The position numbers were made by a program, and so were the translations under genes. Shown here one piece after another: positions 1-36,768 of a stretch of DNA of 36,768 nucleotides. Below the pieces are notes generated by a model, which saw nothing but the letters and a program-made list of their open reading frames with translations, did not search any database and was not told the DNA's origin. This DNA comes from a virus: the IMG/VR virus record IMGVR_UViG_3300003885_001289, positions 1 to 36,768 of that record. The stretch is one strand, 5' to 3'. Within the stretch, counting starts at the first letter, position 1, and every line of letters starts with the position of its first letter.

Positions 1-522
1 ATGCCAGCTGATCGACGGGACCCGGCAACGCTCGCGCTCGAGCTCTACGCCGACGGCGCGATCACGGCGGGCGCGGCGCGCGTTCTGGTCGAAGGAACCG
101 GCTCCGGCGATCCCGTTGGCATTCTTAGCGAAGAGCCGGCCGCCGGCCTGACCTACTGCTCCGGAGATGACTGGACGGCGGGATCCGGGACTTGCGGGAA
201 TTGCGGGAAGGATCTCGGACCGCCGCCGCGTTGGTTCTGCAAGGGCTCGCGCTGCGCGAAGGAATGGCGGCGCGATCATCAATGGAGCGGACCCGGCGGA
301 GCCAAAGCGGTTGCTCTCAAGATCGCTCACGGCCGCTGTCAGCGTTGCTACAAGCTGACGAAAGAGGTTGGGCCTCTCGAGGTCAATCACATCGAGCCGC
401 GCGCCGGCGAGACGCTCGGCAAAACAAGCTGCGCGAATCATCAGGAAAATCTGGAAGCGCTCTGTCATGGCTGCCATCAAGAGGCGACAGCTGAGCAGCG
501 CGCCGCGGGCAAATTCTCATGA
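1..522 (+). CDS. HNH endonuclease-like protein with N-terminal zinc ribbon (5' end may be cut)
   Basis: Probable DNA-cleaving HNH protein of the early region. A first zinc-ribbon-like set (C65, C68, C80, C85) precedes a second metal-binding core: C113-x2-C116, the NH pair N129-H130, N150, and C155, C158, H159. This Cys-rich HNH layout is common in phages. The ATG is at the first base of the window, so the true start may lie upstream. The stop overlaps the next start by 4 bases (ATGA), placing it at the head of a coupled operon. Free-standing homing nuclease, packaging accessory or recombination function cannot be separated from sequence alone. Confidence 0.7.
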   Translation: MPADRRDPATLALELYADGAITAGAARVLVEGTGSGDPVGILSEEPAAGLTYCSGDDWTAGSGTCGNCGKDLGPPPRWFCKGSRCAKEWRRDHQWSGPGGAKAVALKIAHGRCQRCYKLTKEVGPLEVNHIEPRAGETLGKTSCANHQENLEALCHGCHQEATAEQRAAGKFS

Positions 523-974
523 GCTGGGTCAAACTCGATGATGGCTTTCCCGATCATCTGAAAGTGATCGGGCTCTCTGACAAGGCATTCCGTCAGCATA
601 CGTCCGCGCTGTGCTGGGCGGCTCGCAACTTAACGGATGGCTTCATTCCAACGGCGGCGCTCGCCTCTCTCCGCGGATCCAAGCGCTCCGCCGGCGAGCT
701 CGTTGACGCCGACCTTTGGGATCTCTGCGAAGAGCCGGCCGGCTGGATGATTCATGACTTCCTAGAATTCAACCCGTCCGCGGAGACGGTCAAACGGAAG
801 CGCGAGGACGCAAAGGACCGGATGGCCGCCGGCCGCGCGCAGAAACGTTCGCCAGATGTTCGCGCGAACGGTGAGCGAAGTTCGGATCATGTTAGCTCTC
901 CCCGATCCCGTCCCGGACCCGATCCCCATTCTCAAGAGCCAAGGTCAATCAAAGATCGGGCGGCTGCATCGTGA
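519..974 (+). CDS. Replication-initiator-like protein (DnaT/O-type N-terminal domain)
   Basis: 151 residues. The N-terminal 80 or so residues (starting MSWVKLDDGF, then a helical segment and LTDGFIP) resemble the winged-helix N-terminal domain seen in many phage replication-organiser proteins. The C-terminal half is basic and low in complexity (KRKRED, then Ser/Arg/Pro-rich), as in linkers that bind DNA or a helicase loader. It overlaps its neighbours by 4 bases on both sides and pairs with the next gene, as O/P-type initiator-loader pairs do. The family call rests on remembered similarity of the N-terminus and the function is inferred. Confidence 0.5.
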   Translation: MSWVKLDDGFPDHLKVIGLSDKAFRQHTSALCWAARNLTDGFIPTAALASLRGSKRSAGELVDADLWDLCEEPAGWMIHDFLEFNPSAETVKRKREDAKDRMAAGRAQKRSPDVRANGERSSDHVSSPRSRPGPDPHSQEPRSIKDRAAAS

Positions 975-1561
975 GAGAGAGGGTGATCGAAATTTGGAGA
1001 GATCTCCGCTCTTCAGAGAAACCGGATCGTAGTACACAGATCCGCGCGCGCGATGAATGGAGGGAGCGTATGAAAGCAACCGCTCGAGCGGCCCGCGGAC
1101 CGATCCCGATCCGGCCGGCGGTGACCGCCGGTCAGGAAGGGCTCGATCATCCGCGGCCAACGCCGGCGCCCGATGCCGCGCGCTTCCGCCGGCTAACGCC
1201 TTCGGAGCGCCGGCTCGCTCGTTGGCTCCGGGAGCATCTCGGCATGGCCGGCGCGGAGAATCTCATCCGCGAGTTTTCAGCCGCGGACGTGCTCGAGGCG
1301 CTGCATGACGGGATCGTTGAGCATTTTGAGCCGCATCCGATCACGCTCGCGCAGATGAAACGCCGCTATCCGGCGACGGAGGAAGAGGCCGCCGGGACGC
1401 AATGGGAGCGCGCCGGCCTCGAGCTCTATTCGCCGGAGCAACAGCGCGAGCTGCTCGATGAGGCCGGCTGCATTCCCGGATGGCGCGTCAACCCGGAGCT
1501 GCACAACGCCGGCGCTTTTCTCAGGGCAACGTTGGACCGCGCAGCGCGGCCGGCCGGCTGA
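971..1561 (+). CDS. Hypothetical protein, possible replication partner
   Basis: 196 residues with no motif I can name. The first 40 residues are highly charged (Arg/Glu/Lys). The central part, about 60-140, is predicted helical with a compact domain around RRLARWLREHLG. Starts with GTG, coupled by a GTGA overlap to the initiator-like gene upstream, so it may be a helicase-loader-like partner. That role is inferred from position only. About 30 bases separate it from the next gene, which has its own AGGAGG site. Confidence 0.4.
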   Translation: MRERVIEIWRDLRSSEKPDRSTQIRARDEWRERMKATARAARGPIPIRPAVTAGQEGLDHPRPTPAPDAARFRRLTPSERRLARWLREHLGMAGAENLIREFSAADVLEALHDGIVEHFEPHPITLAQMKRRYPATEEEAAGTQWERAGLELYSPEQQRELLDEAGCIPGWRVNPELHNAGAFLRATLDRAARPAG

Positions 1562-1592
1562 ACATTCGGGGGGATAGGACAGGAGGCCAGCG

Positions 1593-1811
1593 ATGAAAGC
1601 CATCACGATCTCAGACGTCCGGGTGACAGCATTTCGGGGCGGCGGCGGCGAGCATCCTTACCGCGAGCTCGTTGTTCGCCTGCCGTTGAACGCTCACACA
1701 GACAAGGCGTTCGGGCCGCTCTCGAAAGCCCAGCGAGAGCGGACTCCGGTAGTGCTCACGATCGGCAATGCCGCCAGCGGGGACGCCGCCGGCGGCGAAG
1801 GCACCAGCTGA
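1593..1811 (+). CDS. Hypothetical protein, 72 residues
   Basis: Small protein preceded by a good ribosome site (AGGAGG near 1580). It has strand-like hydrophobic stretches (ITISDVRVTAF, YRELVVRLPL, PVVLTIG), suggesting a small beta-rich fold, and a Gly/Ala-rich tail. No family recognised. Its stop overlaps the next start as TGATG. Confidence 0.45.
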   Translation: MKAITISDVRVTAFRGGGGEHPYRELVVRLPLNAHTDKAFGPLSKAQRERTPVVLTIGNAASGDAAGGEGTS

Positions 1812-2140
1812 TGAGGCCGGCTCAACACGTCCAAGAGCTGATCGATAACGAGCTCCGGCGCATGATCGACCCGGACGCGGACACGATGACGCGCATCGCG
1901 GCGCTCGCGAAGGCGGAGGCGTACAGGCGCTCGAGCCGGATCTTCCTCGATCATCAGGTCCGCGAACAGAGCGCGCGCCTCGAGAACCGCGCTAACGATC
2001 AGGCGAGCGAAGCGCTCCGGCGGAACGCAGTTGCTCCGCCATCTTCGAGGATCGACGGGTGGCCGATCCCGGCATGGGTGAAGAGGATCGGCCGATGGTT
2101 TCAGGAGCGTCCGATACATTCGCGCGGAGAGAGAACATGA
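1811..2140 (+). CDS. Hypothetical helical protein, 109 residues
   Basis: Charged, predicted mostly helical protein, rich in Arg, Glu and Ala (for example LIDNELRRMIDPDAD). There is no recognisable family and no membrane segment. It is coupled by TGATG to the gene before and by ATGA to the tiny membrane peptide after it. Confidence 0.45.
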   Translation: MRPAQHVQELIDNELRRMIDPDADTMTRIAALAKAEAYRRSSRIFLDHQVREQSARLENRANDQASEALRRNAVAPPSSRIDGWPIPAWVKRIGRWFQERPIHSRGERT

Positions 2141-2229
2141 GCAACGGCGAAGAGATCGCGGCCGGCTTGATACTGTCCGCGGTTCTGTTCGCCTACCTCG
2201 CGCCAGTGCTCGGGAGGTTGTTGTCATGA
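2137..2229 (+). CDS. Very small single-pass membrane peptide, 30 residues
   Basis: The frame runs from ATG 2137 to TGA 2229. The peptide is a short polar start (MSNGEEI) followed by one hydrophobic stretch (AAGLILSAVLFAYLAPVLG), enough for a single membrane helix. Start and stop both sit in 4-base ATGA overlaps with the flanking genes, which supports real translation by coupling. Role unknown; lysis regulator, superinfection factor or membrane anchor are all possible. Confidence 0.5.
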   Translation: MSNGEEIAAGLILSAVLFAYLAPVLGRLLS

Positions 2230-2546
2230 GCGCGCTCGAGTGGGGCTCGCTCTCCGCCTTCTACCGTGAGCGCGGCGGCCAGCGCTCCGGCGAGACGGAC
2301 TTTGGCGTTTGGTGGTATGCCGGCGATGATCGGCGCGGTCCGCCTTATCGCGTCAGCTGGGTCCAAGCAACCGGCGACGTCTACGCATACGAGCAATGGA
2401 AGAGCTCCGTCATCCTGATCGGCAACTGCGAGACTCACGCCATGATCGAGCAGCTGCTCCGCGGATGGGCGGAGAAATGCGGATCCGTTGGTTCGCTCGA
2501 TTGGATCCACGAGCGCCTCGAGCTCGCGGGGAAGGCGCTGCTCTGA
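2226..2546 (+). CDS. Hypothetical protein, 106 residues
   Basis: Unrecognised soluble protein. The N-terminal half is rich in aromatic residues (FGVWWYAG, YRVSWVQATG) and looks like a small beta domain. The C-terminal part looks helical (MIEQLLRGWAEKCG). It overlaps the tiny membrane peptide upstream by ATGA and the DUF5131 gene downstream by TGATG. Confidence 0.45.
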   Translation: MSALEWGSLSAFYRERGGQRSGETDFGVWWYAGDDRRGPPYRVSWVQATGDVYAYEQWKSSVILIGNCETHAMIEQLLRGWAEKCGSVGSLDWIHERLELAGKALL

Positions 2547-3592
2547 TGGCGAAGACGGCGATCAAGTGGGCAACGCACGTCTGGAATCCGGTAACAGGCT
2601 GCAGCCGCGTCAGCCGCGGCTGCGATAACTGCTACGCCTTCGCGCTCCATGACTTCCGCCATTTGCAGAACAAGGCCGCGCTGGCGAAACACAACGATTG
2701 GCGGCGCGGTTGGTTCGGCTCGCAGATTCCCGATCTGACATTCGAGCTCGCGCGGGGCGATGCCATCGCCAGCGCGGAGCTCCCATGGCCGGCGCAATAC
2801 GATCAGCCATTCTCAACCGTTCAGCTGCTCCCGGACCGCCTCGAGCAGCCTGTCAGCTGGGGGCCGCGCACGAAGCCGCGGCGCGTCTTCGCAAACTCGA
2901 TGAGCGATCTCTTCCATGAGCGGATCCCGGAGGCATATATCGATCAAGTCTTCGCAGCGATGGCGCTCGCGGACCGCCATCAATTCCTAGTGCTGACGAA
3001 GCGCCCGGAGCGGATGCTCGAGTATCTGACAGAGCACATGGACCGGCCGGCCAATCAGACGCCGCAGGCTCGCATTGCTCGAGCAGCTGAAGAGCTCGCC
3101 GCCGGCCGCGGCGAAGACGTCAGCTCGCCATGGTGGGATCTATGGCTCGAGCGTTGGCCGCTCGCGAACGTTTGGCTAGGCGTCAGCGTTGAGGATCAGG
3201 CAACCGCGGATAAGCGGATCCCGCTCTTGCTGAAGGTCCCGGCCGCGGTCCATTGGGCTTCATTTGAGCCGCTGCTCGATGAGGTTCGGATCGGCCGTTG
3301 GCTCCCGGAGCATCCGCCGGCGCTGCAGCTCGAGCCGGCGCTCGATTGGGCCGTTGTTGGCGGCGAGAGCGGACCGCGCGCGCGAGAGATGGATCTCCGC
3401 TGGGCTCACATGATCCAATCGAGTTGCGAGCAGGCCGGCGTTGCCTACTTCGGGAAGCAGGCAAGCGGACCGAAAGCCGGCGCGCCGCTGCCCGGCGAGC
3501 TGGGAGCTCAAGCCTTCCCGATGCAGCCGCTCGAGCATCTGCGCTCCGCCGCATACACAGATCGCCATGATCATCCGGAGCCGCCGCGATGA
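2546..3592 (+). CDS. DUF5131 (phage Gp37/Gp68) family protein
   Basis: 348 residues counted from ATG 2546. This start is chosen over an in-frame upstream ATG at 2396 because it matches the family N-terminus (IKWATHVWNPVTGC) and gives a TGATG overlap. The signature cysteines are C19-x6-C26-x2-C29 followed by YA. Later conserved blocks are also present: NSMSDLFHE, VLTKRPERM, WLGVSVEDQ, ASFEPLL and VGGESG. The family is widespread in phages and prophages and resembles radical-SAM-like TIM-barrel proteins. The biochemical reaction is not established; nucleic-acid modification is the usual guess. Confidence 0.85.
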   Translation: MAKTAIKWATHVWNPVTGCSRVSRGCDNCYAFALHDFRHLQNKAALAKHNDWRRGWFGSQIPDLTFELARGDAIASAELPWPAQYDQPFSTVQLLPDRLEQPVSWGPRTKPRRVFANSMSDLFHERIPEAYIDQVFAAMALADRHQFLVLTKRPERMLEYLTEHMDRPANQTPQARIARAAEELAAGRGEDVSSPWWDLWLERWPLANVWLGVSVEDQATADKRIPLLLKVPAAVHWASFEPLLDEVRIGRWLPEHPPALQLEPALDWAVVGGESGPRAREMDLRWAHMIQSSCEQAGVAYFGKQASGPKAGAPLPGELGAQAFPMQPLEHLRSAAYTDRHDHPEPPR

Positions 3593-3855
3593 GCAGCGAG
3601 CCAACATACAAGCTATCGCAGCTCCCAAAGCCCGGCGAACCGCTCAGAGACGCGCGGCCTTGCGATCGCTGTTACGCGCTCGTGCGCCTCGGCACGACCG
3701 TCCGCGGCAACCGCGCGTACTTTGATTTCGCGGACCCTCATCCGAATCATCACATCACATGCGCGGCGACCGCGAACGCGAACGCGCCCGGCGCGCCGGC
3801 GCCCAACCGCGGCGAACCTGAAGCCGTCCAGGCCAAGCTGGGGCTGCAGATCTGA
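3589..3855 (+). CDS. Small putative metal-binding protein
   Basis: 88 residues with C25-x2-C28 and then H51, H54, H55 and C58, a spacing that could bind one zinc ion. The rest is polar and Pro/Ala-rich at the C-terminus. No named family recognised. It overlaps the DUF5131 gene by ATGA and the JAMM gene by TGATG, so it is made together with both. Confidence 0.45.
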   Translation: MSSEPTYKLSQLPKPGEPLRDARPCDRCYALVRLGTTVRGNRAYFDFADPHPNHHITCAATANANAPGAPAPNRGEPEAVQAKLGLQI

Positions 3856-4322
3856 TGCGCCGCCTAAAGCTCTCTATGCAGTATTACGCCGCCATCTGCG
3901 AGCAGGCGGCGGAGGCGGCGCCTGATGAAGCATGGGGCATTATCGCCGGCGTCGATGACGTCTCCGGCGACGGTCGCCGCCGGCTCCCGGCCGGCCTCTT
4001 CCCGATGCAGAACGTCTCCGCGGAACCGCGTTGGAATTTCGAGGCGGACCCGGCGGAAGCGAAATCCGTTGCCGATGAAATCAACGCGCGCGGTTGGAAC
4101 GTCTTCCTTATCTATCACTCGCATCCGCGAACGCCGACGGCGCCATCGGAGCAAGATCTCGAATTCTCCGCGGACTTCCCGGACGCCGCTGGCTTCCTCA
4201 TTCTCTCGCTCGAGAATCCCGAAGAGCCGCGTTTCTACGCCTACCGGCTCGATGACGAAGGCCGAGAGCAGGAGCTCGAGCTCGTGACGCTCTCCATGGC
4301 TGACATAGGAGCGGCATCATGA
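3855..4322 (+). CDS. JAMM/MPN (Mov34, M67-type) metalloprotease domain protein
   Basis: 155 residues with a complete JAMM metal-protease motif: E25, then H88-S-H90, seven residues, S98-x2-D101. Family knowledge says the two histidines and the aspartate hold zinc and the glutamate activates water. The length is that of a free-standing JAMM domain like bacterial Mec proteins, which cut sulfur-carrier or ubiquitin-like tails. In tail modules the JAMM domain normally pairs with an NlpC/P60 domain, but this gene lies in the early operon instead. The substrate is unknown. It is coupled on both sides. Confidence 0.85.
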   Translation: MRRLKLSMQYYAAICEQAAEAAPDEAWGIIAGVDDVSGDGRRRLPAGLFPMQNVSAEPRWNFEADPAEAKSVADEINARGWNVFLIYHSHPRTPTAPSEQDLEFSADFPDAAGFLILSLENPEEPRFYAYRLDDEGREQELELVTLSMADIGAAS

Positions 4323-4504
4323 GCCTGCCGGGATTTGCAGGCGGCATGAGACGTCCGCTCCCGCCGCCGCCGCCGCCGCCATCTGACACGCTGGGCTATG
4401 GTCTAAGTTGGAAGGCTTGGGCGGTTGTGCTCTTTGTCAGCGCCGCGATTGTTGGCCTCTCTGTTGGGATCATGCTCGCGTTGTTCGGCTTGGGAGTCAT
4501 CTGA
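4319..4504 (+). CDS. Small proline-rich single-pass membrane protein
   Basis: 61 residues. The polar N-terminus carries a run of eight prolines (about residues 14-21), followed by one hydrophobic helix of roughly 27 residues (about 33-59) that reaches almost to the C-terminus. It overlaps the JAMM gene by ATGA and the methyltransferase gene by TGATG. This layout suggests a tail-anchored peptide exposing a proline-rich tail. Function unknown. Confidence 0.5.
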   Translation: MSLPGFAGGMRRPLPPPPPPPSDTLGYGLSWKAWAVVLFVSAAIVGLSVGIMLALFGLGVI

Positions 4505-5052
4505 TGCCGTTGCAGCTCCCGGCCGGCATGAGACAACGCGCGCGGACCGGCTTCATCGATCCGCCTTGGAAGTTTGGCGATCCTCTTCCCGGCGCCAAAC
4601 GCGGAGCCGTCCGGCATTACGAGCTGCTCGACGTCGAAGAGATCGCCGCCGCCTATGACGTGCCAGCGCTGATGCTCCCGGACTCTCGGATCGTGCTCTG
4701 GCGCGTCTCTTCGATGCAACGCGAGGCGCTCGATCTTCTAGACCTTTGGGGATTCGAGCTCAAGGCGGAGCTGGTATGGCGGAAGCTCACGAAGACGGGC
4801 AAGCTCTGGTTTGGCATGGGCCATCAGACGCGGGCGGCTCATGAGACGGCGCTCATCGCGGTCCGCGGGAAACCGCGGCGCAAGAGCGCGAGCGTCCGCT
4901 CCGTCTTCGATGCGCCATGGGCAGGCCATTCCGTCAAACCTGATCGCGCATACGAGATCGTCCGGGAGCTCTCGCCGGGACCGTTCCTCGAGCTCTTCGC
5001 TCGACGGCCGCGCGAGGGCTGGACAACGTTAGGATTGGAGCTCGAAAAATGA
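4504..5052 (+). CDS. MT-A70 family DNA adenine N6-methyltransferase
   Basis: 182 residues from ATG 4504, chosen over an upstream in-frame ATG (4408) because it gives the TGATG overlap. The catalytic DPPW motif is at residues 19-22, preceded by an FI strand. Further blocks match the family: VLWRVSS, ELVWRKLTKTGKLWFGMGH with H-E-T following, and FLELFARRPREGWTTLG at the end, the SAM-binding part in this circularly permuted class. It probably methylates adenine in phage DNA, protecting it from host restriction or marking regulation sites. Target sequence unknown. Confidence 0.85.
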   Translation: MPLQLPAGMRQRARTGFIDPPWKFGDPLPGAKRGAVRHYELLDVEEIAAAYDVPALMLPDSRIVLWRVSSMQREALDLLDLWGFELKAELVWRKLTKTGKLWFGMGHQTRAAHETALIAVRGKPRRKSASVRSVFDAPWAGHSVKPDRAYEIVRELSPGPFLELFARRPREGWTTLGLELEK

Positions 5053-5525
5053 CAGCTGACAGCGCTCCGCCGCCGGCAACGATCATCTATGAGATCTCAG
5101 CAAGCCGCGGCTCTGAAGGTTGGAATGAGGGCCTATTTCGCGATTGGCAGAACGCGGCCGATTTCATCGAGGATCATCTCGAAGGGAAGCGCGCTGCGGA
5201 TCTGCTCCCGCATCCGCTCGCGACGGATCAGAAGCCAGGGGAGCGCTCCGGGTTCCGTTGGCAGCGCCGCCCGCTCGAGATCTCCCGGCATGCGTTCCGC
5301 AAGATCGAGTACCGAATCATTCCGCGGCCGGTGTTGGACTGGCCTTGCGACGCGCTCGAGATCCTGATCCGGCCGGATGCTAAGCAGGCGGAGGAAGCGC
5401 TTCAGAGCTTCGTTGACACGCTCGAGGATTGGAACGATCTCCGCGGCGGCACGTTTGACCGCCTGCTCGCGTGGCTGCTCCGATGGCTCGAGCAGCTGAG
5501 CGCGCCGGAAGGGGCGAAGCGATGA
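5049..5525 (+). CDS. Hypothetical protein, 158 residues
   Basis: No family recognised. It appears to be a mixed alpha/beta soluble protein with a helical C-terminal third (about residues 110-150, with LLAWLLRWLEQL). It is coupled to the methyltransferase upstream and to the next gene by ATGA overlaps. Confidence 0.45.
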   Translation: MTADSAPPPATIIYEISASRGSEGWNEGLFRDWQNAADFIEDHLEGKRAADLLPHPLATDQKPGERSGFRWQRRPLEISRHAFRKIEYRIIPRPVLDWPCDALEILIRPDAKQAEEALQSFVDTLEDWNDLRGGTFDRLLAWLLRWLEQLSAPEGAKR

Positions 5526-5902
5526 CGCGCGCGGGAACGGGTCAGCCGGCCGTTGGCGATCCGATTGTGATCGCCGGCGCAAAATACCGGGTCACAGAAC
5601 GCCGGCCGCCAGCCGCCGGACCGCTCGAGCTAAGGCTCAAGCAACATCCAGCAAGGCGGCCGCGCTGGGCGCTCGTTGTCAGCGATCCTCTCGTCTTCGC
5701 GTGGGATGAGCGCGCGGGAGTCTGGAGGCTCGACGCGCTCGAGCAGTTTTGGGCGCTTGTCGATCTCGATATCGAAGCGAAGAGGATCAAGGTCCATGAG
5801 GGAAACGAGATGCGACACGTCAAAGACGATCTGACAGCCTGCACCGCGAAGCGCCCGGATCCGCTCTGTCCATGCGGCGAGTTTGCGATCACTTGGCTAT
5901 GA
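5522..5902 (+). CDS. Hypothetical protein, 126 residues
   Basis: The start at 5522 is chosen for the ATGA overlap with the preceding stop; an in-frame ATG at 5471 would overlap far more. The protein looks beta-rich in its first half (DPIVIAGAKYRVTER) and ends with a small CPCGEF motif, with another cysteine just before it. No known family. The stop overlaps the ASCH-like gene start. Confidence 0.45.
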   Translation: MTRAGTGQPAVGDPIVIAGAKYRVTERRPPAAGPLELRLKQHPARRPRWALVVSDPLVFAWDERAGVWRLDALEQFWALVDLDIEAKRIKVHEGNEMRHVKDDLTACTAKRPDPLCPCGEFAITWL

Positions 5903-6408
5903 GTAAAATCATCAGCTTTGCATATACAACGGCGGCGCTGGTTGCCGGCGAGAAGACGGTCACGCGGCGCGACTGGACCGCGGACTATGCCGGTCGCTTC
6001 CGCGGCGGCGATATCTGTCAAGCATGGAGCAAGCAGCCGCGCTTTGGCGGCGAGCGCGTTGCAATGATCCAACTGACGCGCAACGCCTACATTGAATCAA
6101 CGGCGGAAATCCCGGAAAAGGATTGGGAAGCAGAAGGCTTCGACTATCTCACGCGGATCGGCGCCCGAATGCCGGCGTCCGCCGGAGCCGGCAAAAGGAC
6201 GATGACGCTTCGGGAATTCTGGAAGGAATGGCACGATCAGCCGCGGCGCGTTTGGGTTGTTCGCTTCAAGCTACTCGAAGTCATGGCGGACGCCGCCGCG
6301 CAGTTCGAGACGCCGGCTCCCCTAACGTCGGCAGCCAAGGCGCTCCCGCTCGATCATCGAGCGGCCGTCGAGGAAAAGCTCACGCAACCGCCATGGTGGG
6401 TCAACTGA
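5899..6408 (+). CDS. ASCH-domain-like (PUA-fold) protein
   Basis: 169 residues from ATG 5899 (ATGA overlap; an in-frame start at 5872 is less likely). The N-terminal part has the ASCH-like pattern: an early hydrophobic strand, then KTVTRRDW (residues 19-26), a GD-containing turn (GGDICQAW), then a strand at ERVAMIQLT. ASCH domains share the PUA fold and bind or process nucleic acids or modified nucleosides. The C-terminal 40 residues are extra. The assignment is by motif resemblance only. Confidence 0.55.
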   Translation: MSKIISFAYTTAALVAGEKTVTRRDWTADYAGRFRGGDICQAWSKQPRFGGERVAMIQLTRNAYIESTAEIPEKDWEAEGFDYLTRIGARMPASAGAGKRTMTLREFWKEWHDQPRRVWVVRFKLLEVMADAAAQFETPAPLTSAAKALPLDHRAAVEEKLTQPPWWVN

Positions 6409-7019
6409 TGGCGTTCCCGCTCATGAAGATCTATCTCGCGGCTCGATACTCGAAGGCTGAGCTGCTCGCCGCGATCGAGGAAAAGCTCGCCGGCATGGGC
6501 TACACGATCACGAGCCGTTGGATGCATGGCCGGCCGGACCGCTCTGACGCGGAGCTGCTCGCGGCCATCGCCGGCGGAGAGGTTGCCGCGCGGATCTTCG
6601 TTCATGACCGCCGGCGCGCGGCTCTGACGGAGCTCGCGGCCGCGGATCTCTTCCTCGAATTCACAGATGAGGGCTCGAGCTCCGGCGGCCGGCATTTCGA
6701 GGCCGGATATGCCGCCGCTCTCGGGCTCGAGCGCTGGATTGTCGGTCCCGTTGAGAACGTGTTTCAGACGGATCCGGAGGTAGTCCATGTGCCGGATTGG
6801 ACAGCTGCAGAGCGCGCGCTCCGGGACGTCTCAACGGCGCTGACGGTTGGCCAGCTCGAGGTTTGGATCCGGGTCCTGCAGGGCAAGAGCGCGAAAGCGA
6901 TCGGGCTCGAGCTCGATCTCTCAACCCGCGCGGTCTATCGTCGGCTTGATCGGGCTCGCTGGAATTGGCCGGATCTGCCGAAGAGGAATCCGCGCAGGCC
7001 GAAGGCGGCGAGCTCATGA
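6408..7019 (+). CDS. Nucleoside 2-deoxyribosyltransferase-like enzyme fused to an HTH domain
   Basis: 203 residues from ATG 6408 (TGATG overlap; an upstream in-frame ATG at 6123 is rejected). Residues 7-131 match the deoxyribosyltransferase/nucleotide N-glycosidase family: IYLAARYS (8-15), a polar ADLFLEFT strand, SGGRHFEAGYAAALG (92-106) with probable nucleophile E98, and VVHVPDW. Residues about 146-185 form a sigma-region-4/LuxR-like helix-turn-helix (GKSAKAIGLELDLSTRAVYR). The enzyme would cleave or exchange bases on deoxynucleosides or their monophosphates. The fused HTH is unusual for the family. Confidence 0.7.
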   Translation: MAFPLMKIYLAARYSKAELLAAIEEKLAGMGYTITSRWMHGRPDRSDAELLAAIAGGEVAARIFVHDRRRAALTELAAADLFLEFTDEGSSSGGRHFEAGYAAALGLERWIVGPVENVFQTDPEVVHVPDWTAAERALRDVSTALTVGQLEVWIRVLQGKSAKAIGLELDLSTRAVYRRLDRARWNWPDLPKRNPRRPKAASS

Positions 7020-7762
7020 CGTGTCGAACGGCGAGCCCAAAATTCGGCGCGTCGCCAACAGGCAACCGCAAATACTGGACCGATGAGCGGATCGTCTGCG
7101 CCATGTACGATCTCGAGAATGGTGACGGTTTTCCCCGTCGCTTTGACGATTACGAAGAGCTAACAGCCGGCCGGCCAGATCTACCTACAGCGAACACTAT
7201 CGCCCGGTACAGCCGGACCGCCGGCCCCGGATCATGGCCGCGGGCGATCGAGCGCGCCGGGATAGAACGCGCGCAGACTTTCTCAGGCGCACACGCTACG
7301 GACGAAGAAATTGCCTATCTGCATCAGTGGGCAGGCATCAAATCGCTCCGCGAGATCGATCTCGCGTTGCGCCGGCCGGCTGGCTGGGCAAAAGCGCAGC
7401 TGATGAAAATCGGCGTTCGAGCCCGTGACATACAAGGCAAATTCACGGCGCACCATCTGGCGCGGACGATCAACGTCTCGATCCATCGCATCCTCGACGC
7501 TTGCAGGGATGGCTCACTGCCGGCTGAAAAGCACAACGGGAGCTGGCAGATCGAGCCAACTGACGTGAAGGCGAATATCGACTGGCTCACGGCTCCTAAG
7601 AAGACTCACAAGCAAACGCCGGCGACCACGCACCACGGCTACGCGGGTATTACGCGCCATGTAGACGGTAGGAGATCTCGGAAGGCAGTCGCGCCGGAGG
7701 CGCTGCTCCGCCGCCGGAAGCGCATCCGCGAAGCGAGGCGTAAGGCCGGGCTCAGAACGTGA
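7016..7762 (+). CDS. DNA-binding protein with homing-endonuclease-associated repeat and Xis/MerR-like HTH
   Basis: 248 residues from ATG 7016, which overlaps the previous stop. Residues about 20-82 follow the homing-endonuclease-associated repeat pattern: W-T-D-E at the start, a G-x-F-P-x-R-F turn, a TANTI helix, then GSWPRAIERAGI. Around residues 143-190 an excisionase/MerR-like HTH is visible (HLARTINVSIHRI, DGSLPAEK, WQIEPTDV). The C-terminus is strongly basic (RRRKR and RRK clusters). No nuclease residues are seen, so it is probably a regulator or possibly an excision factor. Confidence 0.5.
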   Translation: MTCRTASPKFGASPTGNRKYWTDERIVCAMYDLENGDGFPRRFDDYEELTAGRPDLPTANTIARYSRTAGPGSWPRAIERAGIERAQTFSGAHATDEEIAYLHQWAGIKSLREIDLALRRPAGWAKAQLMKIGVRARDIQGKFTAHHLARTINVSIHRILDACRDGSLPAEKHNGSWQIEPTDVKANIDWLTAPKKTHKQTPATTHHGYAGITRHVDGRRSRKAVAPEALLRRRKRIREARRKAGLRT

Positions 7763-7932
7763 TGATGCTCGTTTGGGGAATGGTAACGATCACTATGCGC
7801 GGATCCGCGTTCGCTCAATGGTTCATTTGGGCTCCGGAGGATGCGGTTCTAACGCCGGAGATCGCTGATCGCGTCTGGAAACTCGAGCTCATTTGGCAGC
7901 AATTCATGAACGCCGGGAGCAACCGATCATGA
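7762..7932 (+). CDS. Small hypothetical protein, 56 residues
   Basis: The frame runs from ATG 7762 to TGA 7932. Its start overlaps the previous stop (TGATG) and its stop overlaps the PP-loop gene start (ATGA at 7929). The peptide begins with a mildly hydrophobic stretch (MMLVWGMVTI) and contains several tryptophans; it is not a clear membrane helix. The coupling supports translation. Function unknown. Confidence 0.4.
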   Translation: MMLVWGMVTITMRGSAFAQWFIWAPEDAVLTPEIADRVWKLELIWQQFMNAGSNRS

Positions 7933-8699
7933 GGATCATGAGCTTCGGCGGCGGCATCCAAACAACCGCGCTCGCGATCATGGTTGGCCGGCGCGAGGTC
8001 GAATGTGACGCGATGATCTTCGCGGATACCGGCGGCGAACATCCGAAGACGTACGAGCATCTCGAGATGCTGCAGGCATGGCTGAAGGATCGCGGATATC
8101 TCGGCTTTCAAACGGTCCGCGCAAAGAAGGTCCAACCGCTCTATGAGTACGTTCGGGACGTCTCGACAGTGATCCCGATCCGCGTTGGACACAACGAAGC
8201 GCTAGGCCGGCGCCAGTGTACGCGGCAATGGAAGATCACGCCGATCCTCGAGGCCGCGCGCGCCATGACAGCGGAACGGCCGATCATCATGCAGCTCGGG
8301 ATCTCGATGGATGAGATCCATCGCATGAAAGACAGTCCGGACAAGGACGTTATCCGCGAGTGGCCGCTCATCGATCTCATGATGACTCGTGAGGATTGCC
8401 GGCGCGTCATCATGGACGCCGGCATTGACGAACCGCCAAAGAGCGCCTGCTATTTCTGTCCGCTCTTGCCGGCGGCATACTTCCGGCAACTCGAAGCGAA
8501 TGAGCCGGCGCTTTTTGAGAAGGCCGCGGATCTTGAAGACGCGATGAATCAACGTGAGATCGACAAAGGCCGGGACAAGCGCGTTTATCTAACGGCGCTA
8601 GGCCGGCCGGTTCGCGAGCTCGCCAACGGTCAGCTGAGCATGCGCGAGCTGCTCGTATCAGGTGAGGGCGAGGAATGCGAGGGATCATGTTTCGTATGA
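7929..8699 (+). CDS. PAPS-reductase-like PP-loop ATPase-family protein
   Basis: 256 residues from ATG 7929. The N-terminal SFGGGIQTT (residues 5-13) is a variant PP-loop for ATP binding, followed by a strand ending FADTGGEHPKT. C97 in CTRQWKITPI and C174-x2-C177 (CYFCPLLP) are conserved cysteines of the phage phosphoadenosine-phosphosulfate-reductase-like group and could hold a metal cluster or carry sulfur. Phage members are unlikely to do sulfate assimilation; adenylating chemistry on DNA, RNA or a nucleotide is a common proposal. Coupled on both sides by ATGA overlaps. Confidence 0.75.
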   Translation: MRIMSFGGGIQTTALAIMVGRREVECDAMIFADTGGEHPKTYEHLEMLQAWLKDRGYLGFQTVRAKKVQPLYEYVRDVSTVIPIRVGHNEALGRRQCTRQWKITPILEAARAMTAERPIIMQLGISMDEIHRMKDSPDKDVIREWPLIDLMMTREDCRRVIMDAGIDEPPKSACYFCPLLPAAYFRQLEANEPALFEKAADLEDAMNQREIDKGRDKRVYLTALGRPVRELANGQLSMRELLVSGEGEECEGSCFV

Positions 8700-9304
8700 A
8701 CGAATGGCAAGGCGATTATGAGCCCGATCAGGTGCTCGCCGCAAATGATGGCTTCGACCGGGAGAATTTGATTCTCAGCGAAGGTTGGCATTCGGACGGC
8801 TTCGTTTTGCTGAAGACGCGGCCGCGTTGGGATGATCCGGTTGCCAAAGAGCTCCCGCCGGGATCGGTTGCATCCCTGATCTCCAAAGCGCCGCCGGTTT
8901 GCGCGGCTAGGATTCTCGACGTCTTCACAAGCGATGAGCTCGCGCTCTATGAGAGCGACCGCGACGATTCGCCGGCAATGTGGGTGACGATCATCGAGAT
9001 CGACAGGCCGGAGCAACGCGGCGCCCGATATGCCTTCCTCAACCGCGCAAAGCTCGATTACATCCTGACGCAGCTCCCGGCGCTCCCGGACTCGCTGCGA
9101 GTGTCAGATCCGGTTGATCGCCATGGCTACTTACCGCCGGCCGGCGGCGAGCTCATTCCGCCCGGCCCGCGCTCATTCGGCGGCGTCCTGACGTTCGAGT
9201 TCGAGGGCGATCCCGTGGCGCTTATTATGCCGCTCGTATGGACCGAGAAAGCCGTTGAGAACGCGCTCAATCTTCGTAAGCTGGGGGAACAGCTGAAAGC
9301 ATAG
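8696..9304 (+). CDS. Hypothetical protein, 202 residues
   Basis: Start chosen at 8696 for the ATGA overlap. No family recognised. The protein is acidic and mixed alpha/beta. The C-terminal third (from about residue 160) has a strand-rich segment (GGVLTFEFEGDPVALIMP) and a final helix. It is the last gene of the tightly coupled run; the next gene has its own ribosome site. Confidence 0.45.
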   Translation: MNEWQGDYEPDQVLAANDGFDRENLILSEGWHSDGFVLLKTRPRWDDPVAKELPPGSVASLISKAPPVCAARILDVFTSDELALYESDRDDSPAMWVTIIEIDRPEQRGARYAFLNRAKLDYILTQLPALPDSLRVSDPVDRHGYLPPAGGELIPPGPRSFGGVLTFEFEGDPVALIMPLVWTEKAVENALNLRKLGEQLKA

Positions 9305-9310
9305 GGAGAG

Positions 9311-9754
9311 TTGACTTCAGACAGCACAACCCGCAAGCGCGCCGGCCTACGTTCCGAGACGTTTCACGCTCTCGAGGCGGAGCTCCGTTCCTATGAGAAG
9401 ACGAAGGCGAAGATCCTCGAGATCACGACAGACGTTGCAACCCGCGGAATGGGCGTCAACCTCGAAGACGCGCCGCCAACGAAGAGCATCGGCCGGCTCT
9501 CCGATCCAACGCTCCAGCGCGCAACCGCGCTCGCGCAAAACGAGCTGCTTGCAGAGATGAAACGAACAATCATCGCCATCGATGCCGTTGCCAGCCGCCA
9601 ACCTCTCGGGCTCATGAAGCTCATCCGCCTTCACTACTTCCAGCGCATGCCAGCGCTCGAGGTCCGGAGGGCTCTAGGCATACATAGAAACACGTTCACA
9701 CGCTGGAGGGATCAGATCATGGAAGAGCTAGCAACGGAGCTGGGAAGGTGGTAA
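9311..9754 (+). CDS. ArpU/RinA-like late transcription regulator
   Basis: 147 residues from a TTG codon with a GGGAG ribosome site 5-9 bases upstream. The length and layout match ArpU/RinA-type phage activators: an N-terminal helical region with a KTKAKILEI segment and ATRG, a middle block SDPTLQRATAL then helix, and a C-terminal sigma70-region-4-like HTH (LHYFQRMPALEVRRALGI, HRNTFTRWRDQI). Such proteins switch on packaging and structural operons. It sits about 2.8 kb before the packaging genes, a usual place for this role. A likely target is the promoter region near 12.1 kb. Confidence 0.7.
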   Translation: MTSDSTTRKRAGLRSETFHALEAELRSYEKTKAKILEITTDVATRGMGVNLEDAPPTKSIGRLSDPTLQRATALAQNELLAEMKRTIIAIDAVASRQPLGLMKLIRLHYFQRMPALEVRRALGIHRNTFTRWRDQIMEELATELGRW

Positions 9755-9757
9755 ACG

Positions 9758-10030
9758 ATGAAGCCAATCGATCCTGAAGGAATGCCCGGCCGCCGGGTTG
9801 TACTAGGAGAGGCGCAACCGGAATATGAGGATCTTGTTGCCATGGTCACAGATGAGCGCGCTCATACGCGCTGGGAGCTCAGCGATGAAGAGCGCGAGGC
9901 CATCGCCGGCGGCGCGAGCATCGAGCTCATAACATGGACCTTCGGCCAACCGTTCCAACCTGTCTATCTGCGCGTTCAGGGCGTCGAGGAAGAGGCGGTA
10001 ACGGTCGAGCCGGCGGAAGGTGGCGCCTGA
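9758..10030 (+). CDS. Hypothetical protein, 90 residues
   Basis: Acidic small protein, no family recognised. A helix (SDEEREAIAGG) is followed by strands (IELITWTF, PVYLRVQGV), which suggests a compact alpha/beta fold. It begins three bases after the regulator gene and overlaps the next start by TGATG. Confidence 0.45.
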   Translation: MKPIDPEGMPGRRVVLGEAQPEYEDLVAMVTDERAHTRWELSDEEREAIAGGASIELITWTFGQPFQPVYLRVQGVEEEAVTVEPAEGGA

Positions 10031-10527
10031 TGGTAAGAGGGATCGGAGACGGCGCCAACGGAGGCGGGAGCGATTCGCATTGCGGCAAATCTTGGCCTCA
10101 TAAAGCGCATGAATGGCTGCCCGATTGGGATCATGCTCTATACGAGAGCTGTCCGGGCTCGCCGCTGCAGGAAGCGGCCGAAGACGATAACCCGCTCGGG
10201 CTCTCAGCTGATCAGCTCGAGCAGCTCCGCGGCATGACAGCGTTTCTCACGCCAGCGCCTTCGAGCTGCAGCCGGAAGGAATGCGATGAGGCGGCGGCAT
10301 GGCGGCCGATCATCCTGCTCTATCCGCTCAATCATCCGGCCTATGACGGACCGCCAATCCGTGCCGCCATCGGGATTGCGGTTTGCGATGGTCACAAGGA
10401 AGAGACAACGCTCGATCAGCTCGTAACCGCTGACGCATTTCAGATGATCCGCGGCGGCCTGCTCAACGCTGGGAAGGATGAGCCGGATCCGGAGCGCATC
10501 GGCCTCGATTGGGAAGAGGTTCTATGA
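10030..10527 (+). CDS. Hypothetical protein with Cys/His clusters
   Basis: 165 residues from ATG 10030 (TGATG overlap preferred over an upstream in-frame ATG at 9934). Cys and His residues occur in two groups: HCGKSWPHKAHEW near the N-terminus, and CSRKEC followed later by VCDGH (about 70-130). This could be a metal-binding fold. No named family. It overlaps the next gene by ATGA. Confidence 0.45.
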   Translation: MVRGIGDGANGGGSDSHCGKSWPHKAHEWLPDWDHALYESCPGSPLQEAAEDDNPLGLSADQLEQLRGMTAFLTPAPSSCSRKECDEAAAWRPIILLYPLNHPAYDGPPIRAAIGIAVCDGHKEETTLDQLVTADAFQMIRGGLLNAGKDEPDPERIGLDWEEVL

Positions 10528-10784
10528 GCGAAGTCATCGACACGCGCCGCAACCCTGATGGCTCTTATACGCCGCTCCGCGTTGCGCCAACGAAGCTCGA
10601 GCTTGAGCAATGGCTCGCGAAGATCCGCCGCCGGCGCGCGATCGGCCGGCCTCGAGCTGCTCGCATGAAGGCGCTCGCTCCCGGTTGGGCGGCGAGCTCC
10701 TATCCTGACGTGCCAGCGGCGCCTGCAGCTGCAGAGAAGCCCGGCCGGCTCGCCGGCATGTTGAGGAGGTTGTTGAAACGATGA
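10524..10784 (+). CDS. Small basic hypothetical protein, 86 residues
   Basis: Start 10524 gives the ATGA overlap. The protein is rich in Arg, Ala and Pro, with a basic central helix (KIRRRRAIGRPRAARMK) and a basic C-terminus. Nucleic-acid binding is possible but not shown. No family recognised. Confidence 0.4.
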   Translation: MSEVIDTRRNPDGSYTPLRVAPTKLELEQWLAKIRRRRAIGRPRAARMKALAPGWAASSYPDVPAAPAAAEKPGRLAGMLRRLLKR

Positions 10785-11038
10785 GCGCGCTCGAAGAGAT
10801 CTTTAAGATCATCGAAGAGGGCCATCATGGAGCGTCCCTGCTCATCGGCCAAATGGAGGGCCTTGATCCCGAAGATATCAGCGGCCGGATGACGTTTATG
10901 CTCGGGATCAACCTCAGTCTCCGCCATCCGGAGTATGCTCGAGCTCTGCAGGCGGAATTCGCCGAACCGTTGACGATGGTGCAATACATCCTTGCGGACC
11001 TGATCGTTGCCGCGGCGCCAATCGAAGGCGAATCATGA
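10781..11038 (+). CDS. Hypothetical helical protein, 85 residues
   Basis: Small, mostly helical acidic protein (EEIFKIIEEGHHGASLL at the start). No recognised family and no membrane segment long enough to call. It overlaps the upstream and downstream genes by ATGA. Confidence 0.45.
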   Translation: MSALEEIFKIIEEGHHGASLLIGQMEGLDPEDISGRMTFMLGINLSLRHPEYARALQAEFAEPLTMVQYILADLIVAAAPIEGES

Positions 11039-11571
11039 CAGCGAGAGCGCGATTCGAGCGCTTGCAGCGAGAGCGCATGCTTGAAAAGCCAAAGACTGCG
11101 CGCGAGATAATCGATGCTCTCAAGCGGAAATACAGCAACGACTATCTACGCCATCGTTGGGCGAAGTTCGAGGAAATGCAGCTTTCGACGGGCGGCGGTG
11201 CTCAGCGCGTCGATCTATGGGTTATGGGTATGTGGCAGTCCAACGGCCTCGCGCGGATCGCCTACGAAGTGAAGGTAAGCCGGGCTGACTTTCGGAAAGA
11301 GCTTAAGAGTCCGTTGAAGCGCAGACAGGCGCTCCTGATCTCGAATCAATTCTGGTTCGCCGCTCCATTCGATCTCATCAAGATCGATGAGGTCCCGCTC
11401 GATTGTGGCCTTGTGGAGTTCGGCTATGTAGGCGAAGGCGACAAGCGCAAGCTCGAGCAGGCGGTCACGGTCCCGGCGCCCATACGCGACACGCCGCCGC
11501 CAACGTGGGCCTTCATCGCGGCTCTCTGCCGGCGTGTTGAAGAGGAAGCGACGCATGAAACGCCGCGCTGA
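11035..11571 (+). CDS. MmcB-like PD-(D/E)XK nuclease-family protein
   Basis: 178 residues. Restriction-endonuclease-fold residues are visible: D60 in AQRVDLWV, then E78-V-K80 in AYEVKVSRADF, followed by a strand (FWFAAPFDLI) and the family phrase VPLDCGLVEF. This pattern matches the MmcB-like DNA repair group, also found in phages and prophages. It would act on DNA during repair or genome processing. The 23 or so C-terminal residues overlap the next gene. Confidence 0.7.
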   Translation: MTARARFERLQRERMLEKPKTAREIIDALKRKYSNDYLRHRWAKFEEMQLSTGGGAQRVDLWVMGMWQSNGLARIAYEVKVSRADFRKELKSPLKRRQALLISNQFWFAAPFDLIKIDEVPLDCGLVEFGYVGEGDKRKLEQAVTVPAPIRDTPPPTWAFIAALCRRVEEEATHETPR

Positions 11572-11752
11572 TCTCTTCCGTCGAGACGCGCGCGGCATCC
11601 GCGAGCTCGCTGATGAGATCTCCCGGCAAGTTGGACACTATGAGCGCAACGGGACCGGCGATGAGATCCGTTTCCTCATCATCGAGATATTCGCTCGCCG
11701 GCTGCTGAAGAGAGCGCGGAGAGCTCGCCGGCGTTACGAGCTGCCTCGATGA
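11555..11752 (+). CDS. Small very basic hypothetical protein
   Basis: 65 residues from ATG 11555, chosen because GAGGA lies about 8 bases upstream; a start at 11534 would lack this. The protein is highly basic (KRRADLFRRDARG, and RRLLKRARRARRRY at the end) with one central helix. Nucleic-acid binding is likely. It overlaps the nuclease gene by 17 bases and the next gene by ATGA. Confidence 0.4.
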   Translation: MKRRADLFRRDARGIRELADEISRQVGHYERNGTGDEIRFLIIEIFARRLLKRARRARRRYELPR

Positions 11753-12057
11753 AGACGCGCCCGCTTCAACGATGCTGGGCGTTCTGGATGGCGCCAGATG
11801 GTCCGCGCTATGCCGGCCGGCTACGGGACCCGGAGGAAGCCGTTCAGCGCGCGCCTAGCGGCGCCCTGCTTGTATTCGATGATGCGAGGGTTGTCATCAT
11901 GCCGCCGGCGGAGCTGCTTCCGGTGATCGATTCGCTGCTCGGGAAGATCGTCCCGGAGGCGGACGCCGAACGGACCGCCGGCGAGCTCGCGGATTGGCAG
12001 GAGACGGCGCTCGATGCGCTCCGCGAAGGCCGGCCGCTCGCCTTCAAGCCGCGGTGA
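11749..12057 (+). CDS. Hypothetical protein, 102 residues (last gene of the early operon)
   Basis: Unrecognised soluble protein: strands in the first half (LLVFDDARVVIM) and helices after residue 55. It ends the early/middle run; beyond it lies a non-coding stretch with a promoter and two terminators. Confidence 0.45.
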   Translation: MKTRPLQRCWAFWMAPDGPRYAGRLRDPEEAVQRAPSGALLVFDDARVVIMPPAELLPVIDSLLGKIVPEADAERTAGELADWQETALDALREGRPLAFKPR

Positions 12058-12086
12058 TCAGCATGGAAAAGTGATCTCATTGTGCA

Positions 12087-12114
12087 TTGACTTACTCGCT
12101 TGAGCTGATATTAT
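12087..12114 (+). promoter_or_regulatory. Candidate sigma70-type promoter at the early/late boundary
   Basis: TTGACT (12087-12092) is separated by 16 bases from TATTAT (12109-12114), in one of the few AT-rich patches of the window. The predicted transcript would start near 12121, only a few bases before two terminator hairpins. The match is visual and not scored. It could drive late genes if the hairpins are overridden. Confidence 0.5.
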
Positions 12115-12127
12115 TACTTTGACAGAT

Positions 12128-12151
12128 GCCGCCGGAAGTCCGGCGGCTTTT
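12128..12151 (+). terminator. Intrinsic terminator hairpin 1
   Basis: GCCGCCGG (12128-12135) and CCGGCGGC (12140-12147) form a perfect 8-bp stem with a 4-base AAGT loop, followed by TTTT (12148-12151). A short U run after a GC stem fits an intrinsic terminator for the early operon. Confidence 0.7.
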
Positions 12152-12160
12152 GCATTTCAG

Positions 12161-12187
12161 GCCGCCGGGGATTCCTCGGCGGCTTTT
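12161..12187 (+). terminator. Intrinsic terminator hairpin 2 (tandem)
   Basis: GCCGCCGGGG (12161-12170) pairs with CCTCGGCGGC (12174-12183), 10 bp with one G-U pair and an ATT loop, then TTTT (12184-12187). It repeats the design of the hairpin 33 bases upstream and ends just before the HNH gene. Confidence 0.7.
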
Positions 12188-12194
12188 GGATCCA

Positions 12195-12548
12195 ATGCCG
12201 CGAAGACTCCGGACACCGTGCGTTGAAGGCCGCTGTAAGGAGCTCGTTGACGGCGGAAGCAGATGCTCCCGGCATGAAGCGGAGCGGGTGGCATCTCAGG
12301 ACCGGAGACGGGGCTCCGCCGCCGCGCGCGGATACGGGAGGGGATGGCGGAAGATTCGCGCGGCCAAGCTCCGCGCGGATCCGTTCTGCGAGCAATGCGG
12401 AGCTGAAGGCTCCGAAGTAGATCACAAGGTTCCGCGGCGTCAAGGCGGATCAGATGCTTGGAGCAATCTCGAGACGCTCTGCAAGCCGTGTCATTCGAGG
12501 AAGACAGCGAAGGAAGACGGACGATGGCAAAGACGCGCAGCAAGGTAA
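12195..12548 (+). CDS. HNH endonuclease of the packaging module
   Basis: 117 residues from ATG 12195. An N-terminal Cys set (C9, C14, C24, with H27) and an RGSAAARGYGRGWRK block lead into the HNH core: C65-x2-C68, D76-H77, N91, C96-x2-C99-H100. This form is typical of HNH genes directly upstream of P27/HK97-type terminases, where HNH proteins help the terminase cut DNA in cos-type packaging (known for HK97-like phages). An ATG at 12126 would extend it through both hairpins and is less likely. Its 3' end overlaps the next gene by 25 bases. Confidence 0.85.
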   Translation: MPRRLRTPCVEGRCKELVDGGSRCSRHEAERVASQDRRRGSAAARGYGRGWRKIRAAKLRADPFCEQCGAEGSEVDHKVPRRQGGSDAWSNLETLCKPCHSRKTAKEDGRWQRRAAR

Positions 12549-12814
12549 CGCCGGAGCTGCAGAGCGCGGAGCTCTCATTTGCGATCCTGGGTCCCTATCG
12601 GGTCAAGCCGGCGCGCGGCATCAAGCCGGCGCGCGTCATCTTACAGGTTGAATGCATGCTCGATGAGGAATGGACAGCCGCGCGCGGTCTGATCGATGAG
12701 CTCTCGCGGACTGACAAGCCATGCAGCGTCCGGCTCAGCGAGATCGCTCCGCAAATTCCCGAAGCGGAAGAGCCGAAACTCCCGGCCAACGCCGGCGATG
12801 GGGGATCCCGGTAG
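12524..12814 (+). CDS. Hypothetical protein between HNH and small terminase
   Basis: 96 residues from ATG 12524, with a GGAAGA ribosome site inside the HNH gene. It contains an internal short duplication (KPARGI then KPARVI, from a 15-base direct repeat). The middle is strand- then helix-like (VILQVECMLDEEWTAARG) and the C-terminus is Pro/Glu-rich. No family recognised. Confidence 0.45.
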   Translation: MAKTRSKVTPELQSAELSFAILGPYRVKPARGIKPARVILQVECMLDEEWTAARGLIDELSRTDKPCSVRLSEIAPQIPEAEEPKLPANAGDGGSR

Positions 12815-12881
12815 TGAGAATCGAAACCGCGATCTCCGTAGACCGGGCCTGCAAGGATCCTCACACAAAGCCTAAATTGTT

Positions 12882-12891
12882 GGGGGGGGGG
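12882..12891 (+). promoter_or_regulatory. Ten-base G tract serving as ribosome binding site of the small terminase gene
   Basis: Ten consecutive G residues lie 7 bases before the ATG at 12899, with no other purine-rich Shine-Dalgarno candidate. A G tract can pair with the CCUCC of 16S rRNA. Such a homopolymer is prone to length change, which would alter spacing and strength. Confidence 0.4.
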
Positions 12892-12898
12892 TCTAGCG

Positions 12899-13375
12899 AT
12901 GGCGTCCGGCAGAAATCCGCTCCCGGCGAATGTAACGAAGCTCCGTGGGACCTTCCGGACCGGCCGGCGGACGCGAACGCTATCGCCGCCTCAGACCGTT
13001 CCGCCTTGTCCGCGCTGGCTGGACAAAATCGGGCGCGAGGAATGGAAGCGCGTTGCGCCGCATCTCGCGAAACTCGGGATCCTCACACAGATCGACGCAA
13101 CCGCGCTCGCGACATATTGCGACGTCTACAGCGAATTTCGCCGCGCGCGGATCAAGATCGCCAAAAAGGGGCTGACATTCGACACGCCTAGCGGATATGT
13201 CCAGCAGCGCCCGGAGGTTGGGATCGTGAAATCGGCGCGAGCTCAAATCAAAACGTTCTGCGCGGAATTCGGCATGACGCCGAACGCGCGCGGCCGCATG
13301 CATCTTCCGGAGGATGAGCCAACCGATGACGATATGGATATTTTCCTAGCTGATGGCGAAGAGCAAACAGAATGA
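12899..13375 (+). CDS. terS: Terminase small subunit, P27 family
   Basis: 158 residues. It matches P27-type small terminases: a basic, Pro-rich N-terminus, a CPRWLDKIGREEWKRVAPHL block, helices around LTQIDATALATYCDVYSEF, a P-S-G-Y-V-Q-Q-R-P segment, then a helix ending FGMTPNARGR and an acidic tail. This subunit recognises the phage packaging site and activates the large subunit. It is followed, with a 23-base overlap, by the large terminase gene. Confidence 0.85.
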   Translation: MASGRNPLPANVTKLRGTFRTGRRTRTLSPPQTVPPCPRWLDKIGREEWKRVAPHLAKLGILTQIDATALATYCDVYSEFRRARIKIAKKGLTFDTPSGYVQQRPEVGIVKSARAQIKTFCAEFGMTPNARGRMHLPEDEPTDDDMDIFLADGEEQTE

Positions 13376-15038
13376 GTTTGTTGGGACCGCCTACGCGCGC
13401 GCGGTTGTTGCCGGCGAGATTCCGGCTGGCGAGCTGGCGCGGCTGGCATGCGAGCGGCATCTCCGCGATCTCAAGCGCGGCCGCAACTCCGGCTATTATT
13501 TCGATCAGCGCGCCGCGGAGCGCGCAATCGATTTCTTTGCCTTCCTCAAGCACAGCAAAGGCGAATGGGCCGGCCGGCGCTTCGAGCTCGAGCCGTGGCA
13601 GCTCTTCATTATCGGCTGCCTCTTCGGTTGGAAAAACACAGCTGACGGGCTTCGCCGGTTCCGAAAGGCATACATCGAGCTTCCGCGGAAAAACGGTAAA
13701 TCGACGCTTGGAGCTGGGATCGGAATGTATCTCTTCGTCGCTGACGGCGAGCCCGGCGCGGAGGTCTACACGGCCGCAACGAAACGAGATCAGGCGAAGA
13801 TCGTCCATTCTGAAGCAACCCGGATGGTCAAAAAATCGCCAACGCTCCGCCGCCGCGTCCATGTTACGAATCAGAATCTCAGCATTGAAAAGACGTCTTC
13901 AAAATACGAGCCTCTCGGAGCTGATGGCGACACTATGGACGGGCTCAACGTTCATGGCGCGATCATCGATGAGATTCACGCTCACAAGACGCGGGACGTT
14001 GTTGACGTGCTAGATACTGCAACCGGCTCCCGCCGGCAACCGCTGATCGTTGAGCTGACAACGGCCGGCTATGACCGCCATTCGATTTGTTGGGAAGAGC
14101 GCGAGCATACCGCGCAAGTGCTCCGCGGAACGATCAACGATCCGTCATGGTTCGGAATCATTTACGGCATCGATGAGGGCGACGATTGGCGGGATCCGAA
14201 GATATGGGCGAAGGCCAATCCCAACTATGGCGTCAGCGTCAAGCCGCAAGATCTCGAGCGGAAGTCCCGGAAGGCGCTCGAGGTTCCAGCCTATCAAAAC
14301 ACGTTCCGCCGGCTGCATCTCGATCAATGGACCCGGCAGGAATCGCGATGGCTGGATATCAACGTTTGGGATGAGACGGCCGGCGCGCTCGTTGAGTTCG
14401 AGCAGCTGAAGGGCCGCGATTGCTTCGCCGGGTTGGACCTGGCATCAACAACGGACCTAGCCTCTCTAAATCTGATCTTCCCGCCGGCGGATCCGGTCAA
14501 GGGCGTCTATATTACGGTTCCGTTTTTCTGGATCCCCGGAGACAACATCGAAGAGCGCGGCCTCCGGGACCGGGTTCCTTATCGAGAATGGGTAGACGCC
14601 GGGTTGATCACGGCGACGGAAGGGAACGTCATTCACTATGACGCGATCCGCGGGAAGATCCTCGAGCTGCAGGAAATCGTAAACATTCGCGAGCTCGCGT
14701 TTGACCGCTGGGGCGCAACCCAGCTCTCCCAGCAGCTAGACGATGCCGGGCTCACGGTGATCCCGTTCGGGCAAGGGTACGCCTCGATGAGTCCGCCAAC
14801 GAAGCAGCTGCTCGCGCTCTGTCTCGAGCGCCGGCTCCGCCATGGTGGGAATCCGGTTCTGCGCTGGATGGCTGACAACATGGTTGTTAAGACGGACCCG
14901 GCGGCGAACGTGAAACCGGACAAGGAAAAGAGCACAGAGAAGATTGACGGGATGGTAGCAATGATCATGGCTCTCGATCGCGCGGACCGGCACGAAGAGC
15001 GGCCGGCTTGGGGAGTCGCGAAAGGTAACGCATCATGA
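13353..15038 (+). CDS. terL: Terminase large subunit (Terminase_1 family)
   Basis: 561 residues. The N-terminal ATPase shows Walker A PRKNGKST (111-118) and Walker B GAIIDE (202-207). The C-terminal nuclease begins at AGLDLAST with D362 as a probable metal ligand and has a later FDRWGA block. The length and the order of motifs are those of HK97-like large terminases. It pumps DNA into the prohead through the portal and cuts concatemers. The start lies inside the small terminase gene without an obvious ribosome site, so translation is probably coupled. The stop overlaps the portal start by ATGA. Confidence 0.95.
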   Translation: MAKSKQNEFVGTAYARAVVAGEIPAGELARLACERHLRDLKRGRNSGYYFDQRAAERAIDFFAFLKHSKGEWAGRRFELEPWQLFIIGCLFGWKNTADGLRRFRKAYIELPRKNGKSTLGAGIGMYLFVADGEPGAEVYTAATKRDQAKIVHSEATRMVKKSPTLRRRVHVTNQNLSIEKTSSKYEPLGADGDTMDGLNVHGAIIDEIHAHKTRDVVDVLDTATGSRRQPLIVELTTAGYDRHSICWEEREHTAQVLRGTINDPSWFGIIYGIDEGDDWRDPKIWAKANPNYGVSVKPQDLERKSRKALEVPAYQNTFRRLHLDQWTRQESRWLDINVWDETAGALVEFEQLKGRDCFAGLDLASTTDLASLNLIFPPADPVKGVYITVPFFWIPGDNIEERGLRDRVPYREWVDAGLITATEGNVIHYDAIRGKILELQEIVNIRELAFDRWGATQLSQQLDDAGLTVIPFGQGYASMSPPTKQLLALCLERRLRHGGNPVLRWMADNMVVKTDPAANVKPDKEKSTEKIDGMVAMIMALDRADRHEERPAWGVAKGNAS

Positions 15039-16369
15039 CGCTCCGAAGCAGGATCGCGGCGCCATTTGTGGCCGCCGGAAAAGCGCTCAGCTCCGGCCTC
15101 AAGGCAACGATGAGCTGGAGCGGCCGCGCAACGTGGGGCCTGATGTGGGCGCTCCGGACTAAGTTTGATTACGCGAAAGAGGTTGGCGACGGCTCCCGCT
15201 CGAGTATCGTCATGAGCGTTTTGCTCTGGATGAGCCGGACGTTCCCGGAGGCGCCTCTCTTCGTCGGCCGCGAGCTGCTCGGGACCGGGCTCGAGCTCGA
15301 GCGCGTTCCCGGCCATCCAATGACGCGGCTGATTGAGCGCCCAAATAAATTCTATTCCGGCGTTCTGCTCTGGACGGCGACGATCATCGATTGGGCGCTG
15401 ACGGGCAACGCCTATTGGATCAAGGTCCGATCTGAGGCGGATCTCCCGGTTGAATTGTGGTGGGTTCCGTCTCATCTGATCGAACCGAAATGGCCGAACG
15501 ATGGAAAGACGTTTGTTGGCTGGTACGACTACAAGCCGGATCCGGGCCGGCAAGCGCGGCGGATCGAGGTCCGGGACGTTGTTCATTTCCGTTACGGCAT
15601 GGACCCGAACAACACGCGCAAAGGCCGGACCGCGCTCGCAACGCTGCTCCGCGAGATCTTCACTGATGAAGAGGCGGCCAACATGACGGCCGCGCTCATG
15701 AAGAATCTCGGCGTTCCCGGCGTCATCATCGCTCCGGACTCGCCAGACGCGAAGGTTGAGGACGATGCCGCGCAAGAGGTCAAGGACGAATTTAAGAGAG
15801 ACTTCAGCGGCGATAATCGCGGCGAGCCAATGGTCATGAAGGGGCCAACGAAGGTGTCCGTTCTGTCATGGAGCCCGGATCAGATGAATCTGCGAGATCT
15901 CCGCCGGATCCCGGAAGAGCGCGTAACGGCCGTCTATGGCGTGGCCGCGGTTGTCGTTGGCTTGGGAGCCGGCCTCGATCGCTCGACGTTCGCTAACTTC
16001 CATGAGGCGCGCGAGTCCGCCTATGAGAGCAACATCATTCCAACGCAGCGGCTCTTTGCCGCGGAACTTCGCTCCCAGCTGCTCCCGGACTTCGATGATG
16101 ATCCGGAGCTGATGCCAGCCTTCGATCTCACTCAGGTCCGCGTTCTGCAGCCGGATATGGACAAGCTCTATGAGCGCGTAAATAAGGGAGTCAACGGCGG
16201 CTGGCTGACGGAAGCGGACGCGCGGCGCGCGGTTGGCATGCCAACGGAGCCGGAGCATGATCGCTATCTCCGGCCGCTGCATATCACAGAAGTTCCCGCC
16301 GGCGGCCGGAAAGCGGAAATGCCGATGCTGCCAGCGGATGCGGACAACCCGGCGAATCAAGATGGCTAG
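15035..16369 (+). CDS. Portal protein, HK97 family
   Basis: 444 residues, normal for the family. Recognisable blocks include SSIVMSVLLWMSRTFPEAPL near the N-terminus, HPMTRLIERPN, LTGNAYWIKVR, VHFRYGMDPNN, and later FKRDFSGDNRGEPMVM and PEERVTAVYGV. The portal forms the dodecameric ring at one head vertex, docks the terminase and later the connector. It overlaps the terminase gene by 4 bases and the head morphogenesis gene by 8 bases. Confidence 0.95.
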   Translation: MTLRSRIAAPFVAAGKALSSGLKATMSWSGRATWGLMWALRTKFDYAKEVGDGSRSSIVMSVLLWMSRTFPEAPLFVGRELLGTGLELERVPGHPMTRLIERPNKFYSGVLLWTATIIDWALTGNAYWIKVRSEADLPVELWWVPSHLIEPKWPNDGKTFVGWYDYKPDPGRQARRIEVRDVVHFRYGMDPNNTRKGRTALATLLREIFTDEEAANMTAALMKNLGVPGVIIAPDSPDAKVEDDAAQEVKDEFKRDFSGDNRGEPMVMKGPTKVSVLSWSPDQMNLRDLRRIPEERVTAVYGVAAVVVGLGAGLDRSTFANFHEARESAYESNIIPTQRLFAAELRSQLLPDFDDDPELMPAFDLTQVRVLQPDMDKLYERVNKGVNGGWLTEADARRAVGMPTEPEHDRYLRPLHITEVPAGGRKAEMPMLPADADNPANQDG

Positions 16370-17807
16370 CCCAAAGACAGCCGCGGCGCTCTCGGAGCGG
16401 ATCGCTCAAACTCGCTCCGTCATTGCGGATCGCTTTGAGCCGGTGATCGAGAGGTTTTTTGCTGAGCAAGCCGCTCGCGTTGGCGCGCGGATCGAGCGCT
16501 TCGCCGGCTCCGCAAATCAGCTCTTGCCGCGGCCGGCCGAAGAGGACGCGCTCAACGCGGCGCTCCGTCCGCTCTGGCTGCTCGCGCTCGATCAGGGTTG
16601 GACGGCAACCGCGGAAACTTTCGGCTTGCCGGCGGAATTCTCCGCGGCCGCGCAACCCGTCACGGAAGCGCTCGCAAAGGGCGAGATCCGCGCGGCGCGC
16701 ATCATTGCGGCGACTCGAGCCGATCTAGATGCGGGGCTAAGCGAAGGCGAGCAGCTCGGCTTGAGCAGGGAAGAGATCGCGAACGGCCTTCCCGCCGGCG
16801 AGCTGAAGGCGGCAAACCTAATAAGCGCGGCCGTTCCTTCGCGCCGGAAGCGTTTCAAGGGGCTCAAAGAGCGAACCGCACAGCATTTTGAAGGGTACGC
16901 CGGGACCGTGGCGCGGACGGAAGCAACATGGGGAACGAATATGGGATCGCTCGCCGCCGGGACCGCATCCGGCTTCCCTCGCGTGAAGATGCATGACAGC
17001 ACGGATCATGAGCCTTGCGCGTCCCGAAACGGCCGGATCGTCAGCGAACGCGCGGCGTCGGTTGCCGCTGACGCTGAACATGCAAACGGCCGCCTCTCAT
17101 TCGAGCCGGTCACAGATGAGCCCACATCCGCTGAGGCTCTCGAGAGCCGCAGCGGAGGCGTTGGGAGCGCGGAGCTCGAGGACGTAGTTGAAAACATAAA
17201 CGATCTCACGCCAGATAAAGTGCTCCGATATGACAGGGTTGCAAAAAAGCCAAGCCGCGCGTTGGCAGACGTTCAGGCGGAAATGGAAGAGCAGCTAGGG
17301 AATCTCGCGGAATACAAAGAGCTCAAAACAGCGATGCGCGCATGGACCCGTAATTCAGACAACATCCGGAAGGGCTCCAAACGGCTCCTAAAGGCCGGCG
17401 GTCCAATCGTTGATAACAGTCCGGCCGGCCGGCTTATGCGCGCTGTCAGCGCGGCGCCTCAACGGACCGGCAACCTCTACAGAGGGATGAAAATAAAGAA
17501 GGGCAGCATCGATGACGTTGCCGCTCTCTTCCAGCAAGGCGCAACCGTTGATCTGCCTCTCTCATCGGCAACAACGCAGCGATCCGTTGCAAAGCTCTTC
17601 AACAGGATCACGAAGGGCGCGCCGGATGATTTAGGTCACATTCCGGTAATGGCGACGATTCAAAACGCACAGGGGCTAGAAGTTGGCGCGTTTTCAACGT
17701 TTGGAGAGGCTGAAGTTGTGATCGGCGGACGCTTTGAAATCATCAGCGTTAGGAAGTCCGGCGGAACGGTGAACATCGTACTAAGACAGATCGCGAGGCT
17801 GCCATGA
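16362..17807 (+). CDS. Head morphogenesis (Mu F/SPP1 gp7-like) protein with C-terminal ADP-ribosyltransferase domain
   Basis: 481 residues from ATG 16362. Residues 1 to about 250 are a helical minor head protein ending in the typical EGYAGTVARTEATWGTN and PRVKMHDSTDHEPCASRNGRIV region. Residues about 365-481 look like an arginine-type ADP-ribosyltransferase: R374 in LYRGM, S401-S402-A-T-T, and E449-A-E451 after STFG. These correspond to the R-S-E triad with an ExE motif, so transferase activity on arginine is expected. The head part likely enters the procapsid via the portal; the enzyme part could be packaged and delivered. No damage to the triad is visible. Confidence 0.8.
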   Translation: MASPKTAAALSERIAQTRSVIADRFEPVIERFFAEQAARVGARIERFAGSANQLLPRPAEEDALNAALRPLWLLALDQGWTATAETFGLPAEFSAAAQPVTEALAKGEIRAARIIAATRADLDAGLSEGEQLGLSREEIANGLPAGELKAANLISAAVPSRRKRFKGLKERTAQHFEGYAGTVARTEATWGTNMGSLAAGTASGFPRVKMHDSTDHEPCASRNGRIVSERAASVAADAEHANGRLSFEPVTDEPTSAEALESRSGGVGSAELEDVVENINDLTPDKVLRYDRVAKKPSRALADVQAEMEEQLGNLAEYKELKTAMRAWTRNSDNIRKGSKRLLKAGGPIVDNSPAGRLMRAVSAAPQRTGNLYRGMKIKKGSIDDVAALFQQGATVDLPLSSATTQRSVAKLFNRITKGAPDDLGHIPVMATIQNAQGLEVGAFSTFGEAEVVIGGRFEIISVRKSGGTVNIVLRQIARLP

Positions 17808-17968
17808 CGATCCCGGATCGCCAACCGCCGCCGATGGACCATTACGAAGAGCCGGATCCCGAAATTGAGGCGTTGTTTGGGACTCCGTTCGATCAGCTCC
17901 GGGCGAAGGATGGCCGAGTGGATCCCAGCGGCGGAGATGACGAAGAGCCGGAAGGAGAAAACGAATGA
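17804..17968 (+). CDS. Small acidic protein between head morphogenesis and protease genes
   Basis: 54 residues from ATG 17804 to TGA 17968. It is acidic and Pro-rich (YEEPDPEIEALFG, GGDDEEPEGENE at the end) with no membrane segment. ATGA overlaps at both ends, and an AAGGAG site for the next gene lies in its last codons. Function unknown; a translation bridge or scaffold accessory is possible. Confidence 0.45.
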   Translation: MTIPDRQPPPMDHYEEPDPEIEALFGTPFDQLRAKDGRVDPSGGDDEEPEGENE

Positions 17969-19281
17969 AATATGCGATCAAGGTGCTCGACGCTAAGCAA
18001 GGGCTGATCACCGGCCTCGGGATCCCTTACGGCGGACCCGTTCCCGGCGGAGCCGGCAAGGGTCGAGATCTCGAGGGCGAATGGTTTTCCGGAGCAACGG
18101 ATTTCAAACTCGATTGGTTCCCGGATGAAGGCCGGCCGGCGCTCTACGATCACGGCATCAACCCGGCGATCAAGGCGGACGTCATCGGCCGGCAGATCGA
18201 GAAACGCATCGATCCGGAGGTTGGGATCTTTACAACCGTTCAGCTGAACATGGCTCACAAGTATTCCAGCGCGATCCTCTCGCTCGTGGAAGACGGAAAG
18301 CTCGGATTTTCGAGCGGCGCCATGAAGCATCTTGCGAAGGTCAACCGGAGCGGCCATATCGAGCAATGGCCATGGGTTGAGCAGACGCTCACGACGGTTC
18401 CCGCGAATCCCTACAGCCTGATCCCGGCAGAGGCGGTCAAGCATCTCGGATTGCTCGGGCTCGAGATCCCGGCGGAGCTGGGCGCGGCGATGAAGGGCCG
18501 CGCGCTCGCGGCGTTCATCGAGAATCAGCTCCCGGACGATGACGAAGATCGCGCGGAGATGGTTGGCCGGATGGCGACGGCCGCGTCGATCTCCGTTTCA
18601 ACCGTCAATCAGATCGCGCGCGGAGAGGTCACTTGTCCGCCGCTCGAGCGCCTCGAGGCATTCGCCGGCGTTCTGTCTGTCAGCGTTGGCGCGCTGACGG
18701 CTGCAGCTGAGCGCGACGGCTGCGAATATGACGCGGCCGGCAAGCGTGTAACAGCCTTCAACCTGAAGGCGCTAGAGCTGCCTGATGACGTCTCCGTTGA
18801 GGATCTGCATCAGCGCTTGCGCGCGGCCATCGCGGACCGCTTCCCGGCGCTCTCGTCGGCTGACGGTCCGGGATTCTGGATCACGGCCGTTTTCGATGGC
18901 AACGTTGTTATCGAGCGCGGCGATGACTTCATTCAGATCGATTTTGAGCTCGACACTGACGCGGCCGTATCGCTTACGAGCGAGCCGCAAACCGTCGAGC
19001 GCCGGACGTCATTTGAGCCGGCGGCCGCTCCCGCGGCAAAACGATACTCAGAACAGGCTGCAGAGCTGCTTGCTGGCGTCTCAGCCTTTTTAGAGCGCTC
19101 GAGATCGCTTGCTGATCTCAGGGCGAAGGATGGGCGGCTTCTGTCTGACAGCGCCTATAAGGGGCTGCAGGACGTCTCCGGCGAGCTCAGCGAGCTCCTG
19201 CAGGCGACAGAGCCGGCCGCGAAGGGCCTCGAGAGAGAGAGGCTCCGCTATGAGCAGCTGCGAGAGAGGCTCCGCGCTTAG
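17965..19281 (+). CDS. Prohead protease with internal XRE-like HTH and C-terminal scaffold-like tail
   Basis: 438 residues. Residues 1-160 match phage prohead serine proteases: H63 in LYDHG, S116/S117 in GKLGFSSGAM, then WPWVEQTLTTVPANP. Residues about 199-249 read as an XRE-type HTH (ATAASISVSTVNQIARGEV, then LERLEAFAGVLSVSVGAL). Residues about 262-350 form a beta-rich domain with ITAVFDGNVVIERGDDFIQI. The C-terminus from about 370 is charged and coiled-coil-like, fitting a scaffold that is digested during maturation. The HTH insertion is unusual. It lies immediately before the capsid gene. Confidence 0.8.
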   Translation: MKYAIKVLDAKQGLITGLGIPYGGPVPGGAGKGRDLEGEWFSGATDFKLDWFPDEGRPALYDHGINPAIKADVIGRQIEKRIDPEVGIFTTVQLNMAHKYSSAILSLVEDGKLGFSSGAMKHLAKVNRSGHIEQWPWVEQTLTTVPANPYSLIPAEAVKHLGLLGLEIPAELGAAMKGRALAAFIENQLPDDDEDRAEMVGRMATAASISVSTVNQIARGEVTCPPLERLEAFAGVLSVSVGALTAAAERDGCEYDAAGKRVTAFNLKALELPDDVSVEDLHQRLRAAIADRFPALSSADGPGFWITAVFDGNVVIERGDDFIQIDFELDTDAAVSLTSEPQTVERRTSFEPAAAPAAKRYSEQAAELLAGVSAFLERSRSLADLRAKDGRLLSDSAYKGLQDVSGELSELLQATEPAAKGLERERLRYEQLRERLRA

Positions 19282-19312
19282 CGGTGCCAGCTGCAGCAGA
19301 ACACGCCGAAGG

Positions 19313-19332
19313 GCCGCCATTGGGCGGCTTTT
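19313..19332 (+). terminator. Terminator-like hairpin between protease and capsid genes
   Basis: GCCGCC (19313-19318) and GGCGGC (19323-19328) enclose an ATTG loop and are followed by TTTT. The stem is short, so partial read-through is likely. It ends 8 bases before the capsid gene's ribosome site and could instead shape or protect the capsid message. Confidence 0.5.
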
Positions 19333-19354
19333 CTAATTGCGGAGGAAATAGCAC

Positions 19355-20992
19355 ATGGAATCGATGAATGGATTCGGGCTGATTGCCATCGTCGCGCTTG
19401 TCGCGGCGCTGATGTTCGCGCTCGAGACGGGCGGCGCGGCGATCGCGGCCGCCATGGACGCGGTATTTCCCGGCGAGCCTGCTCGATGGGAAAACTTCAA
19501 CCGCCGGACGCGCCGGCAAGTCTTCGGGATCCGCATTCCAACGTTGGCCGGCCTTCGGACCGGGCTTGTGAATGCATTCAACCGGCGGCTTGCCGGGATC
19601 CGCGAGCAGCTCGAGCAGCTGCAGGATTCAACGCTCGCCGCCAGGCTCGCCGGCATCGCCGGCGCTGAAGAGCTCCGGACGCTGAAGGAAGTCCGGGACG
19701 AGATCGGCACGAAGTCCGCGGAGCTCGCGAAGGTCTTCAAGGAAGCCGGCTCGAATTACGATATGGACAAGGTGACTTGTCTCGAGGGCGATGACGCCAA
19801 AGACAGCGCCAGCAAAGCGCTCTGGATCTCGACCCGAAACGATGCGCTCGCAACCCTGGGCGAAGAGGTTGACACGATCAGCAAGTTCGCGAACGCTGAC
19901 GCCGCCAACAAGCGGATCGATTCATGGCTCAACATGCCGGCGGCCGGCAACGGTCACATCCAGCCGGGCGGCGACGGCGGAGCCGGCGGCGACAATGGCA
20001 ACCGCGGAGCCGGCAAAACGATCGGGCAGCTCTACGTTGAGAGCGCAGCCTATCAGGATTTCGCGAGCGGCTCCGGTCCGCCGGTTGAGCTCGATATCAA
20101 CCTGAAGAGCCTACTCAGTTTCGGCCGGGACGCTCCGGGAGCGGAGACGCCGGCCGGAAAGACGCTCTTCCAGACGTCCGCAGGCTGGGCGATTGAGAGC
20201 GTCCGCGGTGATCGCGTCGAGCTGACGCCGGAGCGCCGGCTTGTTGTGGCTGATCTCCCGATGCTATCGGAGACGTCTCAGAACGCGATCAAGTACATGG
20301 AAGAGACAACGAAGACGCCGGCCGCGGCGGAAGCCGCGGAGGCCGGCTCCTACGCGGAGGCCGCATTCGCGCTGACGGAGCGGAGCTCCCCGGTAGAAAA
20401 GATCGCGGTCTTCATTCCGGTTACGGATGAGCAGTTTGACGATGAGCCGCGCGCGCGCGATTACATCGATAACCGGCTAATTCGAGCCATCAACGAGCGC
20501 CTCGATTCGCAGCTGCTCGTTGGCGATGGCAACGCTCCCAACCTCGAGGGGATTCTCAACGTTACCGGGATCCAGACTCAGGCGAAGGGCGCGGATCCTG
20601 TCATCGATGCCGTCCACAAGGCGATCACGCTCGTTGAGCATACGGGCTTTGCTCAGCCTGACGCGGTTGTGATGCATCCGAACGATTGGCAAGCGATCCG
20701 CCTGCTCCGGACGGCTGACGGGATCTACATTCTCGGCAACCCGTCAGAGCGCGGACCCATGCGGCTTTGGAGCCTTCCCGTTGTAGTCACAACGGCGGAG
20801 ACGGAGAATACGGCCATCGTTGGCGAGTTCCGAACATACTCGGAGCTCTCGGTTAAGAACGGGATCCAGCTGAAGGTATCGGATTCGCATTCGGATTTCT
20901 TCATCAAGGGCAAGCTCGCGATCCGCGCAGAGATCCGCGTTGCCTTCCCGGTCTACCGGCCAAAGGCATTCTGCACAGTGACGGGCATCTAA
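19355..20992 (+). CDS. Major capsid protein, HK97 fold, with hydrophobic N-terminal segment
   Basis: 545 residues, preceded by GGAGG (19341-19345), a strong ribosome site. The C-terminal 300 residues carry HK97-type capsid features: IAVFIPVTDEQFDDEP, a helix with INERLDSQLLVGDG, GILNVTGI, and VVMHPNDWQAIRLLR, then the SLPVVVT and FFIKGKLAIRAEIRV strands. The N-terminal 200 residues are helical (ELRTLKEVRDEIGTKSAEL) and likely act as an internal scaffold cleaved by the protease. Unusually, residues about 6-32 form a hydrophobic helix long enough to span a membrane. It builds the icosahedral shell. Confidence 0.9.
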   Translation: MESMNGFGLIAIVALVAALMFALETGGAAIAAAMDAVFPGEPARWENFNRRTRRQVFGIRIPTLAGLRTGLVNAFNRRLAGIREQLEQLQDSTLAARLAGIAGAEELRTLKEVRDEIGTKSAELAKVFKEAGSNYDMDKVTCLEGDDAKDSASKALWISTRNDALATLGEEVDTISKFANADAANKRIDSWLNMPAAGNGHIQPGGDGGAGGDNGNRGAGKTIGQLYVESAAYQDFASGSGPPVELDINLKSLLSFGRDAPGAETPAGKTLFQTSAGWAIESVRGDRVELTPERRLVVADLPMLSETSQNAIKYMEETTKTPAAAEAAEAGSYAEAAFALTERSSPVEKIAVFIPVTDEQFDDEPRARDYIDNRLIRAINERLDSQLLVGDGNAPNLEGILNVTGIQTQAKGADPVIDAVHKAITLVEHTGFAQPDAVVMHPNDWQAIRLLRTADGIYILGNPSERGPMRLWSLPVVVTTAETENTAIVGEFRTYSELSVKNGIQLKVSDSHSDFFIKGKLAIRAEIRVAFPVYRPKAFCTVTGI

Positions 20993-21044
20993 GCAGGCAT
21001 CTAACCAGCGTGTACTACCTCAGTCCGCGTTGGTAGATAGCAAC

Positions 21045-21103
21045 CCGGCCGGGAGCGGCTTCGAGCGTTTCTAAGCGGGGCCGCTCAGCCGGCTCCCGGC
21101 CGG
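21045..21103 (+). repeat. 12-bp inverted repeat in the capsid gene's 3' region
   Basis: CCGGCCGGGAGC (21045-21056) and its exact complement GCTCCCGGCCGG (21092-21103) flank a 35-base loop; an alternative inner pairing uses AGCGGC (21054-21059) and GCCGCT (21080-21085). No T run follows, so it is not a classical terminator. It lies in the 149-base gap between the capsid gene and the next gene and could be an RNA stability or processing element. Confidence 0.6.
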
Positions 21104-21141
21104 CAACAGACAAAGGAAAAGAATCAAACGGAGGGAAACCA

Positions 21142-21534
21142 ATGCCAGAGATCGAAGAGGCACTAAGCCGGCCGTTTCAGAAGGCAACGATCGCGGTTGG
21201 CGCGGAGGCCGCGGACGTCATCAACGTCGCCATCCAGCTCGAGGGCTCGGATGGCTTGGGCGCTGATCTAGGCGTTGCCGGCAGCGTCCAATTCTACATG
21301 AGCGATGACGCGGACGGCTCGAGCATCGCGGCCGCGGCCGCGTCCGCCGGCATCGCCATCGGGACCGATGGGCTCATGATCGAATGGACCGCGAACCTTG
21401 CCGGGCTGCTTGTCAGCGAGGCGGATGGCGATATCGACGTCGACGTCTCAGAGGTCGGCGTTGACACTTGGTATCTCGTGCTCGTCATGCCGAACGGCGA
21501 GCTCGTCATTAGCGACGCCATCACATTCGCCTAA
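21142..21534 (+). CDS. Putative capsid-associated (decoration-like) beta protein
   Basis: 130 residues with a GGAGGG site upstream. The sequence is strand-rich and acidic, with phrases seen in many phage proteins next to capsid genes: VINVAIQLEGSDG, VQFYMSDDADG, AIGTDGLMIEW and WYLVLVMPNGELVIS. It is probably a compact beta-sandwich. Its place directly after the capsid gene suggests a head decoration or cement role, inferred only from position. Confidence 0.5.
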   Translation: MPEIEEALSRPFQKATIAVGAEAADVINVAIQLEGSDGLGADLGVAGSVQFYMSDDADGSSIAAAAASAGIAIGTDGLMIEWTANLAGLLVSEADGDIDVDVSEVGVDTWYLVLVMPNGELVISDAITFA

Positions 21535-21616
21535 GCCGCCGGGCTGACGGTCATCAGAACGGCTCTCAGGTGGATCCACTAGGGGGGAAAAGGATTATGC
21601 AGACAGGAGCGCGAAT

Positions 21617-22216
21617 ATGGGTCTAACAATTACGCGATTGAACACGACGGAAGCGCCGGCCGCGAAGGTCCGGCTCGATCAGCGGCTCTATCTCGCGAAA
21701 GATGCCGAGACGCTCGTTCCGGAAGGGCATGAGCTCGCGGCGTTTCTCTTCTGCATTCCCGGCCGGCCGTTCCTCGCGAGCAACCTCGAGGGGAAGACGT
21801 TCCATGACGATTGCGGCAAGGTGAAGACGGAAGCCGTTGATCTCGTTGCGGAGCAAGAGGCCGCCGCGGAAGCCGCCGCGGAAGCGGATACGAAGACGGG
21901 AGAGCAAAACGCGAAAGACGCCGCGGACGCAACCGCGAACGCGGTCAAGAGCAACGCGGAGAGTCCGGCCGGCGAAGCAGCCGCGGCTGCAGCGGACTCC
22001 GGCGACGGTTCCAGCGCGGACCCGGATCCGCCGGAATTCCCGAAGGCGGCCGTCAACGAGACAACCGGAAAGAAACGCTCCGGCCATTGGGAGCTGAGCA
22101 ACGGCGAAATCTTCAAGGGCAACAAGGCCGCCGCGGTTGACGCGGAGGCGGAGGTTGAGCCGGCGGGAGATCCCGCGGCCGAAAACAGTAACTCAGACGA
22201 AGCCGGCGGCGAATAG
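21617..22216 (+). CDS. Phage head-region protein with Ala/Glu-rich low-complexity tail
   Basis: 199 residues, GGAG site at 21606. The first 75 residues are a conserved-looking domain (VRLDQRLYLAKDAETLVPEG, AAFLFCIPGRPF). From about residue 78 the chain is dominated by Ala, Glu, Asp and Ser (AEQEAAAEAAAEAD), then a short ordered end (SGHWELSNGEIFKGNKAA). The role is unknown but it is kept among head genes. Confidence 0.5.
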   Translation: MGLTITRLNTTEAPAAKVRLDQRLYLAKDAETLVPEGHELAAFLFCIPGRPFLASNLEGKTFHDDCGKVKTEAVDLVAEQEAAAEAAAEADTKTGEQNAKDAADATANAVKSNAESPAGEAAAAAADSGDGSSADPDPPEFPKAAVNETTGKKRSGHWELSNGEIFKGNKAAAVDAEAEVEPAGDPAAENSNSDEAGGE

Positions 22217-22250
22217 CGCCGCCGGCGGGACTCGGTAGAGAGGTTAGATC

Positions 22251-22892
22251 GTGGTAGTTGGAGACGCATACGCAACGCTCGCAGAGTACAAGGCGGCCGT
22301 TGATAAGACCAAAACGGGCGATGACGCCGAAATCGGCGGACAGCTGATCGCGGTGTCCCGCCTGATCGACAGACGGACCGGCCGATTCTTTTCGGTTGAC
22401 GCCGCTCCGGTTGCGCGTCTCTATGACGGCCGGAAGGCGGTCCGGGACGGGACCCGGATCTATGTCGCTGACGTCTCAACGCTGACGGGCCTGATCGTCA
22501 AGGTCGATCTCGATGATGACTTTGATTTTAGCGAGCCTGAAGAAACGCTGACGATCAACGATCATTTCTGGATGGCGGACGCGAACGCGGCGCTAGGTCC
22601 GGAGCCGCGGCCATGGACGGCGCTCGATATCAAGCCGACCAACGGCCGGCTCGACGTTTGGCCGGCCGGACCGCGAAAGCTCGAAGTGACGGCCGCTCAC
22701 GGTTGGCCGGCGGTCCCGGCCGCCATCCGCGAGGCAACGATCAGCATTACGCGAGAATGGCGGGATCTCCAAGAAGCCGGAATGACGCTCGAGCTCGAGG
22801 CGGTTGATCAGGTCGTCAACCTCTCGAGTAAGGCGTTTAGCATTGTCACGCGAACGCAAGCAGAGTATTCGCGGAGGGTTCCGTTCGCATGA
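22251..22892 (+). CDS. Head-tail connector (gp6-like) protein
   Basis: 213 residues from GTG with AGAGAGG just upstream. The N-terminus (GDAYATLAEYKAAVD, then ISRLIDRRTGRFF as a helix-turn) and the C-terminal ITREWRDLQEAG helix match connector/adaptor proteins that dock under the portal. Middle blocks (VSTLTGLIVKVDLDDD, GWPAVPAAIREATI) are also usual for this group. It joins the filled head to the tail. It overlaps the next gene by ATGA. Confidence 0.7.
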   Translation: MVVGDAYATLAEYKAAVDKTKTGDDAEIGGQLIAVSRLIDRRTGRFFSVDAAPVARLYDGRKAVRDGTRIYVADVSTLTGLIVKVDLDDDFDFSEPEETLTINDHFWMADANAALGPEPRPWTALDIKPTNGRLDVWPAGPRKLEVTAAHGWPAVPAAIREATISITREWRDLQEAGMTLELEAVDQVVNLSSKAFSIVTRTQAEYSRRVPFA

Positions 22893-23380
22893 CCCGCGAA
22901 ATGGTGATCGAGATTGATAAGCGCGATCTCAAAACGATCCGCCGCGCGCTCGATCGCGCGGTTCCCGCCGCCGGCGCTGCCATCGGGGAAATCGTTGAGG
23001 CCGTGGCGACGGAAGCGCGCGAACGCGCGCAGCCTCACGCCGCGGACAAGGGCGATCTCGCGGCGACGATCAAAACAGATCTCTCCGCCGGCGCCTTCCC
23101 GCTGGGCGGGAAGGTCTTCACAACGACTCCAATCGCGCGGACCGTTGAAGAGGGCCGCGCAGCTGGGAAGCCGCCGCCATACGCGCGGATCGCAAAGTGG
23201 ATGGCCGCTCACGGCTTCACAGAGCCGGTTGCTCTCGTTGTTCAGCGGATCCGCCGGTCCGGGACAAAGGGCGTCAAGTTCATGGCCGGAGCCGCGGAGC
23301 ACGTCCGCAAAAATCAGGCGCCCGAAATCCTTCGAGACGCCGCTCGAGAAATCGAGCGCCAATGGAGACGCTCAGCATGA
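22889..23380 (+). CDS. HK97 gp10-like head-tail joining protein
   Basis: 163 residues. The pattern fits HK97-gp10-type proteins: an N-terminal helix (RDLKTIRRALDRAV), the VEAVATEARERAQPHAADKGDLAATIKTD-type segment, a strand with PIARTVEEGRA, then a C-terminal FMAGAAEHVRKNQAPEIL helix. Such proteins complete the neck or tail. The next start overlaps its stop. Confidence 0.75.
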   Translation: MTREMVIEIDKRDLKTIRRALDRAVPAAGAAIGEIVEAVATEARERAQPHAADKGDLAATIKTDLSAGAFPLGGKVFTTTPIARTVEEGRAAGKPPPYARIAKWMAAHGFTEPVALVVQRIRRSGTKGVKFMAGAAEHVRKNQAPEILRDAAREIERQWRRSA

Positions 23381-23820
23381 GCTACAACGATATTTACGCC
23401 GCCATCGCCGCGCGGATCGCCCTGATCGAAATTGCGGATCCGGAAGTCATCGCGGCCGGCTCTGTGAAGGCTTATCTCGATCCCGTCGAGCAGCTGCAGG
23501 ATACGCCTTGCTTCGTCATCTTCTCTCCGTCGATCCCGGACATTGAACGCGGAGCCGGATCCCGCTCGGTCATGCTCGATTTCATGCAGCAATGCTTCGT
23601 GCAGAACGAAGACAAGGATCGCGCTCATGACATCGCGAAGCGGCTCCAAGAGGCGACGGTTGATATTTTCGATGGCGACGTAGTGCTTGGCGCTGTCTCG
23701 CCGCTCATCGGTCAACGTCTAACCGCGGTGACCGGGCTGCAGTATGGCGGCCGGCAGTACATCGGTTTCGAGAATCATCTAATCACGCGCTCCGTAGAGG
23801 CGAGAAACTTCACAGCTTAG
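23377..23820 (+). CDS. Putative tail terminator/minor tail protein
   Basis: 147 residues from ATG 23377 (ATGA overlap; two earlier in-frame ATGs are possible). It begins with a helix (SYNDIYAAIAARIALIE), followed by alternating strands (TPCFVIFSPSIPDIERG, VMLDFMQQCFVQN) and a helix at DRAHDIAKRLQEATV. This size, fold pattern and place between the gp10-like and tail tube genes match tail terminators, which cap the tube. Assignment is mostly positional. Confidence 0.55.
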   Translation: MSYNDIYAAIAARIALIEIADPEVIAAGSVKAYLDPVEQLQDTPCFVIFSPSIPDIERGAGSRSVMLDFMQQCFVQNEDKDRAHDIAKRLQEATVDIFDGDVVLGAVSPLIGQRLTAVTGLQYGGRQYIGFENHLITRSVEARNFTA

Positions 23821-23830
23821 GAGGTTGAGA

Positions 23831-24055
23831 ATGCGGATCTACAAAGGCAAAGGGGCTTGGGTTCCCGGCGTTCCGTGTAAGGATTTCACGGAAGAGGAAT
23901 GGGATGAGCTCATTGACAGCGGCTTGATCGAAGAGGATTCGGCGGCCGCTGAGCTATGGGAGAAACAAGACAAGGCCGCCGGCGGCCGCAAGAGCAAGAG
24001 CGCGAGCTCAAGCTCGAGCAGCTCGCCGCCGGCCGATAGCGGAGGTGGAGAATAA
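23831..24055 (+). CDS. Small hypothetical protein before the tail tube gene
   Basis: 74 residues from ATG 23831, placed there by TAGGAGG at 23818-23824; a TTG two codons earlier would sit on the ribosome site. The first half (VPGVPCKDFTEEEWDELID) is an ordered small domain and the end is a Ser-rich run. Possible tail accessory; no clear family. Confidence 0.5.
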   Translation: MRIYKGKGAWVPGVPCKDFTEEEWDELIDSGLIEEDSAAAELWEKQDKAAGGRKSKSASSSSSSSPPADSGGGE

Positions 24056-25068
24056 TGCTGCCTGCAGCAACAGCGCTCCAGCAATTCGCGCTAGGGAAGG
24101 AAACGGTTAGAGGGACGGCAGTTGCCGCAACGGAGCGCCTGCAGGCAACCGCGCAGATCGTCCCGGAGTACACGCTTCATCGGAGCGAGGCTCCGTCCGG
24201 CGTTCTAGTTCAGAACGTGGGGCCAACGCCGCTCGTAAAGAAAGAGGTTGCGGTTACGCTCGACGGAGACGCCACATTCGAGCAAATCGGATGGTGGCTC
24301 TCGTTGGCGCTCGATCAGCCGGTGAGTACAATCAACGAGCACATTTGGGATCCCGGCGTTGCCGCGCTTTGGGATGCTCACTCGATGACGCTCGAGGGCC
24401 GGCACAGCGACGGAACGAATTTCATCGACGTTGAGATCGAGTATCTCATGGCGAAGACGCTCCGGCTCCGCGGCGAGCAGAACGGCGTTCTACAGCTCAG
24501 CGCGGAATGCTTCGGCCGTCAGATAACGGATGCGACGATAACGGCGCTCTCGGTCACGGATCCGCTGACACAGATCACGATCCCGCAAATGAAGTTCTAT
24601 CTCAATGACACAATCGCGCTCGCCAACGTGCTCGAGCCGGTGGCCGGCCTTGTGTCTCCTGACGTTCAGAGCTTCGAGCTCGAGATCGACGTTGGCAACC
24701 GGCCTTGGCACGGCATCGCCGGCGCAACCACATTCGCCCAGCACGTCGAGACGGCAAAGAATTTCCGGCTCTCGATCACATGCCTTGTCAACCCGAACGC
24801 CGCGCAGGAAGGATTGGCCGCGGAGCGCGTCCATGCGGCCGCGCAGGATCTCCGTTGTCCTACTCTGGCCTTCATTGGACCCGGCGGAGCCGGTGTGCTC
24901 GATATGCATATTGCGCTTGCCGGCAAGCATGAGCAGGGCGAGATCTTCGATATCACGAATCAGGACGGGCTGGATATGGTAACGATGAATTTCGTTGGTC
25001 AGCACGACGCAACCGGAGCGAAGCTCATTGCCGTTGAGCTCAACAACGCTGACGCGGATCCGCTCTAG
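24055..25068 (+). CDS. Major tail tube protein
   Basis: 337 residues, GGAGGTGGAG upstream, TAATG overlap with the preceding gene. The start (ATALQQFALGKETVRGT) and the blocks VQNVGPTPLVKKEV, FEQIGWWLSLAL, SFELEIDVGNRPW, TCLVNPNAAQE and FDITNQDGLDMVTMNFVGQ match siphovirus tail tube proteins with a phage-tail-tube/Ig-like beta fold. It polymerises into the tail tube between terminator and tape-measure modules. Confidence 0.75.
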   Translation: MLPAATALQQFALGKETVRGTAVAATERLQATAQIVPEYTLHRSEAPSGVLVQNVGPTPLVKKEVAVTLDGDATFEQIGWWLSLALDQPVSTINEHIWDPGVAALWDAHSMTLEGRHSDGTNFIDVEIEYLMAKTLRLRGEQNGVLQLSAECFGRQITDATITALSVTDPLTQITIPQMKFYLNDTIALANVLEPVAGLVSPDVQSFELEIDVGNRPWHGIAGATTFAQHVETAKNFRLSITCLVNPNAAQEGLAAERVHAAAQDLRCPTLAFIGPGGAGVLDMHIALAGKHEQGEIFDITNQDGLDMVTMNFVGQHDATGAKLIAVELNNADADPL

Positions 25069-25086
25069 GGAGCTGCTCGAGCTCTC

Positions 25087-25545
25087 ATGCGCGGAGGCGC
25101 CATCAAAGAGATCTGCCCGGAGTGCGGAAAGCGCTTGGGGCTTATAGCAGGACCGGCCGGCTCTCGGATTGTGCGCATGGCGTCCTGTCCGTCCCGCAAA
25201 TGCCGCGGCCGGCCGGTCCTAATCTTCCTCATCGAAAACGGGCGGATCTCCCGCGGGACGCCGGCGGACGTCCCGGCCGTCATGGTCGATGCCAGCTGTC
25301 CGGATTGCCGGCGTTGGCTGGGCTCAACGAGCTCGCCGGCCGGCGTTCGCATCATGCGCCGGGTCCGCTGCTCAAGCCGGCGCTGCAAGCGGCTCGCGCG
25401 CGGCGAGCTCTTCCTCATCATCCACAATGGGCGGATCGACTGTGTAACTCCATACGCTCAACACATCGCCGCCAATCGGGCTCAGAACGGCTCTGAGGCG
25501 GCTCCGGCGGCCGCGGGCGCCCAGCGCTGGGAAGAAACCTGTTAA
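25087..25545 (+). CDS. Tandem zinc-ribbon protein
   Basis: 152 residues containing two copies of one zinc-ribbon unit. Copy 1 has C10-x2-C13, 20 residues, C34-x4-C39; copy 2 has C71-x2-C74, 20 residues, C95-x4-C100. Both copies share GRI- and PAG-containing phrases (PAGSRI, PAGVRI; ENGRI, HNGRI) at the same spacing, so the gene arose by internal duplication. A single unit looks like Com-type or zinc-ribbon translation/nucleic-acid binders. The location inside the tail operon is odd for such a protein. The C-terminal 40 residues are Ala-rich. Confidence 0.6.
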   Translation: MRGGAIKEICPECGKRLGLIAGPAGSRIVRMASCPSRKCRGRPVLIFLIENGRISRGTPADVPAVMVDASCPDCRRWLGSTSSPAGVRIMRRVRCSSRRCKRLARGELFLIIHNGRIDCVTPYAQHIAANRAQNGSEAAPAAAGAQRWEETC

Positions 25546-25620
25546 TTTACGCATCGTAACGCGGATTGCGCTCACTCGTATCTAGTGAAGCCGGAGCGAC
25601 AGGGCCGCGGCCGCGAGGGT

Positions 25621-25631
25621 GTCAATTTGAC
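25621..25631 (+). promoter_or_regulatory. Palindrome overlapping the -35 box (possible operator)
   Basis: GTCAA-T-TTGAC is a perfect 11-base palindrome with a central T. Its right half is the first five bases of the -35 element TTGACA. A repressor or activator bound here could control the promoter. A partial copy, GTCAAC, occurs at 25660-25665. Confidence 0.35.
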
Positions 25632-25656
25632 AACGCCAAACGGACAGGTGTATAGT
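25627..25656 (+). promoter_or_regulatory. Candidate sigma70-type promoter in the tail operon
   Basis: A consensus TTGACA (25627-25632) and TATAGT (25651-25656) are separated by 18 bases. Transcription would start near 25663. It sits in the largest coding-free stretch of the window (25546-25809) and feeds a strong terminator about 110 bases later. Confidence 0.55.
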
Positions 25657-25662
25657 CTGGTC

Positions 25663-25776
25663 AACAACTGAGCGCGGAGCTTCCAAATAGCGCGCGCTCT
25701 TCCATAGACGAAGGCAAGGCCGCTAACCCGGCGCCAAGCGTTCCCCTAAAGCGAACGCAGAAGGCGCCGGGTTTTT
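25663..25776 (+). ncRNA. Candidate small structured RNA (promoter-to-terminator unit)
   Basis: The predicted transcript of about 114 bases carries GAGCGCG (25670-25676) pairing with CGCGCTC (25693-25699), a small CTTC/GAAG hairpin (25699-25702 with 25710-25713), and the long terminator stem. No convincing coding frame lies inside. It is either a stand-alone small RNA or the leader of the next gene, and expression is not shown. Confidence 0.45.
25727..25776 (+). terminator. Strong intrinsic terminator before the tail chaperone gene
   Basis: CCCGGCGCC (25727-25735) pairs with GGCGCCGGG (25763-25771), and inside it GCGTTC (25738-25743) pairs with GAACGC (25753-25758). TTTTT (25772-25776) follows at once. 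This is the most convincing terminator in the window, 33 bases before the next start codon. Confidence 0.8.
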
Positions 25777-25809
25777 GTATTTGGCAAAACCCCCAAGAAG
25801 AGGAGCACC

Positions 25810-26337
25810 ATGGCAGCGAACGAAGAGCAAGAATATCGAGGGCTCGTCAGCCAAATGGAGCCGGAGCCGATCGACGTTCCGGGCATGCCCGGTCATACGA
25901 TGAGCTTCCGGCCGCTCTCAGGCAAGCGGATCCGGAAGGCGCGCGGAGCCGCCGCCGCGGAGTATCTCGAAGACGTCGGAGCGGAGGCGTTCAAAGCGTT
26001 CCAACCCAGTGAGGAAGAGCGCGCGCGGATCATGAAACAGGCGGAGGAAGAGAAAAAGACGGACCCTCTCTCCGGTTTCTCTGACACGATCCTTCTCCGG
26101 TTCGGGCTCGTTGCATGGAGCGGAGCGAAATTCGAGGGCGTTGAGATCAAGGGCGAGCCCAACGATCCGGACAAAGCGAAAGACGATCTCGATGAGGAAA
26201 CGCGGGAATGGGCGGCGCTACAGGTCGCGCGGATCTCGAACATTCTGGAGGGGGAAGAACAGAGCTCCGAAGCTGGTGGCGGTTCCGCGCTCGGGGCAAA
26301 CGAGAAGCAGACGGAACGAAGTTCAGCCGCGGCCTAG
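25810..26337 (+). CDS. Tail assembly chaperone, short form
   Basis: 175 residues with GAGGAG just upstream of ATG. It is a charged helical protein with a central FSDTILLRFGLVAWSG segment and a disordered, Ser/Glu-rich end. It lies directly before the tape measure gene with a second frame overlapping its end, the classic gpG/gpGT layout. It likely coats the tape measure protein during tail assembly. Confidence 0.65.
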   Translation: MAANEEQEYRGLVSQMEPEPIDVPGMPGHTMSFRPLSGKRIRKARGAAAAEYLEDVGAEAFKAFQPSEEERARIMKQAEEEKKTDPLSGFSDTILLRFGLVAWSGAKFEGVEIKGEPNDPDKAKDDLDEETREWAALQVARISNILEGEEQSSEAGGGSALGANEKQTERSSAAA

Positions 26338-26510
26338 ATCAGAAACGGGCCGCGTGTGCGGAGGCAACGGAGCTTGTTGTTGCGGAGATCACAATCTTAG
26401 CGAGTGAGTGGGATAACATGCCGGCGATCCTGCAGGACGCGATAATTCTCGTGAAGACTTGGAGCCGCGAGCTCGAGACGGAGCTCGCGGCAGAGGCCAG
26501 GGCGAAGTAA
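26250..26510 (+). CDS. -1 frameshift extension of the tail assembly chaperone
   Basis: A reading frame in the -1 phase overlaps the chaperone end and continues to 26510 with no good start of its own until 26418. It contains a helical end (MPAILQDAIILVKTWSRELETELAAEARAK-type helix; only this C-terminal part looks ordered). A G-run, G-GGG-GAA at 26250-26256 in the zero frame, is the best slip site I see: tRNA-Gly can re-pair on GGG after slipping, but the A-site pairing is imperfect. The site is therefore tentative. The fused product would be about 233 residues. Confidence 0.5.
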   Translation, partial: GGRTELRSWWRFRARGKREADGTKFSRGLDQKRAACAEATELVVAEITILASEWDNMPAILQDAIILVKTWSRELETELAAEARAK

Positions 26511-26514
26511 CCCG

Positions 26515-29379
26515 ATGGGCGGCGCTGCAGCAGAGCTCGCAATTCTCATCAAGGCTCGAGACACGGCCTCGAAAACGATCGGCAAGATCGGGAAGGCCAT
26601 GCAGGGCCTCAAAAAGATCGCAACGGTCGCTGCGCTCGCCGCGGCTGCAGCGCTCGCGGCTTTCGCTGTCTCCGCGGTCAAGGCGGCCTCGGATCTCGAG
26701 GAAGCGGTCAACAAGTCAAATGAAGTCTTCGGCGCCAGCGTCCAGTTAGTCAGAGAATTTGCGGAGACGTCGGCGGACAGTTTCGGGCTCTCCAAACGCG
26801 CCGCGAACGAATACGCCGGGACGCTCGGGATCATCTTGACGGGCTCCGGGCTCGCGCAAGATGCCGCGGCCGGCATGAGCATCGATCTCCTGAAGCTCGC
26901 TGCCGATATGGCATCCTTCAACAACATTCCCATTGACGTTGCGCTCGAGAAACTCAGAGCCGGCCTCGTTGGAGAGACGGAGCCGCTCCGGACCGTTGGC
27001 GTTCTGCTCAATGAGAACGCGGTAAAGACGGAGGCATACGCCGCCGGCATCGCCGCGCAAGGCGCGGTGTTGACGGACGCGCAGAAGGTCCAGGCTCGCT
27101 ATAACATCATCCTCGAGCAGACGGCCGTTCAACAGGGAGACTTTGCGCGGACGTCAGAGAGCGCCTCGAACGCAACGCGCCGGGCGTCAGCAACCTTCGA
27201 GGATCTCCGCGCGATGATCGGAGAGCGGCTGCTTCCGATTTGGGAGCGATTGATCAACGCGGTTGCTGACAACATGCCGGCCGCATTCGAGAAAATTGAC
27301 CGCGTGGTTGCCGAAGTGCTCCCCGTGATCCAGGCGTTCATTTCGCTTTGGATGAAGGGCGTCCGCTGGATCATCGATCATAAACCGGCGCTCGTTGCGG
27401 CCATCGTTGCCGTTGGCGTGGCGTTCGCGTTCCTCTTCCCGCTTCAAATTCTCATCGTCGCGGTCATCGGTGTTATCGGTCTATTCGCCGCGGAGAACGG
27501 GAAGCTCGGGAAGAGCGCGCTCCAGCTCAAGGTGAAGATCCTCGAGGTCGTTTCGAGCATCGTCAACGCGATCGCGGTTGTGACGAACATCATCGGCAAG
27601 CTGCCCGGCATGGGCAAAGTTGCGGAAGGCGTGGCGTTCGCGCAAGATTTCCTAAGACGTCAGACGGACGGCGCGCGGGGCGCGCTGGCCAACCTCGAGC
27701 TCGAAGCCGCGCGCAATAACTTTGGCGCGCTGATCGCCGCGCAGGCAACCGGCGCGGAGATCAAGCTCCGGGATCTCGAGGCGGCGTTCATCGATACGTT
27801 CCGGGCGGCGGTTGCAGCCTTCGATGTGATGGCAGCCGCGGAGGCCGGCTTACAATTCGGCATCGCCAAAGGCCGGCTCGAGGGGACGATCCCGCTCCCG
27901 GTGTTGCCAAGGGCGACAAACCCGCCGGCGGCCGTGTTGCCGCCGGCTTCGCTGGGCGGCGGCGGCGGCTCAATGGACACGGCGCCAACGGTCCGCGAGC
28001 GCTGGGAGGCCGCTGGAGCCGCCATCGCCAGCGCGATCGGCCGCGGCCTCATAACGGGCCGGCTCTCAATCGATCAGGCCATCAGCAAGGTCATGGACGC
28101 GCTGCAGAAGACGCCGGCGGAATTCCGCGATACAATGGCCGCCGCGCTGCAGGAGATCGCGGACGCTCAGGCGCGGCTTGACGTTCTGCAGGAGACTTGG
28201 AACGCCGCGCTCGAGCGCGGGAAGGTGATTGCTCAGGACATTTTGGATCTACTCGCCGCCGGCCAATTCACGGCCGCTCAGGACTTCATTGACGAATTCC
28301 GCGGCCGCTCTTCCGAGATCGGCGCTGCCATCTTTGAGAAGACTCAGGAAGAGGCGGCGAAGGCCGCGATGGAAGCCGCGGCCGAATTCCAACAGGCATT
28401 TGAGCAGCAACTATCCGATCTCGAGAGCGAGATTGGCGCGACGGCCGGCCGGATCTTCGATCTGCTCGGGACAGAGACGCGGGAGATGGCGTTTGAACGG
28501 CTCGAGCTGCTCCGTCTCGAGCTCGAGCTCATGAAAGAGCAGGGCCGCGTTGCTGAAGACGTCGGCCGGGTCCGCGAGGCGTTCGCGAAGAGCATTCTCC
28601 AAATCGAGGAATCGATCGCCGCGCGACAGGAAACGATTGCCAATCTCTCGAATGAGATCGACGGCCTGCAGGGGCAAGCGGAGCGCGCGGCGAAGATCCT
28701 CGGGCAAGCCGTGGCCGGCGTTGCCGTGCCAGCGCGGACGCTCGTTGAGCTTGCGAGCGAGCTCGCTCGCGCGCGCGCCGCCGGCGGCGACCGCCGTGAG
28801 CTGCTCAAGCTCGAGCGCGAATTCGCGAAACTCGAGCGCGCGAATCTTCAGCAACGACGGAATGCAGAGTCACAGCGCGAACGTGAAAATATCTTGCTCG
28901 AGCGCGAGCAGCAGCAGCTAGGACAGACGATTGTGCTCCGGGATCGCCAGATCGAGCAGCTGACGGCTCATCAAACGCTGCTCGAGGCTCAGATCGCCGC
29001 CATCGAAGCGCAGAACGCGATACGGGAAAAGGAAGCGGAGATCCTCGAACTATGGCTTCAGCTGTCACTGGATTTGATCCCAACCCGCGATGAGGTCAAC
29101 GCGCAGCTCGAGGCCGAATTACTCGCGCTCGAGCAGCTGCGCGATATTCAAGCCGAAGTGATCGGCGGCGTCTTCAACGTGATCAGCGCAATGGCGCTCT
29201 TCCGGCTTGGGCTCGATGATCTCGCTCAATCGATCCTTACTATCAACGCCGGGCTGCAGCCGGCGCCCGGCGAAGGCGGATCCGCCGCCGGCGCCACAAC
29301 GAATTACATTCTCGGGACCGTCAACGTGACGACGGATAACCCGGACGTGCTCGCGAACCTTCAAGCGCATCTGAGATAG
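26515..29379 (+). CDS. Tape measure protein
   Basis: 954 residues, the longest gene in the window. After an N-terminal LAILIKARDTASKTIGKIGKAM-like segment there is a hydrophobic Ala-rich stretch (about 36-57), a conserved region with VNKSNEVFGAS, and a long hydrophobic pair (about 290-325). From about 530 on it is mostly coiled coil with heptad-like Leu/Glu repeats. This is the usual tape measure build. By the rule of about 0.15 nm per residue it predicts a tail of roughly 140 nm. It lies right after the frameshifted chaperone. Confidence 0.9.
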   Translation: MGGAAAELAILIKARDTASKTIGKIGKAMQGLKKIATVAALAAAAALAAFAVSAVKAASDLEEAVNKSNEVFGASVQLVREFAETSADSFGLSKRAANEYAGTLGIILTGSGLAQDAAAGMSIDLLKLAADMASFNNIPIDVALEKLRAGLVGETEPLRTVGVLLNENAVKTEAYAAGIAAQGAVLTDAQKVQARYNIILEQTAVQQGDFARTSESASNATRRASATFEDLRAMIGERLLPIWERLINAVADNMPAAFEKIDRVVAEVLPVIQAFISLWMKGVRWIIDHKPALVAAIVAVGVAFAFLFPLQILIVAVIGVIGLFAAENGKLGKSALQLKVKILEVVSSIVNAIAVVTNIIGKLPGMGKVAEGVAFAQDFLRRQTDGARGALANLELEAARNNFGALIAAQATGAEIKLRDLEAAFIDTFRAAVAAFDVMAAAEAGLQFGIAKGRLEGTIPLPVLPRATNPPAAVLPPASLGGGGGSMDTAPTVRERWEAAGAAIASAIGRGLITGRLSIDQAISKVMDALQKTPAEFRDTMAAALQEIADAQARLDVLQETWNAALERGKVIAQDILDLLAAGQFTAAQDFIDEFRGRSSEIGAAIFEKTQEEAAKAAMEAAAEFQQAFEQQLSDLESEIGATAGRIFDLLGTETREMAFERLELLRLELELMKEQGRVAEDVGRVREAFAKSILQIEESIAARQETIANLSNEIDGLQGQAERAAKILGQAVAGVAVPARTLVELASELARARAAGGDRRELLKLEREFAKLERANLQQRRNAESQRERENILLEREQQQLGQTIVLRDRQIEQLTAHQTLLEAQIAAIEAQNAIREKEAEILELWLQLSLDLIPTRDEVNAQLEAELLALEQLRDIQAEVIGGVFNVISAMALFRLGLDDLAQSILTINAGLQPAPGEGGSAAGATTNYILGTVNVTTDNPDVLANLQAHLR

Positions 29380-29389
29380 GAGCGCGCGG

Positions 29390-32155
29390 ATGGCCTTCTA
29401 TGATTTCGTGCCGAAAGATATCAACGGCAGCGATCTAACCGCGGCGCCTTACTCGAGCGTTCGTTTCAACCCGGAGCTTTGGCCGGCCGTCTCCGCGGAC
29501 CGTCAGCCGATAGCGGCAACGGTTCCCGGCGTTGGAGACAAGCTGATCAGGACGCAGCCGCTCGCGACGATCTGCGAGGTCTTCTGCGATTTCGTTGACG
29601 GGCTGCAGGCAACGCTGGATGCGTTCGCGACGGATTTCGATGATGAAGCGGATCTAGTCTTCCTGCAGGCTGCAGACGGAGACGGCAAACTTTGGCGCGT
29701 TGCGATGCAGACGCTCCGCCTCGAGAGGATCTCGCCGCTCCGTTGGAAAGCGATCCAGTATGTCCCGGACCCGGTTTGGGAAGAGAACGCGGAAGCGAGC
29801 TCGAGCGCGCCGGAGTGGGATGCAATGTCCGGAGCCGGCGCCAAATCGAAAGCGGTCACGAACGCCGGCAACCGGAAGACTGATCCGATCCTTGTCATCG
29901 CGCCGCAAGCCGGCGGCGTCAAGGATGCCGATCCCGGCGATCGCTTCCTCGAGGTCCGGCCGGGCATCATCAACAACCGATCGCCGGAGGGCCTCAACAA
30001 CTATCCGATCAACGTGCTCGACGTCGCCGGCGCTGACGCAACGCTCGACACGGCCGCGCTGATCCGGGACACGTCGATCAGCAATCAGGCGAACGGCGGC
30101 GAGACGGACTCCGCCACAACGATCGACGTTGACACGGCCGTTGGCGGCGGCTTGCCGGCCGTTGGCGGCTTTTGCTGGAACGAGGCAACCGGAGAGCAGA
30201 TCTACTATGCCGCGAACAGCGGAACCCAGCTGACCGGATGCGTCCGCGGCGTTGGCGGGACTACGCCGGCGGCCATCGCGGACAATCAGGTTTTAGATAA
30301 CTCGAAAATGCTCAAGGACGGATCAGATATCCGTTGCTTTTGGGATGGTCGAGAGGTCGAGAGATGGCTTGGAGCCTTTGACAGCGCCCTAACGCGGATC
30401 TGGATCAACGTCAGCCTTCCGCCGGCCGTGGCGCTCACGCTGACGGCCGCCATCGACGCGAGCCAAACAACCGGGATCGCTTTCGATGAGGGCGTTGAAG
30501 ATCTTCCGGACTTCGGATTTCTGACGAACGGCGAAGAGCTGATCGGTTATTTGGGCCGGGACATTCCCAACCGGGAGCCAACGGGGATCGTCCGCTCCGT
30601 TGGACCCGTTGCCGGCGCTGCAGCAGCCGCGGCCGCTACGTTTTGGGGCAACACTCATCGCCTGCATGTTGCTTGGGGCCGCTACGGGCTAGGCGCGGCG
30701 CCCGAACCGGAGGCGCGGCGCCCTACCTTTGATCTCGCGCTCTCGCACAACCAGCGCCGCATTTGGGGTCAAGCGAGCGAACCTCAGAAGTTTTTCGATC
30801 CAGACAACCCGACACGGCCGCAAGGATGGCGGCCGGATCCATCGGTTGCCGCGGGTCGCGTCGATGAGTCATCGCCGCTGGCATGGACAGCTTCAGATCG
30901 AAAACAAATGACGATGAAGCTCACGGATCAGGACGCACCGGATGACGATCACATTTTCTCTAACAGATTCACGGTTGATCTCCCGGTCCCGATCAAGGAT
31001 GGCTCGAGCGCGATACAGGCCAACATTCTCCCGAATCCGTTCATGATCATTCGCTTCCTCGGCCGCGGAATCCATGGCCGCGAAGACATCGCTTACGAGG
31101 AATGGGATGATGACGATCTTCAGAGCGTACACGCGCAGAGCATCACGTCAACCGGCCTCTATTACGGGCTGACTCTGGAATTCATCCGGGCCTTCGCGCA
31201 GGGTCATTGGTCCGTAGACGGAGCGGCGTACTGGAAGCTCACAGAGAACGCGAATCACGTTGAGGTCAAGTTTCGAGTTGCGGAAAGCATCGAGCTCATG
31301 GGGCTTGGCACGTACCTTTGGGCGGCTGGAGTCGCCGGCTTCGAGGCTGACGCCAGGTTTACCGCCAATCTATATTTCGACGATGACGATGCTCTCGGAA
31401 CGCTGCTCATCGAATTTCTGGAATCAACGGCCGGCTCCGCAGACTCCGCCGGCGAATTCAATCCAAGCGATCTCCGAACAACCTCGAAATCCTTCAACGC
31501 CTTCTATAACAAACAGAACGGAGTGATCCGGCCGTTCATCCTCAATCCCGGCTGGTATTGGTTCAAGCTTCTAGTCTCCGGGACCGGCGACATTGGCGAG
31601 GAAATCGGACTTGGAGCCGGACCGATCACCGATGAAGGCCGCTCGGCCGGCATCGTTGACACAACGTCTCTCCCCGGCGGCGGCGGCAACATTCCATTTC
31701 TGACGCTCATCCATACGGGCAAAGGACCGATCCGCAAGATCTCTGATCGCATCATCCTTCGCGCTAATAGCTCTTTCGATCCGGCCGGCGAGATCGATGA
31801 TGTTGATATCACGCTCGATCCCGCGAAGGCTCCGCTTGTTCAGACGAAAGCGAGCCATTACGGAAACTCATACGAATTTCTGACGCTGCTCACGAACACG
31901 GCAACCGGCGAGACGCTGACGCTCGGCATCATGGGAGACGTTGGCGATTCGCTCGAGATAGATTGCAAAGAAAAGACGGTCAAGCAAACGGACCCGGACG
32001 GTTGGATCTTTGACGCCTCGCATGGCGTCCGGGCGTCCAATATCGCGCGTTGGTTCGCGCTCGCGGCCGGCGCCAATACGATTGACTACCTCGAAGGCGG
32101 AAGCCTCAACAATACAGATTTCACGGTCAAGCAGCGCGGCCGGAAGGCGGTCTAA
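29390..32155 (+). CDS. Large distal tail/minor tail protein
   Basis: 921 residues with GGAG upstream. Residues 1-140 (FVPKDINGSDLTAAPYSSVRF, then LWRVAMQTLRLERI) could form a distal-tail-like ring domain. Beyond that are several beta-rich segments, including TDSATTIDVDTAVGG, a FLTNGEELIGYLGRD phrase and, in the C-terminal third, jelly-roll-like strands. No catalytic residues seen. It is placed between tape measure and hub genes, so a baseplate or tail-tip role is likely. Confidence 0.6.
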   Translation: MAFYDFVPKDINGSDLTAAPYSSVRFNPELWPAVSADRQPIAATVPGVGDKLIRTQPLATICEVFCDFVDGLQATLDAFATDFDDEADLVFLQAADGDGKLWRVAMQTLRLERISPLRWKAIQYVPDPVWEENAEASSSAPEWDAMSGAGAKSKAVTNAGNRKTDPILVIAPQAGGVKDADPGDRFLEVRPGIINNRSPEGLNNYPINVLDVAGADATLDTAALIRDTSISNQANGGETDSATTIDVDTAVGGGLPAVGGFCWNEATGEQIYYAANSGTQLTGCVRGVGGTTPAAIADNQVLDNSKMLKDGSDIRCFWDGREVERWLGAFDSALTRIWINVSLPPAVALTLTAAIDASQTTGIAFDEGVEDLPDFGFLTNGEELIGYLGRDIPNREPTGIVRSVGPVAGAAAAAAATFWGNTHRLHVAWGRYGLGAAPEPEARRPTFDLALSHNQRRIWGQASEPQKFFDPDNPTRPQGWRPDPSVAAGRVDESSPLAWTASDRKQMTMKLTDQDAPDDDHIFSNRFTVDLPVPIKDGSSAIQANILPNPFMIIRFLGRGIHGREDIAYEEWDDDDLQSVHAQSITSTGLYYGLTLEFIRAFAQGHWSVDGAAYWKLTENANHVEVKFRVAESIELMGLGTYLWAAGVAGFEADARFTANLYFDDDDALGTLLIEFLESTAGSADSAGEFNPSDLRTTSKSFNAFYNKQNGVIRPFILNPGWYWFKLLVSGTGDIGEEIGLGAGPITDEGRSAGIVDTTSLPGGGGNIPFLTLIHTGKGPIRKISDRIILRANSSFDPAGEIDDVDITLDPAKAPLVQTKASHYGNSYEFLTLLTNTATGETLTLGIMGDVGDSLEIDCKEKTVKQTDPDGWIFDASHGVRASNIARWFALAAGANTIDYLEGGSLNNTDFTVKQRGRKAV

Positions 32156-32158
32156 ACG

Positions 32159-33283
32159 ATGACCGCGATCATGCCACCGGCGGTCAAATTGCGGGACCCG
32201 TTTCCGCCTCATCGCGTGTTGGGAGAGGCTCAAGTTTCCGGGCTCCGCTATGGCTTCGCCATCGGTGAGACGGCGCCAATTCAGTTCGACGTTTCGCGCG
32301 CGGATCCGAACAACGGCGAGCTCTTCAAAGAAGGCGCCATGCTGTCCATTGAGAGACAGGACCGCGCGCATCTTTACGTTGGCTTCATCGCGGACGCTAT
32401 CGATTCGCTCGCCGGCGGGACGTCCGCGCTCACGGTATTGGATATCTTCGGCTCGCTCTTCGCAACCGGGATCACGTCAAAGGGATGGCCGGAGCAAGAT
32501 GCAAGCCTTGGAGAGATGCTCCGGCGCGTGTTGGGCGAAGCCATTCAGCGCGCGGAGCCGCCGCTTCTAGTCGAGCTGCCAACGACACACGGACCGCGGA
32601 TCGCCTTTACGCCGGCGGCTCATCAGCTAGACGATTTCATGAGGACCATGAGTGAATTCTCAGATTGGGAATGGCTGATCGACTCGGAGCTTTTCGGCGT
32701 TGGGCTCCGTCATCGGCTGATCTCCCGCCGGCGCTTGGGCCGGGACCTTCGGAGCGAGCTGACGTTTGAAGACGGAAAGCATTTCACAGGTGCGAAACTT
32801 CATCGCCGCGCTTCCGCCTATCTGAAGACGGCCGTTGCCGTTGGCGGCTCTGGAATCTTCGGCAGCCGGCCGGCCGCGCAAGCCAACGCCGCCGGCCGCG
32901 AAGAGCTCGGAACCCTACCGTCTGCCGTTGGCAGCGCGGAGCCGCCGGCGTCTCCGGCGCTGATGGGAACGGGCCTGAACATCGATTCATCGGTCACGAA
33001 TCAAGAGGCGTTGGCCGCCAACGCGCGGCGTCAGCACCATTCGACCGATAACGTGAAACACGCGCTCAGTTTCACGCTCTATGAGGCGGAGAACGCTGAC
33101 GGGCTCGAGGCAATCGACGCATCGAAGCTCGAGCTTGGAAGTCTCTACACGGCCCACTATGAGGATCTCGCGCTCGGGAAGCAGTATGTCAGAGACGTCC
33201 GGCTTCTAGGCTACTCATTCGACATTCAGACGGCCGCCATCGATTGCGTTGCCGAAGTGCTCGAGGAGGCTCACGTTGGCTGA
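32159..33283 (+). CDS. Tail hub-like protein (Gp37-type)
   Basis: 374 residues starting 4 bases after the previous gene. A first strand-rich domain (FAIGETAPIQFDVSRADPN, GAMLSIERQDRAHLYVGFI) followed by FAPAAHQL-like and WEWLIDSELFGVGLRHRL resembles siphovirus tail-tip hub proteins of the Gp37/Gp27 type. A Gly/Pro-rich linker (about 235-265) joins a C-terminal domain. Identification is by resemblance and position. Confidence 0.55.
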   Translation: MTAIMPPAVKLRDPFPPHRVLGEAQVSGLRYGFAIGETAPIQFDVSRADPNNGELFKEGAMLSIERQDRAHLYVGFIADAIDSLAGGTSALTVLDIFGSLFATGITSKGWPEQDASLGEMLRRVLGEAIQRAEPPLLVELPTTHGPRIAFTPAAHQLDDFMRTMSEFSDWEWLIDSELFGVGLRHRLISRRRLGRDLRSELTFEDGKHFTGAKLHRRASAYLKTAVAVGGSGIFGSRPAAQANAAGREELGTLPSAVGSAEPPASPALMGTGLNIDSSVTNQEALAANARRQHHSTDNVKHALSFTLYEAENADGLEAIDASKLELGSLYTAHYEDLALGKQYVRDVRLLGYSFDIQTAAIDCVAEVLEEAHVG

Positions 33284-33374
33284 TCCGATTGCATTGCTGA
33301 AGCCGGAGCAAGGCCAGCTGCTCCGCTTTCTGAAGCAGCTCCGCAAGGATGCGCGGAAGGCGGTCCGCGGCTGA
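33276..33374 (+). CDS. Very small protein, TTG start
   Basis: 32 residues from TTG 33276, with GAGGAGG at 33263-33269, the best-spaced Shine-Dalgarno in the area and better than most of its neighbours'. The peptide is basic and helical (LLRFLKQLRKDARKAVRG at its end). It overlaps the hub gene by 8 bases and the next gene by TGATG, so it may mainly couple translation. Confidence 0.45.
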   Translation: MADPIALLKPEQGQLLRFLKQLRKDARKAVRG

Positions 33375-33775
33375 TGGCCGTCCGCAACATTCAGCCAGGA
33401 GAACGCGCCGCCGCCCGGTTGGCTCTTGCTGTTGATGATGCCCGGCTGGAAAAGCTCAACGTCATAACCGACGAAGACGGCGGGTTCGCGACCTACACGA
33501 CTCACAACACGATCGCCGGCATGGGCGCAGTCCTGCCAAGGCTCGCCCAAGGCCGGGGCTGGTGGCGGTTGGCGTTGGGCGTCGTAGAGCGGACAAGGGC
33601 GGCGGGGCATACGCGCGGCGAGTTTACCGTTGATACCAAGGCGGTGATGCGGCTGATCGAGCGCACGTTCAAGGTCGCTGCGACGGTGATCGGAGAGGGC
33701 GATAACGGACCGGCGGCCTGGCGAATCGAAGTCGATCTGGCTGACGCTGAAGCCCAACTGAGGCGCGTACTGTGA
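33374..33775 (+). CDS. Hypothetical tail-tip protein, 133 residues
   Basis: Unrecognised. Begins with a short ordered segment (QPGERAAARLALAVDDARL) and has strand-like regions toward the end (GPAAWRIEVDLADAEAQ). Its base composition differs from the rest: GAGCTC and CTCGAG, abundant elsewhere, are absent. Coupled by TGATG upstream and GTGA downstream. Confidence 0.45.
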   Translation: MAVRNIQPGERAAARLALAVDDARLEKLNVITDEDGGFATYTTHNTIAGMGAVLPRLAQGRGWWRLALGVVERTRAAGHTRGEFTVDTKAVMRLIERTFKVAATVIGEGDNGPAAWRIEVDLADAEAQLRRVL

Positions 33776-34515
33776 GGTTCGATATGGATCTGGCGGACTC
33801 GCTGCACATCATCGGCCCGCCCGGTCACGTCTTCGAGCATCTCACGGCTGAGCCTAACCTCGCTAGGCTGCTCTTCTCAGGAGGATCAAAGACGAGCATT
33901 GAGCGCGCCATCTTAAACTTTGACGTGAGCGCTCTCTCGGGTCTGGACTACTCGGGTGCGGTGTTGCATCGAAACATCGAAAACGTCATAGACGGCGGCG
34001 GCGACTTGATGCAGATCGCGCGGTGTACCCGCCCCAACGACGTGCATCGCACTGGGGCCGCCCGGACCGACTGGGTTGAATACGATCACGGAACGCCGAA
34101 CGCCTGGACGTCCAGCGGGGGCGGCGGCGACTTTGTAGACGCCTTCCGCTACGACGCCGCATCGGCGACCGGAGCCCACGAGATCACAGACGCGGGCCTG
34201 GAGACACTCGTTGAGGATGCCGTAGACAATCGCTCGGGCATCCTCTCGATCTTCATCATGTGCCACGACGAGCGCGACGTCGGCGACGACCGGGGCGAGT
34301 GGTGGACGGGTGTGTCAGTAGGGGACGCGCTCAACCCATACATCATGGTGAACCTCCCTGCGGAGGAACGCCCGCCTCGGTCCGGCATCGCCGGCGCCCA
34401 ACTCTTCACCAGCACGAACAAGATCGATCCGTTGCTCGCGATACGGCCGGAGGGCGGTCACGTCCGGGCGCTCCGCCTCGCGCGGCGGGAAGTCTCGCGG
34501 AGGTTGAGAGAATGA
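33772..34515 (+). CDS. Putative receptor-binding protein with DNRLRE-like beta domain
   Basis: 247 residues from a GTG start overlapping the previous stop. The first 200 residues have the feel of a DNRLRE/jelly-roll carbohydrate-binding fold: SIERAILNFDVSALSGLD, then VEYDHGTPNAW, HEITDAGLETLVEDAV and ILSIFIMCHDE. No catalytic site seen. Located at the end of the tail genes just before lysis genes, where host-recognition proteins often sit. It also has foreign-looking composition, which fits exchange of receptor modules. Confidence 0.55.
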   Translation: MRFDMDLADSLHIIGPPGHVFEHLTAEPNLARLLFSGGSKTSIERAILNFDVSALSGLDYSGAVLHRNIENVIDGGGDLMQIARCTRPNDVHRTGAARTDWVEYDHGTPNAWTSSGGGGDFVDAFRYDAASATGAHEITDAGLETLVEDAVDNRSGILSIFIMCHDERDVGDDRGEWWTGVSVGDALNPYIMVNLPAEERPPRSGIAGAQLFTSTNKIDPLLAIRPEGGHVRALRLARREVSRRLRE

Positions 34516-34814
34516 CGTTGCCTGGTGATGAGCTCGAGGATCTCGATCCGCTCCGACCGGCGGAGCTCGAGCGTCTAGGCGATCACGATCTCCTGATCGT
34601 CATGGCGGTTGAAATGCGCCACGCGCGCCGGCATACGCGGGATCAGAACGTGTTGCTCACAGAGCAGAACGGGCGGATCGGGCGGCTTGAGAAATGGCAG
34701 CTGCGCGTTATCGCCGCCGGCTCGACGGTCACGGCCGCGGCAATGGCGCTGCTCGCAGTATTGGCGCTTCCGGGTGTCCGGGAGGCAATCGGACAGGCTC
34801 TAGCAGGAGGTTAG
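34512..34814 (+). CDS. Small membrane protein with coiled coil, putative holin-associated
   Basis: 100 residues from ATG 34512 (ATGA overlap; a longer in-frame version from 34260 is rejected). The soluble N-terminal part ends in a helix (RDQNVLLTEQNGRIGRLEKW) followed by one membrane segment (about 68-88). This form resembles XhlA-like lysis helpers. It is coupled to the tail gene and lies right before the holin candidate. Confidence 0.5.
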   Translation: MTLPGDELEDLDPLRPAELERLGDHDLLIVMAVEMRHARRHTRDQNVLLTEQNGRIGRLEKWQLRVIAAGSTVTAAAMALLAVLALPGVREAIGQALAGG

Positions 34815-34819
34815 ACAGG

Positions 34820-35110
34820 ATGCAGAGAGAAGAGAGTTGGAGACGGACGCTCGCGAGGCTCAGTCTCTTCGCCTTGATCGCGTTCCTAGTGATCGCCGCG
34901 GTGATCTTCCTCGCGATCTATGGCGCCATGAGAAACCCGGAGGCGGACTATACGGCGCTTGCCGTTGGCGTCCTAGTAAACGGAACGGCAACCCTGATCG
35001 GCGCTGCAGCGCTCGCCTCAAGGCTCTCCAGCCGGGATCCGCCTGATCCGCCGGTGCTGAATACTACGGTCACAACGCCGCCGGCGGGTCCGCTGGCGGG
35101 GTCGTCATGA
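34820..35110 (+). CDS. Putative holin, two membrane helices
   Basis: 96 residues from ATG 34820 with AGGAGG 10 bases upstream. A basic N-terminus precedes two hydrophobic helices, about 14-37 (LFALIAFLVIAAVIFLAIYG) and about 44-69, then a Pro-rich polar tail. This is a holin-like topology, and it is directly followed by the endolysin gene with an ATGA overlap. Holins time lysis by making membrane holes. No dual-start motif was identified. Confidence 0.6.
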   Translation: MQREESWRRTLARLSLFALIAFLVIAAVIFLAIYGAMRNPEADYTALAVGVLVNGTATLIGAAALASRLSSRDPPDPPVLNTTVTTPPAGPLAGSS

Positions 35111-35970
35111 GCGATAGCCCTAATCTGCCGAAGCTCGAGCTGGGCGGCATCGTTGTTTGGGATGCTCGGCAATGGTTCCCGGACAAGGGCAACAGCGGCG
35201 CGGTTGTCTTCCGTCCGCGCGCGCCGGCGGACGTCGCAGAGATCGCGATCCATCATGACGCGGTTGCTTTCTCCGGTCTCGATCTCGACTTCGACGGCTC
35301 AACGGTTGATGAAGAGCGCGCGCGAATGCAGGCGTCGTATAACTGGCACACGAAGTATTGGCCAACCTCGCAGGACAATCGCGGCGACGGCTGGAATTGG
35401 CCGGCCATGGGATATCACCTCTACGTCTTCCCGAAGAGCGGCCGGATCTACCTCGTGGGCGATCTCGCCACAATCCGCGCTCACGTCGCTAATCGGAACA
35501 CGCCCAGTATCGGCATCGTGGGCGCTGGCGACTTTACGCGCCGGCGGCCTGGCGGGATGCTGATCGTCGCCTACGGCCAGGCGGCCGCGTGGTCCTGGCT
35601 GTGGCGTGGCGCCCAGCTCCCGATCGACGGGCATCGCGTTTGGGCGGCAAAGAATCCGCCGGCTGTCCGGGCGGCGTGGGGAACCTCATGCCCCGGCAAC
35701 ACTCACGCGAGCTGGATCCCGGACGTTCGGCGCATCGCGAAGCAAGCATACGAGTCAATTATGGAGGATGACAGCATGACATTCATAGGCGTAGGCCACG
35801 ACAAAGCCAAGACCGGCCGGGACTTCGAGAGCTTCCGCCTCTACGTTGGCCCGAACGGCTTGGAGCGAGAAAAGATCGGGACCAAAGAGGAACGCTTGGC
35901 GCTGGCGGCCGCCGGCTATCCGCTTAGGGAGCTGACGCGCGAGCAGTTGGAGCAGTACGCGGAGCGCTAG
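35107..35970 (+). CDS. Endolysin: N-acetylmuramoyl-L-alanine amidase (Amidase_2/PGRP)
   Basis: 287 residues. Zinc ligands are visible: H49 or H50 in AIHHDA, H176 in DGHRVW and C195 in TSCPG. The YNWHTKYWP and MGYHLYVFPKSGRIYLVGD blocks are typical of phage amidases, which cut the amide bond between muramic acid and L-alanine in peptidoglycan. A distinct C-terminal part from about 224 may bind the cell wall. No signal peptide, so it needs the holin. Its last codon overlaps the opposing gene. Confidence 0.9.
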   Translation: MSDSPNLPKLELGGIVVWDARQWFPDKGNSGAVVFRPRAPADVAEIAIHHDAVAFSGLDLDFDGSTVDEERARMQASYNWHTKYWPTSQDNRGDGWNWPAMGYHLYVFPKSGRIYLVGDLATIRAHVANRNTPSIGIVGAGDFTRRRPGGMLIVAYGQAAAWSWLWRGAQLPIDGHRVWAAKNPPAVRAAWGTSCPGNTHASWIPDVRRIAKQAYESIMEDDSMTFIGVGHDKAKTGRDFESFRLYVGPNGLEREKIGTKEERLALAAAGYPLRELTREQLEQYAER

Positions 35971-36245
35971 CGGTTCCGCCGGAGCTGCTCGAGCAGCCAT
36001 GCCTGCTCCGCGCGATCGCCTTTGCGGCGGATCTTGCCATCATCGCCCATCTCGAGCGTTACCGACTTGTCACGCTTGGCGACGTAGTACGGTAAGTAGA
36101 GGATGCCGAAGCCGATGAAAAACCAGACCAAACTGAATTGCTTCTTCTTCGTCAGCTGGGCGATCCCGTCGCCACGGTAGGCGACAATGAAGCCGGCCTT
36201 CATATAACGCGCGATCTCTTGGTCTAATGCGTCCGTTGCTGCCAT
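35967..36245 (-). CDS. Small membrane protein, leftward
   Basis: 92 residues. A soluble start (QEIARYMKAGFIVAYRGDGIAQL), a central hydrophobic stretch (FSLVWFFIGFGILYLPYYV, about 37-55), then a charged C-terminal region with VTLEMGDDGKIRRKGD. The single or hairpin membrane segment and opposite strand suggest a lysogenic gene such as a superinfection-exclusion factor, but this is a guess. It shares the CTAG stop with the endolysin gene and lies 58 bases downstream of the integrase. Confidence 0.55.
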   Translation of the reverse strand: MAATDALDQEIARYMKAGFIVAYRGDGIAQLTKKKQFSLVWFFIGFGILYLPYYVAKRDKSVTLEMGDDGKIRRKGDRAEQAWLLEQLRRNR

Positions 36246-36303
36246 CGTTTCGCCGCCTTTCGGAATTCGCCGGCGTGTGATGATTTGTGGCAGAGTCTAG
36301 CAG

Positions 36304-36768
36304 CTAGCCGGCGTATTCCTCAAGCAGTTCGATCCCGCGCTGCTTCTCTAGCGCGCGGTCCGCAGCTCCCCATTCGAGGTAATGCAATGTTGTAGCGAGC
36401 CGGGCATGGCCCATCAGGAGCTGGAGTGAATGCGGATCCTTCGCTCGCTCATCGAAAAGATGCGCGAAGGTGGTCCGGAATCGATGCGGGAAGGCATGGA
36501 CGGACGCGCGCTTTCCCAGTCTGTAAATGACGTAGTAGAAGCCCATCCTCGTTAGTTGTCCGCCGCGATTATTCAGCCATACAGGACCGTCGCGATCTTC
36601 GAGGTATTGATCGAGGGCTCCCATTGCGATCGCGCCGGGGGCAACGAGCCGATTGCGTTTCCCCTTCCCGCGGACCTTGATATAGCCGGCTTCAAGATCG
36701 ATATCCCCGCGCTGCATGCCCGCAATTTCAGCGAGCCGGCAACCTGTAACAAACAGGATGAAGATCAT
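36304..36768 (-). CDS. int: Tyrosine recombinase integrase, 5' part cut by the window edge
   Basis: 154 residues of the catalytic end. Numbered from the first methionine, the conserved residues are R11 in TGCRLAEIAG, a lysine in GKGKRNR (about 35), H95 and R98 in PHRFRTTFAH, H121 in LLMGHARL, and nucleophile Y130 in TTLHYLEW. The gene continues beyond base 36768, so the N-terminal DNA-binding domains are missing here. It carries out site-specific integration, so the phage is temperate. An attachment site is expected nearby but none is recognised. Confidence 0.9.
   Translation of the reverse strand: MIFILFVTGCRLAEIAGMQRGDIDLEAGYIKVRGKGKRNRLVAPGAIAMGALDQYLEDRDGPVWLNNRGGQLTRMGFYYVIYRLGKRASVHAFPHRFRTTFAHLFDERAKDPHSLQLLMGHARLATTLHYLEWGAADRALEKQRGIELLEEYAG

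What the first reader, a model, noticed from the sequence alone, without database searches (positions are those of the whole stretch)
17460..17807. ADP-ribosyltransferase domain fused to a head morphogenesis protein
Seen: R374 in LYRGM, S401-S402-A-T-T and E449-A-E451 behind a normal minor head protein of the Mu F/SPP1 gp7 type. Known: the R-S-E triad with ExE marks arginine ADP-ribosyltransferases, and such fusions to phage head proteins have been noted in family surveys. Inferred: the enzyme may be packaged in the head and injected with DNA to modify host targets, as T4 does with Alt.
Basis: partly seen in the sequence, partly recalled or inferred. Interest (0 to 1): 0.72.

Follow-up and report, generated by a model that had tools for sequence, protein, structure and literature searches.

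The report
Phage head protein carrying an ADP-ribosyltransferase
A temperate phage carries, on the tail end of a minor head protein, an enzyme domain that sticks ADP-ribose onto proteins, probably carried in the virion and injected with the DNA; this is one more member of a known kind of phage weapon, and it comes with a tiny, strongly acidic neighbouring protein that may be its antidote.

Summary
The gene is window 16362-17807 (481 aa). A profile built from other phage ARTs, without the window, finds this domain at E=7e-11 (39.8 bits against 9.2 for the best of 1000 shuffles). An AlphaFold2 model of residues 297-481 (pLDDT 85.6, pTM 0.80) matches solved ARTs: Vis, XopAI, Tre1.

MuF-ART fusions are published (MuF toxins, Bxa, viral ART surveys), so this is a new member of a known kind.

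Additions. (1) The nearest relatives have portal and MuF fused in one gene, no ART, and the protease gene directly behind; the window lies inside that clade but has a separate MuF gene with an added ART tail. (2) A 54-codon ORF (17804-17968, pI 4.1) sits between the ART (pI 10.6) and the protease, with overlapping ATGA at both ends: a candidate immunity protein or assembly partner. (3) Across 11 phage ART families the charges of the ART and the small following ORF are anti-correlated (rho -0.83), unlike control gene pairs; a post hoc test.

Packaging, injection, activity, target and immunity were not shown.

The parts
16362..17807 (+). MuF-type minor head protein with C-terminal ADP-ribosyltransferase (481 aa; start ATG overlaps the portal stop as ATGGCTAG)
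16362..17126 (+). MuF-like domain (residues 1-255), homologous to the C-terminal part of fused portal proteins L001-L003
   Evidence: no Pfam match of its own
17127..17249 (+). linker between MuF and ART (residues 256-296), absent from relatives
17250..17804 (+). ART domain (residues 297-481), R-S-ExE type, pI about 10.6
17481..17483 (+). codon of R374 (NAD-binding Arg of the R-S-E triad)
17562..17567 (+). codons of S401-S402 (S-T-S type motif)
17706..17714 (+). codons of E449-A450-E451 (ExE; E451 is the predicted catalytic Glu)
17804..17968 (+). 54-aa acidic ORF (pI 4.05, net charge -13), ATGA overlap with the ART gene and with the protease gene; candidate immunity or assembly partner
   Evidence: absent from seven ART-less relatives
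15035..16369 (+). portal protein, separate gene here but fused to MuF in nearest relatives
17965..19281 (+). gene in the position of the prohead protease; follows the MuF stop by a few bases in relatives that lack the ART

Best explanation
A temperate tailed phage has a MuF toxin: a portal-bound minor head protein whose C-terminal domain is an R-S-E clade mono-ADP-ribosyltransferase. The MuF part most likely docks the protein at the portal inside the head, so that a few copies enter the cell with the DNA, where the ART uses NAD+ to modify host proteins, probably on arginine (inferred from ExE). Targets could be host takeover proteins, as for T4 Alt, or essential proteins, as for the toxin Bxa. 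The 54-aa acidic protein translated directly behind it would bind the strongly basic ART and keep it inactive in the producing cell. Shown: sequence, domain homology, predicted fold, gene order, and absence of ART and small ORF in the closest relatives. Inferred: packaging, injection, enzyme activity, acceptor, and the role of the small ORF. The stated confidence is for an ART-type head-borne effector; the role of the small ORF alone is about 0.45.
For: ART profiles without the window find it; R374/S402/E449/E451 conserved; AF2 model pLDDT 85.6, pTM 0.80; PDB matches Vis E=8.6e-10, XopAI 7.9e-8, Tre1 2.9e-7, all probability 1.00; viral matches include an 'ADP-ribosyltransferase domain and MuF-like fusion protein' and phage head morphogenesis proteins. 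MuF identity 42% over 248 aa to the portal-MuF fusion of L002, between portal and protease. ART and small ORF are both absent in seven relatives whose protease gene starts within 0-27 bp of the MuF stop. The extension has lower GC (0.56) than MuF (0.65) or the window (0.62). Integrase at 36304-36768. Precedent: MuF toxins, 14% of 191 being ARTs and 89% followed by a small ORF (PMC5576092); Bxa with two immunity proteins (PMC11699363); head-fused viral ARTs (PMC9503650).
Against: No virion proteomics or activity data. Pfam alone gives only E=0.049 for PF01129, so the assignment rests on wider profiles and the model. PDB TM-scores are modest (0.5-0.6). The 54-aa ORF has no known homologue; a stop-free reading by chance in that gap is 16%. 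Portal and MuF are one indel apart, so a sequencing frameshift could mimic the split.
Confidence: 0.8

Rival explanations
1. Polymorphic-toxin reading: the ART mainly kills or inhibits competing bacteria, or superinfected cells lacking the antidote, rather than reprogramming the host for phage growth; the small acidic ORF is the immunity protein that protects the lysogen.
For: Temperate phage; small ORF present only together with the ART and directly behind it; opposite charges, also across other families; Bxa and Tre1 precedents.
Against: Related MuF-ART genes with acidic followers occur in Bradleyvirinae such as the PaMx28 relatives, which I recall as lytic, where lysogen immunity makes no sense; no homologous toxin-immunity pair is known for this ORF.
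Confidence: 0.4
2. T4 Alt reading: an early host-takeover enzyme (for example RNA polymerase modification); the small acidic ORF is an assembly chaperone that keeps the ART silent until packaging.
For: Same fold group as phage RNA polymerase ADP-ribosylases; acidic followers also behind ARTs of Bradleyvirinae minor head proteins; about 44% of phage ARTs lie in head-packaging contexts (PMC9503650).
Against: No target evidence; no similarity of the MuF part to Alt was seen.
Confidence: 0.4
3. The ART is an inactive structural remnant.
For: ARTT loop two residues shorter than in most relatives (EAEVVIGGRF against EREVLFMPGTRF); no direct activity data.
Against: All triad residues kept although overall identity to other ARTs is only 17-25%; L076 has the same short loop and the triad in a different phage.
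Confidence: 0.1
4. The portal/MuF split is a sequencing or assembly frameshift, and the phage really makes a portal-MuF-ART fusion.
For: All close relatives are fused; the two genes are in frames one indel apart.
Against: A clean ATGGCTAG stop/start overlap is typical of translational coupling; MuF genes separate from the portal gene are the usual form elsewhere (PMC5576092); L007 also has a portal without MuF.
Confidence: 0.2

Closest known systems
MuF toxins (Jamet et al. 2017, PMC5576092)
   Same: MuF protein gene directly behind the portal, C-terminal effector, ARTs among the commonest effectors, small ORF directly behind, temperate phage
   Different: MuF is divergent (no Pfam match) and belongs to a clade where it is normally fused to the portal
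Bxa of a Bacteroides stercoris prophage (PMC11699363)
   Same: MuF + C-terminal ART, with neighbouring immunity genes
   Different: Bxa is 869 aa with a middle domain and has an ADP-ribosyl hydrolase (BAH) beside it; none seen here in the ORFs scanned with Pfam; MuF parts not compared
ART-bearing minor head proteins of Bradleyvirinae-type phages (Elanor, PaMx28, ZQG1, Donnerlittchen)
   Same: R-S-ExE ART at the C-terminus of a minor head/morphogenesis protein, acidic small ORF behind
   Different: about 1150-1200 aa protein; ART identity 23-25%; no match found outside the ART
L076 (IMG/VR 3300031707_000094) MuF-ART
   Same: ART homologous over 170 aa (26%), same short ARTT loop
   Different: unrelated-looking MuF (best local match 35 aa, E=0.03) and a basic, not acidic, follower
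Tre1-Tri1 and Lmo0066 ART effector-immunity pairs (PDB 6dre/6drh, 8za7)
   Same: ART fold, ART effector with a neighbouring immunity protein
   Different: not a phage head protein (Tre1 is in a PAAR-repeat protein); 18-19% identity
Phage T4 Alt
   Same: head-carried R-S-E clade ART that acts on injection (proposed mode here)
   Different: not a MuF fusion; target unknown here

Membership tests
R-S-E clade ADP-ribosyltransferase (PF01129/PF03496 type) | catalytic triad R, S-T-S type Ser, ExE Glu | tested here: met
R-S-E clade ADP-ribosyltransferase (PF01129/PF03496 type) | ART fold | tested here: met
   (predicted model)
R-S-E clade ADP-ribosyltransferase (PF01129/PF03496 type) | Pfam gathering score (a database cut-off, not a biological defining feature) | tested here: not met
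   PF01129 13.4 bits against a cut-off of 22.3; relatives pass
R-S-E clade ADP-ribosyltransferase (PF01129/PF03496 type) | NAD-dependent ADP-ribose transfer | not testable with these tools
   needs biochemistry
MuF superfamily head proteins | gene directly downstream of the portal gene in the packaging module | tested here: met
MuF superfamily head proteins | sequence homology to MuF domain | tested here: inconclusive
   no Pfam match itself; 42% to L002 tail; sister portal-MuF tails match PF04233 weakly, 6.7e-6 and 8.5e-4, below gathering
MuF polymorphic toxins | C-terminal toxin/effector domain on a MuF protein | tested here: met
MuF polymorphic toxins | small ORF under 150 aa directly behind | tested here: met
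   54 aa at 17804-17968
MuF polymorphic toxins | temperate phage | tested here: met
   integrase at 36304-36768
MuF polymorphic toxins | toxicity and neutralisation by the small protein | not testable with these tools
   needs expression assays
T4 Alt-like injected ART | present in virions and injected | not testable with these tools
   needs virion proteomics

The most novel reading that the evidence does not exclude
Head-borne ARTs of phages are generally encoded with a small, charge-complementary partner (acidic for basic ARTs, basic for acidic ones) that holds the enzyme silent by electrostatics, in lytic as well as temperate phages. In this lineage the acquisition of the ART and partner went with splitting of a portal-MuF fusion, which would lower the number of enzyme copies per virion from about twelve to one or two.
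Probability: 0.25. Interest if true: 0.55.

Novelty: new member of a known kind. Interest (0 to 1): 0.36.

Why it matters
It adds a diverged ART to the MuF effector family in a lineage where the before-and-after of the acquisition can be read from close relatives: effector tail, small partner and gene split appear together. The charge complementarity between ART and follower gives a cheap, testable rule for finding antidotes or chaperones of head-borne enzymes. If the follower is only coincidental, the find is ordinary.

Tried and rejected
Single-sequence AlphaFold2 of the whole protein failed (pLDDT 44) and was not used. Searches with the whole protein or domain in viral contigs, genome contigs and plasmids found nothing; an alignment query had no conserved stretch. 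A phmmer match to glutamate synthase was rejected as chance (E 0.6). The Vibrio phage BONAISHI match (H3) was dropped: the aligned region lacks the triad. An ADP-ribosyl hydrolase in the window was considered; none was found in the ORFs scanned with Pfam. The promoter/terminator scan gave nothing that stands out from chance. Two of the three contigs from the first motif scan were chance matches (L074, L075). The raw follower statistics are dominated by one phage group; I therefore used one row per follower family.

Full report
What is there. The ORF runs from ATG 16362 to the stop at 17805-17807 (481 aa). The ATG overlaps the portal stop (ATGGCTAG). The upstream gene is a portal (PF04860, E=8e-51) behind a terminase large subunit, and an HK97-type major capsid gene follows at 19355. 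A tyrosine integrase fragment lies at 36304-36768 on the minus strand, so the phage is probably temperate. The record is a 36.8-kb virus contig.

The ART domain. R374 (LYRGM), S401-S402 (SSATT) and E449/E451 are in place. Pfam sees only a weak ART match for the isolated domain (PF01129, 13.4 bits, E=0.049). A distant tblastn hit (22% identity, E=0.2-0.4) led to a faecal phage head protein (L063) whose tail passes the PF01129 cut-off, and from there to minor head proteins of Bradleyvirinae-type phages such as Elanor, PaMx28, ZQG1 and Donnerlittchen, whose tails match PF01129 and PF03496 at 1e-14 to 1e-17. A profile from these alone finds the window ORF at E=1.5e-7, best of 343 ORFs; widened with viral contigs, still without the window or L076, it gives E=7e-11, and 39.8 bits for the domain against 9.2 for the best of 1000 shuffles. 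Aligned with 32 viral-contig ARTs, R374, E449 and E451 are invariant and S402 nearly so; ExE was in the gathering pattern and so is not independent. AlphaFold2 with this alignment gives pLDDT 85.6 and pTM 0.80. Foldseek returns ARTs at the top: Vis, XopAI, C3, Tre1, Lmo0066 in the PDB, and phage ARTs, head morphogenesis and minor capsid proteins among viral models. The profile of the alignment also matches solved ARTs by sequence (Vis, E=8e-33). The window has a two-residue shorter ARTT loop, shared with L076.

The MuF part. Residues 7-250 match the C-terminal part of portal proteins L001-L003, 42% identity over 248 aa to L002. Those portals are fused to MuF and stop soon after the HPN motif. 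Two sister portal-MuF tails match PF04233 weakly. The window's MuF has no Pfam match, so its membership rests on homology to these tails and on its position behind the portal.

What was gained. In seven relatives (L001-L006, Sinorhizobium phage Aussie) the next gene starts within 0-27 bases of the MuF stop, with no extension and no small ORF, and no ART anywhere in the records held (some are fragments). The portal tree places the window inside the fused clade (100/100 for window+L001-L003; 89/92 with L002), so the split form is the derived one unless it is a sequencing frameshift, which I cannot exclude. The window has about 226 extra residues and then a 54-codon ORF (17804-17968) joined by ATGA overlaps at both ends. 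GC of the extension is 0.56 against 0.65 for MuF and 0.62 overall; GC3 is 0.61 in the extension and 0.63 in the small ORF against 0.70-0.77 in the neighbours. The openness of the small ORF alone is weak evidence (16% by shuffling).

Charge pattern. The ART tail has net charge +12 (pI 10.6), the follower -13 (pI 4.1). Basic phage ARTs mostly have acidic small followers, while the acidic ART of L076 (-13) is followed by a +11 ORF. With one row per follower family, rho=-0.83, n=11 (-0.79 without the window); 80 non-ART gene pairs from the same contigs give +0.27, and 1 of about 4000 random control samples of 11 reached -0.72. This was seen in the data before it was tested, some followers may not be real genes, and families were chosen by hand, so it is a lead.

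Mechanism. [quoted passage not shown] Bxa, a MuF-ART, is antibacterial and neutralised by two neighbouring proteins (PMC11699363). Viral ARTs are often fused to MuF (PMC9503650; see also PMC5512222). The best explanation is therefore a head-borne ART delivered with the DNA and kept silent by the small partner. Whether it serves takeover or killing is open; I weigh the two equally.

Verdict. Confirmed observation, mostly right interpretation, known kind. The additions are the gain of tail and partner in a lineage with fused portal-MuF, and the charge rule as a hypothesis.

Noticed in passing
window 17965-19281: The protease-position gene (438 aa) carries a Cro/CI-like HTH match (PF01381 E=8e-4, residues 203-242) in its middle; the L002 counterpart is 341 aa, so this looks like an insert.
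   Followed up: no
window 3855-4322: Prok-JAB (PF14464, E=2.4e-15) metalloprotease-like gene in the early region, away from tail genes; possibly an anti-defence protease.
   Followed up: no
window 2396-3592: DUF5131 / phrog_2045 gene (E=2.4e-70), unknown function.
   Followed up: no
window 7893-8699: PAPS-reductase-like gene (phrog_424, E=4.7e-34), in the same region as a DNA methyltransferase gene at 4408-5052.
   Followed up: no
L131 5084-10177 (minus): One 1698-aa open frame with four ART domains in tandem in a viral contig.
   Followed up: no
L064-L071 and L084, L111, L114, L117, L126, L147, L149: ART-bearing minor head genes of Bradleyvirinae-type phages are followed at once by a conserved 88-97 aa acidic protein (motif FAPGVPDDPDAVPELxYQ).
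   Followed up: partly
window 36304-36768: Integrase gene runs off the end of the record, so the phage genome is cut or circularly permuted here.
   Followed up: no
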